Source: Nonomuraea dietziae | GTDB lineage: Bacteria; Actinomycetota; Actinomycetes; Streptosporangiales; Streptosporangiaceae | Direction: 5' to 3' | Assembly (NCBI RefSeq): GCF_014195505.1 | Contig: NZ_JACIBV010000001.1 | Location: forward strand, 4,092,001-4,156,000 | DNA: 64,000 nucleotides | Shown: one piece after another, positions 1 to 64,000 of the stretch | How the letters are laid out: every line of letters begins with the position of its first letter | How positions within the stretch are numbered: position 1 is the first letter of the stretch | Translations under genes and position numbers: made by a program | The notes under the pieces: generated by a model | What the model saw: only the letters and a program-made list of their open reading frames with translations | Database searches by the model: none | Told to the model about the DNA's origin: nothing

Positions 1-1271
1 TCCGGCCAGTACATGCGCAGGATGAGGTTGAACCCCTCGGCCGGGGCGGGCAGCCAGTTGTCCTGCTTGTCGGCGGGGGCATCGTGCTGGATGTAGAGAT
101 CCACTGACCCGTCTGGATTGGCGACTGGTTTCGCGACGTGACCGATCTCGTACCGGTTGATCGGATTGTCGACCAGGAAACCGGTGGGGTCGTACATCGT
201 CAGCGACCAGAACGCCTTGGCCGGCGGCAGCTGGCCGGCAGGGAAGTGGATGGTGTAGGTGTTCGCGCCGTTGAGCGGCTGGCCCTGGCCGTCGACGAAG
301 GCGATCGGGTAGATGGCGTCTTGGGGCAGGTTCGCGCCGAGTCCTTGCCATGCGGTGGCGGCGCGCCGCAGGTAGTCGGTGCCGTAGCTGCCCATGTTGG
401 TGGCGACTCGCCAGCCGTTGACGTCTTGGCCTATCGCGGCGACGGCGGCCTTGATCCGCTCCTGGGCCGCGGGGACCGCTGCGTGCAGGGCCTGCGCGGT
501 GGCCGAATCGACGGCGTCGATGTCGAAGGGCTGTCCCGGCTGGATGTTCAGCTGGGCGAGCGTGGCCGCCATGGGCTTGTCCGCGGCTGCCGGGGCGTTG
601 GTCCGCATCGCGGCGGCCATCTGGGAGAAGAACGTCTGGGCATCCATCTGCTCCACCAGCGTCGGCGGTGGCGTCATCGGGATGCCGGGATCGACTTTGC
701 CGGGCGGGCGCGTATAGGTGCCGCGTCCGTAGGCGCTGAGCGGTTGAAGGGTGTACTGGTCCACGAGCTCTTGCACGGCGGGCAGGTCGGAGGGGCCGTC
801 GAGTTGGGTGCGGCCGATGATCCAGACCGTGTCGGTCGGGGACTTGAGCTGTTCGACGCCGCCCGGCAGCGTCCCGTTCCAGTTCGGGCCGGTGATGGCG
901 AAGTCGCCCTCGCCGGTGCCGGTGGTCCGTGTCCCGGGTGAGGCGAATACGTTGGTCCAGGCGTCCAGCATCGGCATGAGGTAGTACCGGCCCTGGGTGT
1001 CCGGCAGGTGCAGCACCATGGGTTCCTGGGCCAGATCCAGCCACGCGACCGTGTAGAGGGTGTCGAGGTTGGGCGAGACGACCAGCTTGAAACCGGGGTC
1101 AGGCAGGGCGTTCGCCTGCGCGAGCTGGTTGATCGGCGCCTTGAGGGCGGCCGGATCGGGTGCCTCGACGTTGGTCGAGGAATGTCTGGTGGCCTCCATC
1201 AGCACCAGTGGGTAACCGTAGATGTATGCCTGGACGGCGTTCTCGTGGACATCCTCGTTCGCGGCTTCCAT
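1..1271 (-). CDS. DUF1254/DUF1214 domain protein, C-terminus off the window
   Basis: Reading leftwards from ATG 1271 gives an open frame of at least 423 codons that runs off the window. The N-terminal part (AYIYGYPLV, SPNLDTLYTVAWLDL, GRYYLMPMLDAW) matches the DUF1254 pattern. The later part (YPIAFVDGQGQPLNG, KAFWSLTMYDPTGFLVDNP, LYIQHDAP) matches DUF1214. Proteins of this pair are widespread and their biochemical role is not settled. A GGAAGGAG ribosome site lies 4 to 5 bases before the ATG, which supports this start. No signal peptide is visible. The missing C-terminus is probably short, because the DUF1214 block is nearly complete. Family assignment is firm; function is unknown. Confidence 0.85.
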   Translation of the reverse strand, partial: MEAANEDVHENAVQAYIYGYPLVLMEATRHSSTNVEAPDPAALKAPINQLAQANALPDPGFKLVVSPNLDTLYTVAWLDLAQEPMVLHLPDTQGRYYLMPMLDAWTNVFASPGTRTTGTGEGDFAITGPNWNGTLPGGVEQLKSPTDTVWIIGRTQLDGPSDLPAVQELVDQYTLQPLSAYGRGTYTRPPGKVDPGIPMTPPPTLVEQMDAQTFFSQMAAAMRTNAPAAADKPMAATLAQLNIQPGQPFDIDAVDSATAQALHAAVPAAQERIKAAVAAIGQDVNGWRVATNMGSYGTDYLRRAATAWQGLGANLPQDAIYPIAFVDGQGQPLNGANTYTIHFPAGQLPPAKAFWSLTMYDPTGFLVDNPINRYEIGHVAKPVANPDGSVDLYIQHDAPADKQDNWLPAPAEGFNLILRMYWP

Positions 1272-1583
1272 GGCGCTCCTTCCAGAAGGGGGGAGGCTTG
1301 GTTACGCATCGCCCATCAGTCTCTAGTCCACGTAAGAGACGTAGAAGCATCAAGGCGTAAATATCAGCCAAGGGATCGTTCACCGGGGCCACCCTGTCTG
1401 GGTATTCGGGTGCTCACGCCGACCTCCGCGACTTCGAGGCGGGAACGGCATCGATCGAGTGATCGCGAACGTCGATGGAGTCGAGGTGGGCCGCCGGCGG
1501 CCCCCCGCTTCGCGCGAGCCAGGGCAGGGACGGATGTGCAGGGCCGGAAGGCACAGCCGGACACCAGCCATGACCAGAGATCG
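1272..1583. other. Intergenic stretch without a recognised gene
   Basis: About 310 bases between two leftward genes. No frame here has a ribosome site plus recognisable protein, and the short open frames on both strands lack family motifs. The right-hand end must hold the promoter of the DUF1254 gene, but I see no clear -35/-10 pair. Confidence 0.5.
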
Positions 1584-2030
1584 CTAGGCGAAACCCAACT
1601 CCTCGCGGGCTGCCTCTATGACCGGGATACGTCCTTCCTCCAGGAACTCCCGTACAGACACACCCTCCGGGACATCTCGACACGTGGCAGCCATCAGGCG
1701 TTCGGAGAATGCGTAGGTAGCGCGCCTCAAGGTGAGGCTTCCTGCAATCTCTATGACCCTCTGGCGCAGCCACATCTGGTCGATCTTCGCTTGGACGTCG
1801 TCGGGCAGCTCGCGTCCGAGGTGGCGCTGCGTTGCGATCGTCGCCACTTGTTGACTGACGTCCAGGAACTCCAAGATCGCATGCTTGCGTTCCTCCCGGA
1901 AGGCGGCTTCGGCAGCAGCCTTGGCCTCCCTCTTTGTTTCTCTCGTGGCCACCAACTGGCCGAGGAGAGTGGCGGCGGTTCCGAGGAGGACACCACCCAG
2001 AGGCAGCAGCGCTTGCAGATCGGCAGGCAT
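1584..2030 (-). CDS. Small membrane-anchored coiled-coil protein of unknown function
   Basis: 148 residues from ATG 2030, preceded by AAAGGAG at a normal distance; the open frame extends upstream but that part has no ribosome site and low-quality composition. One hydrophobic segment (about residues 8-27, LLPLGGVLLGTAATLLGQLV) is followed by a charged Ala/Glu/Lys/Arg helix (about 28-60) that looks like a coiled coil, then a helical soluble region. The topology suggests a single-pass protein with a cytoplasmic helical domain. I recognise no family and infer no function. Confidence 0.6.
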   Translation of the reverse strand: MPADLQALLPLGGVLLGTAATLLGQLVATRETKREAKAAAEAAFREERKHAILEFLDVSQQVATIATQRHLGRELPDDVQAKIDQMWLRQRVIEIAGSLTLRRATYAFSERLMAATCRDVPEGVSVREFLEEGRIPVIEAAREELGFA

Positions 2031-2309
2031 GGCGGGACTCCTTTTCGATCTCTTGTGCCGAGGGCGGACGGCTCCTCGCGCCGTACCGGTGTCACCGCCA
2101 AGGGCTCGAACAGCAGCGTAAACCGCGTCCGACCTGCACCCCAAGCTCTCTCGCACGCCGTCCGGCATTGCCTGTGTGACTCCCAGCGACAGGCGCGCAT
2201 CGCCTTCGCGAAGGGTCTCTTCGCGTTGTCACATGAGAGCGGAAAATCATGCCATTTCGCCTCCAGTTGAGAATGCGTCCATGCGACGGTGCAGGTGGAG
2301 GTGGTTGTG

Positions 2310-4151
2310 ATGACCACGATGCCGAAAGCGTTCGCGCAGGCCGCGAAGAGACACGGCGTACCGGAGAGCATCCTGCTCGCCGTGTCCTACATGGAGTCGC
2401 GCTGGGACTGCAACGGTGGCAGGCCCAGCACGGCTGCCGGATTCGGCCCCATGCACCTGACCGACGGCGTCGCGCCGAGCAAGTCGCGGCACCACCACAT
2501 CGACGGGGACGAGGACCCGCGCGGCGACGACTCCCGCCCCCCGCTGCATCCCACCGAGCCGGCGGAGTTGCAGAACGGCTTTCCCGCGTCCCTGCACACC
2601 CTGGAGCGTGCCGCCGAGCTGACCGGGGAGAGCCTCGAGCGCCTGCGTAAGGACCCGGCGGCCAACATCGACGGCGGCGCGGCGCTGCTCGCCGACTACC
2701 AGCAGGCCCTGGGCGCCCCGCCGAGCGCCGACCCCGCCGACTGGTACGGCGCGGTGGCGCGCTACTCGGGCGCTTCGGCCGAGGAGATCGCGGCGGACTT
2801 CGCCGACATGGTGTACGAGGTCATCCACGAGGGCGCCACCCGAATGACCGACACCGGTGTGGAGGTGACACTGTCGCCCTCTCCTGAGGTGCACCCGTCC
2901 CGCTCCTGGCTGACCCGGCTGGACCTGCCCCACCTGGCCCGCGCCGACGCCGTGGAGTGCCCCGACTCGATCTGCTGCGAGTGGATTCCGGCGCTCTACA
3001 GGAGACTGCCAGAGGGCAAGTACGGCAACCACGACATCGCCGACCGCCCCACCAGCCAGACGATCCAGTACATCGTCATCCACGACACCGAGGAGCTGTA
3101 CGACAAGACGCTCAAGCTCGTACAGGACCCGTCGGAGATGAGCTGGCACTACACGCTGCGCTCGCGTGACGGTCACCTCGCCCAGCATGTGCTCACAAAG
3201 GACGTGGCCTGGCACGCCGGCAACTGGTACGTCAACACCAAGGCGATCGGCCTGGAGCACGAGGGCTTCCTCGCCGCCGGCGGCACCTGGTACACCGAGG
3301 CGATGTACCGCACGTCCGCCAGGCTGGTGCGTTACCTGGCCGACAGGTTCGGCGTCCCGCTGGACCGCGCCCATATCATCGGCCATGACAACGTGCCCGG
3401 CTTGGTGCCGGCCAAGGTGGAGAAGATGCACGAGGACCCGGGACCGTACTGGGACTGGGCCCACTTCTTCGACCTGATGGGTGCTCCTCTGCGCCCCGAC
3501 GGCGATTCCGGCACGGCCACGGTCATGATCCTGCCCGACTATGGCCGCAACCGTCCGCACTACATCGGCTGCGACGAGGACCATCCCGAGGCCACCTGCC
3601 CGCCGCACGGGTCGGCCTCGGTCTGGCTGCACACCGAGCCGCGCGAGGAGTCGCCCCTCGTGAAGGACATCGGCAAGCACCCGGCGGGTGAGTCCACCTT
3701 CAGCGTGTACGATCACGCCGCCCGCGCCGTCACCGGCCAGCGCTACGTCGTCGCCGAGCGACAGGGCGACTGGACGGCCATCTGGTACCTGGGCCAGAAG
3801 GCATGGTTCCACAACCCAGGCTCCGATCCCGTGGCCGTACCCAGCCGTACCCTGATCGCGACGCCCCGTCCGGGCCTGACGTCGGTTCCCGTGTACGGCC
3901 GCGCGTACCCGGAGCCGGCGGCGTACCCGGCGGACGTGGAGGTGCAGCCGCTGGTCCCGCTGCAGTACACGTTCCCTGCCGGACAGTCGTACACGGTCGG
4001 CCTGACCACGACCGGCGAGTTCTACAAGGCGACGACCTTCGACACCACGCTGCATCGCGTGGTCCGCGGTACCCAGAAGTACCACCAGATCCAGTTCGGC
4101 CACCGCGTCATGTTCGTCAAAAGCGAGGACGTCGTGGTGACCGAGGCGTGA
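2310..4151 (+). CDS. N-acetylmuramoyl-L-alanine amidase (Amidase_2 type) with N-terminal lysozyme-like segment
   Basis: 613 residues from ATG 2310; GGAGG sits 8 bases upstream, making it better than the in-frame GTG at 2289. Residues 1-50 (VPESILLAVSYMESRWD, AAGFGPMHL) resemble the catalytic-Glu and GPM region of lytic-transglycosylase-like domains. Around residues 245-385 is an Amidase_2 domain: YIVIHDTE, SWHYTL, IGLEHEG, HIIGHDNVPG and DPGPYWDW supply the expected zinc-ligand His and Asp positions. The C-terminal third is probably beta-rich, possibly SH3-like. The family cuts the amide bond between muramic acid and the stem peptide. Oddly, no signal peptide is visible although the substrate is outside the membrane; it could be exported another way, act as a lysin, or have lost its leader. 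Confidence 0.8.
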   Translation: MTTMPKAFAQAAKRHGVPESILLAVSYMESRWDCNGGRPSTAAGFGPMHLTDGVAPSKSRHHHIDGDEDPRGDDSRPPLHPTEPAELQNGFPASLHTLERAAELTGESLERLRKDPAANIDGGAALLADYQQALGAPPSADPADWYGAVARYSGASAEEIAADFADMVYEVIHEGATRMTDTGVEVTLSPSPEVHPSRSWLTRLDLPHLARADAVECPDSICCEWIPALYRRLPEGKYGNHDIADRPTSQTIQYIVIHDTEELYDKTLKLVQDPSEMSWHYTLRSRDGHLAQHVLTKDVAWHAGNWYVNTKAIGLEHEGFLAAGGTWYTEAMYRTSARLVRYLADRFGVPLDRAHIIGHDNVPGLVPAKVEKMHEDPGPYWDWAHFFDLMGAPLRPDGDSGTATVMILPDYGRNRPHYIGCDEDHPEATCPPHGSASVWLHTEPREESPLVKDIGKHPAGESTFSVYDHAARAVTGQRYVVAERQGDWTAIWYLGQKAWFHNPGSDPVAVPSRTLIATPRPGLTSVPVYGRAYPEPAAYPADVEVQPLVPLQYTFPAGQSYTVGLTTTGEFYKATTFDTTLHRVVRGTQKYHQIQFGHRVMFVKSEDVVVTEA

Positions 4152-4218
4152 GCGTCGCCGTAGTGCTGTTCCACGGCGACCACGACGTAGCCAAGATCGA
4201 TAAGCGGCTGGTAGGTGA

Positions 4219-4560
4219 TCATGGGTATACGCTTGCCGAGTCGATCACACACCGCGACCAGTCCGGCTCGCCGCGGGAACCGAGCTCGTCCAGGATGACC
4301 CGATACAGCTTGGCCCACACCCGGGCTCTGCTCCAGTCGGTGAAGCGGCGATGGACCGTCTGCCAGGAAGCGCCGAAGCCCGGTGGCAGCTGCCGCCACG
4401 TGCAGCCTGTAGTGGCCACGAACATGATGGGCGGCCAGGATCAGGCGATCATCGGCTCGCCGGCGGCCACCAGCCTGCGGCCGCTTCGCAGGCGGCGGCA
4501 TCACGCGCTGAAACAGCTCCCACAACTCGTCAGGAACCAGCTGATCTAGGAACGCTTCCG
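4219..4560 (-). pseudogene. Decayed IS5-family transposase fragment
   Basis: Reading leftwards, one frame gives an IS5/DUF4096 N-terminus (LWELFQRVMPP, RPQAGGRRRADDRLILAA). A shift near 4425 moves the match to another frame (FVATTGCTWRQLPPGFG, SWQTVHRRFTDW, VIDSASV), which then stops at 4219. VIDSASV normally leads into the DDE core, and everything after it is missing. The gene is therefore frameshifted and truncated to about its first third. No clear terminal inverted repeats are visible. It marks an old insertion downstream of the amidase gene and is not functional. Confidence 0.75.
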
Positions 4561-4821
4561 TGATCGTTCCAACGAGTAATCAGCAATCAAGACACGGTCT
4601 AACGAGATGGACACCAGCTGGGCGCATGCCCCGCATGGAGCGGCGGAGGCTGCGGAGCACACTGCGCGACCGAGCACCCGATGGCAGGTGTCCGTCCTAA
4701 CTTTCCCCTGGGCGGGGTCGACGGTTTGACCCGGATTCTGTCGAGATTTTGTGGCGGCAGTTGGAGTGACGTGCGACATTGGGCGGGCATGCGCAGCTTG
4801 CGAGCGCGGTCCGCACCGCGA

Positions 4822-6465
4822 TCAGCCAGCGCCGCCCGCCGGTGAAGGTCCTTTTCCAGCCCGTACGGCACGCACGAGCAAGCTCACTGCGAGGGCGACG
4901 TGCCACAGCGCGTAGCCCAGTGCGCTGATGGCGTCCCAATGGGTAATGTCGGTCCAGCTGACACCGCGGTTTTCTATCGCGAACCAGAGCACATACGTCG
5001 CCGTTGAGACTAGCCCGGTCAAGGTGCCCAGCACCGCGGGGACCCAGCCCGCTCGCCAGGCCAGCAATGCCGTGAGCACGACCAGCAGCCCCTGGACTGC
5101 GGAGACGGCGATCACTGCCTGCTGGTTGAATCCTGCCACCATGGTGATCGACACCGTCACGCTCACGAGAGCTGTCAGCAGGATGGTGATGGTGGCGGCG
5201 AGGCTTGTTCGCCGGAGGGCGACGGCGAGGGTGACCAATGCCGCTACCAGGGTGACGTCGCTGACCACCCACACCGCCTGCATGATCTCCCGCAGATCCT
5301 TCCTGCCCCAGATGAGGATGATGATGGTCAGGATCAGGATGAAGAAACCGGACAAGATGGTCAGGACTAGCGCGGTGGTCGCCTGTGGCACTCCCGTCTT
5401 CGGCTTGGCTGGGCGAGCGTGCGGGTGCATAGGCGGTGCCCCCCAACCCGGCTGCTGGGCTCCAGGCAGGGGCCGACCCCAGCCAGCCTGCTGCCCACCA
5501 GAACCCCAGCCTGGCTGCTGCCCCCCGGAATGGCCAGGCGGACCCCAGTGGGCCCCGACCCCATGCACGGCCACGGCCGGACGAACGGTGTGCTGGTCGG
5601 AGTCGGGCAGCAGCAGGGTCGCGGGCGGTGGCCCTGACAGCAGGGTGGGCTGTTCGGCCAACGCAGCCGGAAGCTCCTCCCCGGTAATCCGCCGCAGCAG
5701 GTTAGCGGCACTAGGTCGGGACGCGGGGTTCTTGGCCAGACAGGCAGTCAGCATCGGCCGCAGTTCATCGGGCACAGCGGACAGATCCGGCTCCCGAGTC
5801 ATAATCGCATGCATAACCGCCGGAAAAGTATCCCCACGAAACGCCTGCTGCCCACTGGCCGCGTAGATCATCGTCGTGGCCCAGCTGAACATGTCCATCG
5901 CCGAAGCGGGCGAACTCCCCTCGAACTGCTCCGGCGCCATGAACGCAGGAGTCCCCATAACGCTGTGCGTGGCACTACGATCCAACGCCCGAGCGATCCC
6001 GAAATCGATCACCACCGGCCCCTCGGGACCCAAGATCACATTGCTCGGCTTGAAGTCCCGATGCACGATCCCAGCCCGATGAATCGCCGCCAACGCGGTC
6101 AACGTCGTCACGGCAAGCCGCTCCAACCCACTCCCCGACCGCGGCCCCTCCTTCCGGACCAGCTCATCCAGCGAAGGCCCCGGAATGTGCTCACTAACGA
6201 TGTACGGCCGCTCATCCGCGATCCCGACATCCAACACCCGCGCCGTACAGAACGGAGCCACCCGTCGCGCCGACTCGGCCTCCTGCAGAAACCGCTGGCG
6301 CGCGTTGTCATCAGCCAGCGCCTCAATATGTAAGGCCTTAACCGCCACCTGCTGCCCAGTAGGCCCCTGTCCGAGATAGACAGTGCCCTGGCCACCCCGG
6401 CCCAGCACACCCGTCAACCGATACTCGCCAAGTTGTCCGGGATCTCCCGGTGTGAGGGCTTGCAC
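4822..6465 (-). CDS. Membrane Ser/Thr protein kinase
   Basis: 547 residues if started at GTG 6465 (LTPGDPGQLGEYRL, the usual start context of this actinobacterial kinase group); the open frame extends to 6579 without family sequence. Residues 14-290 form a Hanks-type kinase: glycine loop LGRGGQGTVYLG, Lys43 in AVKAL, HRD at 135-137 (IVHRDFKPSN), DFG at 154-156, GTPAFMAPE activation segment. All catalytic residues are present, so it should be active. A Gly/Gln/Trp-rich linker (QQPGWG repeats) leads to a C-terminal domain with about six hydrophobic segments instead of the PASTA repeats of PknB. The membrane domain is the likely sensor or anchor. The small secreted-protein gene upstream is separated by a hairpin. 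Confidence 0.85.
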   Translation of the reverse strand: MQALTPGDPGQLGEYRLTGVLGRGGQGTVYLGQGPTGQQVAVKALHIEALADDNARQRFLQEAESARRVAPFCTARVLDVGIADERPYIVSEHIPGPSLDELVRKEGPRSGSGLERLAVTTLTALAAIHRAGIVHRDFKPSNVILGPEGPVVIDFGIARALDRSATHSVMGTPAFMAPEQFEGSSPASAMDMFSWATTMIYAASGQQAFRGDTFPAVMHAIMTREPDLSAVPDELRPMLTACLAKNPASRPSAANLLRRITGEELPAALAEQPTLLSGPPPATLLLPDSDQHTVRPAVAVHGVGAHWGPPGHSGGQQPGWGSGGQQAGWGRPLPGAQQPGWGAPPMHPHARPAKPKTGVPQATTALVLTILSGFFILILTIIILIWGRKDLREIMQAVWVVSDVTLVAALVTLAVALRRTSLAATITILLTALVSVTVSITMVAGFNQQAVIAVSAVQGLLVVLTALLAWRAGWVPAVLGTLTGLVSTATYVLWFAIENRGVSWTDITHWDAISALGYALWHVALAVSLLVRAVRAGKGPSPAGGAG

Positions 6466-6535
6466 AAGATCCGACCCTATATGTTGACCTTCTGGCGGGC
6501 CGACTACAAGAACTGCTGACCTCAGACATGAATAG

Positions 6536-6568
6536 AGCGCCCGCCCTCCCCAAAGGAGAGCGGGCGCT
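6536..6568 (-). terminator. Hairpin between the small secreted protein gene and the kinase gene
   Basis: AGCGCCCGC (6536-6544) pairs perfectly with GCGGGCGCT (6560-6568), 9 bp with a 15-base loop. It lies just after the stop of the leftward gene at 6617-6922 and before the kinase. There is no strong U-run, so it could be a terminator or a partial attenuator. Confidence 0.5.
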
Positions 6569-6616
6569 TCCCATATCACCAGGCAGGCTGGTTCGCCTGC
6601 CCGGCATGGCAGTGGA

Positions 6617-6922
6617 TCACTGACCGTTGAGCTCGGGACAGCCTGGCGGCTCTACGCGCTCGATGCCGATCGGAGCTCTTAGACCAGTTTTGATGTCAGC
6701 GCTGTAGCCGCCGTTAGGGATCAACGTGGGGGTTGGATCTGGCCGCGCTGAAGGGTACTTCTCGTTCCATGAGTCGAGGAAGTCCTGCTCTATGGCAGCG
6801 ATCTGTGCGTCACTGAGAGGCTCCATCGTGCAGTTCATGCCCTGTCGTTCAGCGTCGCCGGCCAGCGTCAGCGACGCCAGCGCCAGAGAAGCCAGAAGGA
6901 TCGTTGAACGCCGCCTAATCAC
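6617..6922 (-). CDS. Small secreted protein of unknown function
   Basis: 101 residues from ATG 6922. Residues 1-22 form a standard signal peptide (RRR, then LLASLALASLTLAG). The mature part is about 78 residues, Pro-rich in the middle (DPTPTLIP), with cysteines in NCTMEPL and PPGCPEL that could form one disulfide. No family is recognised. It lies upstream of the membrane kinase on the same strand, with a hairpin between them. Confidence 0.6.
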   Translation of the reverse strand: MIRRRSTILLASLALASLTLAGDAERQGMNCTMEPLSDAQIAAIEQDFLDSWNEKYPSARPDPTPTLIPNGGYSADIKTGLRAPIGIERVEPPGCPELNGQ

Positions 6923-7327
6923 CTTCTAGTCCCCGCTGCTGATCGACCATCCGTGAAGCAGGGCAATCATGGAGGATCCCCATCGCGGATCGATAACGCC
7001 TTCCGAACTGAGATCTTGGCTGACCATCGGGGCCGTCGATCTCCAGCGGCTCACTTTCACGAGCGGACACCAATGATCGAAGGATTTCAGCAGGGATCAC
7101 TGGCTGACAGCTGCCGAGAGCCTGCCTTTCGGCATGAGCGCGAGCGCCCGTCTCGCGAGAGTATCGGCCGAAGGAGAATATTCGGCGTTGAGTATGCAGC
7201 CGGGACTGGCTCGCCAGGATGACATGGGCGCATTGATGATCTCTGCCCGCGTCCTGCCCGCAACGAATGACATCGGGAGTCTTGAGCTGTCATCAGGCGG
7301 CAAGATCGCATAGTCGCCAGGAGAAGC
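6923..7327. other. Intergenic stretch without a recognised gene
   Basis: About 400 bases between the secreted-protein gene and the ancestral tRNA terminator. The open frames on both strands show no family motifs and lack ribosome sites. This is chromosomal DNA just outside the left end of the integrated element, ancestrally downstream of the tRNA-Arg gene. Confidence 0.45.
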
Positions 7328-7360
7328 AAAAAGCCAGGTCAGACGATGTCTGGCCTGGCT
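7328..7360 (-). terminator. Ancestral tRNA-Arg terminator stranded at the left end of the element
   Basis: AGCCAGGTCAGA (7332-7343) pairs with TCTGGCCTGGCT (7349-7360), 12 bp with one G-U, loop CGATG. On the minus strand it is followed by TTTT, a canonical intrinsic terminator. It lies 8 bases outside attL in the orientation of the tRNA gene now at 24310-24381. Before integration it would have sat directly behind the tRNA 3' end. Confidence 0.75.
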
Positions 7361-7368
7361 GGTCGAGG

Positions 7369-7410
7369 GTGCCCCCTGTAGGATTCGAACCTACGCACCC
7401 GGCTCCGGAG
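7369..7410. repeat. attL, left copy of the 42-bp attachment repeat
   Basis: Identical over 42 bases to 24309-24350. It starts GTGCCCCCTGTAGG, ends GGCTCCGGAG, and differs at the next base on both sides. It corresponds to the tRNA-Arg 3' half from the anticodon loop through the T-arm to the acceptor 3' strand. It is not a functional tRNA because the 5' half is absent. Confidence 0.95.
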
Positions 7411-7483
7411 AGGGTTGCTTCTTAAGGTAGGCCAACTTTGTGACCTGGGAATATGTTCCACTCCGTCGCCGGACTTCGGACCC

Positions 7484-7503
7484 GGTCCACAATGGGTCCA
7501 CGA
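7484..7503. repeat. Paired GGTCCAC motifs inside attL, candidate integrase arm sites
   Basis: GGTCCACAAT is followed directly by GGGTCCACGA, two same-direction copies about 11 bases apart, 74 bases inside the left repeat. A closely related tandem pair lies at 24182-24203 near attR. Tyrosine integrases of this kind commonly use such arm-type sites outside the core; binding here is inferred from the symmetric placement. Confidence 0.5.
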
Positions 7504-7727
7504 TCAAGGCCGTAACGGCTTCTCCTGCACGGCTCCAGGCATCCCAGCCAGTGGCATCAAGCTGTCTCCCAACGACGCTCCAGAGCCGCCTCAACCGCTC
7601 AACCTATCCGTAACGGTCCAACACAGCACGCCGCTCAACGCGTCGTCCCCCAAGGCAGCGCCCTGCGCTTGTACGCAATCGACCTTGAGGGACGACACTG
7701 AACCGCTCTGCGATGAAGCTCCCCGCT

Positions 7728-7835
7728 CTACATGCCTTGCTGGTCGCGCCACCACCAGTTGACGATCGCAATGGCGGTTCGAATCACGACCTGGATCCAC
7801 ATCGGATTGATCTTCCAGTCTCGATCCTTGCGCAT
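7728..7835 (-). CDS. 35-residue Trp-rich membrane peptide
   Basis: ATG 7835 is preceded by GAGGGAGG at 7 bases, a strong ribosome site. The peptide begins with a charged head (MRKDRDWKINP), has one hydrophobic helix (about residues 12-26, MWIQVVIRTAIAIVN), then WWWRDQQGM. It lies just inside attL and points toward it. No family is recognised. The size and single helix suit a membrane-inserting regulator or a small toxin, but neither is shown. The long frame upstream of this ATG has no coding character. Confidence 0.45.
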   Translation of the reverse strand: MRKDRDWKINPMWIQVVIRTAIAIVNWWWRDQQGM

Positions 7836-8066
7836 GAGAAGCCCTCCCTCTTGGTGGAGATCCCGACGCGTCCCGAGGTCGCGCCGCCGTCGATCTCCTG
7901 ATGTAGCGAGCCTCGTGCCACCACGACCGCACTTGACGATCTCGAACAAACAAGTCCATGTATTTACAGCACAACCCCATCTACCAGCCAGATCACCGGC
8001 GACGCAGGTTGATCCATTACAGTTGCTTACAGGAATCGCGATTCAAGCAACGCAGGGTGACGCCAT

Positions 8067-9287
8067 ATGCCATCGCTCAAAAAGGCACCTTTGCCGCCAG
8101 GACCAACCAAGACTTTTTTTGATAACCTACATGAACTTCACCTAAGGGCGGGCCAGCCAAGCACAAGAAAGATGGAAAGCGTCATCGGGAAAGGCGTTCT
8201 TTCGCATACAACTATCCATAAGACTTTCGCCGGAGATAAGGTCCCAGAGTGGGGACCAGTAGAACTAATAGTCGAATGCCTGGCAAGTATGTGTGGAGAT
8301 GTGCCAGATAAGACGACGTCGCGATTCAGAACGCTGTGGATTCAAGCCCGAGCCGGTCATGACAGTGATCTATATTTAGATGAGTCTATGCAGAAGGACG
8401 GCGAGACCACAGAGGAACCCGCAAGAGGGAAGCCGTCGGAATTTGGATCCGTCCCAACGCACTTTCGTCGCCTCGACGCAACCATAGGCGGCTTAAAGCC
8501 TGGCTCGTTGATAGCTATTATGAGCACGCCCTCTGAAGGTAAAAGCTGCCTGATTGTCGATTTAGCTAGAGCGGCATCAATGGCTGGCGTTGGAACGCTT
8601 CTATTTAGCTCTGAGATGTCTCGCGGAGAATATACGCTCAGAATGCTAGCATCGGAAGCACTCGTTGACATCACCAGTTTAAGGACTGGGCAACTAAGCG
8701 ACGAAGCATGGGCGCGCCTTGCTCGACGAATGTCCGAAGTTGCTGACGCACCTATGTATATTGACGCCCCTACCAATAAGTCCTGTAATCAACTTATCGA
8801 CGCCGTAAAGCGCAGCACAGAAAGACATAACATTGGACTAGTGCTTATCGACGGGCTTGGACTGCTAATTTCGCAAGAACATGCACAGTCGGGTGGCCAG
8901 CATGACGCAGGCAGCGCCCTAACCTCTCTAAAGACTCTCTCGACGCAACTCAACTTGCCTGTTGTGGTCACTGTAACTACAGAATATCCCCACGACGATC
9001 GCTACCACCTAGATCCCCCCACGAGCTGGGGGTTGCAACGAGCCGCCCGGCTGAGCGAATTGCGATACGGTCGTGAGATTTTTGAGATCGCCGACTTGGT
9101 TATCGCGATATATCGGCCAGACCACCGCGAGCCAGAAAGCCCTCGCGCAATGGAGGCCGACCTAGTTATCGCCAAGAATCGCTACGGGCCAACCGGCATT
9201 TCGACCGTGATTTTCCAGAATCAATTCATGCGCTTTACTAATATGCCGCCGATACCCACGGACAACCCGCCGTCCCTGCCCGCCTAA
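8067..9287 (+). CDS. HTH domain fused to a DnaB/KaiC-like RecA ATPase domain
   Basis: 406 residues. About residues 13-95 (TKTFFDNLHELHLRAGQPSTRKM, SHTTIHKTFAG, WGPVELIVECL) form the XRE-like helix-turn-helix segment that opens many multidomain actinobacterial signalling and NTPase proteins. Residues 125-392 form a DnaB C-terminal RecA fold: Walker A STPSEGKSC (153-161), LLFSSEMS, Walker B LVLIDG (258-263), ADLVIAIYRPD, and AKNRYGPTG (369-377) near the expected arginine finger. The DnaB N-terminal primase-binding domain is absent, so this is not the replicative helicase. The gene is clearly AT-richer than its neighbours and has at least four TTA leucine codons (in LYLDE, GGLKP, VDLAR, TSLRT), pointing to recent transfer and possible bldA control. 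Role unknown; regulator or defence ATPase are both possible. Confidence 0.75.
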   Translation: MPSLKKAPLPPGPTKTFFDNLHELHLRAGQPSTRKMESVIGKGVLSHTTIHKTFAGDKVPEWGPVELIVECLASMCGDVPDKTTSRFRTLWIQARAGHDSDLYLDESMQKDGETTEEPARGKPSEFGSVPTHFRRLDATIGGLKPGSLIAIMSTPSEGKSCLIVDLARAASMAGVGTLLFSSEMSRGEYTLRMLASEALVDITSLRTGQLSDEAWARLARRMSEVADAPMYIDAPTNKSCNQLIDAVKRSTERHNIGLVLIDGLGLLISQEHAQSGGQHDAGSALTSLKTLSTQLNLPVVVTVTTEYPHDDRYHLDPPTSWGLQRAARLSELRYGREIFEIADLVIAIYRPDHREPESPRAMEADLVIAKNRYGPTGISTVIFQNQFMRFTNMPPIPTDNPPSLPA

Positions 9288-9333
9288 TCTTTCATACTCG
9301 TCAGACTGACAGAGGAAGCATTCCTTCGCTCGG

Positions 9334-10035
9334 TTAGTGCGCTTGTATAAGAGGGACAACCAACTCTTCCATGCTGGTCACCACGAGCTCAGCGCCAGCA
9401 TTGGCAAGTCGCTCAGCCTTTCCGGGCCGGTTTGCGTAGCCGACGGCAACGACCCCTGCATGTTTGCATGCCTCGACGTCAGTCACTGAGTCTCCAACCA
9501 GCAGGGCGAACGACGGATCGGCGGCCAGATGAATGAGCGCCTGGTCAAGGAGATGAGGATTCGGCTTCATGAGCGAGGGATCAGCTGTTGAGCGTGCCGA
9601 GACGTAGGCCACTCGGTCAGTGAGTCCACCCCGAGCGAGGAACGCCGTCACGGCAGCCACCGAGTTGTTGCTGACGATCCCCACGATCAGTCCCCTGTCG
9701 CGCGCCCGTTCTATGAGGTCCACCGCCCCTGGTGTCGGCCGCGCTGTACGGACCGCCTTCACCTCCAATTCGGTGAGTGTCCGCAGGGCAAGGCGGTTCA
9801 ACTCGCTACCGAGAGATGCACTGAACCGGAATACCTCCAAGGGGTCATCCGTCGCACGCACGGCAGGCGAGAGCACGGCGCCAGCCTGTTCCAAAGTGGC
9901 GCGAAGACTGGCCGCGACCGTCCGCGCCGGCAGTCCCGCGAAGATGTCGCACACGGGACCATCGAAGTCGAGGAGCAGGTATTGCACCTTGCCCATAACG
10001 GCCTGCACGGCTTCCGGCCCCGAGCGCGCCGTCAC
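9334..10035 (-). CDS. HAD-superfamily hydrolase (phosphatase-like)
   Basis: 233 residues from GTG 10035, which overlaps the stop of the GntR gene (GTGA) and has GGGAG upstream; ATG 9996 is an alternative. HAD motifs are all present: motif I LLLDFDGPVCD, motif II IVSNNS, motif III Lys in LMKPNP, motif IV LLVGDSVTDVEA. A helical cap lies between motifs I and II, as in phosphoglycolate-phosphatase-like enzymes. The family removes phosphate from small metabolites; the substrate here is unknown. The four-base overlap with the regulator implies coupled translation and a shared role, for example processing a ligand sensed by the GntR protein. Confidence 0.8.
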   Translation of the reverse strand: MTARSGPEAVQAVMGKVQYLLLDFDGPVCDIFAGLPARTVAASLRATLEQAGAVLSPAVRATDDPLEVFRFSASLGSELNRLALRTLTELEVKAVRTARPTPGAVDLIERARDRGLIVGIVSNNSVAAVTAFLARGGLTDRVAYVSARSTADPSLMKPNPHLLDQALIHLAADPSFALLVGDSVTDVEACKHAGVVAVGYANRPGKAERLANAGAELVVTSMEELVVPLIQAH

Positions 10036-10871
10036 GGCAACTCCCGAGCCACGTTGTCCCACACCGCGTCGAACCATGCGGACGACTGCTGCACGAACTG
10101 GGCTGACGTCGAATCCGGCCCATCGCTCACCGCGAAGTGGAACAGCTCGGTGTCCTTGCCCATCAGGTCAAACATCTCGACTGGCACCCCACCCAGGGCT
10201 ACGACATGCTCCGCGACAGCGTAGTAGCCGAAGAACGCCTCTTCTTTGTTGATGACATACAGCTTGAAGCGTGGCGGTTCCCCGCTGATCCGTACCTGAG
10301 CCGACGCCTGCGCCACCAGGCCCAGGTCTCGAAGCTCGTGAACGGATTCCACGATGGCCTGAGCATGCCGTGCCGTGATCTTTTCGGCTCGATCCCGGAA
10401 CAACGGCTCATCCTGTCCGTTGTCCACCCGGCACGGGAGAGACCAAGGGCGGCCTGTGTCTGGCAGAAGGAGCCGGATGGAGATGCGCTCAGGGATCAAG
10501 CGGCCAGCTCGGATGCTGTCGAGCGCTTCCTGCACTGCACCGTGCAGCGTCTCCCCGGAGAATCCGGCGAAGTCAATAGAGACCTCAGACCGCTTGAACG
10601 CCTCCTCAACGTGAGGGCGCAGGCCCACGGGGCGTGCGGTCTTCTCTCGGACGAACACGCCGCTCCCCTGTCGGGAGACGATCAGACCCTCTTCCCGGAG
10701 TTCCCGGATGGCCTGCTGGATCGTCTGCCGTGCCACACCGAAAGTCTTGGCGAGCTCCGGACCTGAAGGAAGCTTCTCCCCTGGCGCAAACTTCCTGGTC
10801 AGGATGGCCGCTCTGAGCTGCGTAGCTACCTGGAGATAGGGCGGACGAGGGTCATCCGGGTCGAGTCTCAT
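10032..10871 (-). CDS. GntR-type transcriptional regulator of the element
   Basis: 279 residues from ATG 10871 (MRLDPDDPRPPYLQVATQLR); the frame extends six codons further up. Residues 8-75 are a GntR winged helix (YLQVATQLRAAI, GEKLPSGPELAKTFGVARQTIQQAIRELREEGLI, GSGVFVRE). The C-terminal 180 residues do not look like the common UTRA or FCD ligand domains and contain RLLLPD and FKLYVINKEEAFFGYY. GntR-type repressors such as KorSA of pSAM2 control AICE excision and transfer, so this is a likely master switch. It faces away from the rest of the element across a 170-base intergenic region carrying three CTAG(S)CAAG boxes, and is coupled to the HAD gene. Confidence 0.85.
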   Translation of the reverse strand: MRLDPDDPRPPYLQVATQLRAAILTRKFAPGEKLPSGPELAKTFGVARQTIQQAIRELREEGLIVSRQGSGVFVREKTARPVGLRPHVEEAFKRSEVSIDFAGFSGETLHGAVQEALDSIRAGRLIPERISIRLLLPDTGRPWSLPCRVDNGQDEPLFRDRAEKITARHAQAIVESVHELRDLGLVAQASAQVRISGEPPRFKLYVINKEEAFFGYYAVAEHVVALGGVPVEMFDLMGKDTELFHFAVSDGPDSTSAQFVQQSSAWFDAVWDNVARELP

Positions 10872-10904
10872 GCCCCCAATGCTATCCATGCCTGAACAAC
10901 ATTC

Positions 10905-10971
10905 CTAGGCAAGTCTTGACATGACTAGCCAAGCCATTCAACATGATGCTTGTACAACCTGCCTAGCCAAG
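10905..10971. promoter_or_regulatory. Divergent control region with three CTAGSCAAG boxes
   Basis: CTAGGCAAG at 10905-10913, CTAGCCAAG at 10925-10933 and CTAGCCAAG at 10963-10971 lie in the same direction between the GntR gene and the rightward genes. A TTGACA at 10916-10921 with a loose -10 (CAACAT, 17 bases on) overlaps them and would drive rightward transcription. The placement suits autoregulation by the GntR protein. Binding is inferred. Confidence 0.55.
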
Positions 10972-11039
10972 CTGGTCAGCTGGTGGGGCGGTGGGAGGAC
11001 TGGCCTCCAAGCACGTCAGCAAGGAAGGGACCTCACGCG

Positions 11040-11210
11040 ATGATCCAGCCAACCAAGGCCAGCCGCTTCCTCCCGACACTGCTCGCAATCGGTGCCGTGT
11101 TCTTCATCGTTCGCGACCCCGTCAAGGCCGCCACCGTCGCCACCAGCGCGATGGATGGACTCCTGAAGGTCGCCGAGTCCTTCGCCACCTTCGCCTCGAA
11201 CCTCGGCTAG
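11040..11210 (+). CDS. Small single-pass membrane protein
   Basis: 56 residues from ATG 11040. One hydrophobic helix (about residues 10-24, FLPTLLAIGAVFFIV) is followed by an amphipathic Ala-rich tail (AATVATSAMDGLLKVAESFATFAS). It is the first rightward gene after the GntR control region, with GGAAGGGA 12 bases before the ATG. No function is known to me. Confidence 0.6.
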   Translation: MIQPTKASRFLPTLLAIGAVFFIVRDPVKAATVATSAMDGLLKVAESFATFASNLG

Positions 11211-11507
11211 ATATCCGCTCAGCCCGCAGCACCCCGCACAGCCAGAAAGACCCCTAGGAAGGCGGCCACCAGGCCGCGCGCCGCCAGGCTGTCGCACTTG
11301 ATCACTTGAGAACTAAATCCGGGCTACCGCCTCCCACCGAAAAGGCGACCCCGCGCGGCGAAGCTCCGCGCCTATCTCGTTCGCGACGCCCAGCACGCGG
11401 TTGGGGATCACGACGAACTCCAAGCCAAGACCAACGCCATGTGGCCCCGGAGACCAGCCGCTACCAACGAAACGGTCCCCGGGGCTCCTCAAAGAGGAGA
11501 TTTCACC
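11211..11507. other. Gap with possible remnant of a small gene
   Basis: Nearly 300 bases. A start-less open frame in phase with the next gene (YRLPPKRRPRAAKLRAYLVRD, then AVGDHDELQAK) has protein-like composition but no start codon after the stop near 11310. It may be a decayed upstream exon-like piece of a small AICE gene, or chance. Confidence 0.3.
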
Positions 11508-11642
11508 ATGCCACGTCAGACCACGGTCCACCACATCTCGCTCCACGCCAGCTGGCCGGACGGAGAGCCGCAGACCGTACGAGACGCCTACGACGCGCTT
11601 CTAGAGGAGCAGCGTCAGTCCGCGAAGGACCAGAAGCGGTGA
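11508..11642 (+). CDS. 44-residue protein of unknown function
   Basis: ATG 11508 follows AGAGGAGAT at 8 bases, a strong ribosome site; an upstream ATG at 11439 lacks one. The product is short, acidic to neutral and helical at the end (VRDAYDALLEEQRQ). Its stop overlaps the GTG of the next gene, which opens a chain of translationally coupled small genes. No family recognised. Confidence 0.5.
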   Translation: MPRQTTVHHISLHASWPDGEPQTVRDAYDALLEEQRQSAKDQKR

Positions 11643-11761
11643 GCGCCAAAACCAAGCCGCCATCGCCATGGCTTCCCCCAGGCACCCCAACGACCTGGGT
11701 GTGCCAGTGCGGGGGGATCAATCCCCGTTCCGAAACGACCTGCCAGAGGTGCAAGCGATGA
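11639..11761 (+). CDS. 40-residue RanBP2-like zinc ribbon protein
   Basis: Starts at GTG 11639, overlapping the previous stop by four bases, and ends in ATGA shared with the WhiB-like gene. After a basic Pro-rich head the sequence is W-V-C-Q-C-GGI-N-PRSETT-C-QR-C. This matches the W-x-C-x-C-x3-N-x6-C-x2-C spacing of small RanBP2-type zinc fingers, with the first pair one residue closer than usual. Such fingers bind RNA or protein. Too small for firm assignment, but all four cysteines and the Trp and Asn are in place. Confidence 0.55.
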   Translation: MSAKTKPPSPWLPPGTPTTWVCQCGGINPRSETTCQRCKR

Positions 11762-12078
11762 CCCGCCCCGACGTTCCGTTCTTCCCGCTCGCGGCTGACG
11801 CGCTGAATCTGGCCGACGCGTGGAGCGTGCTCGCCGAGTCCGGCGAGTGCCGTTTCGACCCTGACCTTCACGCCGGCCCCGACCGACCGGAGTCCGAGCA
11901 CGAGCGCGCCGCTCGGCTGCACGTGGCGCGCGAGCTGTGCGGTTCCTGCCCGGTGCGGGCACTGTGCCTGCGCTTCGCTCTGCAGGTCCGTCCCAAGGCC
12001 GGCGTCTGGGCGGCGTTCACCGCTGAGGAGATCGGCGAGCTGGCCCATGACCTCGCCGCGTTCGCGGAGGTGGCCTGA
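11758..12078 (+). CDS. WhiB-like iron-sulfur transcription factor
   Basis: 106 residues, starting in ATGA overlap with the zinc ribbon gene. Four cysteines in Wbl spacing: Cys31, Cys61, Cys64 and Cys70 (ELCGSCPVRALC), expected to hold a 4Fe-4S cluster. GVWA at 82-85 corresponds to the conserved Wbl G(V/I)WGG turn. The usual basic C-terminal AT-hook region is weak: the tail is acidic (AEEIGELAHDLAAFAEVA). Wbl proteins work with the primary sigma factor and respond to redox signals. On this element it may control the transfer or replication operon. The stop overlaps the next start. Confidence 0.85.
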   Translation: MTRPDVPFFPLAADALNLADAWSVLAESGECRFDPDLHAGPDRPESEHERAARLHVARELCGSCPVRALCLRFALQVRPKAGVWAAFTAEEIGELAHDLAAFAEVA

Positions 12079-12176
12079 TGGTCACCCTTTCCGTGAACAA
12101 CGTCTTCCATCTGCTGTGGCCGTGGCTGGCTTTCTTCGCCGCCCTCGCCCTCGCCTCGCTGTGGTGGGGGCGCTGA
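12078..12176 (+). CDS. 32-residue membrane peptide
   Basis: ATG 12078 shares its A with the WhiB-like stop (TGATG), and the TGA at 12174-12176 overlaps the next ATG. The peptide is one hydrophobic helix (VFHLLWPWLAFFAALALASLWW) with a short polar start. Tight coupling on both sides supports translation. Function unknown. Confidence 0.5.
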   Translation: MVTLSVNNVFHLLWPWLAFFAALALASLWWGR

Positions 12177-12559
12177 TGTCCCGCATCCGTGCAGCCTTCT
12201 GGGATCCGACCGGCAAGCGCTACGGCATCCCCACCTACCCCTGGCGGATGTCCCCGCCGCACCTGCTTACCATTCGCCAGCTGGCCGCCGAGGGGCTTCG
12301 ACCCGGAGGGCAGGGCGTACAGGCTCAGGTGCTGTGGCGCTCACGCCGGCACAGCGCGCCCGGTGTCCGCGCTGCCTACCTCTACGACATCCGCTTCGCC
12401 CTGCCGAAACGAGCAGCCACGCCCTGCCAGCTCGCCGCGCTGGTCAAGGCCAACGCCGCCCGCCGTACCTGCCCTGACTGCCTTCGTGACGTCGGCTACG
12501 TGCTGCCGCGCCACCTCGGCACCTGCCTGGACTGCGCGGCCCACGAGGCCGTCGCCTGA
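12176..12559 (+). CDS. AICE-type zinc-binding protein (RRQRL-motif family likely)
   Basis: 127 residues from ATG 12176, overlapping the previous stop. The middle has LTIRQLAAEGLRPGGQ, resembling the R-x-Q-L-x3-GLRPGG segment of the RRQRL-motif zinc-binding proteins common on actinobacterial elements. The C-terminus has four cysteines in two pairs: RTCPDCLRD and GTCLDCA, a zinc ribbon. ALPKRAATPCQLAAL sits between. Function of the family is not established; it occurs in transfer regions next to WhiB-like and spread genes, as here. Confidence 0.65.
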   Translation: MSRIRAAFWDPTGKRYGIPTYPWRMSPPHLLTIRQLAAEGLRPGGQGVQAQVLWRSRRHSAPGVRAAYLYDIRFALPKRAATPCQLAALVKANAARRTCPDCLRDVGYVLPRHLGTCLDCAAHEAVA

Positions 12560-12580
12560 CCTGTGAGGAGATCCGACTCC

Positions 12581-12736
12581 ATGCTTTCCATCCGCCTGTC
12601 CGGCACGCCCGCCGAGGTCGCCGACGCCGTGCTGACCCTACGCGAGGCGTTCCCCATCACCGCCATCAAGGGCCTGTGTTCGGCGATCCCGGCTCAGTCC
12701 AGCGTCCGCGTCTACGTGGAGGTCGGCGATGACTGA
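12581..12736 (+). CDS. 51-residue protein of unknown function
   Basis: ATG 12581 follows TGAGGAGATCC. The small protein (LSIRLSGTPAEVADAVLTLRE, then VRVYVEV) reads as a beta-alpha-beta unit. The last eight bases overlap the start of the DUF2637 gene, so the two are coupled. Similar tiny proteins sit before spread genes on other AICEs; role unknown. Confidence 0.55.
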   Translation: MLSIRLSGTPAEVADAVLTLREAFPITAIKGLCSAIPAQSSVRVYVEVGDD

Positions 12737-13763
12737 CCGCGCTCCGACTCCCACCGCGCCGCGCCCGCTGACCGAGGGCGAGCACACCGCCGTTGCCGTG
12801 ACCGCCGGCGTGACCGGCGTGCTGGGCATGCTCGGCTTCGTCAACAGCTTCGACCGCGTCGCCGACGCCGCCGAATCGTCGTTCGGCTGGTTCGCCTGGA
12901 CCGTGCCGCTCGGCATCGACCTCGGCATCGCCGTCTTCTCCGCGCTGGATATCGTGCTGGCCCGCCTCGGCATGCGCCTTCGCTGGCTGCGGTTGATCCC
13001 TTGGGCGCTGACCGCCGCGACGGTCTACCTCAACGTGGCCGACTACCTCAAGGCCGACCCCGTCGACTGGTTCGCGGTGGTGGCTCACGCGCTGCTGCCG
13101 CTGCTGTGGGTCGCCGCCGTGGAGGTCGGCGCGCACGTCATCCGCAAGCGCGCCGACCTGGTCAAGCCCGACCGGATGGACGGCATCCGCCGCTCGCGAT
13201 GGCTGCTGGCCCCGCTGCCCACGTTCGCCCTGTGGCGGCGCATGGTGCTGTGGGAGGTCCGCAGTTATCCCGAGGCGCTGGGACACGAGCGTGACCGCAT
13301 CCTGGCCCGCACTGACCTACAGGACCGCTACGGCAAGCTGTGGCGATTCAAGGCCACCCGCCGCGAGTGCGCCCTGTACCGCCTCGGCGAACTGGCCCCC
13401 GCCGACGCGCCCATCCGCGCCGAGGCCGTCCGGCTCACCCCGCCCGCGCCGCCGCCCTCCGAACTGCCGCCCGCCCCGCGCAAGCGCCCTACGACAAGCG
13501 GTAAGCGAACCCGGCTGGCGAAGCGCCCCACGGCGCCGGACGTGGACGACCTGATGCCCCTCGGCTGGCAGATCGCCGCCCACCTCAAAGCTAACGGCCT
13601 CACGCTCACCCGTGACCGGCTACTGACCGCCGTCCGCGACACCGGACAGTCCATCTCCTCCGACCGCGCCTCGGCGCTGCTGGCCCGGCTCAAGACCGAA
13701 GCACCCATCGACCCCGCAGGGGCCGTACCGGCTCAGCGCCAGCCGGAAAGCGAGGCCGCGTGA
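12729..13763 (+). CDS. DUF2637 membrane protein, spread (Spd)-type
   Basis: 344 residues. The N-terminal half has four hydrophobic segments (roughly residues 20-45, 53-76, 87-107, 113-135), the DUF2637 layout, including WTVPLGIDLGIAVFSALDIVLA. The C-terminal half is soluble: a basic region (LWRRMVLWEVRSYPEAL), a Pro-rich linker, and a helical DNA-binding-like end (GWQIAAHLKANG, DRLLTAVRDTGQSISSDRASALLARL). Spd proteins help the spread of transferred DNA through the recipient mycelium with TraB. The gene is coupled upstream and downstream, which places it in the transfer operon. Confidence 0.75.
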   Translation: MTDRAPTPTAPRPLTEGEHTAVAVTAGVTGVLGMLGFVNSFDRVADAAESSFGWFAWTVPLGIDLGIAVFSALDIVLARLGMRLRWLRLIPWALTAATVYLNVADYLKADPVDWFAVVAHALLPLLWVAAVEVGAHVIRKRADLVKPDRMDGIRRSRWLLAPLPTFALWRRMVLWEVRSYPEALGHERDRILARTDLQDRYGKLWRFKATRRECALYRLGELAPADAPIRAEAVRLTPPAPPPSELPPAPRKRPTTSGKRTRLAKRPTAPDVDDLMPLGWQIAAHLKANGLTLTRDRLLTAVRDTGQSISSDRASALLARLKTEAPIDPAGAVPAQRQPESEAA

Positions 13764-13954
13764 CGCACAGCCCGGATCATCCTCTCGGACCGTCCGCCCG
13801 CACCGACCCGACCATCCGACCGGACGGTGCACGGACCAACCGCGCATCGTCCTCCATCGCAACCGACCAGGGCGCGGCCTCAACTCCGCCAAGAACCGTG
13901 GCCGCGCCCTGCCACCCCGCAACCCGCAACGAGCACGAGGTGACCCCATCATGA
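13760..13954 (+). CDS. 64-residue linker ORF between spread and translocase genes
   Basis: GTG 13760 overlaps the spread gene stop, and its TGA lies in the ATGA start of the translocase gene. The product is polar, rich in Pro, Thr, Asp and Arg and probably disordered. Its first residues (THSPDHP...) resemble the start of the next protein (THNPHEP...). It may chiefly keep ribosomes moving into the translocase gene. Confidence 0.4.
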   Translation: MTHSPDHPLGPSARTDPTIRPDGARTNRASSSIATDQGAASTPPRTVAAPCHPATRNEHEVTPS

Positions 13955-16218
13955 CGCACAACCCGCACGAGCCCGCCGACCACTTCGACGACCCGGACCG
14001 GCGCCGGACGGACCACCCGGACGGACCAGCACACGACCGCACGGACGACAACGCGGACGGTCCCGGCGCGGAAGTCGTCCCCATCGAGTCCGCCCGCGCC
14101 GGACGGCACCCCTACCAGACCCCCGCGCCGGACGAGGCGCACCCGGACGAGGCGGACGGACCGCTGGTCTTGCACGGCCACGTCGTCCGCGTGGACCAGC
14201 CCGGCGGCGATGCCGATTGGCTCGCCCGCCTGGAGGTCCAGGCCCGCGAACGCCGCCCAATCGTGCCGCTGTGGCTGCGCTCCCGATCCGAGGCGGCCTC
14301 GGTCCTCAAGTGGGTCTCACGGCACTACCTGCACGTGACCGGCTACCACCTCACCCGCACCCCCAAGTACGGGCTCAAGCTGGCCGCCCGCGCGCCGCGC
14401 GGCGCCGTCTGGCTGGCCGGCGGCATGGTGCGCTGGACCTTCGACTGGGAGGGCGAGCCCGCCCGCCTGATCGCCGTCCAGAGGAACGACTACGACGCCT
14501 ACTTGAAGCTGTCCCGGCAGCGGGACGCCCGGGTACGGCTGCGCGTGCCCGTCGCCCTGGTGACCCTGGCCACGCTACTGCTGGCCGGCATCCTGATCGC
14601 TGCCAGCGCGCCGAGCATCGGCCAGTGGACCGCCCTGGGCGTCGCCCTCGCCGTCCTCGGCGTGTGCGGCAAGGTGCCGGACCGTCCGCTGCTCGACCGC
14701 GCCGTCCTCCGGCATGGTCTGGAGAAGCTCACCAGCGACATCGTGCTGCGCGCCCTCGGCTCTCTCGGCATCGCCGAGATCAACAAAGCGCTGTCCAAGG
14801 CGAGCAAGACCACTCAAGCCGACGCGATCCGGTTCAACGCGCCCATCATGCGCGACGGCCCCGGCTGGCGGGCGGACGTGGACCTGCCGCTCGGCGTGAC
14901 CGTCTCCGACGTCGTGGAGAAGCGTGACCGGCTGGCCTCCGGGCTGCGCCGCCCCCTCGGGTGTGTGTGGCCCGAGCCGATGCACGGCCAGCACCCCGGC
15001 CGCATGGTGCTGTGGGTCGGCGACACCGACATGAACACCGCCCGGCAACCGGCGTGGCCGCTGCGCCGTGGCGGGCAGGCCGACATCTTCAAGCCCATCC
15101 CGTTCGGCACCGACCAGCGCGGACGCCTGGTGGCGCTAACGCTGATGTTCAACAGCATGCTGATCGGCGCGATGCCGCGCGTCGGCAAGACCTTCTCCCT
15201 CAAACCACTGGTACTCGCGATGGGCCTGGACCCGATCGTGCAGGCCATGGTGTTCGAGCTGAAGGGCACCGGCGACCTGAGCTTCGCCGAGAAGTTCGCC
15301 CACGAGTACGCCTCCGGCCTGGATGACGAGACCATGCGACGCGCCCTGCTGGCGCTTCGAGCCCTGAAGGCGGAGCTGGTCAGCCACCGCTCGGGTGTCA
15401 TCGCCTCACTGCCCAAGGACCTGTGCCCGGAGAACAAGGTCACCCGAGCGCTGGCCGAACGCGTCTCGCTCGGGCTCCATCCGATCGGGCTGATCATCGA
15501 CGAGTGCCAAAACCTGTTCAGCCATCCGGCTTTCGGTGCCGAGGCCGGCGAGCTGGCCGAGTTCATCATCCGCGTCGGCCCCGCCATGGGCGTCTTCCTG
15601 ATCCTGGCTACCCAGCGCCCGGACAAGCGGTCCCTGCCCACCGGCATCGCCGCCAACGTCGGCATCCGGTTCAGCCTGCGGGTGATGGGCCAGACGGAGA
15701 ACGACATGATCCTCGGCACGTCGATGTACCAGAACGGCATCCGCGCCACCACCTTCACCGCCGAGGACAAGGGCATCGGCTACCTGGTCGGCGTGAAGAC
15801 CGACCCCCAGATCGTCAAGACGTTCTTCTTCGACGCACCCACCGCCGACCAGATCGCCGAACGCGCCCGTGACCTGCGCATCGCCGCCGGACGCCTGTCC
15901 GGGCACGCCGCCGGTCAGGCCCCCGAACACGAGGCCGCGCACGGCTTCGACCTGCTAAAAGACATCGCCAGCGTGGTGCCCACCGGCGAGGCCAAGGTGT
16001 GGTCGGAAACCGTCTGCGCCCGGCTGGCCGAGCTGCGGCCCGAGGTCTACACCGGCTGGGAGCCCGAACAGCTCGCCGCCGCTCTGGCCCCGCACGGCAT
16101 CGACACCATCCAGATCAGCCGTCGCATCGACGGCAAGCAGCTCAACCGGCGCGGCATCGACCGCTCCCACATCGCCGCCGTCATCACCGACCGTAACCAT
16201 AACCGGCCCACTGGATGA
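13951..16218 (+). CDS. TraB-type FtsK/SpoIIIE DNA translocase for conjugal transfer
   Basis: 755 residues. A disordered Asp/His/Arg-rich head of about 75 residues is followed by a domain ending in two adjacent membrane helices near residues 195-235 (VALVTLATLLLAGILIAAS, WTALGVALAVLGVCG). The FtsK motor carries Walker A MPRVGKTFS (about residue 408) and Walker B GLIIDECQN (about 513), with FELKGTGD and ILATQRPD also typical. The last 75 residues (LRPEVYTGWEPEQLAAALAPHG, DGKQLNRRGIDRSHI) look like the winged helix that reads clt repeats. TraB hexamers move double-stranded DNA between hyphae; no relaxase is needed. Candidate recognition repeats follow directly at 16230-16306. Confidence 0.92.
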   Translation: MTHNPHEPADHFDDPDRRRTDHPDGPAHDRTDDNADGPGAEVVPIESARAGRHPYQTPAPDEAHPDEADGPLVLHGHVVRVDQPGGDADWLARLEVQARERRPIVPLWLRSRSEAASVLKWVSRHYLHVTGYHLTRTPKYGLKLAARAPRGAVWLAGGMVRWTFDWEGEPARLIAVQRNDYDAYLKLSRQRDARVRLRVPVALVTLATLLLAGILIAASAPSIGQWTALGVALAVLGVCGKVPDRPLLDRAVLRHGLEKLTSDIVLRALGSLGIAEINKALSKASKTTQADAIRFNAPIMRDGPGWRADVDLPLGVTVSDVVEKRDRLASGLRRPLGCVWPEPMHGQHPGRMVLWVGDTDMNTARQPAWPLRRGGQADIFKPIPFGTDQRGRLVALTLMFNSMLIGAMPRVGKTFSLKPLVLAMGLDPIVQAMVFELKGTGDLSFAEKFAHEYASGLDDETMRRALLALRALKAELVSHRSGVIASLPKDLCPENKVTRALAERVSLGLHPIGLIIDECQNLFSHPAFGAEAGELAEFIIRVGPAMGVFLILATQRPDKRSLPTGIAANVGIRFSLRVMGQTENDMILGTSMYQNGIRATTFTAEDKGIGYLVGVKTDPQIVKTFFFDAPTADQIAERARDLRIAAGRLSGHAAGQAPEHEAAHGFDLLKDIASVVPTGEAKVWSETVCARLAELRPEVYTGWEPEQLAAALAPHGIDTIQISRRIDGKQLNRRGIDRSHIAAVITDRNHNRPTG

Positions 16219-16229
16219 GCCGGGAACGG

Positions 16230-16306
16230 CGCTACCGGTAGAGCCCGACCCCGCTACCGGTAGCACCCCTGCTAGCACCCCAAACCGCGATCTACCAGCG
16301 AGGTAG
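16230..16306. repeat. Candidate clt (transfer locus): palindromes and direct repeats behind the translocase gene
   Basis: GCTACCGGTAG at 16231-16241 and the perfect palindrome GCTACCGGTAGC at 16253-16264 are followed by two copies of TAGCACCCC (16261-16269, 16273-16281) and the interrupted repeat CTACC-N5-GGTAG at 16292-16306. Non-coding repeats beside traB are where TraB-binding clt sequences are found in Streptomyces elements. The motif itself is not one I know. Confidence 0.5.
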
Positions 16307-16356
16307 CGCGCTAGCGCCGACCTGCGCGAACCCCGGAAACCGGCCTGGAGGCCACC

Positions 16357-16575
16357 ATGGCAACCGCCATCGCCCTGCTACTCCTCTGCTCGCCGATCAT
16401 CACTCTCTGTTATGTCGGATGGTGTCTCGCCTCACCGTGGGGCACCTGCCGGCGCTGCCGACCCGGCGGCAAGAAGCGCACCTGCCGCGCCTGCGAGGGC
16501 ACCGGCAAACGCCCACGTGTCGGCTGGCAGCTCTACGTCTACCTACGCCGCCTGCACCGCGACGGCACCCGCTGA
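16357..16575 (+). CDS. Small membrane protein with DnaJ-like CxxC pairs
   Basis: 72 residues from ATG 16357, with GGAGG 10 bases upstream. An N-terminal helix (AIALLLLCSPIITLCYVGWCLA) is followed by CRRCRPGGKKRTCRACEGTGKR, two Cys-x-x-Cys pairs with the CxxCxGTG flavour of a DnaJ-type zinc centre. Likely anchored with a cytoplasmic zinc ribbon. Common type of small AICE gene; role unknown. Confidence 0.6.
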   Translation: MATAIALLLLCSPIITLCYVGWCLASPWGTCRRCRPGGKKRTCRACEGTGKRPRVGWQLYVYLRRLHRDGTR

Positions 16576-16592
16576 AGTGGTCGTACCTCAGC

Positions 16593-16862
16593 TCAGGCGT
16601 CGTCCACTTCTCCCAATCCGCTCACGCGGCCGGCACGGACGTCGGCCAGCGCGTTGAGGTAACCGGTCTCAACCGCGCGAATGACGATGTTCGAGATCTC
16701 CTCGGGCATGTCCATCCACCCGCCCCACGCCGAGCACAGATTCGCCGTCGCCTCTACGGCCTCGCGCACGTCGCTCGGATCTTCATGAGGCCCGTACCGC
16801 AGCACGTTGACCGATTGTTCCCATTCGGTCAGATCGTCCGGGCTGTAGCTCGTGTCCGCCAT
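16593..16862 (-). CDS. Acidic 89-residue protein of unknown function
   Basis: Reads leftward from ATG 16862 (MADTSYSPDDLTEWEQSV). The composition is strongly acidic and protein-like, with helices (VREAVEATANLCSAW, EEISNIVIRAVETGYLNALADVRAG). The frame continues upstream to 16991 but that part overlaps the ssb start on the other strand and looks non-coding. It is the only leftward gene in the right two thirds of the element and faces ssb across about 100 bases, suggesting a divergent promoter. No family recognised. Confidence 0.5.
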   Translation of the reverse strand: MADTSYSPDDLTEWEQSVNVLRYGPHEDPSDVREAVEATANLCSAWGGWMDMPEEISNIVIRAVETGYLNALADVRAGRVSGLGEVDDA

Positions 16863-16962
16863 GACCTCGACGGTACGTGAGCTGATCGCTTCGTGAAACA
16901 GCGTCGGCCGGGCGGCCAACGCGCGCCCGCACACCGTTTCGACCCCTGAAAGGAAGTCCGTC

Positions 16963-17410
16963 ATGTCCGGCGAGACCACGATCACCATCATCGGCCAACC
17001 TGACCGCCGACCCCGAGATGCGCTACACGCAGACCGGTACGGCTGTCGCCAGCTTCACCATCGCCTCCAGTGCTCGGACCTACAACAAGCAGGTTGAGCA
17101 GTGGCAGGACAGCGAAGCCCTGTTCATGCGCTGTAGCGCGTGGCGCGACCTCGGCGAGCACATCGCCGAGTCGCTAACCCGAGGAACCCGAGTCATCGCC
17201 AGCGGACGCCTGCGGATGCACACCTACGAGACCAACGACGGCGACAAGCGAACCGTCTACGAGATGACCGTGGACGAGATCGGCCCGTCGCTGCGATTCG
17301 CCACCGCCAAACCGCAGAAGGCCGCACGCAACGCGCACAACGGCCACGGCGGCGGCACCGCCGACCCATGGGCCAGCACCGCCCCGACAGGCGATGAACC
17401 GCCGTTCTAG
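16963..17410 (+). pseudogene. ssb: Single-stranded DNA-binding protein gene with a one-base frameshift
   Basis: ATG 16963 follows GAAAGGAAG and gives MSGETTITIIG. One extra C at 16995/16996 then shifts the frame. The rest (NLTADPEMRYTQTGTAVASFTIA, SWRDLGEHIAESL, RVIASGRLRMHTYE) continues in the next phase to 17410. Joined, it is an intact OB-fold SSB of about 148 residues ending in DEPPF, the conserved acidic tip. The shifted reading stops near 17099. The only in-frame start in the main frame is ATG 17018, which would lose the first beta strand. It may be a recent mutation, a sequencing error, or tolerated because the host supplies SSB. SSB would serve element replication. Confidence 0.8.
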
Positions 17411-17515
17411 ACCGCATCCTCCGGGTGCGGACCCGCCCGCCACGTCCCGACGCGTGAGGCCAGCACCGCCCCAGGCCACAACCCAATCCGTCACCTCATG
17501 ACAGAGGACCTTGCC

Positions 17516-17851
17516 ATGCAAACCCAGACTGACAACCTCACGCAGGCCAGGCTGAACGGCTCCCTGGACTGGATGATGACCCTCGCCAGCGAGCTGGGAC
17601 TCACTGCGGAAGACCTTCGTCTCCTGCCGCACCAGATCGCCGTCGAGATCGCCGAGGGCTGCATCCAGAACGAGCGCTCCCGTGGCTACGTCGGACCTAG
17701 CCCCGACTGGCACGCCCTCTTCCGCTCCGAGGCGAACGAGGTCATGACCGGCGGCTTGGAAGGGCTGATCGCCTACCTCCTCGGCCAGTTCTACGAGGTC
17801 GCCGCTGCGGACATGCTCCGGCACAAGGCCGCCTGCAAGCCGCCGTTCTAG
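17516..17851 (+). CDS. Small helical protein of unknown function
   Basis: 111 residues from ATG 17516, which has GAGGACC upstream; an in-frame ATG at 17498 is possible. The sequence is mostly helical (LDWMMTLASELGLTAEDLRLLPHQIAVEIAEG, LEGLIAYLLGQFYEVAAADMLRHKA). It lies between ssb and the hairpin at 17877. No family recognised. Confidence 0.55.
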   Translation: MQTQTDNLTQARLNGSLDWMMTLASELGLTAEDLRLLPHQIAVEIAEGCIQNERSRGYVGPSPDWHALFRSEANEVMTGGLEGLIAYLLGQFYEVAAADMLRHKAACKPPF

Positions 17852-17876
17852 CTCGCCAGCACCGCCACGAAGCAAT

Positions 17877-17917
17877 GCGGCCTCGGCGACAGCCGCCAAG
17901 CACACCGCCGAGGCCGC
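17877..17917 (+). promoter_or_regulatory. Leader hairpin, copy 1 of a recurring intergenic element
   Basis: GCGGCCTCGGCG (17877-17888) pairs perfectly with CGCCGAGGCCGC (17906-17917). The right arm and flank (AGCACACCGCCGAGGCCGC) recur at 22016-22034 before xis, and a related block precedes the PP-loop gene near 18740. It could be a terminator for the upstream gene or an mRNA control element for the downstream one. Confidence 0.5.
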
Positions 17918-17955
17918 CCACCCACTCCCGATCACAAGAGAAAGGCATTGCCAGC

Positions 17956-18024
17956 ATGACAGCCCCCCGCAGCCGTCACCAGGCCCGACCGCCCTCACCT
18001 GCCCAACTGCTCCGTGGGCGGTAA
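17956..18024 (+). CDS. Possible 22-residue leader peptide
   Basis: ATG 17956 follows AGAAAGGCA at about 10 bases and reads a basic, Pro/Arg-rich peptide ending at TAA 18022-18024, three bases before the next gene. It could be a leader peptide coupled to the Cys-rich protein gene, or chance. Confidence 0.25.
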   Translation: MTAPRSRHQARPPSPAQLLRGR

Positions 18025-18027
18025 GCG

Positions 18028-18639
18028 ATGAGGTGCATGGACGTCACCCTGATGCACCTCCTGGAGAAGCCGTGCACCAGATGCGGCCACCAATGTGCGG
18101 TTCACACCGGAGGAGCCAGCCCCGAGGGGTGGGCCATCTACGAACCCATCTGGGCCAACGCGTGGGGCTGGTGCATGACCCCCGATTGCGAATGCCCGCA
18201 GCGCGAAGGAGATCTAGGGGAAGCCGACGAGTACAAGCCTCGCGCCCTAGGCGGCCGATCGCCGGTTGGCGACATCAGGCGACGTGTGCCACCCGCCCGA
18301 AGGGCCACCCCCACCCCGCTCCATGACCACGGCGCCACGGCATCCGTAGATGCCGCCTCTGGGAGCCCCCGAGACGCAGCCACACCTACCGACAGCCCGG
18401 ACAGCGAACCGATCTTCCTCGTCTACGACGGCGCCCGCTACCGGCTCTGGCACAACCGCATCGTTCTGGACTGGCACGAAGATCGCGCGCGGTGGGGCGG
18501 CGGACGCCAACGCCCCTGCCGGTTCTGCCGCCGCCCATGCCTACTCATCGACGGCGACGGACGCCCCGTCCACAAGGTGTGCCTGGAGCTGGCCACCACT
18601 GCCGGCCTGCTCACCCGGCACGAAGAACGCGCGGCATGA
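18028..18639 (+). CDS. Cys-rich two-part protein of unknown function
   Basis: 203 residues from ATG 18028 (ATG 18037 is an alternative). The N-terminal part has a cysteine set (PCTRCGHQCAVH, WCMTPDCECPQ) typical of a zinc-binding fold. A disordered Pro/Ala/Asp linker follows (about residues 70-125). The C-terminal part has a second set, CRFCRRPC, then KVCLELA. Two zinc modules joined by a flexible linker suggest a nucleic-acid or protein adaptor. It sits directly upstream of the PP-loop ATPase gene. Confidence 0.55.
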   Translation: MRCMDVTLMHLLEKPCTRCGHQCAVHTGGASPEGWAIYEPIWANAWGWCMTPDCECPQREGDLGEADEYKPRALGGRSPVGDIRRRVPPARRATPTPLHDHGATASVDAASGSPRDAATPTDSPDSEPIFLVYDGARYRLWHNRIVLDWHEDRARWGGGRQRPCRFCRRPCLLIDGDGRPVHKVCLELATTAGLLTRHEERAA

Positions 18640-18787
18640 CAGGCCTCAGCCAGCAGGCGCGCGACACCGGCTCTTAGCGGCTTCAAGCTGAGCCGCCGGC
18701 TTACATCCCACGCACTGCTCGGCGCCACGCCGCAAGCCACTCGCCGAGGCCTCGCCCGCCACTCCCTATCTCGCGGAAGTGAAAATC

Positions 18788-19816
18788 ATGGGACGTCGAA
18801 TCTTCACGGCCGAACTGCTGCCCGGCATGCCGGACACCATCGGTCGCAAACCCGCCAAAGCCGAGCACGCCCCACCAGCCCGAACACTGGATGAGGCGAT
18901 CACCCGCAGCCACGACATCATCGCCGAAGCCCTTGACCGGTACCCGATCGTGGCCCGGCATGCACTGCTGTCCGGCGGCAACGACTCCACGCTAATGCTC
19001 CATCTCGTCCAGCCCTACCTGGACTCCTCTGAGCATGACGCGGTCGTACACGTCAACACCGGCATTGGCGTGGAGGAAACCCGCCAGCACGTGCGCGACG
19101 TGACCCGCGCGTGGAACCTGCCGCTGCGCGAGCTGCACCCGCGCGACTCCTACGATGACCTGGTTTTGGGACAGGTGATCGCTCGCAGCGGCAAGAACGC
19201 CGGAATCCGCCCAGTGTGGAAAGGCTTCCCCGGCCCAGCCGGACACGGCGTGATGTACCGCAGGCTCAAAGACGAACCGTTGCAACGCAACCGCGCCCAG
19301 GTCATCGGCACGCAAGGCCGTACCCGCAAGGTGCTGTATCTGGCGGGGATGCGCTGGGGGGAGTCCCAACGACGCATGCGCAACGCCGCCGAGATCGACC
19401 AAGAGGGCGGAATCGTCTGGTGCTCACCCCTGGTGCACTGGACCAACGCCCAGATGGCCGAATACCGACGCACCCGCCTCCTGCCCCAAAACGAGGTCTC
19501 CGCCCACCTACACATGTCCGGCGAATGCCTGTGCGGCGCCTTCGCCAAACCCGGAGAGCTAGACGAGATCGAGTTCTTCTACCCGCGCACCGCCTACCGC
19601 ATCCGCTCCCTGGAACAGCGCGTGAAAGCGGCCGGCATCCCGGCCTGCAAATGGGGACAAAAGCCCGTCGGCCAGTGCGCCCCCAAACCGGGCAGTATCG
19701 CCGGCCGCCTGTGCTCCTCCTGCCCAGCCCCCTTGCAAGGTCAGACCGACCTGATGGACATATGGGCCCAGCAGGGACTTCTCACCCAGCCCCTGCCGCA
19801 AGGTCGCGCGGCATGA
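18788..19816 (+). CDS. PP-loop ATPase of the PAPS reductase/DndC-like group
   Basis: 342 residues from ATG 18788 (GGAAG 9 bases upstream; GTG 18779 also possible). The PP-loop is LSGGNDST at 61-68. VHVNTGIGVEET (87-98) and LAGMRWGESQRR (186-197) are typical of the PAPS reductase superfamily. The last third carries Cys247, Cys249, Cys287, Cys297, Cys309 and Cys312 (GECLCGAF, ACKWG, CSSC), suited to an Fe-S cluster or zinc. The classic reductase C-terminus is absent, and there are no sulfate-assimilation genes nearby. The stop overlaps the prim-pol start (ATGA), so it is coupled to replication. Superfamily members adenylate a target before sulfur transfer, for example to DNA (DndC) or tRNA (TtcA). 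Its substrate here is unknown. Confidence 0.8.
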   Translation: MGRRIFTAELLPGMPDTIGRKPAKAEHAPPARTLDEAITRSHDIIAEALDRYPIVARHALLSGGNDSTLMLHLVQPYLDSSEHDAVVHVNTGIGVEETRQHVRDVTRAWNLPLRELHPRDSYDDLVLGQVIARSGKNAGIRPVWKGFPGPAGHGVMYRRLKDEPLQRNRAQVIGTQGRTRKVLYLAGMRWGESQRRMRNAAEIDQEGGIVWCSPLVHWTNAQMAEYRRTRLLPQNEVSAHLHMSGECLCGAFAKPGELDEIEFFYPRTAYRIRSLEQRVKAAGIPACKWGQKPVGQCAPKPGSIAGRLCSSCPAPLQGQTDLMDIWAQQGLLTQPLPQGRAA

Positions 19817-20709
19817 GCAGACCGCCACACGACACCACAGCCGCCGCTCTCAAAGCCGCCGCGCAAGGCTGGCCCGTCTTCCCTCTGGCCGTCGGCGACA
19901 AAGCGCCCCCGCGCGGCCTCACCGACTGGGAGAAGCGCGCCACCTGCAACCCCGACCAGATCCGCGCATGGTGGAAACGCGCCCCCTACAACATCGGCAT
20001 CGCCACCGGCCCGGCCGGCCTGGTGGTCATCGACCTGGACGTGCCCAAACCAGGCCAACACCCGCCCCGCCCGTGGGCCATGCCCGGCGTCCACGACGGC
20101 GCCGACGTCTTCGCGCTGATCTGCCAGCGTGCCGGCATCCCGCTGGAGTTGGAGACCTTCCAAGTCCGCACCCGGCGTGGCGGCCTGCACCTGTACTACA
20201 CCGCCCCGCCCTGCACCCGCATGCCCAGCACGAACGGCAGCGTGGGTTGGCTGATCGACACCCGCGCCTGGGGCGGCTACGTCGTCGGCCCCGGCAGCGT
20301 GGTTTCCCTGCTAGACGGCACCGGCCCCTACACCGTGCAGCACGGCATCGCGCCCGCCCCGCTGCCCCCCTCCCTGTTCAAGCTGCTTGAGTCCACACCG
20401 ATCCCGCCCAAGCGGCCCGTCCACGTCCCCATCCCCGACAGCCGCCATTCCGCCTATCTGCGCGCGGCTTTGGAGCGTGAGTTGTCGCACCTGGCCGCCG
20501 CCCTCCCTAGTCAGCGCAACCGCACTCTGTTCGGAACCGCCGCCGCCCTCGGCGAACTCGTCGCCGGCGGCGCCCTCCCCGAACAGGAGGTGAAAGAGCT
20601 GCTTGAACAGGGAGGGGGAGCGCTCGGACTGTCCCCCGGCGAAGTGGCCCGAACCGTCGCCTCCGGGCTGCGCCACGGCGCCCGCCGCCCTCGCCGCCTC
20701 ACCGCATAG
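19813..20709 (+). CDS. Bifunctional primase/polymerase (prim-pol) replication protein
   Basis: 298 residues, coupled to the PP-loop gene by ATGA. N-terminal prim-pol domain: AAAQGWPVFPL, then GIATGPAGLVVIDLDV with the catalytic D-x-D (Asp74, Asp76), TRRGGLHLYYTAP with the conserved His, and WLIDTRAWGGYVVGPGSV. The last 90 residues are helical (LSHLAAALPSQRNRTLFGTAAALGELVAGG), resembling the PriCT-like tail that links to the helicase part. The next gene supplies the ATPase. AICEs use RepSA, RepAM or prim-pol initiators; this one is of the prim-pol type. Confidence 0.88.
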   Translation: MSRPPHDTTAAALKAAAQGWPVFPLAVGDKAPPRGLTDWEKRATCNPDQIRAWWKRAPYNIGIATGPAGLVVIDLDVPKPGQHPPRPWAMPGVHDGADVFALICQRAGIPLELETFQVRTRRGGLHLYYTAPPCTRMPSTNGSVGWLIDTRAWGGYVVGPGSVVSLLDGTGPYTVQHGIAPAPLPPSLFKLLESTPIPPKRPVHVPIPDSRHSAYLRAALERELSHLAAALPSQRNRTLFGTAAALGELVAGGALPEQEVKELLEQGGGALGLSPGEVARTVASGLRHGARRPRRLTA

Positions 20710-20730
20710 ATCGTCAAGGGGAGACCCATC

Positions 20731-21903
20731 ATGAGCCCTTCACCCAACGGCGCGGACCTTCTCGACCGGCTCCGCGCCTCTCTGACCCGGTATGTGATCC
20801 TGCCCAGTGCTGAGACCGCCGACGCGGTCACTCTGTGGATCGCCGCCACTCACGCCCAACCGGCGTGGGCGCATGCCCCACGGCTTGTCATCCGAGGCCC
20901 GGAGAAGCGGTGCGGCAAGTCCCGCCTACTCGACATCGTGGAGGCCACCTGTCACGAGCCGTTCATCACCGTCAACGCCACCAGCGCCGCCGTCTACCGC
21001 TCTATCACCGACGACCCGCCCACCATGCTCGTGGACGAGGCCGACACCATCTTCGGCCCCAAGGCTGACGGCAACGAAGACCTGCGCGGCCTGCTGAACG
21101 CCGGCCATCAGCGCAACCGGCCGGCCAAGCGCTACGACGTCAACACCAACTCCGTGCAGTCCATCCCGACCTTCGCCATGGCTGCGCTCGCCGGAATCGG
21201 TGCCATGCCCGACACCATCGAAGACCGCGCCGTCGTTGTCCGGATGCGGCGCCGCGCGCCCGGCGAGAGCGCCGCGCCCTACCGCCACCGCCGCGACCGC
21301 CTTCCACTACGCCGGCTCGCCGCCATGCTCGAACAGTGGCTACGCGCCGACCTGGCCACCCTGGAGCAGGCAGAACCCGCCATGCCCGTCGAAGACCGCG
21401 CCGCCGACACCTGGGAACCTCTCGTCATCGTCGCCGACCACGCCGGCGGCACCTGGCCCGAGCGCGCCCGCGCCGCCGCCGTGTCACTGACCGCCGAGGC
21501 CGACGACAACGGCCACACCTCCGCTCGAGTACGGCTGCTGGCCGCATGCCGGACCGCGTTCGGCCCCGACACCGCCCTGCCCACCGCCGTACTCCTGGAC
21601 AGACTCAGAGCCGACCCGGAAGGGGAGTGGAACGAACACGGCCCGGCCGGACTCACCGCGATGAAGCTCGGCACGATGCTGCGCGAGTACGACATCCGTT
21701 CGGCCAACATCCGCTTCTCCAACGGGCAGGCGAAGGGCTATCAACGGGCCGATTTCGCCGACGCTTGGGCGCGCTACTGCCCCTCCCTCGGACCCGTCCC
21801 CGAAGGCGACGTGGTCCCGTTCGAGAGGGGTAGCCGTCCCAGCCGTCCCAGCCTCGTCACCCCAGCTCAAAGCGGTACGGCTTCCGTCCCTGGGACGGCT
21901 TGA
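20731..21903 (+). CDS. DUF3631 AAA-type ATPase, replication helicase-like partner
   Basis: 390 residues from ATG 20731, with AAGGGGAGA upstream. Walker A is GPEKRCGKS (56-64) and Walker B is LVDEAD (100-105). Sensor-like NTNSVQSIPTFAMAALAGIGAMPDTIEDRAVVVRMRRR follows in short blocks, typical of DUF3631 proteins. The C-terminus (WNEHGPAGLTAMKLGTMLREYDIRS) fits the DUF3631 domain. It pairs with prim-pol upstream, together giving priming and unwinding. The last 75 bases of the gene lie inside an iteron and inverted-repeat array, so the C-terminal SRPSRPS segment is dictated by the repeats. Confidence 0.82.
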   Translation: MSPSPNGADLLDRLRASLTRYVILPSAETADAVTLWIAATHAQPAWAHAPRLVIRGPEKRCGKSRLLDIVEATCHEPFITVNATSAAVYRSITDDPPTMLVDEADTIFGPKADGNEDLRGLLNAGHQRNRPAKRYDVNTNSVQSIPTFAMAALAGIGAMPDTIEDRAVVVRMRRRAPGESAAPYRHRRDRLPLRRLAAMLEQWLRADLATLEQAEPAMPVEDRAADTWEPLVIVADHAGGTWPERARAAAVSLTAEADDNGHTSARVRLLAACRTAFGPDTALPTAVLLDRLRADPEGEWNEHGPAGLTAMKLGTMLREYDIRSANIRFSNGQAKGYQRADFADAWARYCPSLGPVPEGDVVPFERGSRPSRPSLVTPAQSGTASVPGTA

Positions 21904-21976
21904 GCCGTCCCACCAAAAAAGCCGTCCCAGGCTTGATCTGCACAAATGAGGCTGGGACGGCTGGGACGGCTACCCC
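21827..21976. repeat. Iteron array with 29-bp perfect inverted repeat, candidate replication origin or control site
   Basis: The nonamer GCCGTCCCA occurs four times on the plus strand (21833, 21842, 21904, 21921) and three times on the minus strand (21891, 21953, 21962) within 138 bases. The outer copies form a perfect 29-bp inverted repeat, 21827-21855 against 21948-21976. A CCGTCCC/GGGACGG dyad lies in between (21884-21898), with an AAAAAA run at 21915. The array covers the 3' end of the DUF3631 gene and the leader of xis. Iterons beside a Rep module usually mean an origin, but control of xis-int is equally possible. Confidence 0.7.
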
Positions 21977-21997
21977 CTCCAAAACGCGCTCAACAGC

Positions 21998-22034
21998 CCT
22001 CGGCGGCACGCGCCAGCACACCGCCGAGGCCGCG
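21998..22034 (+). promoter_or_regulatory. Leader hairpin, copy 2, upstream of xis
   Basis: CCTCGGCGG (21998-22006) pairs with CCGCCGAGG (22021-22029). AGCACACCGCCGAGGCCGC (22016-22034) is identical to the block at 17899-17917. It lies between the iteron array and the xis ribosome site. Confidence 0.45.
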
Positions 22035-22076
22035 TTATGCCCCGCACCGATCACAGAGCCGGAAGGCAGATTCACC

Positions 22077-22268
22077 ATGCCCAAGTCACAGGCCATGCTG
22101 TCCATCGCCGACGTCCTGGACGAACTCAACGTGCCCAAGTCCACCTTCTACCGGTGGCTGCACACGGGGCGCGGCCCGAAGTGCATCAAGCTCCCGAACG
22201 GCAAGGTGCGCATCCGGCGCGGCGACCTGGAGAGCTGGCTTGCCACCTTCGAGACCACCGCAGCGTAG
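22077..22268 (+). CDS. xis: AlpA/HTH_17-type excisionase
   Basis: 63 residues from ATG 22077, with GGAAGG about 10 bases upstream. The fold is the MerR-like winged helix of excisionases: LSIADVLDELNVPKSTFYRWLHTGRGPKCIKLPNGKVRIRRGDLESWL. Xis binds att DNA and pushes the integrase toward excision. It is directly upstream of int, 12 bases apart, so the two are expressed together. Confidence 0.9.
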   Translation: MPKSQAMLSIADVLDELNVPKSTFYRWLHTGRGPKCIKLPNGKVRIRRGDLESWLATFETTAA

Positions 22269-22280
22269 GGAAGGCCGCCC

Positions 22281-23651
22281 GTGCTGACTCACGACGTCGT
22301 GATCTGGAGCATCCGCAACCGCAAGGGACGCGCCAAGCCGTACCAGCTTCGGTGGAAGGTCGGCACGGAGCCGAAGTCCAAGGCGTTCCTCACCAAGGCG
22401 CTTGCCGACAACTTCCGCGCCGACCTACTCAAGGCCGCCAAGGCGGGCGAACTCTTCGACACGGAAACCGGCCTACCCGCCTCCATGGTGGCCGCCGACG
22501 CAGAAGAGATACCTATGAGCTGGTACGAGTTCGCCGCCAAATACACCGCCATGCGGTGGCCCGGCGCTGCGGCGAAGACCCGCGAGAGCATCGTGGACAG
22601 CCTGGCTGTGACCACGTTCGCGATGCTAGACGGCGAAGCGCTCAATCTGCCCCGTAAGGACATCCGCGCCGCCATGCAATGGGCGTTGATCCCTCGCGAG
22701 GATGGCGCGGCCGTACCCACTGCGCTGGCCTCGACCGTGCGCATTCTCCGAAAGGCCACGCTCCCGCTCGCCGACATGGCCGATCCCATCGTCGCGCGTC
22801 GAGTGAGCGATGCCCTCGGCCTCACGCTGGACAGGCGACCCGCCGCCTCGGACACCGTAGCTCGCCGCCGCCGAGGGTTGAACACAGCCCTGGAGTACGG
22901 CATTGACCTCGGCGAGCTCAAGGAAAACCCGCTCAAGCGGATCAAGCAGAAGAAGATAGCGAAGGACGACGCCGTAGATCGACGTGCCGTCGTTAACCCA
23001 GAGCAGGCGCGGGAACTGCTTACCGCCGTGTCATACGTCGGGAGCTGGCACCGTGCCCGAGGCCGCCGCTTGATGGCCTTCTACGCCACGCTGTACTTCG
23101 CGGGTGTCCGGCCTGCCGAGGCCGTAGGACTACGACGAGACGACTGTCACCTGCCCGAAGAAGGATGGGGCCTGCTCACCCTGACCAAGACCCGTCCTAG
23201 CAGCGGAAAGCAGTGGACGGACACCGGCACCGTTCACGACCTGCGCGGCTTGAAGCAGCGCGACACAAGCGCCGTCCGTGAGGTCCCCATCCCGCCCGAG
23301 CTGGTTACCATCCTTCGCGCCCACCTGGAGGAGTTCGGCACCGCACCTGATGGACGCATGTTTCGCAATGAGCGCGGCGGCGTGCTCGGTGCTTCCACCT
23401 ACTCGCGAGCGTGGGAGGAGGCGCGCCGACTCGCTTTCACCCCTCAACAGGTGGCCTCTCCGTTGGCCGGACGACCCTACGACCTGCGACACGCCGCCCT
23501 GTCTACCTGGCTCAACGCCGGAGTGGACGCGACCGAAGTAGCGTCCCGCGCGGGCAACAGCGTGGAGGTACTTCTCAAGCGCTATGCGAAATGCCTCGAT
23601 GGCCGACAAAAACAGAACAATTCGAAGATAGAGGCAGCGCTCGAACGCTGA
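22281..23651 (+). CDS. int: Tyrosine-type site-specific integrase
   Basis: 456 residues from GTG 22281 (GGGAAGG upstream). N-terminal arm-binding part (RNRKGRAKPYQLRWKVG), core-binding SAM-like domain, then the catalytic domain from about 235. Arg277 (FAGVRPAEAVGLR), Arg403 (YDLRHAALSTWL) and the nucleophile Tyr435 (LLKRYAKCL) are in place. The His box reads PYDLRH and the later His is Asn426 (AGNSVEVLL), both common in actinobacterial element integrases. It acts on the 42-bp core in tRNA-Arg(CCG) and lies about 660 bases from attR. Confidence 0.95.
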   Translation: MLTHDVVIWSIRNRKGRAKPYQLRWKVGTEPKSKAFLTKALADNFRADLLKAAKAGELFDTETGLPASMVAADAEEIPMSWYEFAAKYTAMRWPGAAAKTRESIVDSLAVTTFAMLDGEALNLPRKDIRAAMQWALIPREDGAAVPTALASTVRILRKATLPLADMADPIVARRVSDALGLTLDRRPAASDTVARRRRGLNTALEYGIDLGELKENPLKRIKQKKIAKDDAVDRRAVVNPEQARELLTAVSYVGSWHRARGRRLMAFYATLYFAGVRPAEAVGLRRDDCHLPEEGWGLLTLTKTRPSSGKQWTDTGTVHDLRGLKQRDTSAVREVPIPPELVTILRAHLEEFGTAPDGRMFRNERGGVLGASTYSRAWEEARRLAFTPQQVASPLAGRPYDLRHAALSTWLNAGVDATEVASRAGNSVEVLLKRYAKCLDGRQKQNNSKIEAALER

Positions 23652-23826
23652 CGCCCATCCCTAATCGAAGCCGAGGGAACGACGAACACCAATATCGATG
23701 AGAGTCTCCACGATCTTACCGCCCGCGCCCCGCAGAAGCTCAGGGGCGCGTTGGCGGGTACTGGCCTATGGCTGACCATGAGTGACTTGTAACCTCATGT
23801 CGCTTTGGCAACACGAAAGGAACCCC

Positions 23827-24150
23827 ATGAAGCACCTCACCAAGATTCTTATCGTCACCCAGACTCTGACCCTCGTCGGGCTTGGCTTCGCTCTCGTCGC
23901 GGCCTATGGGCCGCCCAGCGAGGACGAGATGCGGCGGACCATCTTCTACATGAACGGTAGGACTTCGGCCCTCGTCATGGACCTGGATGTGGAGACGAAG
24001 AAGTACACAACCTGCATGGAAGCGGTGGCTCATTACGACGAGACGGGCAACACGGGGGCGGACTGGGCGAAGCCGAAGAGTGAGGCGGACAGGGAGGCGT
24101 TCCTGCTCGGCTGCAAGGAAGCGTTGTTGACCAACAAGTACGGCAAGTGA
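23827..24150 (+). CDS. Small exported or membrane-anchored cargo protein
   Basis: 107 residues from ATG 23827, which has AAAGGAAC 5 bases upstream. Residues 1-24 (KHLTKILIVTQTLTLVGLGFALVAA) form a signal peptide or anchor. The remaining 80 residues are polar with two cysteines (TTCMEAVAHY, LGCKEALLT) that could pair outside the cell. It lies between int and attR, where element passengers are often found. No family recognised. Confidence 0.6.
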   Translation: MKHLTKILIVTQTLTLVGLGFALVAAYGPPSEDEMRRTIFYMNGRTSALVMDLDVETKKYTTCMEAVAHYDETGNTGADWAKPKSEADREAFLLGCKEALLTNKYGK

Positions 24151-24181
24151 CGCATCGAGGCTGTGCTGCCCCCATGAGATC

Positions 24182-24203
24182 TGGTCCACAACTGGTCCAC
24201 AAC
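24182..24203. repeat. Tandem TGGTCCACAAC pair near attR, candidate integrase arm sites
   Basis: TGGTCCACAAC occurs twice end to end (24182-24192, 24193-24203), 106 bases inside attR, and matches the motif pair at 7484-7503 inside attL. Same motif, same orientation, one pair per end: the pattern expected for integrase arm binding. Confidence 0.55.
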
Positions 24204-24221
24204 CGGCGAGCACCAATGAGA

Positions 24222-24257
24222 ACGGGCGGGACTCCATGAGACTGGAATCCCGCCCGT
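24222..24257 (-). terminator. Element-borne hairpin now behind the tRNA-Arg gene
   Basis: ACGGGCGGGA-C-TCCA (24222-24236) pairs with TGGA-A-TCCCGCCCGT (24243-24257), 14 pairs with one mismatch and a 6-base loop. After integration it is the first strong hairpin downstream of the tRNA 3' end, replacing the original terminator now at 7328-7360. No long U-run follows. Confidence 0.5.
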
Positions 24258-24308
24258 GCTACAAGTCTTCTTGCTGGTCAGCGGCTAATTCCGCTGGTCG
24301 GAGATCTT

Positions 24309-24350
24309 GTGCCCCCTGTAGGATTCGAACCTACGCACCCGGCTCCGGAG
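24309..24350. repeat. attR, right copy of the 42-bp attachment repeat, inside the tRNA gene
   Basis: Identical to 7369-7410 and covering the tRNA-Arg 3' half including the anticodon loop. The element thus rebuilds a functional tRNA gene on integration. Confidence 0.95.
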
Positions 24351-24381
24351 GCCGGTGCTCTATCCCCTGAGCTAAGGGGGC
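24310..24381 (-). tRNA. tRNA-Arg(CCG)
   Basis: The minus strand folds as a full cloverleaf: acceptor GCCCCCT/AGGGGGC, D-arm GCTC/GAGC, anticodon stem CCGGC/GCCGG with loop CTCCGGA (anticodon CCG, codon CGG), and T-arm GTAGG-TTCGAAT-CCTAC. The discriminator base is A and CCA is not encoded. Its 3' half is the attachment site of the element, and the 5' half is original chromosome. Confidence 0.96.
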
Positions 24382-24498
24382 TCAACGAGTGACAACGTTA
24401 CCAGTATCCGGCCACCACTCGTCACCACGATAAACCTCCTGGCACACATCCATCGAAAACCGCACGTGACCCCCCTTCCAAGGGTTAGCTTTGCGGCC

Positions 24499-24885
24499 GT
24501 GGGCGAGGATCTGGGCAGGGTACTGGTAGTAGACGACGACGAGGTCATTCGGCAGCTCATCGCGGTCAATCTCACCCTGGAGGGGTTCGAGGTGGCGACG
24601 GCGACCGATGGGCAGGACTGTCTCGACCGGGTTCTGGACGTGCGGCCCGACGTCATCACCCTCGACGTGATGATGCCGAGGCTCGACGGCTGGGAGACCG
24701 CGTCGAGGCTGCGCACCGAGGAGGGGACCACGCACATCAAGGTGGTCCTGATCACCGCGAGGGCGCAGGAGGACGACAAGCGGCGCGGGTTCGGCATCGG
24801 TGTGGACGCCTACCTCACCAAGCCGTTCGATCCCGCCGAGCTCATCCAGGTGGTGCGGGAGCTGGCCGCGACGGCCAGGGCCTGA
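24499..24885 (+). CDS. Stand-alone response-regulator receiver domain protein
   Basis: 128 residues from GTG 24499; the frame opens at 24466 but the preceding part is not family-like. A complete receiver domain: acidic pair in VVDDDEV, phosphoacceptor Asp56 (DVITLDVMMP), conserved Thr in LITAR and Lys in YLTKPFDP. There is no output domain, so it acts through protein contacts, CheY/DivK style. No kinase adjoins it. It converges on the LuxR gene with 8 bases between stops. Confidence 0.85.
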   Translation: MGEDLGRVLVVDDDEVIRQLIAVNLTLEGFEVATATDGQDCLDRVLDVRPDVITLDVMMPRLDGWETASRLRTEEGTTHIKVVLITARAQEDDKRRGFGIGVDAYLTKPFDPAELIQVVRELAATARA

Positions 24886-24893
24886 GACAGGCG

Positions 24894-27659
24894 TCAGGGA
24901 AGCAGACCCCTACGGCGGGCGATGGCGGCTGCCTGCGTGCGGGTGGAGGCGTCGAGCTTGCCCAGGATGTTGGAGACGTGCACGCTCACCGTCTTCTGCG
25001 CGATGAACAGCCGCTCGCCGATCTCGCGGTTGCCCAGCCCCTCCGCCACCAGTGTCAGGACCTCGATCTCGCGGGCGGTCAGCCCGCCGCTGGACGCGGC
25101 GCCGGTGAAGCGCGCCCTGCGTCCGAACTCCGCCAGCGCCGCGATGAACGGCGTGGCGCCCAGTTGCTCCGCGCTCTCCTTGGCCAGCGTCCACTCCTCC
25201 TGCGCGCCGGTACGGTCACCGGCCGCCAGCAGCGCCTCCGACAGCCGCCACCGCGACCTGGCCACCTCGTAGACGAACCCGTAGGAGAAGGCCGAGACGA
25301 CCTCCCTCCACTGGCCGGGGTCGGACCGCCCGTGCGCGCGTGCCCATTCGGCCTCGGCGCGCAGACGCCAGGCCCTGCCTTCGAGGCCCATCTCGCCGCG
25401 CTCGCCGTCGGGTCCGTGAGCCGCGGCGTAGCGGGCCCTGGCGATCAGGTCGTCGGCGCCGTCGGTGACGCCGAGTTCGGCCATGGCCCACAGCCCCGTT
25501 CCTGCGATGCGCAGGGTGGCGGCGTCGTTGGGCTCGAGCATGCCGAGGACGGCCTCGACGTGTTCGAGGGCGGTGACGGGGTCGCCGTTCCACAGGGCGT
25601 GTTCGGCGGCCAGGCCGCGTGACATGTAGGTGACGAGGGCGTCGCTCCAGAACGGCTGGAGCCAGGTCAGCCGCTCGTCGACGCCGGGCCGTCCGCGGGC
25701 GACCTCGATGAACAGGGCGAAGGACGAGAGGACGGACTCGGGGATGGTGCCGACGCGGATGGGGAAGCGGGCCGCCATGGCCTCAGCGGCGTCCCATTCG
25801 CCTGCGACGTAGTGGATGAGGAAGCGCATGAAGCGCAGGTCGGTGCCGTAGGTGCTCCAGCTGAGGCCCGTCTCGGCGGCCAGGGCGACGCCGCGGTCGG
25901 CGACTTCGGCGGCTTCTTCCAGGCGGCCGAGGTCGTAGTGGACGCGAGTGAGGTTGAACTGGGCGCGCAGGTCGATCGCGAGATGGCCCGAGGGGCGGGC
26001 GGCGGCCGTGGCGAACAGCTCTTCGGCGCGCGACCAGTCGCCGCGCAGCTCGGCGGCGGAGGCGAGGGTGACCAGGGCGCTGGCCTCGGCGTCGACCGCC
26101 CCGGCGGAGCGGGCGGCCTCCAGGGCGCGCAGGCCCGTGGGCTCCACCTCGGCGTGGCGGTGGGTCCAGGCCAGGCAGCGGGCGAGGGTGGCCAGGGCGC
26201 GGGCCAGGACGGCGGGCTCGGTGGCCATGGAGACGGCCGACTCGGCGGTGGCGATCGCCTCGTCGGGCTGGTACATCTCCCACAGGTAGTTGGCCAGGCG
26301 CTCGTAGGCCTCGGCGGAGGGCGGGACGGCGCGCAGGCGGACGATGGCGCCGTGGTTGTCGCCGCTGTCGGCGGCGGTGAGAGCGCTGCGCATGGCGATG
26401 GCGACGCGGGTCTCGCCCGCCAGGCGCTCGGCGTCGTCGACCCGCTCCCACAGCTCGAGGACCTGGTCGTAGTGGCGGTGCGCCTCGGCGGGCGCGCCCA
26501 GGCGCTCGGCGATCCTGCCCGCCTCGGCAGAGGCGGTGAGGGCTCCCACGAGGTCGTGGCCTGCGAGGTGGTGGTGGGCCAGCTCGGCGGGTGAGGTGAG
26601 CCTGGCGGCGAAGGCGGCGTGGAGGCGGGTGCGCTCGCCCGGCAGCAGGTCGGTGTAGACGGCCTCCTGCAGGAGCGCGTGGCGGAAAGCGTAGCCGTAG
26701 CCGTCGACGAGGAGCAGCCCGCGGGAGACGATCTCGCGCACGGCCTCCTCGAACTCGCCCACGGGCAGGCCGGAGACCTCGCGCAGCAGGGAGTCCTCGA
26801 CGCGGCGCCCCGCCACGGCCGCGGCGCGCAGCACGCGCTGGCCGGGCTCCGAGAGCACCTCGACGCGGGACATCAGCAGGCTGGCCAGGCCGTCGGGCAG
26901 GGTGTCGCCCTCGGCCACGGCGGCGAAGAGCTCCTCGGCGTAGAAGGGGTTGCCATCGGCGCGACTGACGATCTCGCCCAGCTCGCGGGCGTCGGTGTCG
27001 CCGAGTGAGGCGACGTAGTCGGACATCTCGTGCGGGCTGAGCGGACGCAGCTCCACCGAGGTGACCACGGGCAGGCGCTTGAGCTCGGCCAGCACGGGAC
27101 GGAGGGGATGGCGTCGGTGGAGGTCGTCGGTGCGGTAGGTGCCCACGACGCAGACCTGCTCGGACTGCAGCATGCGGCTGAGGAAGACGAGCAGGTCGCG
27201 GGTGGAGCGGTCGGCCCAGTGGAGATCCTCGATCACGAAGACCACGGGCTGGATGTCGGCCAGCAGGCCGAGCAGCGACCCGAACAGGCGCTGCTGGGTC
27301 AGCCCCGAGGACGGCGCCGCGGCGCTGCCGTCACCGAGCAGGCTGCCGAGGATCGGCCGCGCCGCGACGGCGGCGGCGAGCTCGGGGTCGCGCAGCGCGT
27401 CGGCCAGCGGCAGGTACGGCAGGGCGTCGCCGAGCTCGGCGCACTGTCCGACCATGACCTGGAAGCCGCGCTTCCTCGCCTCCGCGAGCAGCTCGGTGGC
27501 CAGGCGGGTCTTGCCGATGCCCGCGTCGCCGCCGACGAGCGCCACGCCCGCCCTTCCCTCGGTGGCGCTTTCGAGCACGCGAACGAGGCCGCCCAGCTCA
27601 GCGGATCTCCCGATCAGTAGCCCGTTCACGTCGGCCACTATGCCATGACCGGGCGACAT
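24894..27659 (-). CDS. LuxR-family LAL-type regulator with AAA ATPase domain
   Basis: 921 residues from ATG 27659 (frame open to 27710). Residues 13-20 (LLIGRSAELG) and Walker A GGDAGIGKT (43-51) open a large STAND-like ATPase; VFVIEDLHWAD holds Walker B and PYLPLADALR is typical. A long helical, TPR-like middle follows. The C-terminal LuxR HTH is GLTAREIEVLTLVAEGLGNREIG, then KTVSVHVSNILGKL. Such regulators (MalT type) activate operons when a ligand binds. The divergent LysE-type transporter gene begins 71 bases away and may be a target. Confidence 0.88.
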   Translation of the reverse strand: MSPGHGIVADVNGLLIGRSAELGGLVRVLESATEGRAGVALVGGDAGIGKTRLATELLAEARKRGFQVMVGQCAELGDALPYLPLADALRDPELAAAVAARPILGSLLGDGSAAAPSSGLTQQRLFGSLLGLLADIQPVVFVIEDLHWADRSTRDLLVFLSRMLQSEQVCVVGTYRTDDLHRRHPLRPVLAELKRLPVVTSVELRPLSPHEMSDYVASLGDTDARELGEIVSRADGNPFYAEELFAAVAEGDTLPDGLASLLMSRVEVLSEPGQRVLRAAAVAGRRVEDSLLREVSGLPVGEFEEAVREIVSRGLLLVDGYGYAFRHALLQEAVYTDLLPGERTRLHAAFAARLTSPAELAHHHLAGHDLVGALTASAEAGRIAERLGAPAEAHRHYDQVLELWERVDDAERLAGETRVAIAMRSALTAADSGDNHGAIVRLRAVPPSAEAYERLANYLWEMYQPDEAIATAESAVSMATEPAVLARALATLARCLAWTHRHAEVEPTGLRALEAARSAGAVDAEASALVTLASAAELRGDWSRAEELFATAAARPSGHLAIDLRAQFNLTRVHYDLGRLEEAAEVADRGVALAAETGLSWSTYGTDLRFMRFLIHYVAGEWDAAEAMAARFPIRVGTIPESVLSSFALFIEVARGRPGVDERLTWLQPFWSDALVTYMSRGLAAEHALWNGDPVTALEHVEAVLGMLEPNDAATLRIAGTGLWAMAELGVTDGADDLIARARYAAAHGPDGERGEMGLEGRAWRLRAEAEWARAHGRSDPGQWREVVSAFSYGFVYEVARSRWRLSEALLAAGDRTGAQEEWTLAKESAEQLGATPFIAALAEFGRRARFTGAASSGGLTAREIEVLTLVAEGLGNREIGERLFIAQKTVSVHVSNILGKLDASTRTQAAAIARRRGLLP

Positions 27660-27730
27660 TCCGATTGGACCGGGAAAGTCACCGCGCATTGGACTCCGTA
27701 CCAGGACCAAACCCTGCCTACCGTTGCCCT

Positions 27731-28336
27731 ATGCTCCTCTTCCTCGCCGCCACGCTCACGCTGGTCCTCATCCCGGGGCCCAACCACCTCTACATCGCCG
27801 CCCGCGGGCTGGCCCAGGGCAGGGCAGCGGGGCTGGCCAGCGCGTTCGGGGTGGAGGCGGGGACCCTCGTGCACATCGTCGCGGCGGCGGGCGGGCTGTC
27901 GTTCCTGATCGCCCAGTCGGCCACGCTGTTCGGAGTGGTGAAGTGGGCGGGGGTGGCGTACCTGGTGTATCTCGGCGTGCGCACGCTGACCAGCAAGGAC
28001 GAGCTCACCACCCGTACGGCCGAGCCGCAGCCGCTGAGGAAGGTCTTCCTCGAAGGCGTGCTGGTGAACGTGCTGAACCCGAAGGTCATCCTGTTCTTCC
28101 TCGCGCTGCTGCCGCAGTTCGTCGATCCGAAGGCCGGCTCACCCACGACGCAGATCGTGCTGTTCGGCGCGACCCTGCTGGTGCTGGGGCTGCTGTCGGA
28201 CATCGTGTACGCGTTGACGGCGGGAGCGCTGAGCGGACGGCTGGCCAAGCGCGCCAAGCAGCTGCGCTACTTCAGCGGGATCGTCTACATCGGGCTCGGC
28301 ATCGCCACCGCCTTCACCGGGCGCCGCGCCGTCTGA
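27731..28336 (+). CDS. LysE/RhtB-family amino-acid exporter
   Basis: 201 residues from ATG 27731. About six hydrophobic segments; the family signature LIPGPNHLYIAARGLAQGRAAG at the N-terminus (GPN plus the G-x3-G run) is clear. NVLNPKVILFFLALLPQF in the middle is also diagnostic. The family exports amino acids or related metabolites with proton exchange; the substrate is not predictable. A TetR gene follows 43 bases downstream behind a palindrome. Confidence 0.88.
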   Translation: MLLFLAATLTLVLIPGPNHLYIAARGLAQGRAAGLASAFGVEAGTLVHIVAAAGGLSFLIAQSATLFGVVKWAGVAYLVYLGVRTLTSKDELTTRTAEPQPLRKVFLEGVLVNVLNPKVILFFLALLPQFVDPKAGSPTTQIVLFGATLLVLGLLSDIVYALTAGALSGRLAKRAKQLRYFSGIVYIGLGIATAFTGRRAV

Positions 28337-28351
28337 CCGTACGGGTGCCAC

Positions 28352-28366
28352 GCAACGGTGCGTTGC
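28352..28366. promoter_or_regulatory. Candidate TetR operator GCAACG-GTG-CGTTGC
   Basis: A 15-base dyad with 6-bp arms (28352-28357, 28361-28366) lies 14 bases before the TetR start. Position and symmetry suit autoregulation. Binding is inferred. Confidence 0.5.
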
Positions 28367-28379
28367 TAGCATCGCCCGC

Positions 28380-29042
28380 ATGGCACCTCGCAAGCAGCAG
28401 GAGATCTTCGACGCCACCCTCGCCCTGCTGGCCCGGCGGGGTTACGAGAGCCTGACCATCGAGGGCGTCGCCGAGCTCTCCGGCGTCAACAAGACCACCA
28501 TCTACCGCTGGTGGCCGTCCAAGCCCGCGCTGCTGGCGGCCGCCCTGATGGAGGCTGACGCGCTGGCCTTCGACCCGCCCGACACCGGCACGCTGCGCGG
28601 CGACCTCGAGGCGCTGGTGGAGGGGGTGATCGCGCTGCTGACCAGCCCGCCGTCCAGTGACATCGCGGTGGCCGCGCTGGGCGCCGCGGTCCACCATCCC
28701 GAGCTGAACATCGGCGCCTTCTTCGCCGACAGGTTCGCGCGCGAGCAGGAGATCTTCGAGCGGGCGCGGTCGAGGGGCGAGCCGGCCGCGACGGCCGACC
28801 CCCTGATGGTCCTCGACCTGCTGGCGGGGGCGGTGTGGGTGCGGGCGATCTTCAGGGGGCTGCCGGTGGAGGCCGGCTTCGCCAGGCGGGCGGTCTCTGC
28901 CGTCCTCGACGGGGTGGCCGGCGAAGAAGGGGCCGACAGCGAAGAAGGGGCCGGCGAAGAAGGGGCCGGCGGCGGAGAAGGGGCCGGCGGCGAAGCGAGG
29001 ATGGGCAGCGAAGAGGGGGTGGGCAGCGGAGGAGAGGGGTGA
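28380..29042 (+). CDS. TetR-family regulator with acidic repetitive tail
   Basis: 220 residues from ATG 28380. TetR HTH at residues 8-50 (IFDATLALLARRGYESLTIEGVA, SGVNKTTIYRWWPSKPALL). The ligand domain ends near residue 180 (AVSAVLDGVAG). The last 40 residues are a low-complexity Glu/Gly/Ala run (EEGAG units, encoded by repeated GAAGAAGGGGCCGGC) and are not part of the fold; they may be recent repeat expansion. It may control itself, the exporter upstream, or the esterase lipoprotein 13 bases downstream. Confidence 0.85.
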   Translation: MAPRKQQEIFDATLALLARRGYESLTIEGVAELSGVNKTTIYRWWPSKPALLAAALMEADALAFDPPDTGTLRGDLEALVEGVIALLTSPPSSDIAVAALGAAVHHPELNIGAFFADRFAREQEIFERARSRGEPAATADPLMVLDLLAGAVWVRAIFRGLPVEAGFARRAVSAVLDGVAGEEGADSEEGAGEEGAGGGEGAGGEARMGSEEGVGSGGEG

Positions 29043-29054
29043 CACCCTGGCGCG

Positions 29055-30113
29055 GTGACCCGTAGCCTGCTCGCCGCCCTGCTCCTGGCCGCACTCACCG
29101 CCACCTCCTGCGCGACCACCCAGCCGCAGTCGGAGCGGCCGACGGCGACGACCCAGCCGCAGCCGCCGCAGCCGCCGCAGACGACGGCGAGCGCCCGGCC
29201 GCGCTCGGAGCGGCCGACCTCGACCGCCCCGTCCCAGGAGCAACGGCCGGACGCGACCGCCGCCGCGCCGAGCTCCGGGGCTCCGAGCACGCGGCCAGGA
29301 GGGCTCGCCGTCCTCGACGAGGAGCGGGCAGGGCGGCTGGTCAGGCTGACCGTCGACTCCCCCGCGCTCAAGGCCACCGCCAAGGTCGAGCTCCTGCTGC
29401 CCACCGCCTGGCGGCCCGGCACCCGGTGGCCCGTCCTCTACCTCCTGGACGGCTGCTGCAGGCGCGGGGGCCCCGCCTGGGTGAGCGACGGCCGGGCAGA
29501 CGAGGTCACCAGGGACGCCCAGGCCATCGTCGTCATGCCGGAGGCGGGATACGCGGGCTTCTACAGCGACTGGCTGGACGGCCCTCAGTGGGAGACCTTC
29601 CACCTGACCGAGCTGCGCCATCTCGTCGAGCGGCGCTACGGCGGCACCGGCAGGCGGGCCATCGCGGGCCTGTCGATGGGCGGGTTCGGCGCGCTCTCCT
29701 ACGCCGCTCGCCACCCCGGCATGTTCAGGGCCGCCGCCTCCTTCTCCGGCCTGGTCAACGTGAGCAGGGAGGACGTCGAGTACCTCACGGACCAGTCGGG
29801 CGACGACCCAGGGAAACTCTGGGGCGACCGCATCGCCGAGCACAACCCCACCGCGCTGGTGCGACAGCTCAGGGACATCCCCGTCCACGTCTCGTGCGGC
29901 AACGGCGAGCCCGGTCCTCTCGATGCCAGGAACACTCCCAGGGACGGCGGCGAGGCGTTCATCGAGGCCGAGAACCGCGCGTTCGTCAGGGCCGCCGAGG
30001 CGGCGGGGGTGAAGGTCACCGCGAACCTCTACGGCCCTGGCACGCACCGCTGGCCGTACTGGACGAGGGAGCTGGAGCGCGCGCTGCCGATGCTGCTCGG
30101 CAGCCTCAGCTGA
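29055..30113 (+). CDS. Putative esterase lipoprotein (alpha/beta hydrolase, esterase D/Ag85-like)
   Basis: 352 residues from GTG 29055. The lipoprotein signal is LLAALTATSC, with lipid attachment at Cys19. A disordered Pro/Thr/Gln/Arg linker reaches residue 80. The hydrolase domain contains WPVLYLLDG, the nucleophile elbow GLSMGGFGALSYA, and a C-terminal His in GTHRWPYW, as in esterase D and mycolyltransferase-like proteins. Likely acts on ester substrates outside the membrane. It runs in the same direction as TetR and converges on the D-amino-acid operon with an 8-base overlap (30106-30113). Confidence 0.8.
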   Translation: MTRSLLAALLLAALTATSCATTQPQSERPTATTQPQPPQPPQTTASARPRSERPTSTAPSQEQRPDATAAAPSSGAPSTRPGGLAVLDEERAGRLVRLTVDSPALKATAKVELLLPTAWRPGTRWPVLYLLDGCCRRGGPAWVSDGRADEVTRDAQAIVVMPEAGYAGFYSDWLDGPQWETFHLTELRHLVERRYGGTGRRAIAGLSMGGFGALSYAARHPGMFRAAASFSGLVNVSREDVEYLTDQSGDDPGKLWGDRIAEHNPTALVRQLRDIPVHVSCGNGEPGPLDARNTPRDGGEAFIEAENRAFVRAAEAAGVKVTANLYGPGTHRWPYWTRELERALPMLLGSLS

Positions 30114-31293
30114 GCGCGGAGGGGATGCGGTCCAGCGTCAGGTACGGCACCAGGCCGTAGGCGTAGAAGTCGACGGCGGCGGCGCCGGCGGCCTTGGCGC
30201 CGCGCACCTTCGCGATGAGCCTGTCGGCGGTGTCGCTGTCGGGGTGGCCTGGCCGCACGACGGCCCGCACCTCACGGTCCTTGCCGACCGAGCGCAGGTA
30301 GGCGGCCACGTCGTCGGCGACCCTCGCCGCGTCGCGGGCGTAGGCGAGGACGCCGAAGGACGGCACGAGGTCGCCCAGCGCGACCAGGTCGACGCCGAGC
30401 TGCCAGGCGTCGTGCGCGGCCAGCCCTGGAGAGGGCAGGCCGTGCTTGTAGCCCTTGACCGCGCCGGTGGCGTCGATGAAGGTGAGCTGCGAGCCCTCGG
30501 CCGCGACCGCGGCCGACACCTCCGAGACCAGCGAGGTGACGGTCTCGGAGCGGGCGCGGGCGTAGTTGACGACGTCGGGGCCGGCGTAGGCGGTCAGCGC
30601 CGCCCTGGTGACCTCGCCCTGGGCGGGCTGCTCGCCGTCGAGCACGGCCCCGACGATGCGCGAGCACTCGTCGCGGGCCACCTCGGCGTTGACGCCCAGG
30701 TCGTCGGCCCTGCGCATGCAGTAGTCGCAGAAGCACAGCGCCATGAGGTAGGCGTCCATGGGGCCGAGCGGGACGAACGAGCGCTCGGCCTTGAGCGGGC
30801 GGTAGTGCAGCGACTCGGCCACGACGCTGTCGACGCCCAGCCTGGCCACCGCCTTGGCCAGCGCGACGGCGTAGAGCCGGACGTCGGGGTGGGCGGGGCA
30901 CAGGTCGGTGGGGTAGCCCCTGTCGCCGAAGCAGTTGCGCACGGTCACGTCGGGATGGGCGACGCCGATCGCCTCGTTGCGCAGGAACACCGTCCAGCCG
31001 TGGAACTTCATGCCGCGCGAGGAGCAGGCCTCGCGCATGCCGTCGAGCACGTCGAGGTAGCCGGGGGCGGGCCGCAGGCGCAGCTCGCCGAACAGGTCCT
31101 CGGGCAGGGGGAAGTGCGCTCCGTCGTGCCTCAGGGTGAGCCTGGACAGCCCGTGGGGGGTGACGTCGCGGGTGCGGTGGTGCACGACGCCGACGGTCAC
31201 GCCGCCCACGCCGTAGCCGCGAAGCCTGTCGAGTACCTTTTCCCTGCCCTCGCTGCGGAGATCCTCGGCGAAGACGTACACGGAGCTGTCCAC
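30106..31293 (-). CDS. Uncharacterised protein at the end of a D-amino-acid operon, probable TIM barrel
   Basis: 395 residues from ATG 31293. Alternating strands and helices suggest a TIM barrel, resembling glycosidase-like fold proteins (YGVGGVTVGVVHH, GMKFHGWTVFLRNE, LCPAHPDVRLYAVALAKAV, VDSVVAES, CFCDYCMRRA). A CxxC in CDYC and the candidate acid VVAES are the visible functional residues. No family name can be given. It is the last gene of a leftward run with D-aminoacylase, a D-threonine-aldolase-type enzyme and RidA, 9 bases after RidA, so it probably handles a related metabolite. Confidence 0.6.
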   Translation of the reverse strand: MDSSVYVFAEDLRSEGREKVLDRLRGYGVGGVTVGVVHHRTRDVTPHGLSRLTLRHDGAHFPLPEDLFGELRLRPAPGYLDVLDGMREACSSRGMKFHGWTVFLRNEAIGVAHPDVTVRNCFGDRGYPTDLCPAHPDVRLYAVALAKAVARLGVDSVVAESLHYRPLKAERSFVPLGPMDAYLMALCFCDYCMRRADDLGVNAEVARDECSRIVGAVLDGEQPAQGEVTRAALTAYAGPDVVNYARARSETVTSLVSEVSAAVAAEGSQLTFIDATGAVKGYKHGLPSPGLAAHDAWQLGVDLVALGDLVPSFGVLAYARDAARVADDVAAYLRSVGKDREVRAVVRPGHPDSDTADRLIAKVRGAKAAGAAAVDFYAYGLVPYLTLDRIPSALS

Positions 31294-31302
31294 AACGGAA
31301 CC

Positions 31303-31683
31303 CTAGACGCTCTTGTGAGCCACGAAGTCGATCTCCACGAGGATGTTCATCAGCTCGGAGCCGACCGTGGTCCTGACGGGGTACGGCTGGCTGAAGTACG
31401 ACTTGTAGACCTCGTTGTAGGCAGGGAAGTCGCGCTTGAGGTGCTGCAGGTGGACGGTCGACTTGACCACGTCGTCGAAGCCGAGCCCGTGGGCGGCCAG
31501 GATCGCGCCGAGGTTGCGCATGACCTGGTGGGTCTGGGTCTCGATGTCGTCACCGACGATCTCGCCGGTCTCGGGGTCGAGCGGCCCCATGCCCGAGGTG
31601 TAGACGAAGTCGCCGACCACGAGGCCCTGCGAGTAGGCGCCGACGGGAGCAGCGCCTTCGGTGGTCCTGAGTTCCTTCTTCAC
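31303..31683 (-). CDS. RidA-family reactive-intermediate deaminase
   Basis: 126 residues, normal for RidA/YjgF. Seen: APVGAYSQGLVVGDFVYTSGMGPLDPETGEI, MRNLGAILAAHGLGFDDVVKSTVHL, and PVRTTVGSELMNILVEIDFVA. RidA hydrolyses enamine or imine intermediates made by PLP enzymes. That fits its place next to a PLP-dependent D-amino-acid enzyme (stop and start 8 bases apart). The central Arg for substrate binding falls in the YPVRTTV segment. Confidence 0.88.
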   Translation of the reverse strand: MKKELRTTEGAAPVGAYSQGLVVGDFVYTSGMGPLDPETGEIVGDDIETQTHQVMRNLGAILAAHGLGFDDVVKSTVHLQHLKRDFPAYNEVYKSYFSQPYPVRTTVGSELMNILVEIDFVAHKSV

Positions 31684-31691
31684 CGGATCTC

Positions 31692-32777
31692 CTAGAAGTG
31701 GGTGTTGATCGTTCCGACAACGGTGTAGTCAGCGTCGACCAGCGGCAGCACGCGCCACTTGTCGAAGGCGGTGCAGGGGTGCGAGATGCCGAAGGCGACC
31801 AGCTCGCCCACCTCGAGCGAGCCGCGCACGATCGTGTGCTGGTCCTGCATCCTCACCACCGTCAGGCCCTCGCGCCTGGGGATCGGCAGTCCCTCGTCGA
31901 AGGGGGCGTCGCGCTTGCCCATGCCGACGATCGCCAGCCCGGGCTCGGGCGTCGACAGCACGTGCGCCCAGATCTCGAAGGCGGGCTCGAGCGAGCCCTG
32001 GATGCGGTTGAAGGGGGTGCGCTCGCGGTAGTAGCCGTCGTCGTGGGAGACGTAGGCGCCGCTGCGCAGGATGACCTGGGCCTGGGTGGTGACCAGCTCG
32101 CGGCCGATCACGTCGAACCACTGGCTGCCGCCGACGCTCAGGATGGGGGCGCGCAGGTGCTCGGCGGCGTTCTGCAGGATCGCCAGATACTTCCTGACGT
32201 CCTGGGCCGTCTTCAGCGAGCCCTCGTAGCCCGCCACACCGGCAGGCTCGACGCCCTCGACCTGCCGCACGTGGTCGGCCAGGTCGAGCAGGTCCTGAAA
32301 GGTCCTGCACCCGGCCCTGCCGCCTTCGTGACCCATCTCCACCAGCACCCTGAAGGGCCGCGCGCCCGCGTGCTTCGCGAGCAGGTCCACGCCCGCGCGC
32401 GAGTCGACGAAGCTGAGGAACTCGAAGGAGGGGTCGGCCGCCAGCTCCGCCGCGGCCCAGTCGAGCCCGGCGGGGTCGACGACCTGGTTGGCGACGATGA
32501 TCCTGGAGACCCCGAAGCCGCGCACGATCATCGCCTGGCTCGGCGTGGCGACCGTCATCCCCCACGCGCCCGCGTCGAGCTGCATTCCGGCGATCTCGGG
32601 GGACATGTGGGTCTTGGCGTGGGGCGCGAAGAGCATGCCGTGGTCGCGGGTGAAGGCGGCCATCGTGGCGATGTTGTGCTCGAGCGCGTCGCGCTTCACG
32701 ACCATCAACGGGAAGCTGAACGGCCCGCCGAACACGTGCTGTCCGAGAACTTTCGCTCCTGACCGAATCCCCTTCAC
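31692..32777 (-). CDS. D-threonine aldolase/D-serine dehydratase-type PLP enzyme
   Basis: 361 residues from GTG 32777. Fold-type III (alanine racemase-like barrel): PLMVVKRDALEHNIATMAAF, then FAPHAKTHMSPEIAGMQLDAGAWGMTVATPSQA, in which KTH holds the PLP lysine. VEMGHEGGRAGCRT, SVGGSQWFDV and SHPCTAFDKWRVLPLVD are typical; the His-x-Cys near the C-terminus supplies the metal ligands of this family. It acts on D-beta-hydroxy amino acids or D-serine. With D-aminoacylase upstream it would consume freed D-amino acids. Confidence 0.82.
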   Translation of the reverse strand: MKGIRSGAKVLGQHVFGGPFSFPLMVVKRDALEHNIATMAAFTRDHGMLFAPHAKTHMSPEIAGMQLDAGAWGMTVATPSQAMIVRGFGVSRIIVANQVVDPAGLDWAAAELAADPSFEFLSFVDSRAGVDLLAKHAGARPFRVLVEMGHEGGRAGCRTFQDLLDLADHVRQVEGVEPAGVAGYEGSLKTAQDVRKYLAILQNAAEHLRAPILSVGGSQWFDVIGRELVTTQAQVILRSGAYVSHDDGYYRERTPFNRIQGSLEPAFEIWAHVLSTPEPGLAIVGMGKRDAPFDEGLPIPRREGLTVVRMQDQHTIVRGSLEVGELVAFGISHPCTAFDKWRVLPLVDADYTVVGTINTHF

Positions 32778-32802
32778 CGCACCGACCCTACCGGGCGCGC
32801 GC

Positions 32803-34341
32803 TCAGGAGGTGGGGCGCAGGGCTCGCCCCGGGGTACGGCCGGTCAGCGCGCCGTCCGACAGCACGCGCACCCCCGACACCAGCACCTCGGAGATCCCTG
32901 TCGCGGGGGTGCGCGGCGCGGCGTAGGTGGCCAGGTCGGCCACCGTCGCGGGGTCGATCACGACGACGTCCGCGGCGAGCCCCTGCCGCAGCAGACCGCG
33001 GTCGCCCAGCCCGAAGCGCCTGGCCGGGTGCGAGGCGAGATGCACGACGGCCTCCTGCCAGGTCCAGTCCCCCAGCTCGCGCACGTGGGTGCCGAGGAAC
33101 CTGGCGAAGGCGCCCCAGCCGCGGGGATGCGGGTGCCCGCCCACGTAGATGCCGTCGGAGCCGCCGGTGTGCGCGGGGTGGCGCAGCACGCGCCGCACCG
33201 ACTCCTCGCCCTCGGGCCCCTCGTCAGGACGGCCGACCACGCAGCCGGCCTCCAGCCTGGTGTCCACCAGCAGCCTGCGGCAGAACTCCGACGGCGGGAC
33301 GCCCTTGCGCACCGCGGCCTCCACGATGGTCAGCCCCTCGGCCCACTCCTCGCCGGGCGCGTGCGAGACGGTCAGGCGGGGCCACAGGCCGTCCAGCGTG
33401 GGCCACCAGTCGGCCAGGGAGGAGGACTCGAGGACGTCGAGCGCCCTGTCGACCTCGGCGGCGGGCACCTGAGGCGGCAGCACGATCATCGCGAGGATGG
33501 TGCTGCCGCGCAGGTAGGGATAGGTGTCGAAGCTCAGGTCGACGTCGTGGGCAAGCGCCGACTCCACCAGAGGGAGCAGGACGTCCGCGGGCCCGTGCAG
33601 GTGGGAGACGTGCATGGCGGCCCCCGACGACCTGGCGATCTCCACCACCTCGGCCATCCCGACCCCCGCGCCGGTGCCGTAGGCGCGCATGTGCGTGACG
33701 TACGGCAGCGCGCCCAGCGGCCAGCACAGCGCCGCGAGCTCGGCGGAGGAGGCGTTGCGCCCCGGCAGGTACTCCAGGCCGCTCGACAGCCCGACCGCGC
33801 CGTCGGCCAGCCCCTTCTCCACGTGGGCGAGCATCTGGGCCAGCTCGCTCGCCGAGGCGGCGTCGGGCGAGGGGCCCATCACGTCGTAGCGGATGGTGCC
33901 GTGCGGGAGCAGGTAGGCGGTGTTGAGCGCGGTCGCCCTGTCGTATCCGGCCAGCAGCTCGGCGACGCTCGCCGCCCCGTCGAGAAAGGGGTGCACGCCG
34001 TTGACCGCGGCGAAGTAGCGGGTGGCGTAGTTCACGGTGGCCGCCGAGCCCGGCGCGTAGGACAGGCCGTCCTGACCGAGGACGAACGTGGTCACCCCCT
34101 GGCGCAGCGCCGCCAGCTGCACCTCGGGGTCGAAGACCAGGGCGTCGCCGTGGGCGTGGCAGTCGATGAATCCCGGCGCGACGAAGCGCCCCGACGCGTC
34201 GATCACCTGCGCCGCGTCGGCCCCCTCGAGCCGTCCGACCGCGGTGATCCGCTCCCCGGTGATCCCGATGTCCGCCCTGAACGCCGGAGCCCCGGTGCCG
34301 TCGAGCACCCGCCCGCCACTGATGACCACGTCGAACGTCAC
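32803..34341 (-). CDS. N-acyl-D-amino-acid deacylase (D-aminoacylase)
   Basis: 512 residues from GTG 34341 (TTG 34353 in frame). Amidohydrolase: FDVVISGGRVLDGTG, then APGFIDCHAHGD with the H-x-H metal pair, GVTTFVLGQDGLSYAP, GLSSGLEYLPG, MHVSHLHGP (metal His) and HTGGSDGIYVGGHPHPRGWGAF with the conserved Asp. The family frees D-amino acids from their N-acyl forms. It heads a leftward operon whose later genes act on the products. The gap to the sensor-kinase gene upstream is 126 bases. Confidence 0.88.
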   Translation of the reverse strand: MTFDVVISGGRVLDGTGAPAFRADIGITGERITAVGRLEGADAAQVIDASGRFVAPGFIDCHAHGDALVFDPEVQLAALRQGVTTFVLGQDGLSYAPGSAATVNYATRYFAAVNGVHPFLDGAASVAELLAGYDRATALNTAYLLPHGTIRYDVMGPSPDAASASELAQMLAHVEKGLADGAVGLSSGLEYLPGRNASSAELAALCWPLGALPYVTHMRAYGTGAGVGMAEVVEIARSSGAAMHVSHLHGPADVLLPLVESALAHDVDLSFDTYPYLRGSTILAMIVLPPQVPAAEVDRALDVLESSSLADWWPTLDGLWPRLTVSHAPGEEWAEGLTIVEAAVRKGVPPSEFCRRLLVDTRLEAGCVVGRPDEGPEGEESVRRVLRHPAHTGGSDGIYVGGHPHPRGWGAFARFLGTHVRELGDWTWQEAVVHLASHPARRFGLGDRGLLRQGLAADVVVIDPATVADLATYAAPRTPATGISEVLVSGVRVLSDGALTGRTPGRALRPTS

Positions 34342-34467
34342 ACGAAGATTCAACCACTGGTGCGCTCCACCGACGCCGCCCCCGGCGCGGCCCGCGGCTC
34401 GACCCCGGCCCGACGCCAGTCCGTGATCACCGTCACCGGCGACACGGGGCGCCGTAGGCGCTCACTG

Positions 34468-37400
34468 CTACCTGGAGCGCCCCTCGCAGGCCGGCTGCGG
34501 CACGACGGGGTGCAGGGCGAGCAGATCGCGGGCCTGCGCCCTGGCCAGGTTCCAGCCGTTCCACGAGTCGGCCTCGGCCAGGCCGTTGTTCTTGACCACG
34601 TCGGCCAGGACGCAGCTGCGCAGCGGCTCCGGCAGCCTGTCCAGCTCGGGGACGGCCTCCGCGCCGAGGTCGCCGACGTAGTCCTGGTCGATGCGCTCCA
34701 CGCCCCTGATGTCGACCTGCGTTCTCGCGACCTGGAGGTCGGGGTTCCACACGGCGAACGACAGCAGGCCCGCGCCGGTCAGCAGGACGACCGTCCTCGG
34801 CAGCCAGGCCGAGCCGAACCCCGCCAGCCGTACGGCGCCCGCCACCAGGACCGTGGCGAACACCGCGCCGAGCCACCAGATGGTCGCGGCGACCGAGGCG
34901 CGCAGGCGCGACAGGCCGTAGGCGTCGGTGTAGAGGTCGAGGCGGTGCATCGCCGAGACCAGGATGACCAGGGTGAAGGCGCACAGCACACCCAGCAGGA
35001 TCGCCAGCGCCCATCGGTCCCCGCGCTCGGCCTTTACCACGCTGGTGGCCACGGCGACGATGCCGAGCACGAACACGCTGACCACCATCAGCTGGAAGAA
35101 GCCCTGCCTGGCGTAGTCGGCGTAGGTGAGGCCCGTGGTGCGCATGACCCAGGCACTGCTGCCGAACAGCGCGGTGACCTGAACCGCGACGAAGGCGGCG
35201 AACAGCAGGTTCAGCCCGGTCAGCGGCACCACCCACAGGCTGCGGTTCAGGCGGGTCCTGAACGACGGGCTGACGGGGTCGGAGACGGGACGCATCGCCA
35301 CCAGCACCGCCGCGGCCGCCAGCGCGGCGAAGAGCACGAAGACGAAGATCCGCAGCGGCAGCGCCTCCGCCCAGTCGGGGGCGGTGAACAGGCGGTCGAC
35401 GAAGGAGGCGAAGACCTTGTCCGCCGAGGCGAACAGGATGCCGAAGACCACCAGCAGCACGGCGGTGATGCCGAGCCCCGCCAGCAGCGGCATGATGCGC
35501 CGCCGTCCCACGAACGTCTTCATCGGGCCCGCGAGGAACCACGGAACGGGAAACAGCGCGAGCACGATCGAGATGCCGCCCCTGATCAGGGCCAGCCAGC
35601 CGCGGCCGGCCCCCGAGACGGCCAGCGCGCCCAGGCCGAAGGCCCCGCCGAGCAGCGGGACGACCAGCCAGTCCGCATCCCTGACCGCGACCATCGCCAC
35701 CAGGCCGTAGGCGATCAGGGCGTAGGCGGCGGTCCACGGAGTCACCCTGCGCAGGGCCGCGGGCAGCGTGGCCGCGCCCAGCACCAGGGCGACCAGCGCC
35801 AGGCCGAGGCCGGGCATGGCGTCCGGCAGCGCCACCGCCGCGAAGACGCCCACCCCGAGCACGGCGGGCAGCAGCCAGCGCGGGCTGTCGGGCACCTCGG
35901 GGCGGGGGAACAGCGGCGGCGGCACGTACGGCGGCGCCGGCGACCGCGGCCCCTGCGGCGGCTGATGATGCGGGCCGGCGGGACCGGCCGTCTCGCGGGT
36001 CCTGGACGCGGCATCAGCGGCGCCCGCCACGAGAACGGGAGTCGGCGGATAGGGCACCCGCTGGTGGGACGGGGGTTGATGGGACGCCGGCTGATGGGAC
36101 GCGGGCTGGTGGGGCGCCTGCGGATGGGGCGCCCGCTGGTGGGACGCGGGTTGATAGGGCCCGGCCTGGTGGGGCGCCGGCGGATAGGGCGCCTGCGGGT
36201 AAGGCGGCGGCTGGTAAGGGGCTCCCTGCGGCCGGCCCGCGCCGATGGCCGAGCCGACGGCGGCCCCGCCCGCGCTGGACATCAGCATGATGACGACGCC
36301 GGCCACGGCGCCGAAGAGCAGCCCGATGAAGAAGGCCAGGAAGAGCCCGATGAGGAAGCCGACCGCGAGCCCGACCAGGGTCCACAGCATCACCGCGCCC
36401 CTCGCCACGCCCGGGGGCTGCGGCGGCGCCAGGTGGCCGGGCAGCCGCTGAGGCGCATGAACATCCTCGCGCGCGAGTTGCTCGGGCGGCGCGGCCGCTT
36501 CCCGCACCTCCCGCTCCCCCTGTTCGGCGACCGCCTCCTCGGCGGCCTTCCCCACCGCGACGGCCTCCGCGACCTCCGCGACCCCGGCGGCCTCGGTGAT
36601 CTCGGCGGCCCGAGGGGGACCCGTCACCCCTAGCCGCGCCATGTCCGGTTCCATCATGATCCTCTCTGGAAGGTCGACGATCATGCGGCACCCCGCGCCG
36701 TCGTCGATGCGAATGGATCCACCGTGCAGCTCGACGATCTCCTTCACGATCGCCAGGCCGAGCCCCGATCCGCCGGCGTCCGCCGCACGTGCCGAGTCCA
36801 GTCTGGAGAAGCGTTCGAAGACCCGCGCCCGCGCGGCCTGGGGGATTCCTGGGCCCCTGTCGGCCACCACGAGGCGCACCCCCTGGCCGTGGGCGGAGGC
36901 CGACAGCGTCACCACGCCGGCGCTCGGGCTGTGCCGTACGGCGTTGTCGAGCAGGTTGGCCAGCACCTGCGCGAGCAGGTCGGGGTCAGCGCTCGCGACC
37001 AGCCCCTTCGCGCAGGTGTAGGTGATCGTCACGTCGTCCCTGGCCAGGGCGGACTCACGGGCGGCCTGCTGGAGCAGCGGCTCCAGCGTGACCGGCTCGG
37101 CCTCCAGGTGGCGCACCCCCGAGTCGAGGCGTGACAGGTCGAGGAGCTGGGCGACGAGGCGGCCGAGGCGCTCGGTCTGGGCCAGCGCCGTCCCCAACGT
37201 GACGGGGTCGGCGGCCGAGACGCCGTCGACCACGTTCTCCAGCACCGCGCGCAGCCCCGTGATCGGGGTGCGCAGCTCGTGGGAGACGTTGGCGACCAGC
37301 TCGCGACGCTGCCTGTCGACCTCGCCGAGGTCGGCGGCCATCGCGTTGAACGCCCTGGCCAGCTCCCCCACCTCGTCCCGCGACGAGGCGCGCACGCGCA

Positions 37401-37644
37401 GCGTGTAGTGGCCCTTGGCGATGGTCTGGGCGGCCGAGGCGAGCTGGCGCAGCGGCTTGGTCATGCCGTGCGCCAGCACCTGCACCATGATCAGCGCGAG
37501 GATGCTCGCCACGGCGATCCTGACCTCGCGCGAGGCGCCCGCGTTGAGCCCGACCTCGTTGACCACGAAGGCCGTGCCCACCGCCAGGACGATGACGATG
37601 CCCAACTTGACCTTGATGCGCCCCAGGAAGTCGAGCGGCCTCAT
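34468..37644 (-). CDS. Sensor histidine kinase fused to a DUF4153/DUF4173-like membrane domain
   Basis: 1058 residues, coupled to the response regulator by ATGA. Residues 1-115: two helices and HAMP (TKPLRQLASAAQTIAKGHYTLRV). HisKA at 115-180 has His122 (ANVSHELRTP); HATPase at about 225-325 has NLLDNAVRHS, DRGPGIP and GGSGLGLAIV. An acidic linker, three hydrophobic segments (about 415-465) and a His/Pro/Gln-rich repeat zone (about 475-570) follow. From about 580 to the end come ten or so helices of DUF4153/4173 type (PVPWFLAGPMKTF, GLTYADYARQGFFQLMVVS, LSRLRASVA). The usual kinase has about 350 residues. The fused part may sense envelope state. Confidence 0.85.
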   Translation of the reverse strand: MRPLDFLGRIKVKLGIVIVLAVGTAFVVNEVGLNAGASREVRIAVASILALIMVQVLAHGMTKPLRQLASAAQTIAKGHYTLRVRASSRDEVGELARAFNAMAADLGEVDRQRRELVANVSHELRTPITGLRAVLENVVDGVSAADPVTLGTALAQTERLGRLVAQLLDLSRLDSGVRHLEAEPVTLEPLLQQAARESALARDDVTITYTCAKGLVASADPDLLAQVLANLLDNAVRHSPSAGVVTLSASAHGQGVRLVVADRGPGIPQAARARVFERFSRLDSARAADAGGSGLGLAIVKEIVELHGGSIRIDDGAGCRMIVDLPERIMMEPDMARLGVTGPPRAAEITEAAGVAEVAEAVAVGKAAEEAVAEQGEREVREAAAPPEQLAREDVHAPQRLPGHLAPPQPPGVARGAVMLWTLVGLAVGFLIGLFLAFFIGLLFGAVAGVVIMLMSSAGGAAVGSAIGAGRPQGAPYQPPPYPQAPYPPAPHQAGPYQPASHQRAPHPQAPHQPASHQPASHQPPSHQRVPYPPTPVLVAGAADAASRTRETAGPAGPHHQPPQGPRSPAPPYVPPPLFPRPEVPDSPRWLLPAVLGVGVFAAVALPDAMPGLGLALVALVLGAATLPAALRRVTPWTAAYALIAYGLVAMVAVRDADWLVVPLLGGAFGLGALAVSGAGRGWLALIRGGISIVLALFPVPWFLAGPMKTFVGRRRIMPLLAGLGITAVLLVVFGILFASADKVFASFVDRLFTAPDWAEALPLRIFVFVLFAALAAAAVLVAMRPVSDPVSPSFRTRLNRSLWVVPLTGLNLLFAAFVAVQVTALFGSSAWVMRTTGLTYADYARQGFFQLMVVSVFVLGIVAVATSVVKAERGDRWALAILLGVLCAFTLVILVSAMHRLDLYTDAYGLSRLRASVAATIWWLGAVFATVLVAGAVRLAGFGSAWLPRTVVLLTGAGLLSFAVWNPDLQVARTQVDIRGVERIDQDYVGDLGAEAVPELDRLPEPLRSCVLADVVKNNGLAEADSWNGWNLARAQARDLLALHPVVPQPACEGRSR

Positions 37645-38324
37645 CGGCGCACCAGCGCGTAGCCCACCCCGTGCACCGTGCGCACCACGTCGGGTCCGAG
37701 CTTGCGGCGCAGCGCCCGCACGTGGCTGTCCACGGTCCTGGTGGCCGCCGCCTCGGAGAAGCCCCAGACGTCGGACAGCAGCCTGTCACGCTCGAAGACC
37801 TGTCCTGGCCGCTCGGCCAGGCGGCGCAGGAGGTCGAACTCCGTGCGGGTCAGCTGCGCCTCCGTGCCGCGCACGAACACCCTGCGGGCGGCGGTGTCGA
37901 TCTCGACCTCGCCGACCCTGATCACGGTGTCCTCGACGGCCAGTTGGGCCGCCCGCTCCACCCGCCGCAGCAGGGCGTGGATCCTGGCGACCAGCTCCCG
38001 CATGCTGAACGGCTTGGCGAGATAGTCGTCGGCGCCCACGCCGAGGCCGACCAGCACGTCGGTCTCCTCGCCGAGCGCGGTCAGCATCAGCACGGGCACC
38101 GGTCTGGCCGCCTGCATCCTGCGGCACACCTCCAGGCCGTCGAGGCCGGGCAGCAGCCGGTCGAGAATCACCAGGTCGGGCTCCGCTCTGCCGTAGGCGA
38201 CGAGCGCCGCCTCGCCGTCGCTCGCGACGCGCACGTCGAAGCCCTCCGCAGCCAGCCTGTTGCGCACGGCCAGCGCGATCGTCTCGTCATCCTCGACCAC
38301 GAGGATCCGTCGCTGATCTGCCAC
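37641..38324 (-). CDS. OmpR-family response regulator
   Basis: 227 residues from GTG 38324 (frame open to 38387). Receiver: VEDDETIAL, phosphoacceptor Asp55 (LVILDRLLPGLDG), LTALGEE, KPFSMRELVARI. The winged helix follows: RVFVRGTEAQLTRTEFDLLRRLAERPGQVFERDRLLSDVWG, VDSHVRALRRKLG, TVHGVGYALV. The stop overlaps the kinase start, so it is the cognate partner of the fused kinase. Confidence 0.92.
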   Translation of the reverse strand: MADQRRILVVEDDETIALAVRNRLAAEGFDVRVASDGEAALVAYGRAEPDLVILDRLLPGLDGLEVCRRMQAARPVPVLMLTALGEETDVLVGLGVGADDYLAKPFSMRELVARIHALLRRVERAAQLAVEDTVIRVGEVEIDTAARRVFVRGTEAQLTRTEFDLLRRLAERPGQVFERDRLLSDVWGFSEAAATRTVDSHVRALRRKLGPDVVRTVHGVGYALVRR

Positions 38325-38387
38325 GGACCGAAGCCTAGAAGGGGCGTGTGCAGACGACACTGCCTCGGTCGTGCATATTTGGTGCAC

Positions 38388-39254
38388 ATGGACATCTCCG
38401 CCTACCTGCGCAGGCTCGGTCTCGAGGCCGCCCCTCCCTCACTCGACCAGCTGAAGGCGCTGCACGTCGCGCACATCGAGCGCGTGCCGTACGAGGCGCT
38501 GGAGATCTGGCTCGACCGCCCGACCACCGTCGATCCTGCCGAGTCCGCCGCGCGGATCGTCCGCGGGCGCGGAGGGTACTGCTACCACCTCAACGGCGCC
38601 TTCTCCCTGCTGCTCGAGGCGCTCGGCTACCAGGTGACCAGGCATGTCGGCGGCGTGCACATGCGTGGCGCCGAACCGGCGATCTCCGCCAACCACCTGG
38701 TTCTCACCGTGCGCCTGCCCGAAGGCGACTGGATGGTGGACCTCGGGCTCGGCGACGCTCTCCACGAGCCGCTCCCCCTGGTCGAGGGACGCTACCGCCA
38801 GGGGCCCTTCGAGTACGGCCTGCGCCCCTCGACCGTGGCCCCCGGCGGCTGGCACTTCGACCACGACCCCCGCGGCTCCTTCGCCGGCATGGACTTCGGC
38901 ATGGAGCCGGCGCCGATGTCGGCCTTCGAGCAGATGCACAGGCACCTGACGACCTCTCCTGAGTCCGGGTTCGTCAGGGTGGCCACCGTGGCCCGCCGCG
39001 ACGCCACGGGCGTCGACATCATGCGCGGGCTGTCGCTCACCAGGCTGGAGGCCGACAGCCGCGCCACGACCATGGAGACCTCGGCCGACTACTTCCAGGC
39101 GCTCGCGGACGTCTTCGGGCTGAGGTTCGACGCCGACGAGCGGGCGCTGCTCTGGGACAAGGTGTCCAGGGCTCACGCGGCCTGGACGGCCTCGGCGAGC
39201 ACCTCGTCCACGGGCGAGGGCTTGACCCCGAGCACCTCCTCTGTCTCGGAGTAG
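38388..39254 (+). CDS. nat: Arylamine N-acetyltransferase
   Basis: 288 residues from ATG 38388. NAT signature RGRGGYCYHLNGAF with Cys65, His103 (SANHLVLTV) and Asp118 (MVDLGLGD), the catalytic triad. It moves an acyl group from CoA to arylamines or hydrazines. The usual length is about 275; the last 15 residues are Ser/Thr-rich and are encoded by the overlap with the convergent epimerase gene (39173-39254). It diverges from the two-component pair. Confidence 0.92.
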   Translation: MDISAYLRRLGLEAAPPSLDQLKALHVAHIERVPYEALEIWLDRPTTVDPAESAARIVRGRGGYCYHLNGAFSLLLEALGYQVTRHVGGVHMRGAEPAISANHLVLTVRLPEGDWMVDLGLGDALHEPLPLVEGRYRQGPFEYGLRPSTVAPGGWHFDHDPRGSFAGMDFGMEPAPMSAFEQMHRHLTTSPESGFVRVATVARRDATGVDIMRGLSLTRLEADSRATTMETSADYFQALADVFGLRFDADERALLWDKVSRAHAAWTASASTSSTGEGLTPSTSSVSE

Positions 39255-40075
39255 TCCACCACGTAGGGCAGCCCCGGCGTGTGCAGGACCTCTCGCAGCT
39301 CGGCCCAGAAGGGGTCGGTGAACGCGAGCAGCGCGAGCTCCCTGTCCGTCATGGGCTCGAGCCTCGGCGCGGGCGCGCCGGCGACGTCGGCCAGCCTGGT
39401 CGCCAGAGCCCGCACCGAGAGCGTCGACACGGGCACGTGCCACGCCCGGCCCCACACCCGCTCGTCCCTGGTGGCGGCGACCAGCGTGCGGGCGACGTCG
39501 CCGATGGCCGAGAAGCTGTGCGGCACGTCCAGCTCCGAGGGGACGAGGGCGAGCGCGCCCGAGAGCACCTGTGGCTGGACCAGCAGGCCGAACTCCGACA
39601 CCACGCCCTTGCCGTAGAACTGTGCCGCCCGCACCTCGGTCACCCGCGCTCCGGACGACACCGCCTCCTCCCACATCGCGGCCCTGACCCTGCCCTTGGG
39701 GCCCTTCGCCAGCAGCGGCAGGTCGGGGGTGATCGGGCCGTCGACGAGGCCGTAGCCGTACAGGTTGCCGAGCATCACGTACGAAACGCCCGTCCGCTTC
39801 ACCGCCTCCAGCAGCGAACCGGCCAGGGCGGGGAAGTGCGAGGGCCACAGGTGGTAGGCCGGGGCGGCGCAGTTGATCAGCGTGTCCGCGCCGTCGAGGA
39901 GCCTGGTCAGCTCGGCAGTGTCGGTCGCGTCCGCCGCGACCCTCTCGATGAGCGGATGCTCGGGCCCGGCTCCCTTGCGGCTGACGAGGCGCACCCGCTC
40001 GCCGTCCTCCGCGAGCAGCATGGCCGTACGGCTGGCGGTCGCCGCAGCGCCCGTGATCACATGAAGTTTCTGCAT
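39173..40075 (-). CDS. NAD(P)-dependent epimerase/dehydratase-type SDR protein
   Basis: 300 residues from ATG 40075 (MQKLHVITGAAATASRTAMLLAE). The nucleotide-binding loop GAAATAS departs from the classic GxxGxxG of extended SDRs. LINCAAPAYHLWPSHFPAL, VMLGNLYGYG and AAQFYGKGV follow, with Tyr in LYGYG where the catalytic Tyr-x3-Lys would sit but no clear Lys. It may be an atypical (NmrA-like) member. It diverges from the GlxA-type regulator with 70 bases between starts, suggesting shared control. Confidence 0.75.
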   Translation of the reverse strand: MQKLHVITGAAATASRTAMLLAEDGERVRLVSRKGAGPEHPLIERVAADATDTAELTRLLDGADTLINCAAPAYHLWPSHFPALAGSLLEAVKRTGVSYVMLGNLYGYGLVDGPITPDLPLLAKGPKGRVRAAMWEEAVSSGARVTEVRAAQFYGKGVVSEFGLLVQPQVLSGALALVPSELDVPHSFSAIGDVARTLVAATRDERVWGRAWHVPVSTLSVRALATRLADVAGAPAPRLEPMTDRELALLAFTDPFWAELREVLHTPGLPYVVDYSETEEVLGVKPSPVDEVLAEAVQAA

Positions 40076-40145
40076 ACCGCCACCCTGGCTTTCCGGTACG
40101 GCATGCGATAGTGGCCTGAATGCCAACCATCCGGAGGATCTGGCC

Positions 40146-41072
40146 ATGCATCGGATAGCGGTCGTCATCGTCCCGCCCGTCATGAGCTTCGACGTGTCGA
40201 TCCCGCACATGGTCTTCGGCGACGCGTCCGGCTACGAGATCGGGGTCTGCACCGCCGTACCGGGCAGGCTGGACACCGTCGGCGGCCCGCAGATCCACGT
40301 CCCCGACGGGCTCGGCCTGGTGAAGGGCGCCGACACCGTGATCGCCGTCGGCAGCGGAGGCGGCGACGCCGACCCCCGCACGCTCGAGGTCCTCCGCACC
40401 GCCCACGCCGAGGGCGCGCGCATCGCCTCTCTCTGCACCGGCGCGTTCGTGCTCGCCCAGGCCGGGCTGCTCGACGGCCGCGACGCCACCACCCACTGGG
40501 GGCTGACCGGGGACCTGGCCGCGCGCTACCCGTCCGTCAACGTCCGCCCGGACGTCCTCTACGTCGAGGACGACGGCGTCTTCACCTCAGCGGGGGCGGC
40601 CGCCGCCATCGACCTGTGTCTCCACCTGGTGCGGCTCGACTTCGGCGCCGCCGCCGCCAACGCCGCCGCCAGGCTCGCCGTCGTCGCCCCCGTACGGCCA
40701 GGCGGCCAGGCGCAGTTCATCGAGACCCCGCTGCCTCCCGAGCGGGGCACCTCGCTCGCCGCCACCCGCGCGTGGGCGCTCGCCAGGATCGACAGGCCGC
40801 TGACGCTCAAGGATCTGGCCGCCCACGCCAGCACCAGCGTCCGCACCCTGACCAGACGCTTCCACGCCGAGACCGGGCTCAGCCCGCTGCAGTGGCTGCT
40901 CCACCGGCGCGTCGACCGCGCCCGCGAGCTCCTGGAGACCACCGACCTGCCCATGGACCAGGTCGCCGAGCGCAGCGGACTGGGCAGCGCCGACTCCCTG
41001 CGCAAGCACCTCACCACCAGGGCGGGGCTCACCCCGACCGCCTACCGCGCCACCTTCACCCGCCAGCGATGA
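40146..41072 (+). CDS. GlxA-type AraC regulator with DJ-1/PfpI domain
   Basis: 308 residues from ATG 40146. N-terminal DJ-1/PfpI-like domain (HRIAVVIVPPVMSFDVSIPHMVFG, then IASLCTGAFVLAQAGLLDGRDATTHW with the nucleophile-elbow Cys). C-terminal AraC double HTH (LTLKDLAAHASTSVRTLTRRFHAETGLSPLQWLLHRRVDRARELLETT, MDQVAERSGLGSADSLRKHL). Regulators of this type control amine or reactive-compound responses; the divergent SDR gene is the likely target. Confidence 0.9.
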   Translation: MHRIAVVIVPPVMSFDVSIPHMVFGDASGYEIGVCTAVPGRLDTVGGPQIHVPDGLGLVKGADTVIAVGSGGGDADPRTLEVLRTAHAEGARIASLCTGAFVLAQAGLLDGRDATTHWGLTGDLAARYPSVNVRPDVLYVEDDGVFTSAGAAAAIDLCLHLVRLDFGAAAANAAARLAVVAPVRPGGQAQFIETPLPPERGTSLAATRAWALARIDRPLTLKDLAAHASTSVRTLTRRFHAETGLSPLQWLLHRRVDRARELLETTDLPMDQVAERSGLGSADSLRKHLTTRAGLTPTAYRATFTRQR

Positions 41073-41139
41073 TGGTGGCAATTCACCACAAACCGCTATC
41101 GTGCTGTCTCGCTGCACGCGGTTGGACGGAGAAACCACG

Positions 41140-44100
41140 ATGAACGGCCAACGCCGGCTGGCCGGACGCTATCGGCTGCTGGACACCCTGGGCAACGGAT
41201 CGCTCTGGCTCGCCGCCGACGATCTCATGCGCCGCGACGTCGGAATCAGGGAGGTACGGCTCCCGCCCGACCCCGCCGCCCGCAGGGACCTGTGCGGCGC
41301 GGTCGGCCGCGAGGTCGGACTCGTCACAGGGCTCGGCCACGCCTCGATCGAGGCCGTCCACGAGGTGATCGTCGAGGACGGGCGCCCCTGGCTGGTCGTC
41401 GACCTCCCCCAGGGCCCCTCCCTCGAGCAGACGGTCCTCGAACGCCGCCCACTCCCTCCCGTGCAGGTCGCCCGCATCGCGGTGCACCTCATCTCGGCGC
41501 TGCGCGCGGTGCACGGGGTGGGGGTCGTGCACGGCGACATCCAGCCGTCCACCGTCGTCCTCACGCCCACGGGACGAGCCGTACTGACGGGCTTCGGTGT
41601 CTCCACCCCGTTCCGCCCCACGTCGGTGGGACCTGCGGCCGACCTGTGGTCGCTGGCCGCGACGCTGCACTTCGGACTCGAGGGCCGTCCTCCTGAGCAG
41701 GGCCGGCCGATCGGGGGACCGCTCGGCCCCCTCCTGACCGACATGCTCCACCCCGACCCCTCGGCCCGCCCCTCGGCCGAAGCGGTCGCCGGTGCCTTCG
41801 CCGATCTGGCCCGCGCCACCGCCTCACCCTCGACCACCCCTTCCCCGGCCGGATCCCCCCACGAGGAGCCCCCGCCGGCGGAACCCCACGCCTGGGAGCC
41901 GCCCCGCTCCGACCCCGAGACGAGTGGCACCTCTACCACGGGCCCGTCCGGCACGCCGCTGTCCTGGGAGCCGCTACCGGCCCCCGACCCGCCGACGTTC
42001 ACCCCCGCCCGCCCGGTCGCCACCCCCGCGTCCGGCCACCGGCCGCCCGCGGCGCCCGCGAACGACGAGCCTGAGGGCGAACACTCCTCGGAGACCACCC
42101 CCGAGCACACGCTGCCCTCCGCCACGCCCGCGCAGCCCGACCTCTCGGACACCGAGTCCACCCAGCGAACCCCCCGCTCCACGCCGCTTCCCGACGACCT
42201 CGCCCCCACCGAGGAAGCCGCAGCCCCCGGGGACGCGAACCCCACCCCCGGTCCCGGTCCCGACTCGGATCCTCCTTCCCACGTCGATTCCGGCTCCGAT
42301 CCGCATTCCGGCGTCGGCTCCACCCCCGGTTCCGGCGAAGGCTCTCATTCCGACCTCGGCTCTACCGCCGGTTCCAACTCAGGCCCCCATTCCGACCTCG
42401 GCTCCACCCCCGGTTCCGACTCAGGCCCTCATTCCTCAGGCTCTCATTCCGGCCTCGGCTTCGGGCCTGCCGCCGACCCGACGGTGCCCGGCGTAGTTCC
42501 GCACCTCGCGGAGGGCCCTCCCACCGATCCGGGGATCATCCGGTCGTATCCCGACGACACACCGGACGACGGCGCGCCCCAGACGCACTGGACCCCTCCC
42601 GCTGATCCCGAGGCGACTCAGGGGTTCCCTCTTCCCGCTCCCGTCGAGCCCGCCCCCGCCCCCTGGGAGGCTCCTCCACCTCCAGCGGGATGGGACACCC
42701 CACCCTCTCAGCCGATGTGGGACACCCAGCCCCCTCAGCCAACCGGAGACACCCCGCCTTCCCAGGCGACGTGGGACATCCAGCCCCCCGAGGCGACCTG
42801 GGACGCCCGGCACCCTGGAACGACCCGGGATGAGACAGCTGAGGCCACCTGGGACGCCCGACCCACTCGCACCACCCAGGACACCGAGACAGCAGAGGCC
42901 ACCTGGGACGCCCGACCCACTCGCACCACCCGGGACACCGAGACAGCCGAAGCCACCTGGGACGCCCGACCCACTCGCACCACCCGGGACACCGAGACAG
43001 CCGAAGCCACCTGGGACGCCCGACCCACTGAACACACCCGGGACACCGAGACAGCTGAGGCGACCTGGGAGGCCCCTCGGTCCTCGACGACCTCGGGCAC
43101 CCCGCACCCGGCGGCCTGGGAACCCCCGACCGCCTCGGATGCGCCACCGCACCCGGCGGCCTGGCAGCCTCCGGCGACCTGGGATGCCCCACCCTCGCCG
43201 CCGACCTGGGACGCTCCGCCAACGCCGGCCGCCTGGGACGCTCCGCCAACGCCGGCCGCCTGGGACGCTCCGCCAACGCCGGCCGCCTGGGACGCCTCAG
43301 ACCCGGCAGCGACGGGCCATGGTGGCGCCGTGCCAGGCCCGGGGTCCGCGATGACTGGATCTGACGGGCCGCCTTGGACGCCCGGAGATGAACCATCAGG
43401 TCCTACGGGTATGCCGCCGGGGCCCGGAGACCCCGTGTACGGGCCTCCCGGCGTGCAGCCGGGGCCCGCAGGTCCCATGTCAGGGCCCGTCGGTCCCGGA
43501 GGTCCCATGTCCGGGCCTGCGGGCATGCCCCCGGGGCCCGGGGGTCCGGGGTACGGGGGTCCGGGGTACGGGGGTCCGGGGTACGGGCCCGTCGGTGTGC
43601 AGCCGGGGTATGGGGGTCCGGTGCCGGGTCCTGCGGGTATGCCGCCGGGACCTGGGATGGCCTATCCCGGTGCTGGAGGTGTTCCCGCCGAGGGTCAGAG
43701 CGAGCGGCCTTCGTTGCTTCGCCGGGTTCTGCGTCGTGGCGGCAAGCAGCAGGCCGCCCAGCCGGGACCGCAGGCCGCACCGCCTCCCGGCACACCACCC
43801 GGTCCGTGGGGGCCAGCGCCCGCCGCGCCGCCCATGGCCGGAACCGCATGGCCTCATGGCGCCCCCCCGCCCCCCGGCACGCCCCCGGCCCCTGGCCCGT
43901 TCCCACCTCCCGGCATGCCGCCGACCCCCGACATGCCGTCGGCCCCCGGAATGCCGCCAGGCGACGGACTCCCGTCAGGCTCCGTGATGCCGCCAGGCGA
44001 CGGAATGCCGTCGGGACCCGCGATGCCGCCAGGCGTCGGGATGCCGTCAGGGCCTGTGCTGCCACAGGACGTCGGGATGCCGTCGGGTCCCGTGATGCCA

Positions 44101-45549
44101 CCGCCTCCGGGGATGACGGACGTCCCAGGAGCGCCGCCATCTGCGGGGATGCCGCCGGGATCCGCTGTGCCGCCTCCTGGGATGCCTCCGGGCCCTGGGA
44201 TGCCGCCGCACGGGCCCGGCATGCCGCCTGCTCCCGGGGGCCCGGCCGATGCCTCCCTGCCCGCCGCCCCGCCGTGGGAACCGCAGCCGGGCGGCCTCGT
44301 ACCGCCCTGGGAACCCCAGCCGAGCGGCCCCACGTCCTGGGAACCCCAGCAGCCGGGCGACCCCACACCATCCTGGGAACCGCAGCAGCCGGGCGGCCCC
44401 ATGTCCTGGGAACCTCAAGCGGGCCCCACCTCGTGGGAGCCCCAGCAGCAGGGCGCCCCCACGCCATGGGAGCCGCACTCGGGCGGCGCTTGGGAGTCCG
44501 AGGGTGGGGTCGGGGCAGGTCCCGAAGGCGCGTCGCAGGCCGCGTGGGGGCTCCAGTCCTCCAGTGGGCCTCAGCAACCATGGGCGCCGCCCCCCGCCTC
44601 CGCCCCCCAGCCGTGGGGGCCTCCGCAGGCAGACGGCGGATGGACGCCCGCCCCTGAGGGCCCACCACCCGCCCCGACCGGTGCACCACCTGCTCAGGAC
44701 GCGCAACCCGGTGGGTGGATGCCGCCCGTCGGTCCGTCCGGCCCTTGGGGCCCGCCCCCCGAGAACCGGGGAGGCCCGGGACCGGACGGCCAGGCACCGC
44801 AGCCATGGGCAGCCTCCCCGGACGCACCTCCAGCACAGGCACCGCAGCCATGGGCGCCGGGCCGGGAACAGCCAGAGCAGCCGTGGATGCCGGGCTCCGA
44901 CAGCTGGGGACCGCCGCCGAGCCGGGCGGCGCAGTCGTGGGAACCCGCGATCGACGCCGCGCCCCCTGTGCTGGCCGCTGGTCACGACGAGCCCGAGCCG
45001 CCCCCCATCGTGGAGACGACGGCTCCCTTCAGACGGCCCGCCTACAGCGGTCCCCTCGTGCTCACCGAAGAGCAGGAGACGGCGGCGGCCCCCAGGGCCG
45101 AGCGTCCGCCGCGGACGCTGGACCAGCTGCTGGCCGAGGACGGCCTGCTGACGCCGGAGGCCGCCGCCCGGCTCGGACTGGCGGTGCTCGACCGCCTCGC
45201 GGCCGTGCACGGCGTGGGCGGCCACCACGGCGACCTGCGTCCCGGAAGCATCCTGGTCGGCGGTGACGATCAGGTGCGGCTGGCCGATCCGTCCCCCGCG
45301 CCTGGGCTGTCTCCCTACACCGCGCCCGAGGGCGGCATCGGACCGGCGGCCGACCTGTGGTCGCTGGGCGCCACGCTGTTCACGGCGGTCGAAGGACGTC
45401 CTCCCGCGCCCGGCGCGCCGCTGACGAGGGCGGGCGTGCTGGCTCCCGTGCTGTTCCGCCTGCTGTCGGGGGTCCCCGCGCAACGACTCACGGCCGACGC
45501 GCTGCGTCTGGACCTGCGGACGATCGCAGGCGAGCCGAGCCGTCCGTGA
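41140..45549 (+). CDS. Giant protein with two degenerate kinase domains flanking a repetitive Pro/Trp-rich region
   Basis: 1469 residues from ATG 41140 (GGAG 8 bases upstream). Residues 8-235 form a kinase fold without key residues: IREVRLP replaces the VAIK lysine, HGDIQP replaces HRDxKxxN, and TGFGVS replaces DFG. A central 1080 residues are low complexity: WEP/WDA boxes, four 18-residue units (42841-43056), three 9-residue units (43207-43287), GPGYG runs and MPPG/MPSGP runs. Residues 1324-1469 repeat a kinase C-lobe (GHHGDLRPGSILVG, VRLADPSPA, APEGGIGPAADLWSLGATLFTAVEGRPP), also without DFG. Both halves share PAADLWSL, so a duplication is likely. Probable scaffold or regulator; no transmembrane segment is visible. 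Confidence 0.7.
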   Translation: MNGQRRLAGRYRLLDTLGNGSLWLAADDLMRRDVGIREVRLPPDPAARRDLCGAVGREVGLVTGLGHASIEAVHEVIVEDGRPWLVVDLPQGPSLEQTVLERRPLPPVQVARIAVHLISALRAVHGVGVVHGDIQPSTVVLTPTGRAVLTGFGVSTPFRPTSVGPAADLWSLAATLHFGLEGRPPEQGRPIGGPLGPLLTDMLHPDPSARPSAEAVAGAFADLARATASPSTTPSPAGSPHEEPPPAEPHAWEPPRSDPETSGTSTTGPSGTPLSWEPLPAPDPPTFTPARPVATPASGHRPPAAPANDEPEGEHSSETTPEHTLPSATPAQPDLSDTESTQRTPRSTPLPDDLAPTEEAAAPGDANPTPGPGPDSDPPSHVDSGSDPHSGVGSTPGSGEGSHSDLGSTAGSNSGPHSDLGSTPGSDSGPHSSGSHSGLGFGPAADPTVPGVVPHLAEGPPTDPGIIRSYPDDTPDDGAPQTHWTPPADPEATQGFPLPAPVEPAPAPWEAPPPPAGWDTPPSQPMWDTQPPQPTGDTPPSQATWDIQPPEATWDARHPGTTRDETAEATWDARPTRTTQDTETAEATWDARPTRTTRDTETAEATWDARPTRTTRDTETAEATWDARPTEHTRDTETAEATWEAPRSSTTSGTPHPAAWEPPTASDAPPHPAAWQPPATWDAPPSPPTWDAPPTPAAWDAPPTPAAWDAPPTPAAWDASDPAATGHGGAVPGPGSAMTGSDGPPWTPGDEPSGPTGMPPGPGDPVYGPPGVQPGPAGPMSGPVGPGGPMSGPAGMPPGPGGPGYGGPGYGGPGYGPVGVQPGYGGPVPGPAGMPPGPGMAYPGAGGVPAEGQSERPSLLRRVLRRGGKQQAAQPGPQAAPPPGTPPGPWGPAPAAPPMAGTAWPHGAPPPPGTPPAPGPFPPPGMPPTPDMPSAPGMPPGDGLPSGSVMPPGDGMPSGPAMPPGVGMPSGPVLPQDVGMPSGPVMPPPPGMTDVPGAPPSAGMPPGSAVPPPGMPPGPGMPPHGPGMPPAPGGPADASLPAAPPWEPQPGGLVPPWEPQPSGPTSWEPQQPGDPTPSWEPQQPGGPMSWEPQAGPTSWEPQQQGAPTPWEPHSGGAWESEGGVGAGPEGASQAAWGLQSSSGPQQPWAPPPASAPQPWGPPQADGGWTPAPEGPPPAPTGAPPAQDAQPGGWMPPVGPSGPWGPPPENRGGPGPDGQAPQPWAASPDAPPAQAPQPWAPGREQPEQPWMPGSDSWGPPPSRAAQSWEPAIDAAPPVLAAGHDEPEPPPIVETTAPFRRPAYSGPLVLTEEQETAAAPRAERPPRTLDQLLAEDGLLTPEAAARLGLAVLDRLAAVHGVGGHHGDLRPGSILVGGDDQVRLADPSPAPGLSPYTAPEGGIGPAADLWSLGATLFTAVEGRPPAPGAPLTRAGVLAPVLFRLLSGVPAQRLTADALRLDLRTIAGEPSRP
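42841..43056 (+). repeat. Four tandem 54-bp in-frame repeats
   Basis: Units at 42841, 42895, 42949 and 43003, near-identical at DNA level (GAGGCCACCTGGGACGCCCG start). Each encodes 18 residues, EATWDARPTRTTRDTETA-like. DNA identity indicates recent slippage expansion. Confidence 0.9.
43207..43287 (+). repeat. Three identical 27-bp in-frame repeats
   Basis: TGGGACGCTCCGCCAACGCC followed by GGCCGCC, at 43207, 43234 and 43261, encoding WDAPPTPAA three times with no base differences. Recent expansion in the same low-complexity core. Confidence 0.9.
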
Positions 45550-45557
45550 ACGCCGTC

Positions 45558-45595
45558 TCCAGGGGACGGTGAACGCACGAGGAGCGTCCCCTGGA
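45558..45595 (+). terminator. Terminator-like hairpin behind the giant protein gene
   Basis: TCCAGGGGACG (45558-45568) pairs with CGTCCCCTGGA (45585-45595), 11 bp perfect with a 16-base loop, 9 bases after the stop. No U-run. Confidence 0.55.
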
Positions 45596-45801
45596 CGGGC
45601 GGTGAGCGGTGACCGCGGAGGCGCACTCCCGTGCGGCAGCCGTACGGGAACGGCCGTCGGGAGGGGCCGCGCCTGGAGCCGAAGGCTCCGGAAAATGAGA
45701 TATATCGCGGATGGAACCGTGCGGGGGCTGCCGATCGTTGGACGGACGACGCAGAATGTGGAGAGGCGGGGCGCGGGCTCCGCGTTCGGAGGGATTTGAG
45801 G

Positions 45802-45993
45802 ATGTCGCCCGTCCAGAAGTACGCCATAGGCGCCGGTATAGCCGTCCTGCTGTCGTGGATCTTCCTGCCCGGCTGGCTCACCCTGCTGGTGGTGCTCGGC
45901 GTGGTCGCCGCCCCTGTGGTCGGTTACATGATGCTCGACCCCTCGCAGCGCGAGCGGCTCAAGAGGGCGCGCCGCCGAGGGATCGGCGGCTAG
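45802..45993 (+). CDS. Small two-helix membrane protein
   Basis: 63 residues from ATG 45802, with GGAGGGATTTGAGG upstream. Two hydrophobic helices (YAIGAGIAVLLSWIFLPGWL, LLVVLGVVAAPVVGYMML) end in a very basic tail (RERLKRARRRGIGG). Inside-positive topology puts the tail in the cytoplasm. No family recognised. Confidence 0.65.
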   Translation: MSPVQKYAIGAGIAVLLSWIFLPGWLTLLVVLGVVAAPVVGYMMLDPSQRERLKRARRRGIGG

Positions 45994-46014
45994 AGGTCAA
46001 GGGGCGGGAGGCCC

Positions 46015-46323
46015 TCAGGCCGCGATGGTCTCCCGCACCCCGGCCGTCACCCTGCGCTCGACGTAGAACGACAGCAGCGGCACCGTGCCCGCGAGCATGA
46101 TGCCGAGCATGCGCCCCCAGCTCCATCGGGCCTTCATGCCGAGGTTCATCACGGCGATCAGGTAGAGCATGTAGAGGAACCCGTGGATCGGCGAGACGAT
46201 CTTGGAGGGCTCCGGGATGTCGAAACCGTACCTGAGCACGATGGCCACGCAGAGCACGAGCAGCATGGTGCCGACGATGTACGCGAGGACCCGGAAGGGC
46301 TTGAGAGCGGACTCCACGATCAT
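46015..46323 (-). CDS. DUF3817 membrane protein
   Basis: 102 residues from ATG 46323, sharing a base with the SURF1 stop. FRVLAYIVGTMLLVLCVAIVLRY, SPIHGFLYMLYLIAVMNLGMKARWSWGRMLGIMLAGTVPLLSFYVER: the HGFLY and SFYVER blocks are DUF3817. Three helices. The family is near universal in actinobacteria and often beside respiratory genes; coupling to SURF1 fits a role in the membrane oxidase context. Confidence 0.85.
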   Translation of the reverse strand: MIVESALKPFRVLAYIVGTMLLVLCVAIVLRYGFDIPEPSKIVSPIHGFLYMLYLIAVMNLGMKARWSWGRMLGIMLAGTVPLLSFYVERRVTAGVRETIAA

Positions 46324-47093
46324 CAACCTTCTAGAGCGACTTCGGGGGACTTGCTGGCGGAGGAGGAGCGGACGGCGTCGCGGACGAAGTGGAACCACAT
46401 GAACACCGCGAACCCCGCGAAGATCCACCAGTTGGCCGCGTAGGCCAGGTTACGCCAGGTGAGCGTGCCGCCCGTGACGGGTGGCGCCACCTTGACGGGG
46501 GTCAGGCCAGGGGTCGGCGCGACCACGAACCCGTTGCGCACCTTCTCACCCCGCCACAGGTTGATCAGCTCGGCGGTGGAGACCGTCTGCACCTGTCCTG
46601 CGGGCACGCCGCCCGCCCTGCGCTGGACGCTGTCGGTGCCCTCGGGCGCGCGCAGCCGCCCGCTCACCGTCACCTGCCCAGCCGGTACGGCGATGGCGGG
46701 GTCGTCGGCCTTGGGTACCCATCCCCGCACGACCGGCACCATCGTGTCGTCGGGCAGCACGAGCGGGGTGAGCACCCAGTAGCCCTCGCCCCTGGAGACG
46801 TTGCCGCCGGGAGCGGCGACGTCGGGCCTGCGGTCGGCGACGAGCAGCTGCCTGGCCGCGTCGTAGGACCCGGACGCGGTGACCCGGCGGCCCACGGCGG
46901 GCCCTTCGATCTGGGTGCCGACCCTGCTGAGCGTCTCGACGGCGACGGGCGCGGGGTCGACGCTGGCCTGCGGCTTGCCTGACTCCTCGAACACGCCGAG
47001 CTGCCAGCGTCCGAGCAGGATGAAAGACACCAGAACCCCGATCACGAGCAGGTGCAACCCCAGCATGCGGGGTGAGAGCAGGGTTCTGAGCAT
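46323..47093 (-). CDS. SURF1-family cytochrome oxidase assembly protein
   Basis: 256 residues from ATG 47093 (MLRTLLSPRMLGLHLLVIGVLVSFILLGRWQLGVFEE). N-terminal and C-terminal helices bracket an external domain; RWQL, GSYDAARQLLVADR, GYWVLTPLV, VPVVRGWVP and the C-terminal NLAYAANWWIFAGFAVFMWFHFVRDA are standard SURF1 blocks. Helps heme a/a3 insertion into cytochrome c oxidase. Overlaps DUF3817 by one base. Confidence 0.9.
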   Translation of the reverse strand: MLRTLLSPRMLGLHLLVIGVLVSFILLGRWQLGVFEESGKPQASVDPAPVAVETLSRVGTQIEGPAVGRRVTASGSYDAARQLLVADRRPDVAAPGGNVSRGEGYWVLTPLVLPDDTMVPVVRGWVPKADDPAIAVPAGQVTVSGRLRAPEGTDSVQRRAGGVPAGQVQTVSTAELINLWRGEKVRNGFVVAPTPGLTPVKVAPPVTGGTLTWRNLAYAANWWIFAGFAVFMWFHFVRDAVRSSSASKSPEVALEG

Positions 47094-47159
47094 GCGTTCA
47101 CGGTATCCGCCCACTCCGCCGGTCCGATAATCGAGTGGCCCTATCGAGTCATGCCAAAA

Positions 47160-47173
47160 GGTGCAAATGCACC
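47160..47173. promoter_or_regulatory. Inverted repeat GGTGCA-AA-TGCACC in a divergent promoter region
   Basis: 6-bp arms with two-base spacer, 67 bases from the SURF1 start and 26 from the small membrane protein start. Possible operator shared by both; no protein can be named. Confidence 0.3.
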
Positions 47174-47198
47174 AGGTGATCCCGCTAGAGTGCAACGC

Positions 47199-47372
47199 AT
47201 GTCTGACCAGCACATCGATCCTGCGGGGAACACTCAGCAGTTCCGCGCGTTCGCCCAGCGGTCCGAGAACGAGTCGGCGGCCGCGCCCAAGCGCTCCGCC
47301 GCCCTCCCGATCATCGCGGTGGTCCTCGCCATCGCGATCGTCGGCGTGGTCGCCTACCTGCTCCTGGTCTAG
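47199..47372 (+). CDS. Small tail-anchored membrane protein
   Basis: 57 residues from ATG 47199. Polar N-terminus (SDQHIDPAGNTQQFRAFAQRSENES) then one C-terminal helix (ALPIIAVVLAIAIVGVVAYLLLV). Tail-anchored layout; role unknown. Followed by a terminator with a U-run. Confidence 0.65.
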   Translation: MSDQHIDPAGNTQQFRAFAQRSENESAAAPKRSAALPIIAVVLAIAIVGVVAYLLLV

Positions 47373-47390
47373 TCGCCAGGAGCCCCTCCA

Positions 47391-47420
47391 CCCGCCGCGA
47401 GACGAGTCACGGCGGGTTTT
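47391..47420 (+). terminator. Intrinsic terminator
   Basis: CCCGCCG (47391-47397) pairs with CGGCGGG (47410-47416) and TTTT follows immediately. It ends the small membrane protein transcript. Confidence 0.8.
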
Positions 47421-47485
47421 CGTCGTGTCCGGAGACGCTCGGGCACTCCGGATCGAAGCTCTCCTCTGGACCCCGGCCAGGGTGA

Positions 47486-48319
47486 ATGACTACATTGGAC
47501 TATGTGTCCAATAAAGTCGATCTGGACAGGTTCCGCGAGGTGCAGCGGCTCGCCTACCGGGGCGCCGAGCACGTGGCCTCCCGGCTCGAACCCGGCGTCA
47601 CGGAGCGCATGGCCGCGGCCGCGCTGCGCCGGTGGCTGGAGCGCCACGGCGTCGACGACTGGTTCCACGTCCCGTTCGCCTGGTTCGGCGAGCGCACGGC
47701 CTTCCGCCGCTTCCGCTTCCCGACACAGTTCCTGCCGACCAACACGCGGCTCGCGGACGGCATGCCGTACGTGCTGGACGCCGCGCCCGTCGTGGACGGC
47801 TACGTCGCCGACATCGGTCTCTCGGGCCGCCTGGGCTCCAACCCCGTCTGGGATCGGCTGGACAGGGACCTGTCCGTCCATCGGTCGGCCATCCTCGACC
47901 TCGTACGGCAGCGCCGCACGTTCAGCGACATCTACCGCGCGGTCGACGACCTGATCGCCCGCCAGGGCAACACCAACAGGCACCAGGTCTACCCCGGCAG
48001 GGTGATCGGCCACCAGGTGACGCGCATCCGCGTGGGCGGCCCGCGCTTCGTCGTCCTCGACTCCTTCGGCGTGCGGACGCTCAGGACCATCGGCAGGGAG
48101 CTGATCAAGGAGAGGCTCGAAGGACGCTCTCCGCTCTGGGCGGGCGGCGCGGCCTCCGCCCATCCGCCCACTCCCGGGCTGTGGGCGGTCGAGCCCCACC
48201 TCGGCACGGAGGGCGACAGCGTGGGCGCCAAGTTCGAGGAGGTCATGGTCGTCACCGCCGACGACGCCTTCTGGCTCGACGACGACCTGCCCCACGTCCA
48301 CCGCTGGAGGCGGGCGTGA
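47486..48319 (+). CDS. M24-family (Xaa-Pro aminopeptidase-like) metallopeptidase-fold protein
   Basis: 277 residues from ATG 47486 (GTG 47504 possible). Pita-bread fold landmarks: VLDAAPVVDGYVADIGLSGRLG with two metal Asp positions, VIGHQVTRI (metal His), AVEPHLG and AKFEEVMVV (metal Glu positions). A full D-D-H-E-E set seems present, so it may be catalytic, though the N-terminal creatinase domain is missing. It is coupled by GTGA to the next gene and forms an operon of three. Confidence 0.75.
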   Translation: MTTLDYVSNKVDLDRFREVQRLAYRGAEHVASRLEPGVTERMAAAALRRWLERHGVDDWFHVPFAWFGERTAFRRFRFPTQFLPTNTRLADGMPYVLDAAPVVDGYVADIGLSGRLGSNPVWDRLDRDLSVHRSAILDLVRQRRTFSDIYRAVDDLIARQGNTNRHQVYPGRVIGHQVTRIRVGGPRFVVLDSFGVRTLRTIGRELIKERLEGRSPLWAGGAASAHPPTPGLWAVEPHLGTEGDSVGAKFEEVMVVTADDAFWLDDDLPHVHRWRRA

Positions 48320-49185
48320 TCCAGCCGCGCAGGGTGCGCTTCTCCTGGGAGGAGACGCCGCTCCACTGGGTGCCGGGCGACCCCTTCACCACCCATCTGA
48401 TCAACGTGCTGCACATGCTGCTCCCCGCGGGCGAGCGCTGGTTCGTGCACGTCTTCAGGCAGGCGCTGCCGTACGTCACGGACGACGAGCTGAAGGCCGA
48501 GGTCAAGGGGTTCATGGGCCAGGAGGGCACGCACGCCGTGGCCCACCAGCGCGTCCTCGAGCACATGAAGGAGCAGGGACTCGACCCCACGCCCTTCGTC
48601 GAGAACGTCGAGTGGCTCTTCGAACGCCTGCTCGGCGACCACACGCTGCCGCCGACGGCCAGGCGGTACTGGCTCAGGGAGCGGCTGGCGATCATCGCGG
48701 CGATCGAGCACTACACGGCGGTGCTCGGCGACTGGATCCTGCGCGCCAGGCCGCTGGACGAGGCGGGCGCCGACCCGGTGATGATGGACCTGCTGCGCTG
48801 GCACGGCGCGGAGGAGGTCGAGCACCGCAGCGTCGCCTTCGACCTCTACACGCACCTCGACGGCTCCTACGCCCGCAGGGCGCGCACGATGGCGCTGACG
48901 GGCGCCGTGCTGCTCTTCCTGCTCAGGCGCGGCGCGGGGTTCCTGCTGGCCAACGACCCGATCGTGGACGGCCGCATGACCGCCAGGTGGACCCACTTCC
49001 TCCGCAGGTCGCGCGAGGGCAGGGTGCCGACGCTGCGCAGCCTGCTCATGGCCGCGCCCCGGTACCTGCGTCCCGGCTTCCACCCCAGCCAGGAGGGCGA
49101 CCTCGGGGCCGCCCTGGACTACATCGCGATCTCCCCCGCGCACGCCGAGTTCGAGTCGTACAGGAGGGCCCGTGGAAAGCAGTGA
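48316..49185 (+). CDS. PF10118-type metal-dependent hydrolase
   Basis: 289 residues from GTG 48316. All-helical, ferritin-like metal pattern: KGFMGQEGTHAVAHQRVLEHM, AIIAAIEHYTAVLGDWIL, RWHGAEEVEHRSVAFDLY. The E-x2-H repeats (QEGTHAVAH, EEVEH, IEHY) look like a two-metal site, as in this family. Often found next to monooxygenases; here it overlaps the BVMO-type gene by 14 bases. Confidence 0.8.
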   Translation: MIQPRRVRFSWEETPLHWVPGDPFTTHLINVLHMLLPAGERWFVHVFRQALPYVTDDELKAEVKGFMGQEGTHAVAHQRVLEHMKEQGLDPTPFVENVEWLFERLLGDHTLPPTARRYWLRERLAIIAAIEHYTAVLGDWILRARPLDEAGADPVMMDLLRWHGAEEVEHRSVAFDLYTHLDGSYARRARTMALTGAVLLFLLRRGAGFLLANDPIVDGRMTARWTHFLRRSREGRVPTLRSLLMAAPRYLRPGFHPSQEGDLGAALDYIAISPAHAEFESYRRARGKQ

Positions 49186-50623
49186 CAAGCCGGGAATCGT
49201 CATCATCGGCTCCGGCTTCGCCGGAATCGGCATGGCGATCAAGCTGAAGGAGTCCGGCTACCACGACTTCGTCATCCTGGAGAAGGCCGAGGACCTGGGC
49301 GGCACCTGGCGCGACAACACCTACCCCGGCTGCGCCTGCGACGTCCCCTCGCACATGTACTCCTACTCCTTCGAGCTCAACCCCGCCTGGTCGCGGATGT
49401 TCTCCCCGCAGGAGGAGATCTGGGAGTACATACGGGCGTGCGGGTGGAAGTACGGCATCGACCCCCATATCCGGTACGGCAAGCACGTCGTGAGCCTCGA
49501 GTACCTCGGCCGCGAATGGGAGATCACCACCGCGGACGGCGAGGTCATGAGGGCCAACGCGGTGATCTCCGCCATCGGCGCCCTCCACATCCCGAAATTT
49601 CCAGAAATTGCGGGGCGGTTCGCGGGGCCTTCGTTCCACTCCGCCGAGTGGGACCACTCCGTCGACCTCAAGAACAAGCGCGTCGCGGTCATCGGCACCG
49701 GCGCCTCCGCCGTTCAGTTCGTCCCGCGGATCGCCCCTGAGGCCGCCCACCTCACGCTCTTCCAGCGCACACCTGCGTGGATCCACCCGAAGCCCGACTT
49801 CGCCGTCTCCCCCGCCATGCGGCAGGCGCTCCGCCTGCCGGGAGCGGCCCGCGCGCTGCGCAACGGCATCTACTGGGCGCTGGAGACCAGGGCGCTGGGC
49901 TTCGCCGTCGACCCGCGCCTGATGAAGATGCACGAGAGACTGGCCCTGCGGCATCTCGAACGTCAGGTCCCCGACAGGGAACTGCGCCGCAAGCTCACCC
50001 CCGACTACACGATCGGCTGTAAGCGCATCCTCGTCTCCAGCGATTTCTATCCGGCGCTGAGCAGGGAGAACGTCACCCTCGTCACCGAGGGGATCACCGA
50101 GCTGCGCGACCACGCCGTCGTCGACGCGACGGGCGGGGAGCACCCCGCCGACGTGGTGATCTACGGTACCGGCTTCAGGGTGACCGACGCCCTGCAGGAG
50201 CAGCGGATCGTCGGCAGGGAGGGGCTGAAGATCCAGGACGCGTGGCAGGACGGCATCGAGGCCTACTACGGCATCACCACCGCGGGCTTCCCCAACCTGT
50301 TCTTCCTGCTGGGCCCGAACACGGGGCTGGGCCACACCTCGGTGGTGTTCATGATCGAGTCGCAGGTCCGCTATGTCATGGACTGCCTGCGCCTGCTGTC
50401 GAAGACGGGGGCGAGGGCGATCGACGTCAGGCCCGAGCGGCAGCGAGCCTTCAACGAGCGGCTGCAGGAGCGGCTGAACCGGCTGGTCTGGACCGAGGGC
50501 GGCTGCCGGTCGTGGTATCTGGACGAGCACGGCGTCAACAGGACGACCTGGCCGGGCTTCACCTTCGAGTACTGGGCGCGTACCAGGAAGATGAAGCCCG
50601 ACGCCTATGAGCTGATCTACTAG
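49172..50623 (+). CDS. Flavin-containing Baeyer-Villiger-type monooxygenase
   Basis: 483 residues from GTG 49172. FAD loop GSGFAGIGMAIKL, GGTWRDNTYPGCACDVPSHMYSYSF, NADPH loop VIGTGASAVQFVP. The BVMO fingerprint reads FAGPSFHSAEWDHS (consensus F-x-G-x3-H-x3-W), and IYGTGFRVTDAL follows. Acts on ketones with FAD and NADPH; substrate unknown. The operon with a PF10118 protein suggests steroid or lipid-ketone handling. It stops immediately before the convergent inhibitor gene (0 bases between). Confidence 0.87.
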   Translation: MESSDKPGIVIIGSGFAGIGMAIKLKESGYHDFVILEKAEDLGGTWRDNTYPGCACDVPSHMYSYSFELNPAWSRMFSPQEEIWEYIRACGWKYGIDPHIRYGKHVVSLEYLGREWEITTADGEVMRANAVISAIGALHIPKFPEIAGRFAGPSFHSAEWDHSVDLKNKRVAVIGTGASAVQFVPRIAPEAAHLTLFQRTPAWIHPKPDFAVSPAMRQALRLPGAARALRNGIYWALETRALGFAVDPRLMKMHERLALRHLERQVPDRELRRKLTPDYTIGCKRILVSSDFYPALSRENVTLVTEGITELRDHAVVDATGGEHPADVVIYGTGFRVTDALQEQRIVGREGLKIQDAWQDGIEAYYGITTAGFPNLFFLLGPNTGLGHTSVVFMIESQVRYVMDCLRLLSKTGARAIDVRPERQRAFNERLQERLNRLVWTEGGCRSWYLDEHGVNRTTWPGFTFEYWARTRKMKPDAYELIY

Positions 50624-50995
50624 CTAGCAATAACGGGCAGGCGCGATTCGGTCCATTTTGTGACCGAAACGGCCTCGGTAGTTGGCGCTGTAGTCACCGT
50701 CCGAGGCCCTCCGCCTGTCGTGCCAGTTCCATTCGGAGTCGGCCGTGTCGACGAAGCAGGCTCCGCGGTTGGCCACGAACGAGCCCACGTTGTCGGCGTG
50801 GGTGCCGCCGACGAAGACGTTGCCGTTCCCCTCCCACCAGGTGAAGACGGATCCGGTGTAGTTGGCGCCTGTCCACAGGCACACGTGCGCGTGGCACGGC
50901 GGCGGCGCCGCCACCGCGCCCTCCGCCGACGCGGCAGGCATGGCCAGCGCGCCGGCGACCAGGGCGGAGGTGACCAGCAGGTGCAGGGGTCTCAT
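50624..50995 (-). CDS. Secreted peptidase inhibitor family I36-like protein
   Basis: 123 residues from ATG 50995, with AGAGGAAC upstream; an in-frame GTG at 51013 lacks a site. Signal peptide (LLVTSALVAGALAMPAASA). Mature part: CHAHVCLWTGANYTGSVFTWW, ADNVGSFVANRGACFVD, GDYSANYRGRFGHKMDRI, a crystallin-like beta repeat typical of the I36/SMPI group, with four cysteines. Some members inhibit metalloproteases; this one is untested. Confidence 0.72.
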   Translation of the reverse strand: MRPLHLLVTSALVAGALAMPAASAEGAVAAPPPCHAHVCLWTGANYTGSVFTWWEGNGNVFVGGTHADNVGSFVANRGACFVDTADSEWNWHDRRRASDGDYSANYRGRFGHKMDRIAPARYC

Positions 50996-51071
50996 ACGGG
51001 GGGTTCCTCTCACGACGAGTTTCGGACACCCCGCACCCTATGGCGTTGCGTAATTCTCTGACTACGGACAG

Positions 51072-52820
51072 TTAGTGAGGTCTCACCACCACGGCGCTGC
51101 CGCCGCCTCGCCGTACCGGCTCGGCCACGGCCTGAATCCTGCCCCTGCCCACGAACTCCAGCGCGGTGGCGGCGCCGATCTCGGGGTTCGGCGCGAAGAC
51201 GTGGCCCTTGGCCCTGAGCTCGGCGCCGTGGTTCTCGATGAAGCCGGGCTCGGCCTGGGTCTGCGCGGTGTTGCGCTGCGTCGCCCTCGGGGCGGCGAGC
51301 GCCTCGGGAAGCTTCATGCCAAGCTCGTAGCGGTTGACCAGGATCTGCAGCACGGTCGTGATGATCGTGGAGCCGCCCGGCGAGCCCACGGCCAGCACCG
51401 GCTTGCCGTGGTCGAGCACGATGGTCGGGGCCATCGAGGAGCGGGGGCGCTTGCCCGGAGCCGGCAGGTTCGGGTCGCCTGGGGCGGGGCCGAAGGTGAA
51501 GTCGGTCAGCTCGTTGTTGAGCAGCACGCCGCGGCCCGGCACCACGATGCCGTTGCCGCCGGTGGACTCGATCGTCAGGTTGTAGGCCACGACGTTGCCC
51601 CAGCGGTCGGCGACGACCAGGTGGGTGGTCTCAGGGCCCTCCTCCGCGGGCGAAGGCGCGCTCTCCGAAAGGGGCGGCCCGCAGTCGGTGTAGCTGCCGT
51701 CCGGCTCGCCGGGCGGGGCGGGGTGCGCCATCGCGCGCTCCCCCACCAGGCAGGCGCGCTCCTTGGCGAAGCCGTCGCTGAGCAGTTCGGCCATCGGCAC
51801 GTTCGGGATGTCCCCGACGTACTTGCCCCTGTCGGCGAAGGCCAGGCGCGAGGCCTCCAGGTACTCGTGCATGCCGACGCTCGGCAGGGCCTCGAGGATG
51901 TTGAGCGCCTCGCCGACCGTGGAGCCTCCAGAGGAGGGGATCGGCATGCCGTACACCTGCATGCCCTTGTAGTCGACGCGCGTCGGCTCGCGCAGCAGCG
52001 CCCTGTAGGAGGTCAGGTCGGAGACCTCCATCAGGCCAGGACGCACGTTGCGCGTCGCGCCCGGCGTGATCGGCGGGTTCTTGACCGTCCTGACGATCTC
52101 CTGGCCGAGCCGCCCGCCGTACAGCCACTCGCCTCCGCGCCTGCCCAGCTCGCGGTAGGTGTCGGCGAGCTCGGGATTCCTGAACACCGAGCCCACGGGT
52201 GGAGGCGCGCCGTTGGGCAGGTAGAGCTTGGCGGTGGAGGCGATGTCCTTGAACCTGGCGGCGTTGGCGGCGGTCTGGTCGTGGAAGGTCTGGTCGACCA
52301 CGAAACCCTTCTGCGCGACCTCGATCGCCGGCTTCAGCGCCTCACGCAGGCTCGTCGTGCCGAACCTGCGCAGCGCGAGCTCCCACTGCGCGACCGCCCC
52401 CGGCACGCCCGCCGACAGGCCGCTCGTCACGGCCTCCTCGAACGGGATGCCCTCGAGCGAGGTCGGCGTCATCGCGGCGGGCGCGGTCTCGCGGCCGTCG
52501 ATCGAGTGGACCTTCCCGCGCCTGGCGTCGTAGTAGACCATGAAGCCACCACCGGCCAGGCCCGCGGAATACGGCTCGGTGACGCCCAGCACCGCGCCCG
52601 CCGCCACCGCGGCGTCCATGGCGTTGCCGCCCTTCTGGAGCACGGCGAGCGCGGCCTTGCTGGCGTCGAGGTCGACGGTGGCCACGGCGCCGCCGTACCC
52701 CTCGGCGACGGGCTGCTTCTGCGGCGTGGGCGGTGGCTTGTGCTCGGCGGCGACGGGTGCGAGGGGCGCGACCACGAGCAGCGGCGTGACGGCGACGAGG
52801 GCGAGGATGTGTCGGCGCAT
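51072..52820 (-). CDS. ggt: Gamma-glutamyltransferase, secreted
   Basis: 582 residues from ATG 52820. Signal peptide (HILALVAVTPLLVVAPLAPVAA). QKGGNAMDAAVAAGAVLGVTEPYSAGLAGGGFMVYYD is diagnostic. The autoprocessing and catalytic Thr is Thr398 in PETTHLVVADRWGN; SSMAPTIV and GSPGGSTI follow. Cleaves or transfers the gamma-glutamyl group of glutathione-like peptides outside the cell. It diverges from the NarL-type pair with 95 bases between starts. Confidence 0.93.
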   Translation of the reverse strand: MRRHILALVAVTPLLVVAPLAPVAAEHKPPPTPQKQPVAEGYGGAVATVDLDASKAALAVLQKGGNAMDAAVAAGAVLGVTEPYSAGLAGGGFMVYYDARRGKVHSIDGRETAPAAMTPTSLEGIPFEEAVTSGLSAGVPGAVAQWELALRRFGTTSLREALKPAIEVAQKGFVVDQTFHDQTAANAARFKDIASTAKLYLPNGAPPPVGSVFRNPELADTYRELGRRGGEWLYGGRLGQEIVRTVKNPPITPGATRNVRPGLMEVSDLTSYRALLREPTRVDYKGMQVYGMPIPSSGGSTVGEALNILEALPSVGMHEYLEASRLAFADRGKYVGDIPNVPMAELLSDGFAKERACLVGERAMAHPAPPGEPDGSYTDCGPPLSESAPSPAEEGPETTHLVVADRWGNVVAYNLTIESTGGNGIVVPGRGVLLNNELTDFTFGPAPGDPNLPAPGKRPRSSMAPTIVLDHGKPVLAVGSPGGSTIITTVLQILVNRYELGMKLPEALAAPRATQRNTAQTQAEPGFIENHGAELRAKGHVFAPNPEIGAATALEFVGRGRIQAVAEPVRRGGGSAVVVRPH

Positions 52821-52915
52821 GAAAGCAACAATGGACCAGGTACGCCCGGGGTGGTAGGGCCCCCTGCGACATCGGTGGGATGTCGGGGCCGGACGGCTCG
52901 TCTAGCGTGGACCCC

Positions 52916-54016
52916 GTGCGCAAGACCGCTTATCTCGCCCTCGTGGTCGCGGTGTTCCAGGTGATCGCCTCCCACGGGGCACACGCCGGGCAGCTCGATC
53001 GGCTGCGTGTCGATTCTCTCGGCACCGTGCTGCTGCTCGTCGGCCCGGTGGCGATCCTGGCCACGCGGCGTTTCCCGATCACCTCGCTGGCCGCCACGCT
53101 GGTGGCGACCTGCGTCTTCATGACCCTGGGCTACCCCTATGGGCCGGTCTTCCTGAGCCCGGTCATCCTGCTGTTCAAGACCGTCGCCGAGGGCCGCAGG
53201 AAGGTGGCGTGGATCGCCTCGGCGATCACGGCGGCGTACTTCCTCGTCTACTCCACGTGGCTGGTGGACCGACCGGCCGCCGGCGCGTGGCACGTCCTCG
53301 CCATCGTCGCCGTCATGCTGCTGATCCTGGCGGCGGGAGAGGTGGCGCGTTTCCGGCGCGAGGGGCGCGCCGAGCACGCCAGGGTGGCCGAGGAGGAGTC
53401 GCGACGGCAGGCCAGCGAGGAGCGCCTGACGATGGCGCAGGAACTGCACGACGTGCTGGCGCACAACATCTCGCTGATCCACGTGCAGGCCTCCACGGCG
53501 CTGCACCTCTTGGACGACGACCCCTCGCAGGCCAGGCCCGCGCTCACCACGATCAAGGCGGCCTCCAAGGAGGTGCTCGGCGAGCTGCGCTCGGTTCTGA
53601 ACGTCCTGCGCGACGGCGCGCCCCGCTCCCCGACGGCCGGCCTCGACCGCGTCGGCGAACTGATCGAGCGGTCGGGCATGGACGTGTCGCTCAGGCAGGT
53701 CGGCTCGAGGCCGCTGCCCTCCCAGGTGGAGCGGGCGGCCTACCGCATCGTGCAGGAGTCGCTCACCAACGCCGCCCGCCACGCCCCTGGCGCCAAGGTG
53801 AACGTGCGGCTGGAGTACCTGCCGGCCGAGCTGGTCATCACGGTCGACGACACAGGGCCCACCACGCCCGCCGTCCTGTCCGAGGAGGGCAGCGGCAACG
53901 GCATCCCCGGCATGAGGGAGCGGGCATCCGCGCTGGGCGGCACACTGGTCGCCGGCCCCACGGGGACGGGGTTCCAGGTCGAGGCGAGGCTGCCACTACC
54001 GGAGGAGACGGAATGA
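52916..54016 (+). CDS. NarL/DesK-type sensor histidine kinase
   Basis: 366 residues from GTG 52916 (frame open to 52880). Four to five membrane helices in residues 4-140, then HisKA_3 with His178 (MAQELHDVLAHNISLIHVQA). HATPase: VQESLTNAARHAPGA, VDDTGP, GNGIPGMRERASALGGTL. Membrane-embedded sensing without a large outside loop is typical of envelope or lipid sensing kinases. Coupled to the regulator by overlap. Confidence 0.9.
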   Translation: MRKTAYLALVVAVFQVIASHGAHAGQLDRLRVDSLGTVLLLVGPVAILATRRFPITSLAATLVATCVFMTLGYPYGPVFLSPVILLFKTVAEGRRKVAWIASAITAAYFLVYSTWLVDRPAAGAWHVLAIVAVMLLILAAGEVARFRREGRAEHARVAEEESRRQASEERLTMAQELHDVLAHNISLIHVQASTALHLLDDDPSQARPALTTIKAASKEVLGELRSVLNVLRDGAPRSPTAGLDRVGELIERSGMDVSLRQVGSRPLPSQVERAAYRIVQESLTNAARHAPGAKVNVRLEYLPAELVITVDDTGPTTPAVLSEEGSGNGIPGMRERASALGGTLVAGPTGTGFQVEARLPLPEETE

Positions 54017-54660
54017 TCAAGGTGCTGCTGGCCGACGACCAGGCGCTGGTGCGGGCGGGCTTCAAGGCGCTGCTCGACGCGCAGCCCGACATGAGCGTGG
54101 TCGCCGAGGCCGCCGACGGGGCGCAGGCCGTACGGCTGGCCGCCTCGACCGCGCCCGACGTCGTGCTGATGGACATCCGCATGCCGGGCACCGACGGCCT
54201 GACCGCGACCAGGCAGATGCCCGCCGGGCCGCGCATCATCATCCTGACCACCTTCGAGCTGGACGAGTACGTCTTCGAGGCGTTGCGCGGCGGCGCCAGC
54301 GGATTCCTGGTCAAGGACACCGAGCCTAGCGAGCTCATCCAGGCGGTGCGGGTGGTGGCCGCCGGCGAGGCGCTGCTGTCGCCCTCGGTGACCAGGCGGC
54401 TGATCGCCGAGTATGCCACGAGGGCCAAGGAGCCGATGTCCGCCGACGGCCTCGGACTGCTGACCGAGCGGGAGCGCGAGGTGCTGGCGCTGGTCGGGAC
54501 CGGCATGACCAACGACGAGATCGCGGCCAAGCTGTTCATGTCCCCCGCCACCGCGAAGACGCACGTCAGCAGGGCGATGATGAAGCTGCACGCCCGCGAC
54601 CGCGCCCAGCTCGTGGTCATCGCCTACGAGTCGGGACTGGTCAGGCCCGGCTGGCTCTGA
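54013..54660 (+). CDS. NarL/LuxR-family response regulator
   Basis: 215 residues, ATGA-coupled to the kinase. Receiver with LLADDQALVRAGFKALL, Asp54 (VVLMDIRMPGTDG), TTFELDEYVFEAL and LVKD. HTH: LTEREREVLALVGTGMTNDEIAAKLFMSPATAKTHVSRAMMKLHARDRAQLVV. Possible target is the divergent ggt gene or itself. Confidence 0.93.
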   Translation: MIKVLLADDQALVRAGFKALLDAQPDMSVVAEAADGAQAVRLAASTAPDVVLMDIRMPGTDGLTATRQMPAGPRIIILTTFELDEYVFEALRGGASGFLVKDTEPSELIQAVRVVAAGEALLSPSVTRRLIAEYATRAKEPMSADGLGLLTEREREVLALVGTGMTNDEIAAKLFMSPATAKTHVSRAMMKLHARDRAQLVVIAYESGLVRPGWL

Positions 54661-54774
54661 GCATCTCGCCGGAGGCCAGGTAAACCCGCCGGCCGGTGAA
54701 AGAACTGTTACTGGCCGCTTTCGGAGCGTGAGATTACCGTGCAGGTAAAGACTACTTCGAGAGTGGGGAATCGA

Positions 54775-54975
54775 ATGCAGTCGATCGCCCGATTCTGCGG
54801 CAACTGCAGTTGCGGCTGCCCCGAGCTGTTCGTCGACCCGTCCGCGCCCGAAGAACGTCAGGTGGTCATCACCGACGACTTCGGCCAGCGGGTCGAGATG
54901 AGCCTCGACCAGTTCGGCTCGATCGTCGAGGCCGCCAAGAACGGCTCGCTGGACAACCTGGCGCTCGCTCACTGA
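54775..54975 (+). CDS. Small Cys-rich protein
   Basis: 66 residues from ATG 54775 (GTG 54739 in frame but less likely). N-terminal cysteine cluster RFCGNCSCGCPELFVDP: four Cys in C-x2-C-x-C-x-C. Then VVITDDFGQRVEMSLDQFGSIVEAAKNGSLDNL. It may bind a metal or redox centre. It ends 2 bases before the TauE-like/CxMGM protein gene, so the two form an operon; metal handling is a plausible shared role. Confidence 0.65.
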   Translation: MQSIARFCGNCSCGCPELFVDPSAPEERQVVITDDFGQRVEMSLDQFGSIVEAAKNGSLDNLALAH

Positions 54976-54977
54976 GC

Positions 54978-55856
54978 GTGGAGCCGGTCGCCCTGTTCGT
55001 CAGCGGGACCGCCGCCGGCCTGGTGGCGGGAACCGCTTCGTGTACGGCCGTGCAGGGCGGCCTGCTGTTCGGCCTGCAGGGAACGCCACGGGTGGTGGCG
55101 CGGTTCCTCGCAGGCCGCCTGGCCTCCTACGTCACGGCAGGGGCGGTGCTCGGCGCACTGGGCTCGATGGTCAGGCTCCCCCCGCCGGTCAGAGCGGGCA
55201 TGCTGGTCGCGGCGGGGTTCATGGTGATCTTCTTCGCCCTGCGGATGCTCCGCCGCCGGCGCTGCGAGCCGCGACCACCCGCACGACGCCTGAAGGCGCC
55301 CCTCCTGGGCGCGGCCACCATCCTGCTGCCCTGCGGGGTGACGCTGAGCATGGAGATGCTGGCCGTCACGTCGGCGTCGGCGGTCGGCGGAGCTGCCGTG
55401 ATGGGCGGATTCGTGGTGGGCACCGCCCCGGCGTTCGCCCTCCTGGGGTTCGTCCTCCGGCGGGTTTCTCAGAGCAGGCTGGCCGCTTTCGCCGGGGTCG
55501 TGGCGGTGGCGGCGGGTCTGTGGACGATCACGTCGGGCCTCAGCCTGGGCGGCTGGCTGCCGCAGGAGGCGAGCCATGCGGCGGCCATGGCCAAGACGGG
55601 TCCAGGAGGCGTGCAGCTGCTGACGATCTGGGCGACCGAGCGCGGCTACCGGCCCGGCGTCTCGCAGGCCAGGGCGGGGGTCCCTGTCGAAGTCGACTTC
55701 CGTGCGGGAGAGGGAGCGGCCTGCGCCACCCACCTCACCATCGACGGCAGAGACGTCGATCTCCCGGCCACTGTCCGCCTCCCCGCGCAGCCTCCCGGTC
55801 AGCTGAGGTATGTCTGCGCCATGGGGATGTTCACCGGTTTCATCACCTTCCGCTGA
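54978..55856 (+). CDS. TauE/SafE- or DsbD-like membrane protein with CxMGM C-terminal domain
   Basis: 292 residues from GTG 54978. About six helices in residues 1-190 (FVSGTAAGLVAGTASCTAVQGGLLFGLQG, LLGAATILLPCGVTLSMEMLAVTSASA, GGFVVGTAPAFALLGFVLRR); paired Cys in GTASCTAVQGG and LLPCGVT are as in the DsbD/CcdA-like and UreH-like group. Residues 215-292 form a small external beta domain ending QLRYVCAMGMFTGFITFR; CxMGM resembles copper-site motifs of cupredoxin-like domains in related proteins. Probable copper or thiol-redox transport; not firm. Confidence 0.7.
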   Translation: MEPVALFVSGTAAGLVAGTASCTAVQGGLLFGLQGTPRVVARFLAGRLASYVTAGAVLGALGSMVRLPPPVRAGMLVAAGFMVIFFALRMLRRRRCEPRPPARRLKAPLLGAATILLPCGVTLSMEMLAVTSASAVGGAAVMGGFVVGTAPAFALLGFVLRRVSQSRLAAFAGVVAVAAGLWTITSGLSLGGWLPQEASHAAAMAKTGPGGVQLLTIWATERGYRPGVSQARAGVPVEVDFRAGEGAACATHLTIDGRDVDLPATVRLPAQPPGQLRYVCAMGMFTGFITFR

Positions 55857-55923
55857 ACCGGCCGTCCCGATTACTGCCGCGATTACGTTCCGCGATCGTC
55901 TGATCACATGTCACCCTGTCGCA

Positions 55924-57318
55924 ATGACGTGGTGGCAGAACGAGCAGGAAGTGGCGGCGCCGGCCGTTCCCGCGCCCCGCTCAGGAGACGAGCCGGAGCT
56001 TCTCGTCGCCGCCCAGCACGGCGACGCCCAGGCCGCGCACCGGCTGGGCAAGCTCTACGCCCAGCGCGGCGACCGTTCGGCCGCCAGGCACTGGTGGGAG
56101 CGGGCCGCGTCGGGCGGCAACATCGACAGCGCCTACAACCTGGGCGTCTGGCACGAGAAGCACGGCACGCTGGAGGAGGCCGTCCGCTGGTACGAACTGG
56201 CGGCGGGCACCGGCGACGCGGAGGCCGCGGTCAACCTCGCGACCCTGCTCCTGGAGCAGCGCGGCGACATCGAGGCGGCCCGCCGGTGGTTCGAGAGCGC
56301 CGCCCACGCGGGGTCCAGGTCGGCCGCCAGGCGGCTGGCGCTGATCTGCGAGGACGCGGGCGAGCTGCCCTTCGCGCGCGAGTGGCACCGCAGGGCCGCC
56401 GCCGACGGCGACGTCGCCTCCGCCCACGATCTGGGCTTCCTGTCCTACCAGGTGGGCGAGGAGGAGGAGACGGTCCGCTGCTGGGAGCACGCCGCTCGCG
56501 GAGGCCATGCCGAGGCCGCCTACCACCTGGGCCTGTTCCTGCAGGCCACCAGGGATCCAGAGGGGGCCGAGGCCTACTACAGGCTCGCCGCCAAGAGCGA
56601 GCATCCGGGCGCGGCCTCCCAGCTCGGCGGCATCGCGCTCTCCCGCAGAGACCTCCGTACGGCCCGCGCCTGGTTCGAGCGGGCCGCCGTCGCGGGGCGC
56701 CTCGACGACCAGCGCATGGCGGGCTTCGTCTGCGTCGAGCTGTCCGACTCGCAGGGGGCGAGCCACTGGTTCGGCAGGGCGGCGGCCAGTGGCGACGCCG
56801 AGTCCGCTTTCAACTTCGGGCTGCTGCTCATCGCCGAGCTGGGCGACCTCCAGGGCGGCCAGCACTGGTTCAGGCAGGCGGCGCTGGCCGGCCACCGCCG
56901 GGCGGCGATGGAGCTGGGAGGGTTGCTGTCGGCCACGGGCCAGCCCCACGAGGCGGAGAAGTGGCTGGCCGACCCGCCGCCGCCCACCTGGGACCGGCTG
57001 GCCGAGCCCGAGCTGTCGGCCAGGGCGGAGCTGGCCGCCGCCGCGACGGGGCGCAGGGGCGGGGTGACGCTGAAGGTGCGCGACCTCACCGAGATCCTCG
57101 GCACGTGGGACCTGCTCACCAGGCCGTTGCGCGACCACGCCGACGTGGTGGCGTGGCTGGTGGAGCGCAGCGGGCTGCACGCTTCGGCGGTGGAGCACCT
57201 GGCCTCGGTGCGAGCGACGATCCTGCGGCCCGGTACCTCGCCGTGGCCGACCTGCTCGGAGGTCGAGCACGTGCTGGCGACGGCGCGCGATCTGCGCCTG
57301 CGCCTCGCGGCGCGTTGA
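55924..57318 (+). CDS. Sel1/TPR-like repeat protein
   Basis: 464 residues from ATG 55924. About nine Sel1-like repeats of roughly 36 residues cover residues 25-345 (AAHRLGKLYAQRGDRSAARHWWERAASGG, AYNLGVWHEKHGTLEEAVRWYELAAGTG and so on). A C-terminal domain (about 370-464, LKVRDLTEILGTWDLLTRPLRDHADVVAWLVER) is of unknown type. No signal peptide or helix, so probably a cytoplasmic adaptor. Its transcript meets the ald transcript at a 36-bp palindrome. Confidence 0.78.
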   Translation: MTWWQNEQEVAAPAVPAPRSGDEPELLVAAQHGDAQAAHRLGKLYAQRGDRSAARHWWERAASGGNIDSAYNLGVWHEKHGTLEEAVRWYELAAGTGDAEAAVNLATLLLEQRGDIEAARRWFESAAHAGSRSAARRLALICEDAGELPFAREWHRRAAADGDVASAHDLGFLSYQVGEEEETVRCWEHAARGGHAEAAYHLGLFLQATRDPEGAEAYYRLAAKSEHPGAASQLGGIALSRRDLRTARAWFERAAVAGRLDDQRMAGFVCVELSDSQGASHWFGRAAASGDAESAFNFGLLLIAELGDLQGGQHWFRQAALAGHRRAAMELGGLLSATGQPHEAEKWLADPPPPTWDRLAEPELSARAELAAAATGRRGGVTLKVRDLTEILGTWDLLTRPLRDHADVVAWLVERSGLHASAVEHLASVRATILRPGTSPWPTCSEVEHVLATARDLRLRLAAR

Positions 57319-57357
57319 GCGCGGCACGGCGGCTCGCCGGCGAGCCGCACGACAGCG

Positions 57358-57393
57358 GAGAGCGCCCGCCGGTGATCACCGGCGGGCGCTCTC
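57358..57393. terminator. 36-bp perfect palindrome, bidirectional terminator
   Basis: Each half is GAGAGCGCCCGCCGGTGA or its exact complement, with no loop bases left unpaired in the sequence. It lies between the stops of two convergent genes (57318 and 57403), a normal place for a shared terminator. Confidence 0.75.
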
Positions 57394-57402
57394 AGCGGAT
57401 CG

Positions 57403-58518
57403 TCAGGCGGCCAGGACCGCGGACACCGGCACGTACGGCAGGTCGAGCGCCTGCGCCACCGGCTCGTTGGTGACCTGACCGGCGTGGGTGTTGAGGCCGA
57501 GGGCGAGCGCGGCGTCCGCCTTCAGCGCCTCCTTCCACCCCAGGTTCGCCAGCTTGACCGCGTACGGCAGCGTCGCGTTGGTCAGCGCGTAGGTCGAGGT
57601 GTTGGCCACCGACCCCGGCATGTTCGCCACGCAGTAGAAGATCGAGTTGTGCACCTGGTAGGTGGGCTCGGCGTGCGTGGTCGGACGGGAGTCCTCGAAG
57701 CAGCCGCCCTGGTCGATGGCGATGTCGACGAGCACGGAGCCCGGCTTCATGCGCGAGACCAGGTCGTTGGAGACCAGCGTCGGGGCCTTGGCGCCCGGGA
57801 TCAGCACCGCGCCGATCACCAGGTCGGCCTTCAGGACCTCCTGCTCGAGGGCGTAGGAGGTCGAGACGAGGGTCTTGAGGCGGCCCTGGTAGATCGCGTC
57901 GATGAAGCGCAGGCGGTCGATGTTGGTGTCGAGGACGGTGACGTCCGCGCCCATGCCGACGGCGATCTGTGCCGCGTTCAGGCCGGAGACGCCGCCGCCG
58001 ATGACGACGACCTTCGCGGGGGCGACGCCGGGGACGCCGCCGGGCAGCACGCCACGCCCGCCGTTGAAGCGCATGAGGTTGTAGGCGCCGACCTGCGGAG
58101 CCAGGCGGCCCGCGACCTCCGACATGGGGGCCAGCAGCGGCAGCGTGTTGCCGACCTGGACGGTCTCGTAGGCGATGCCGGTGGTGCCCGCCGAGAGGAG
58201 CGCGTTCGCGCACTCCTTGCCCGCGGCCAGGTGCAGGTAGGTGAAGAGGACCAGGTCCTCGCGCATGCGGTGGTACTCCTCGGCGATGGGCTCCTTGACC
58301 TTGAGCACCATCTCCGACTCGCCCCACACCGCGTCGGCGGAGTCGAGGATCTTGGCGCCCGCGGCCAGGTACTCCTCGTCAGGGATGTGGGACCCGAGAC
58401 CGGCGCCCCGCTGGACGTGGACGTCATGGCCGCTTCGAACCAGCTCGTGCACGCCGGCCGGGGTGGCGGCGACGCGGTACTCGTGGTTCTTCACCTCGGC
58501 GGGAACGCCGATCTTCAT
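57403..58518 (-). CDS. ald: Alanine dehydrogenase
   Basis: 371 residues, full length. [59 protein letters not shown] loop [30 protein letters not shown] and [23 protein letters not shown] are all classic. Interconverts L-alanine with pyruvate and ammonia using NAD. It lies 21 bases behind the aminotransferase gene on the same strand, which suits recycling of alanine formed by transamination. Confidence 0.96.
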
Positions 58519-58539
58519 GGGGGTGATCCTTTCGTGAGA

Positions 58540-59922
58540 TTAAAGGAGGTTGAGACCTTCGACCAGGACGTTCCGGATGATCGACTCGATCTCGTCGAAC
58601 TCCTTCTGCCCTGCGATGAGCGGCGGCGCCAGCTGGATGACCGGGTCGCCACGGTCGTCTGCGCGGCAGTACAGACCGTTGGAGTAGAGCGCGTTGGACA
58701 GGTAGCCGCGGATGAGCCGCTCGGACTCCTCGGCGCTGAAGGTCTCCTTCGTCGCCTTGTCCTTGACCAGCTCGATGCCCCAGAAGTAGCCGGAGCCGCG
58801 GACGTCGCCGACGATCGGCAGGTCCTTCAGCTTCTCCAGCGTGCTCCTGAAGGCGTCCTCGTTGCGGGTGACGTGGCCGAGCAGGTCCTCGCGCTCGAAG
58901 ATGTCGAGGTTGGCCAGCGCCACGGCGGCGGAGACGGGGTGGCCGCCGAAGGTGTAGCCGTGGGCGAACATCTCCTCGCCGTTCTTGAACGGCTCGAACA
59001 GCCTGTCATGCGCGATCATCGCGCCGAGCGGCGAGTAGCCGGAGGTCAGGCCCTTGGCCGAGGTGATGATGTCGGGGGTGTAGTCGAACTTCTGCCCGCC
59101 GAACATCGTGCCGAGCCTGCCGTACGCGCAGATGACCTCGTCGGAGACGAGGAGCACGTCGTATTCGTCACAGATCTCGCGCAGCCGCTGGAAGTATCCG
59201 GGCGGCGGCGGGAAACAGCCACCGGCGTTCTGCACCGGCTCGACGAAGACGGCCGCGACCGTGTCGGGGCCCTCCATCTCGATGGCGCGGGCGACGCGGT
59301 CGGCGGCCCACAGGCCGTACTGCTCGGGCGTCATGCCCTTGACGCCGGTGATCTCGTCGGCCCGGTAGTGGTTGGTGTTCGGCACGCGGATGGAGCCGGG
59401 AACGAGCGGCTCGAACATCTGCTTGAAGGCCGGGATGCCGGTGATCGACAGGGCGCCCTGCGGGGTGCCGTGGTAGGCGATCTGGCGGCTGATGACCTTG
59501 TGCTTGAGCGGCTTGCCCGTGACCTTGTAGTACTGCTTGGCCAGCTTCCACGCGGTCTCGACCGCCTCGCCTCCACCGGTGGTGAAGAACACGCGGTTCA
59601 GGTCGCCGGGAGCCTCCTTGGCCAGCCGGTAGGCGAGCTCGGCGGCCTTCGGGTGGGCGTACGACCACAGCGGGAAGAAGGCGAGCTCCTGCGCCTGCTT
59701 GGCGGCCGCCTCGGCGAGCTCCTGACGCCCGTGGCCCACCTGCACCACGAACAGCCCCGCGAGGCCGTCGAGGTAGCGCTTGCCGTGGATGTCGTAGATG
59801 TAAGCACCCTCACCTCTGACGATGGTGGGGATCTCGTTGTCCTTGTAGGAGCTGTGCCTCGTGAAGTGCAACCACAGGTTGTCCTGAGCGGCCTTCAGCA
59901 CATCGTTTTCGGGCTGCGTCAT
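58540..59922 (-). CDS. Class III (omega-amino acid:pyruvate) aminotransferase
   Basis: 460 residues from ATG 59922. GKRYLDGLAGLFVVQVGHGRQELAEAAA, TTGGGEAVETAWKLAKQYY, RQIAYHGTPQGALSITG, PLP Asp261 (LLVSDEVICAYGR) and PLP Lys290 (ITSAKGLTSGYSPLGA). HGYTFGGHPVSAAVALA follows. Close to the omega-amino acid:pyruvate group, which uses beta-alanine, GABA or diamines as donors and pyruvate as acceptor. Co-transcribed with ald, so pyruvate is regenerated and ammonia released. Donor unknown. Confidence 0.88.
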   Translation of the reverse strand: MTQPENDVLKAAQDNLWLHFTRHSSYKDNEIPTIVRGEGAYIYDIHGKRYLDGLAGLFVVQVGHGRQELAEAAAKQAQELAFFPLWSYAHPKAAELAYRLAKEAPGDLNRVFFTTGGGEAVETAWKLAKQYYKVTGKPLKHKVISRQIAYHGTPQGALSITGIPAFKQMFEPLVPGSIRVPNTNHYRADEITGVKGMTPEQYGLWAADRVARAIEMEGPDTVAAVFVEPVQNAGGCFPPPPGYFQRLREICDEYDVLLVSDEVICAYGRLGTMFGGQKFDYTPDIITSAKGLTSGYSPLGAMIAHDRLFEPFKNGEEMFAHGYTFGGHPVSAAVALANLDIFEREDLLGHVTRNEDAFRSTLEKLKDLPIVGDVRGSGYFWGIELVKDKATKETFSAEESERLIRGYLSNALYSNGLYCRADDRGDPVIQLAPPLIAGQKEFDEIESIIRNVLVEGLNLL

Positions 59923-59958
59923 CGCTATCTTCCCTCGTGTCTGAACTCCCCACAGTGT

Positions 59959-59972
59959 GCATGTTCACATGC
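59959..59972. promoter_or_regulatory. Inverted repeat GCATGT-TC-ACATGC upstream of the aminotransferase
   Basis: 6-bp arms, two-base spacer, centred about 43 bases before the aminotransferase start, within the likely promoter. Candidate operator for this catabolic pair; the regulator is not in the window. Confidence 0.4.
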
Positions 59973-60142
59973 GGTGTTGCCAAGCGAAAGCGTGGCAGCA
60001 CTATGCAAGAAATCCGGGATCCGCAGATCGCCTATGTAATATCGACGAAATCCGCAGGGCACGCCAGCGCCGTTTCCACCCTGCGGAACCTTCTGTGATG
60101 CAATGAGGCGTTACTGTCCAGAACGACCCCGGGGGAAGACCC

Positions 60143-61498
60143 GTGACTCCTGACCAGCTAGAGAGCGCCGTTGCTGCGGGGATGCCCCAGGCGATCGAGG
60201 ACCTGAAGCGGCTGGCCTCCATTCCCTCCGTGGCCTTCCCCGGCCATCCTGAGGAACCCGTGCTGCGAGCCGCGGCCGTGACGGAGGAGCTCCTGCGCAG
60301 CGCGGGCCTGCCGCGCGTGCAGCAGATCCCGGTGGAGGGCAGCTTCCCCGCCGTCTACGCCGACGCCCCCGCCCCGCCTGGAGCCCCCACCGTGCTCCTG
60401 TACGCGCACTACGACGTGCAGCCCGCGGGCGACCCCGCGGCCTGGCGCACCCCGCCCTTCGATCCCACCCTGATCGACGGCAACCTGTACGGCAGGGGCA
60501 CCGCGGACGACAAGTCGGGCATCATCTCCCACGTCGCCGCGCTCCGCGCCTTCCAGGGCCGTTTCCCCGTGGGCGTCAAGGTGCTCATCGAGGGCCAGGA
60601 GGAGTACGCGGGCGAGCGCCTCGAGGCCTTCGTCGAGCGCAACCCCGAACTGATCCGCGCCGACGCGATCATCGTGGCCGACACCGGCAACCCCAAGCTG
60701 GGCGACCCCGCCGTCACCACCTCGCTGCGCGGCATGGCCGCCTTCACGATCGAGGTCCGCACCCTGCGCGAGTCCGTGCACAGCGGCTCCTTCGGCGGCG
60801 CCGCCCCCGACGCCCTCGCCGCCCTCATGCGCATGCTCACCTCGCTGCACGACGACAACGGCGACATCAGGGTGCCCGGGCTGCCGCGCGGCAGCTTCCT
60901 CGGCACCGGCCCCTCCGAGCAGGAGTTCAGGAACACGGCGGGCGTCCTCGACGGCGTCTCGCTCGTCGGCTCCGGCTCCCTCGCCGACCGTCTCTGGTCC
61001 TCCTACGCGATCACCGTGACGGGCCTCGACGTCCCCACCGTCTCGGGCGCCATCAACGCCGTCCAGGCGGTGGCCAGGGCCAGGGTGACCGTCAGGATCC
61101 CGCCGGCCGGCGACCCCAAGACGACGCTGGACGCCATCCTCGACTTCCTCCGCCAGGTCGCGCCCTGGGGCGTCCAGGTCTCCTTCGGCGACTTCGTCGT
61201 GGGCTCAGGCTTCCAGGCCGACTCGGGCGGCCGCGGCCGTTCGGCGCTCAACAGGGCGATGGAGCGCGCCTTCGGCCGCGCGCCCCGCGACGTGGGCGCG
61301 GGCGGCTCGATCCCGCTGGTCAACACGCTGCTGAAGCAGTTCCCCCTGGCGGAGATCCTGCTGTTCGGCGCCGAGGACGAGGACGCGGCGATCCACGCTC
61401 CTAACGAGCGGGTGAACCTGGAGGAGCTGCGTCGCACGGCCACCACGGAGGCCCTCTTCCTGGCGGAGTACGGCGCTCCCTCGGCCCTGGGGATCTGA
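60143..61498 (+). CDS. M20-family metallopeptidase (dipeptidase/deacetylase)
   Basis: 451 residues from GTG 60143. VLLYAHYDVQPAGD (metal His and catalytic Asp), LYGRGTADDKSGII (metal Asp), IEGQEEYAGERLE (catalytic and metal Glu), MAAFTIEVRTLRESVHSGSFGGAAPD (dimerisation-domain substrate region with His), and the final metal His probably in DAAIHAPNER. Cleaves dipeptides or N-acyl amino acids in the cytoplasm. Single gene, followed by a 12-bp hairpin. Confidence 0.92.
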   Translation: MTPDQLESAVAAGMPQAIEDLKRLASIPSVAFPGHPEEPVLRAAAVTEELLRSAGLPRVQQIPVEGSFPAVYADAPAPPGAPTVLLYAHYDVQPAGDPAAWRTPPFDPTLIDGNLYGRGTADDKSGIISHVAALRAFQGRFPVGVKVLIEGQEEYAGERLEAFVERNPELIRADAIIVADTGNPKLGDPAVTTSLRGMAAFTIEVRTLRESVHSGSFGGAAPDALAALMRMLTSLHDDNGDIRVPGLPRGSFLGTGPSEQEFRNTAGVLDGVSLVGSGSLADRLWSSYAITVTGLDVPTVSGAINAVQAVARARVTVRIPPAGDPKTTLDAILDFLRQVAPWGVQVSFGDFVVGSGFQADSGGRGRSALNRAMERAFGRAPRDVGAGGSIPLVNTLLKQFPLAEILLFGAEDEDAAIHAPNERVNLEELRRTATTEALFLAEYGAPSALGI

Positions 61499-61573
61499 CC
61501 TCGGCGACCGGCAGGACCCCACCCCGGTGCCCGCGCCAACGGCATGGGCACCACCGGGATGCGCTTCACGGAG

Positions 61574-61603
61574 AGCCGGGCTCCCCTGCGAGGGAGCCCG
61601 GCT
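61574..61603 (+). terminator. Hairpin terminator behind the M20 peptidase gene
   Basis: AGCCGGGCTCCC (61574-61585) pairs exactly with GGGAGCCCGGCT (61592-61603), 6-base loop. No U-run, but 75 bases past the stop and before the next gene. Confidence 0.65.
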
Positions 61604-61721
61604 TCGCCGTCCACCGGAGGGTGGCCTGGCTGGTCAGGCGGTGTGACAGGACAAGTGGTCGGGTGGTTTCCGTGAGGAGTGGCCGTGGTGGAGGAGTCCA
61701 CTTCTCCCTAGGTTGGCGGGC

Positions 61722-62165
61722 ATGATCTCCATTGGCAGCCTGCTCCCCTCCGACCGGTCCGCGTGGGAGGAGCTCTTCCGCGCCTACATCGACTTCTACC
61801 AGCGCACCGAGCCCGACGAGATGTACGCGGCGGCCTGGCGGGAGTTCGAGAAGGACGTCAGGATGCACGCCCTCGGAGCCAGGCTGGACGGCAGGCTGGT
61901 CGGGATCACCCATTTCCTCTTCCACCCCAGCACCTCGGCCCCCGACAGGGACGTCTGCTACCTGCAGGACCTCTTCACCGCCGAAGAGGCGCGCGGCCGC
62001 GGCGTGGCCCGCGCGCTGATCGAGGCCGTGACCGGGGAGGCCGGGCGCAGGGGGTGCGGGCGCGTCTACTGGAACACCCACGAGTCCAACGCCACGGCCC
62101 GGCGCCTCTACGACAAGGTGGCCGAGAACAAGGGCTTCGTCAGGTACCAGATCGATCTGCCGTAG
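61722..62165 (+). CDS. GNAT-family N-acetyltransferase
   Basis: 147 residues from ATG 61722. ISIGSLLPSDRSAWEELFRAYIDFY, LVGITHFLFHPS, CYLQDLFTAEEARGRGVARALIEAV (acetyl-CoA loop R-x-x-G-x-G/A as ARGRGVA), VYWNTHESNATARRLYDKVAENKGF. Single-domain GNAT of small-molecule or amine type. Its last 26 bases overlap the convergent flavin/F420 oxidoreductase gene. Confidence 0.9.
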   Translation: MISIGSLLPSDRSAWEELFRAYIDFYQRTEPDEMYAAAWREFEKDVRMHALGARLDGRLVGITHFLFHPSTSAPDRDVCYLQDLFTAEEARGRGVARALIEAVTGEAGRRGCGRVYWNTHESNATARRLYDKVAENKGFVRYQIDLP

Positions 62166-62616
62166 CGGGAGGGAAGCCGCCCGTGGCGATGGGACCCCAG
62201 GCGTCGATGTGGATGCGGATCAGTGACTTGTCCTGGCGGCGCATCGCCTCGCGGTACTCCTCCCAGTCGGGGTGCTCACCCGCGACGCACCGGTAGTACT
62301 CCACCAGCGGCTCCAGCGCCTCGGGCATGTCCAGGACCTCGGCCCTGCCGTCGACCTGGACGTAGGGCCCGTTCCACTCCTCGGACATCACGCAGATCGA
62401 CACCCGCTCGTCACGCCGCGCGTTGCGGGACTTGGCGCGCGAGGGATAGGTGGCGACGACGATCCTGCCCTCGTCGTCCAGTCCGCACGTGACGGGTGAC
62501 AGCTGCGGGCGGCCCGTCGCGCGGGTGGTGCTCAGCAGGCCGCGGTGCCGGGGACGGAGGAACTCGAGCAGTTCGGGCAGGGGCACCCGCAGGGCGGTGG
62601 CGATCGTCGGCGACAT
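62140..62616 (-). CDS. PPOX-class (F420- or flavin-binding) split-barrel protein
   Basis: 158 residues from ATG 62616. Split-barrel signature: RHRGLLSTTRATGRPQLSPVTCGLDDEGRIVVATYPSRAKSRNARRDERVSICVM, YVQVDGRAEVLD. The R-x-K-x-R-N-x4 segment fits F420-dependent members. Such enzymes reduce or simply bind cofactors; substrate unknown. It diverges from the ABC/YhgE operon across the TetR-type palindrome. Confidence 0.8.
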   Translation of the reverse strand: MSPTIATALRVPLPELLEFLRPRHRGLLSTTRATGRPQLSPVTCGLDDEGRIVVATYPSRAKSRNARRDERVSICVMSEEWNGPYVQVDGRAEVLDMPEALEPLVEYYRCVAGEHPDWEEYREAMRRQDKSLIRIHIDAWGPIATGGFPPATADRSGT

Positions 62617-62702
62617 GACTCCAGCCTTCCAGAAGCGGCCCTCCGTGGTGAGCGTCACCCTGCCCCTGTCGCACGTCGGAACGTCCCATGCGCTACTTTT
62701 GT

Positions 62703-62716
62703 ACTGACCGGTCAGT
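62703..62716. promoter_or_regulatory. Perfect 14-bp palindrome ACTGACCGGTCAGT, TetR-type operator
   Basis: Lies between the PPOX gene and the ABC/YhgE operon, 15 bases before the GTG 62731. TACTTTTGTACT just upstream may hold the -10 region. The shape is that of TetR operators, and YhgE/Pip operons often have their own TetR, probably beyond the right edge. Confidence 0.65.
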
Positions 62717-62730
62717 GCTAAAGAGGAGTC

Positions 62731-63291
62731 GTGGTGATCGTCGCGAAGGATCTCTCTGTGGAGGGCGTGTTCGACGGGGTCACGCTCGAGGCCGCGGACA
62801 ACACGCTCACCGTGGTCGCGGGCGCGACCGGCAGCGGCCGTACCAGCCTGCTGCTCACCCTCTCCGGCCGGATGAAGCCGACGAGGGGCGCCCTGGAGGT
62901 CGCGGGCCACAGCAGGCCGAGGGCGATCCGCAAGGTCGCCGCGCTGGCGCTGGTGGACGGGGTGACCGACCTCGACAGAGCGCTGACCGTCAAGGAGCAC
63001 CTGCACGAGCGGCGCCGCAGGGGGCGGCACGCCGAGGCCCTCGAGGGGGCGGGCCTCGACGTGGACCAGCGCACGCTCGTGCGGGAGCTCGACAGGGAGC
63101 AGCAGGTACGGCTCGGCGTCGCCCTGGCGCTGCTCGACTCCCCCGCCGTGATCGTCGCCGACAACATCGACGCGGGCCTGCCGCCCGAGCGCCGGCTGGC
63201 GTTGTGGGAGTTGCTCGAGGGGCTGCCCACGGCCGTCGTCGCCTCCTGCGTGACCCCTCCCGCCCGTTACGACCACCTCGTGGAGCTCTGA
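62731..63291 (+). CDS. Diverged ABC transporter ATPase-like protein
   Basis: 186 residues from GTG 62731 (GTG 62734 fits the AGAGGAG better). Walker A is GATGSGRTSLLL (G-x4-GRT in place of GKT/S). The signature region is degenerate (ELDREQQVRLGVALALLDSPAVIVADN) with N in place of the Walker B D-E pair. It is short for an ABC ATPase (usual 220-250). May bind but poorly hydrolyse ATP. It ends 1 base before the YhgE/Pip gene and is surely co-expressed with it. Confidence 0.75.
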   Translation: MVIVAKDLSVEGVFDGVTLEAADNTLTVVAGATGSGRTSLLLTLSGRMKPTRGALEVAGHSRPRAIRKVAALALVDGVTDLDRALTVKEHLHERRRRGRHAEALEGAGLDVDQRTLVRELDREQQVRLGVALALLDSPAVIVADNIDAGLPPERRLALWELLEGLPTAVVASCVTPPARYDHLVEL

Positions 63292-63292
63292 C

Positions 63293-64000
63293 ATGAAGGA
63301 GTTGCGCCGGTTCTCACGGTCGCGGCTGACCAGGGCGGCCATCGCGGCCGTGGTGATGCTGCCCCTGCTGTACGCGGGCCTGTACCTCTGGTCGTTCTGG
63401 GACCCGCAGGGGCACCTCGACAGGGTGCCCGTCGCGCTGGTCATGCAGGACCGTCCCGCCACGGCGGACGGCAAGCCGCTGCATGCGGGGCAGGACCTGG
63501 CCGAGGAGCTGAGGGAGCGCGAGGTCTTCGACTGGCACGCGGCCACCCCCGAGCAGGCCGCCGACGGCGTGCGCGACGGCAGCTACTACCTGTCGCTGAC
63601 CATTCCCTCCGACTTCAGCTCGCGGCTGGCCTCACCCTCGAAGGACGGCACGCCCTCCCCCGCCGAGCTCGGCGTGGAGGTGGACACCGGCCGCTCCTAC
63701 ATCATGAGCTCGATCTCCGACGCGGTCTTCAACGAGGTCAGGGCGGCCGCCGCGCAGACAGCCGTACGCGACTACCTCGACCAGGTCTTCGTCTCGATCG
63801 GCGACATGCACGACAAGACGACCGAGGCCGCCGACGGCGCGGACGAGCTGCACGAGGGCGCCGACAAGATCGACAAGGGCCTCGGCAGGACCGAGGACGC
63901 CACCCAGCAGCTGTCGACCGGCCTCGGGCAGACCAGGAACGGCGCCCAGCAGCTCACGGCAGGCCTGGGCAGCGCGAACACCGCGACGGGCAAACTTGCG
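63293..64000 (+). CDS. YhgE/Pip-family membrane protein, 5' part
   Basis: At least 236 residues; the gene continues past the window. LTRAAIAAVVMLPLLYAGLYLWSFWDPQGHLDRVPVALV is the YhgE/Pip N-terminus with one helix. DGVRDGSYYLSLTIPSDFSSRLASP follows. A coiled region begins with heptad-like repeats (DGADELHEGADKIDKGLGRTEDATQQLSTGLGQTRNGAQQLTAGLG) as in phage-infection-protein/type VII-associated members. The membrane permease half should lie downstream. Paired with the diverged ATPase. Confidence 0.88.
   Translation, partial: MKELRRFSRSRLTRAAIAAVVMLPLLYAGLYLWSFWDPQGHLDRVPVALVMQDRPATADGKPLHAGQDLAEELREREVFDWHAATPEQAADGVRDGSYYLSLTIPSDFSSRLASPSKDGTPSPAELGVEVDTGRSYIMSSISDAVFNEVRAAAAQTAVRDYLDQVFVSIGDMHDKTTEAADGADELHEGADKIDKGLGRTEDATQQLSTGLGQTRNGAQQLTAGLGSANTATGKLA

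Follow-up and report, generated by a model that had tools for sequence, protein, structure and literature searches.

A phage-type PP-loop protein in the replication module of a Nonomuraea AICE and its co-occurrence with host DndC

The question raised by the locus described here is what a PP-loop protein of the PAPS reductase superfamily might do beside the primase/polymerase of a mobile element. The window, namely the whole stretch of 64,000 nucleotides from the soil actinomycete Nonomuraea dietziae that was analysed, contains an element of this kind. An earlier note, made from the DNA letters alone, had regarded its PP-loop protein as part of a possible undescribed modification system of AICEs.

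The element and its PP-loop gene

The element spans about 17 kb enclosed by 42-bp direct repeats, of which the left one (7369..7410) is identical to the 3' end of tRNA-Arg and the right one (24309..24350) lies inside the tRNA-Arg(CCG) gene (24309-24381, minus strand). Between them the plus strand encodes a DUF2637 (Spd-like) membrane protein (12729..13763), an FtsK/TraB-like DNA translocase of conjugation (13951..16218), a single-strand DNA-binding protein (SSB; 17018..17410), a Cys-rich protein of 203 aa (18028..18639), the PP-loop protein (18788..19816), a bifunctional DNA primase/polymerase (Prim-Pol; 19813..20709, Pfam Prim-Pol 3.8e-41), a DUF3631/RepAM replication protein (20731..21903, DUF3631 3.5e-66) and a tyrosine integrase (22281..23651). 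The combination of tyrosine integrase, tRNA att repeats, FtsK-type Tra and RepAM/Prim-Pol bears out the earlier classification of the element as an AICE, with the RepAM naming and the defining features taken from PMC3218068. Just within the left repeat (8067-9287) is a gene for a protein with a DnaB-like helicase C-terminal domain, whose GC3 is 0.53 as against 0.8-0.9 in most of the element. The first ~12 codons of ssb lie in a different frame from the rest: in the region 16890-17060 the product starts as MSGETTITIIG and resumes in the next frame as NLTADPEMRYTQTG, an apparent frameshift or an assembly indel error. Several other elements have homologs of the Cys-rich protein close to their PP-loop gene; in a prophage a similar stretch is fused to a SLOG (YAcAr) domain.

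The PP-loop ORF runs from an ATG at 18788 to a TGA at 19814-19816 (342 aa; GC3 0.80), and its stop overlaps the prim-pol start (19813) in an ATGA; both the coordinates and the overlap had been given correctly in the earlier note. Comparison with its two closest relatives yields a dN/dS of 0.11-0.13, which shows that the ORF is a real gene constrained by purifying selection. For prim-pol the corresponding values among these three copies are 0.49-0.59 at similar dS; thus, the PP-loop gene evolves much more slowly than its neighbour and is under strong purifying selection. It is the sole match to PF01507 in the window, which contains no second PAPS_reduct or DndC gene, and no dndB, dndD or dndE was recognised among the genes of the element that were examined, consistent with the earlier observation that sulfate genes and a dnd cluster are absent from its vicinity.

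Family membership and relationship to other PP-loop enzymes

A match to Pfam PAPS_reduct (PF01507; 1.8e-9, 38.3 bits against a cut-off of 22.5), an SGGxDS-type PP-loop and a predicted fold with Z-scores of about 16 confirm the previously proposed placement of the protein in the DndC/CysH superfamily. Within this superfamily it belongs to a known, phage-borne and uncharacterised "PAPS reductase-like" family, PHROG 424 ('phosphoadenosine phosphosulfate reductase'), as shown by a profile match at 6.9e-28 and by invariant columns common to phage and haloviral proteins. Its viral relatives comprise 25 records, from actinophages, Rhizobium phages and haloarchaeal viruses, and its plasmid relatives 8 records, from haloarchaea and actinobacteria; others are found at no fewer than 187 places in IMG/VR and in genomes of Nonomuraea, Actinomadura, Acrocarpospora and Streptomyces. 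The window protein shares 73-88% identity with its closest counterparts in AICEs. The PHROG 424 proteins ReqiPine5 gp02, ChewyVIII gp79 and Ruby gp65 are 41-46% identical to it and display identical invariant motifs, but the phage copies lie beside other replication genes, whereas the window gene is part of an AICE replication module. The gene is not specific to AICEs, the family being mainly phage-borne.

An alignment of 74 sequences has invariant columns which include S62, G63, G64, D66 and S67 of the PP-loop SGGNDS (residues 62-67; 18971..18988), T91, and G146, P148, G149, H153, L160 and K161 of a family motif GFPGPxxHxxxYxRLK (residues 146-161; 19223..19270). They further include G187, R189, E192 and R196 of a GxRxxExxxR motif common to CysH and DndC (residues 187-196; 19346..19375), E257, and the cysteines C247 and C249 of a CxC (19526..19534) that forms the first half of a conserved four-Cys site. 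The second half is a CxxC (19712..19723), whose C309 and C312 are retained in at least 90% of the sequences. All six cysteines noted earlier as a possible Fe-S or zinc site are present, but conservation is limited to these four; in comparisons with 18 and 74 homologs, C287 varies and C297 is almost unique to the window copy. The PP-loop, the GxRxxExxxR motif and the CxC...CxxC arrangement persist from AICEs through phages to haloarchaeal viruses. In one genome (G310) two copies of the gene are split at an identical place, such that the C-terminal CxxC is cut from the main frame.

The AlphaFold model (pLDDT 85, pTM 0.78, with a C-terminal part of low confidence) matches CysH, CysD and APS reductase with Z-scores of about 14-17, and also the TtuA/NcsA thiolases (Z 12-13), FAD synthetase, TilS and LarE. 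The structure comparison proposed earlier thus recovers a CysH-like fold; DndC and SspD chains are absent among the Foldseek/VIA matches listed, which has no bearing on the fold relationship. The resemblance to CysH (PAPS/APS reductase) and CysD extends to the PF01507 match and a GIRRDES-type motif. However, CysH possesses a catalytic C-terminal Cys and a CC pair, and the PP-loop protein falls far under the cut-offs of the curated cysH and APS-reductase models (37 bits against 154, and 23.9 bits against 165, respectively). The catalytic Cys of the KTECGxH motif is absent in all 18 aligned relatives in which it was sought, and the window protein has no APS-reductase-type CC pair; the host's own CysH has both. 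An ordinary PAPS reductase serving sulfate assimilation is rejected on the missing catalytic Cys together with the scores under the cut-offs, in agreement with the earlier reading. Outside the window the host encodes its own CysH (C1:2.55 Mb) and CysD (6.44 Mb), as well as a true chromosomal DndC at 6.34 Mb, which is 2.2 Mb from the window gene.

Profile scores lie in a similar range, roughly 22-28 bits, for the CysD and CysH of the host and for most DndC proteins, with 21 bits for SspD; being roughly equidistant from CysD, CysH and DndC, the family is best seen as a separate branch rather than as specifically DndC. Searched over the whole genome, the DndC model TIGR03183 matches the chromosomal DndC and not the window gene, and an SspD search likewise has the chromosomal DndC as its sole match; a PADLOC scan recovers only BrxP (3.5e-4) and no SspD. 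The protein shares with SspD and DndC the PP-loop, an xPxP...RLK loop, a GxRxxE motif and Cys pairs: its family motif can be aligned with GYPAPxxxFRWCTERLK in DndC and LPSPQMRWCTKNLK in SspD. It differs from them in that the third Fe-S Cys of the DndC/SspD loop (RWC) is replaced, scores amount to only about 17-27 bits, and there are no dnd/ssp operon partners. An alignment with one SspD sequence (hhalign probability 84%) continues past the catalytic domain to take in SGCYFC, a helical stretch and a Trp, with SspD bearing a terminal CxxC of its own, so that the two layouts are roughly collinear into the C-terminal part. The shared loop and this collinearity point to the DNA-sulfur branch. The [4Fe-4S] tRNA thiolases TtuA and NcsA also resemble the protein in fold and in an Fe-S-type Cys set, but that match is restricted to the PP-loop domain and leaves the C-terminal CxxC part uncovered.

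Genomic context and association with host DndC

The proximity to prim-pol is not peculiar to this element, as the gene recurs in AICE replication modules: in ten elements, spread over several genera, prim-pol follows it downstream. These are the element of the window, another in that genome with a second copy, and elements of Nonomuraea, Actinomadura, Acrocarpospora and Streptomyces genomes and of G310. The adjacency described in the earlier note thus holds more widely, but the ATGA coupling is confined to three close relatives and general coupling to prim-pol can be rejected. Elsewhere prim-pol starts 130-750 nt downstream, or about 1.6 kb in the case of G310, and the two genes may be separated by another ORF or an SSB. 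The gene therefore belongs stably to some AICE replication modules without a specific tie to prim-pol. It is a minority gene, found next to 6 of the ~95 DUF3631 places in the host family. The second AICE-like locus of the same genome (C1:6030000-6049999) encodes an 88% identical PP-loop protein and keeps the ATGA, with prim-pol proteins that are 53% identical. We found no paper joining AICEs, prim-pol and the PP-loop gene.

In phages the neighbours include DnaB/AAA, MCM, DnaN, RecT, YqaJ and Prim-Pol proteins and DNA methylases. One group of related phages (L116, L103-L105, L098, L102 and L093) has a NifU/SufU-like scaffold adjacent or nearby and a glutaredoxin nearby, and some of its members also encode a second PP-loop-like protein (MRHVIMFSGGIGSW). 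No single partner gene was conserved throughout the 79 groups of loci, the SufU, glutaredoxin and second PP-loop genes being confined to subsets, and neither dndB/D/E nor any other dnd/ssp partner was recognised next to the gene in any locus seen.

The new observation of this analysis is that, within the host family, the PP-loop gene is found mostly in hosts bearing DndC. Among 341 genomes, 11 have the PP-loop gene and 24 have a DndC above the curated cut-off; DndC is present in 8 of the 11 and in 16 of the 330 others (Fisher p=2.5e-8, with an expected overlap of 0.8). DUF3631 itself is weakly associated with DndC (12/80 versus 12/261). When only AICE-positive (DUF3631) genomes are considered, DndC is found in 7/8 with the PP-loop gene as against 5/72 without it (p=1.9e-6), and the association also holds inside the genus of the host (p=0.0016) and inside a second genus, g55, whose membership was taken from handle order (p=2e-4). 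This persistence among AICE-positive genomes and in two genera argues against a chance effect of genomes rich in mobile elements. Two of the three PP-loop genomes without DndC are fragmented; substitution by SspD in these hosts was considered and rejected, as no strong SspD is present there (best 53-54 bits). DndC mostly lies on a different contig or at a distance from the PP-loop gene, the separation in G310 being 30 kb from one copy. The association emerged post hoc in one family, and a small sample of Streptomyces, in which the PP-loop gene is rare, does not display it (1/6 versus 3/70, p=0.29); hence the link is strong in the host family rather than demonstrably universal. The co-occurrence favours a link of the PP-loop protein to DNA sulfur modification.

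The window strain carries dndB, dndC and dndD (C1:6343881-6345194 and positions 10789-15640 of the extracted locus L157), with an Mrr-like nuclease and a GHKL ATPase downstream. The DndFGH restriction genes, sought with TIGR03237, were matched nowhere, and the controls were likewise unmatched. A frameshift near residue 148-176 splits dndD, whereas all other DndD genes that were inspected are in a single frame over the part seen. This frameshift may be an assembly error. Since ssb and dndD each show a shift of one frame, and each may be either broken or affected by an assembly indel error, the state of the Dnd system in this strain is uncertain.

Possible roles of the protein

Given the above observations, we tentatively favour, at a probability of roughly 0.35, the interpretation that the protein is one of the PP-loop ATP pyrophosphatases that also include DndC and SspD, here borne by a mobile element, and that it acts as an ATP-dependent Fe-S/sulfur enzyme on replicating element DNA with a tie to host phosphorothioation. 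Such an enzyme would activate a nucleic-acid phosphate or base at the expense of ATP, and the four cysteines would hold an Fe-S cluster or a persulfide. Sulfur might be drawn from the cysteine desulfurase/SufU relay of the host, a proposal modelled on the documented transfers from DndA to DndC (PMC10853773) and from SspA to SspD (PMC7188994), and placed on newly replicated element DNA, which might alternatively be given some other mark. Alone or with host DndDE, this mark could allow the element to survive in hosts with DNA phosphorothioation and to pass from one to another. The same tentative interpretation draws on the invariant active-site and Cys motifs, the CysH/thiolase fold, the DndC/SspD-type loop, the association with DndC, and neighbours that include replication, methylase and SufU genes; counted against it are an association that is not seen in Streptomyces, the equal profile distances, the replaced RWC Cys, the missing dnd/ssp partners and the frameshifted host dndD. 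A more specific and more doubtful version is that SspD/DndC-like enzymes of elements and phages insert sulfur in their own DNA as it is replicated, whether alone or together with host DndDE, and constitute a one-gene thio-modification self-mark or counter-Dnd system that goes by the name 'PAPS reductase'. The gene is present in many phages, archaeal viruses and conjugative elements, where it is labelled as a PAPS reductase or an auxiliary metabolic gene. The sequence contradicts this label, and the co-occurrence with DndC provides a concrete lead to a function.

NAD synthetase, GMP synthetase and TilS are PP-loop enzymes that work without sulfur. They match the model at Z 12-14, and the four cysteines, arranged as CxC and CxxC, are able to bind zinc, which is compatible with ATP-dependent adenylation or ligation of an unspecified substrate around a structural zinc site. 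Against this unlikely alternative are the nearest folds and motifs, which come from the sulfur-handling branch, and the SufU neighbour in some phages. That neighbour and the Fe-S-type Cys set would suit a thiolase, and with the structural matches to TtuA, NcsA and TilS (Z 12-14) they allow for thiolation or adenylation of tRNA or a nucleotide, in the manner of TtuA, NcsA or TtcA, as an aid to the element or phage during replication. We consider this improbable, given that no tRNA-binding domain was found in the protein, that its C-terminal extension is SspD-like and its neighbours are replication genes, and that the association with DndC would be left unexplained.

That association is accommodated by a further and likewise improbable alternative, counter-defence, in which a DndC/SspD look-alike makes no modification itself and disturbs phosphorothioation by the host or shields the element from PT-dependent nucleases. 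A phage antagonist of Dnd, JSS1_004, is known, albeit of another kind (PMC12345140), and an Mrr-like nuclease lies downstream of the host dnd locus. However, the invariant active-site residues in the relatives suit catalysis more than a decoy, the family is common among phages whose hosts are unrelated, and no association with DndC was seen in Streptomyces. The customary annotation as an auxiliary metabolic gene, a PAPS/APS reductase boosting sulfate assimilation, is consistent with the family name, the PF01507 match and the viral papers that class such genes as cysH AMGs, but it is very improbable in view of the low cysH score, the missing KTECGxH Cys and CC pair, a host already equipped with CysH and CysD, and the absence of sulfate genes nearby.

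Another mobile-element PP-loop protein without a known substrate is the CysH-like protein of type IV-B CRISPR systems, CasCysH (PMC8175902). In genome G509 (C1:52000-68000) a type IV-B CRISPR-like operon, csf1-cas11-csf2-csf3, was recognised by eye with a weak csf2 match, and its CysH-like gene occupies 9484-10332 of that locus. Unlike the window protein, this CasCysH has no CxC/CxxC site and is unmatched by the family profile. These differences, along with the absence of a csf2 match in the window genome and the exclusively AICE-type neighbours of the PP-loop gene, led us to reject an identity with CasCysH.

Follow-up and report, generated by a model that had tools for sequence, protein, structure and literature searches.

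What is a dense cluster of repeats doing at the very end of a replication gene? The question is raised by a 150-bp segment of the Nonomuraea dietziae genome, in which copies of one nonamer straddle the 3′ end of a gene for a DUF3631 protein, and for which a sequence-only reading had proposed either a replication origin or a switch controlling xis-int. We analysed the segment within a 64-kb window, the whole stretch of DNA under study, and in related loci. From these comparisons we judge that the array is probably where replication begins in a 17-kb actinomycete integrative and conjugative element (AICE), and that the iterons are probably bound by the initiator which the element itself encodes, DUF3631/RepAM. 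Of the two proposals it is the origin that gains support, because the array is family-wide, its word varies together with residues of DUF3631 presumed to contact DNA, and the predicted fold of this protein resembles that of self-loading initiator helicases.

A nested iteron array within an integrative element

Judged by borders and gene content, the array belongs to a 17-kb AICE. A 42-bp direct repeat forms the left att site (7369–7410, + strand) and recurs as the right att site (24309–24350, + strand), where it constitutes the 3′ end of tRNA-Arg(CCG). Encoded on the + strand between these sites are an FtsK/SpoIIIE-like transfer protein (13951–16218; phrog_1358, E = 5.9e-21), which matched PHROGs only and showed no Pfam domain, the SSB of the element (17018–17410; PF00436, E = 4.9e-21), a Prim-Pol that is its presumed primase (19816–20709; PF09250, E = 3.8e-41), the RepAM-type DUF3631 initiator (20731–21903; PF12307, E = 3.5e-66), an Xis-like excisionase (22077–22268; phrog_66, E = 6.2e-9) and a tyrosine integrase (22281–23651; phrog_1, E = 8.2e-29). 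Together with the att repeats, these genes give the layout of an AICE: a tyrosine integrase, an excisionase and an att direct repeat at a tRNA gene, combined with an FtsK/SpoIIIE-type transfer protein and a replication module of the element's own.

Other features of the window were recorded alongside. A lone protein with a DnaB-type helicase C-terminal domain (8067–9287; PF03796, E = 4.1e-47) adjoins the left att site and lies inside the att bounds, which would give the element another helicase in addition to DUF3631. A phosphoadenosine phosphosulfate reductase-like protein (18779–19816) is encoded between SSB and Prim-Pol, within the replication region, and on the minus strand the genes for a HAD-type hydrolase and a GntR regulator overlap (9334–10889); a GntR gene opposite the main operon is also present in the circular Streptomyces relatives L112 and L113. 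Long imperfect tandem repeats, with periods of 18–72 bp that are mostly multiples of 3, occupy positions 42260–44490.

All seven iterons of the sequence-only reading were located, and in both orientations: exact copies of GCCGTCCCA start at 21833, 21842, 21904 and 21921 on the + strand and at 21891, 21953 and 21962 on the − strand. They are packed into 138 bp, where about 0.004 copies are due and seven are seen, so the cluster is not a product of chance. Outside the array the 64-kb window holds a single copy (35502), and shuffled windows gave an expectation of 1.82 copies, none of 100 shuffles exceeding 6. The exact tandem pair of GCCGTCCCA is unique to the array in the 10.2-Mb genome. The array has a GC content of 66%, and nothing else in the element approaches its repeat density (score 35, against no more than 4 for any other cluster).

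The 29-bp inverted repeat proved to be perfect, with no mismatch between its left arm (21827–21855, + strand), which contains iterons 1 and 2, and its right arm (21948–21976, − strand), which contains iterons 9 and 10. If anything, the array had been understated. The entire 150 bp (21827–21976, no strand assigned) form a single near-palindrome with 76% identity to its own reverse complement, and three degenerate nonamers (21851–21859, 21873–21881 and 21944–21952) accompany the seven exact ones. Comparison with relatives resolves these into ten nonamer positions that make up five nested inverted pairs, 1–10, 2–9, 3–8, 4–7 and 5–6. On the outside, iterons 1 and 2 are GCCGTCCCA in tandem (21833–21850, + strand) and face iterons 9 and 10 (21953–21970, − strand). 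Pair 3–8 is degenerate in the window's array, with iteron 3 reading GCCTCGTCA (21851–21859, + strand) and iteron 8 lying at 21944–21952 (− strand); in TAA-type Nonomuraea and several Pseudonocardiaceae loci the position of iteron 3 is taken by a complete iteron. The next pair joins the degenerate iteron 4, GCCGTACCG (21873–21881, − strand), to iteron 7 (21921–21929, + strand). Between pairs 3–8 and 4–7 sits a conserved non-iteron motif, with a left copy of consensus GCAGGTCAG (21862–21870, + strand) and a right copy of consensus CTGACC[AT]GC (21933–21941, + strand). Iterons 5 (−) and 6 (+) form the innermost palindrome (21891–21912), in whose loop the stop codon of DUF3631 (21901–21903) is found, and the array thus does run across the end of the gene.

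Conservation of the array among related elements

We compared the nonamer across 80 loci that encode a DUF3631 homologue of 66–86% identity, mainly from Streptosporangiaceae, Thermomonosporaceae and Pseudonocardiaceae. Approximately 77 of the 80 have an array where the DUF3631 gene ends, and extra iteron copies come mostly as inverted pairs added near the centre. Among the exceptions, L063 ends at a contig edge, and L074 (4900–5600) and L079 carry homologous rep-xis-int modules with no array; the latter two are possibly elements that are no longer able to replicate. The array also occurs in more distant homologues, including those of Streptomyces with other words, and two deposited circular Streptomyces plasmids (13.5 and 14.3 kb) show the same layout with a quite different word, TCCGCTACC. 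A search of viral contigs returned no relative, and a phage search gave one distant match only, at 37% identity.

The position of the DUF3631 stop codon relative to the array varies: in Nonomuraea it is internal, in seven loci (L048, L049, L058, L060, L067, L068 and L080) it precedes the array, and in many Pseudonocardiaceae it follows, making the array coding throughout. These shifting positions point to selection on the DNA, with the encoded peptide as a by-product. The earlier idea that the array constrains the C-terminal residues of the protein is therefore better turned round, the DNA dictating the tail: the frame differs between relatives, and residues 357–390, the tail encoded by the array, are predicted to be disordered (pLDDT under 50).

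Iteron words co-vary with DUF3631 residues

Each locus has one word, shared by all of its main copies, which change in concert; the word takes the form CCG plus variable bases, and the alleles were CCGTCCC, CCGTACC, CCGTWAC, CCGCTACC, CCGCTACA, CCGCCAC, CCGCAAC and CCGGAAC. These alleles track three residues in the C-terminal winged helix of DUF3631, pairing residue 325 with base 4, residue 326 with base 5 and residue 328 with base 8. In the window's protein the proposed specificity residues, identified by this co-variation, are A325, N326 and R328 (codons 325–328, 21703–21714, + strand).

In the largest set, of 188 loci, N326 accompanied CCGTCCC in 72 of 73 loci and T326 accompanied CCGTACC in 30 of 30; when residue 326 was set against CCC or ACC in 92 loci, the single exception was L061, which has a decayed array. 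Arginine at 325 went with C at base 4 in 72 of 73 loci and any other residue with T in 107 of 110 (188 loci). Lysine at 328 was found only with a final C (36/36) and arginine with other final bases (149 loci), the 3 exceptions having weak arrays. Within the CCGCTAC group the K/R split at 328 was perfect (33 and 18), a split that reflects only three supported independent switches. Residue 326 was the best DUF3631 column, holding 0.92 of the CCC/ACC allele information, and the next column held 0.62. On a tree built without the residue 326 loop, CCC and ACC words interchanged at least 17 times, with 8 well-supported independent pairs; in these, residue 326 switched concordantly 7.8 times on average and in the opposite direction never. 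The best control columns held 0.37 of the allele information in Prim-Pol, 0.50 in Xis (40 loci) and 0.70 in Int, for which only 38 loci were available.

The codon for residue 326 lies approximately 120 bp upstream of the array, so residue and array can travel together by recombination and be co-inherited. Such linkage leaves unexplained why the signal is concentrated in residues 325–328. We strongly infer from the sequences that the DUF3631 protein binds the iterons.

Binding by DUF3631 would serve regulation equally well, and the array could be an operator through which DUF3631 or another element protein controls its own operon or xis-int while replication starts elsewhere. The genes are suitably placed, as xis-int lies downstream of the array in nearly every locus and, in 73 loci, the integrase gene starts 81–505 bp downstream in the same direction. 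However, L074 keeps the rep-xis-int order without an array, five nested pairs of sites far exceed what an operator needs, and no other repeat cluster in the element could be the origin. Moreover, the nonamer agrees more poorly with Xis and Prim-Pol than with DUF3631, which leaves the xis-int switch, the second proposal of the sequence-only reading, unsupported. We consider an operator with a separate origin unlikely, although, given the position of xis-int, the array may regulate these genes as a second role.

TraB proteins bind short repeats through a winged helix, and the element has an FtsK-like gene, which would fit a clt-like transfer locus bound by an FtsK/TraB-type protein. Co-variation of the word with DUF3631 speaks against such a locus, as does plasmid L112, in which a separate repeat cluster adjoins traB, and of the alternatives considered here we give this one the least credence. 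Further repeat clusters occur in both L112 (around 8701 and 4826) and L113 (around 11801 and 5051), one of them being that next to traB; they are possibly transfer sites.

Incompatibility, sought in the form of different words within one genome, drew no support, with 5 of 11 and 5 of 19 pairs sharing a word, near expectation. Two Streptomyces groups were also observed. One (L116, L249, L252, L255, L260 and L262) has mixed CCGTCCC/CCGTCTT words together with N326, and in the single array of this word group submitted to folding no hairpin-like structure emerged (z = −0.4). The other (L117, L229, L231, L232, L237, L241 and L243) uses the word GACTCGTC/GACGAGTC and has RRF, not IRF, in the specificity strand; this group may extend the residue-to-base code.

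A predicted helicase fold for the DUF3631 initiator

DUF3631 corresponds to RepAM, which is responsible for the autonomous replication of the AICE pMEA300, is occasionally partnered by a Prim-Pol and has been predicted to act by rolling circle (PMC3218068). We modelled the window's protein with a mean pLDDT of 84.8. Its AAA+ domain is closest to MCM helicases (Z about 16), and the top Foldseek ranks included PriRep1 of SaPI5 (7pds), African swine fever PrimPol, ORC subunits, the helicase region of phage NrS-1 and MCM. The C-terminal 95 residues (pLDDT 89.5) matched mostly winged-helix proteins among their best hits, with middling scores (Z 5.6–7.4) that assign this domain to a fold class and not to a family; in the model, residues 325–328 make up the strand running into the wing. 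No sequence relatedness to the solved structures was detectable, and PHROGs gave no match. The DUF3631 protein is thus predicted, from its model, to be an AAA+ helicase of the MCM/SaPI-PriRep1 type with a C-terminal DNA-binding domain.

An origin of the kind proposed here contradicts the published rolling-circle prediction, under which the array would be a double-strand origin nicked by RepAM. That prediction came with pC194-like nick sites (PMC3218068). Hairpins are common at rolling-circle origins, and the window does contain CTTGAT at 21932–21937. This hexamer is not conserved, however, and relatives read CTTGACC or CCTGACC instead. In the protein, Pfam found no rolling-circle initiator domain, and only one histidine stands among the positions that are invariant or nearly so in 69 homologues. 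No HxH motif is therefore conserved, and an initiator with HUH motif and catalytic tyrosine was not recognised. With a ring helicase fold of the MCM/PriRep1 AAA+ type predicted in its place, we regard rolling-circle initiation at the array as very unlikely.

Pairing between the arms

Folded as a single strand, the 150 bp are predicted to form one nested hairpin of high stability (z = −12.3 as DNA and −15.9 as RNA). We examined pairing in 46 aligned arrays, with shuffles and slid partners as controls. The nested structure keeps 86.6% of its pairs, and cells in which both members of a pair had changed numbered 132, versus 55 in shuffled arrays and at most 29 with slid partners; part of the 132 arises because all copies change together. 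In TAA-type loci, where copies differ within an array, inverted partners shared their core in 13 of 23 cases versus 30 of 184 for other copies, and it is mainly in these loci that the excess agreement between partners is seen. A binding array alone would not require this agreement; on sequence grounds, it hints that pairing is selected for or that template switching occurs from one arm to the other.

The very stable RNA fold and the compensatory changes would also suit an RNA element, that is, a terminator, an attenuator or a structured end of the rep transcript, and the minus strand does present a stem followed by a T-run. The orientation is wrong for a Rho-independent terminator, because stem and T-run point to the minus strand, where there is no gene. 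The A-run that the sequence-only reading placed next to the replication genes is real (21914–21919, + strand), but it is not conserved, since fewer than half of the loci (22 of 46) have at least four A. There was no Rfam match, the whole array is translated in some loci, and all direct copies change with the protein residues, a change that pairing alone does not need. An RNA element is accordingly a highly improbable account, more so than rolling-circle initiation.

A candidate origin and its relation to known replicons

We infer origin function, the loading of two helicase rings and priming by Prim-Pol from the sequence patterns, and the following scheme would accommodate them. DUF3631, as an AAA+ helicase of the MCM/D5 class, would read the 9-bp word through its C-terminal winged helix, with conserved residues contacting the constant CCG and residues 325, 326 and 328 contacting bases 4, 5 and 8, which vary between words. 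The inverted arms would load two helicase rings facing in opposite directions, the DNA between the arms would be opened, and Prim-Pol and SSB would start synthesis. Opening may be aided by hairpin extrusion, which we invoke because there is no AT-rich stretch: the most AT-rich 30 bp near the arrays have a median GC content of 50%, and no AT-rich region flanked by iterons was found. We speculate that extrusion replaces AT-rich unwinding. A broader proposal, that the GC-rich origin opens by a hairpin or cruciform whose stems are the initiator sites and that the code linking 325 to base 4, 326 to base 5 and 328 to base 8 yields many mutually exclusive pairs, is in line with the agreement of inverted partners in TAA-type loci; we think it possible but doubtful.

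The closest parallel is the rep/ori system of SaPIs, whose Rep helicases recognise, through a C-terminal domain, iteron origins directly downstream of their own gene (PMC7581432). As in SaPIs, copies of a short repeat here either follow the gene for an initiator helicase directly or occupy its end, and the predicted fold combines an AAA+ helicase with a C-terminal DNA-binding domain. The two systems would share an AEP primase, a self-loading AAA+ helicase, an iteron origin downstream of the helicase gene and, probably, C-terminal recognition. They differ in that the iterons described here form one nested near-palindrome that overlaps the gene end and lacks an AT-rich stretch, and in that a residue-to-base code can be read from natural variants. 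The SCCmec Cch2 module likewise combines a helicase with repeats downstream of its gene, and Cch2 bound these direct repeats specifically; it has only three short iterons, however, and deletion of its inverted repeats was immaterial to binding (PMC7581432). The replicons of the pMEA300 type share DUF3631, the element architecture, hosts among the Actinomycetota and the occasional Prim-Pol partner (PMC3218068), whereas RepAM is there a predicted rolling-circle initiator and here fold and origin anatomy point to an MCM/SaPI-like one.

No mention of the residue-to-base code was found in the literature searched, whose scope stopped short of the original pMEA300 replication papers. Clustered iterons near an initiator gene are a likeness to iteron plasmids; in the classical examples the iterons are arranged mostly as direct repeats next to an AT-rich region, and the Rep protein is not known to be a helicase. 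Reportedly, the paper on RepAM and pMEA300 and an AICE review by te Poele and co-workers may have assigned the pMEA300 origin to repAM or its vicinity, and part of the origin account, its location most of all, may be known already.

If the proposed origin is correct, a whole class of mobile elements in antibiotic-producing actinomycetes would gain a concrete origin, and RepAM/DUF3631 would move from the supposed rolling-circle initiators to the MCM/SaPI-like helicase initiators. The family would then supply approximately 190 natural initiator–origin pairs with at least 8 word types, in which origin choice and its evolution could be tested directly through exchange of a single residue and a single base (N326T, with CCGTCCCA as the CCC-type and CCGTACCA as the ACC-type word). 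It would also offer orthogonal replicons for actinomycetes.
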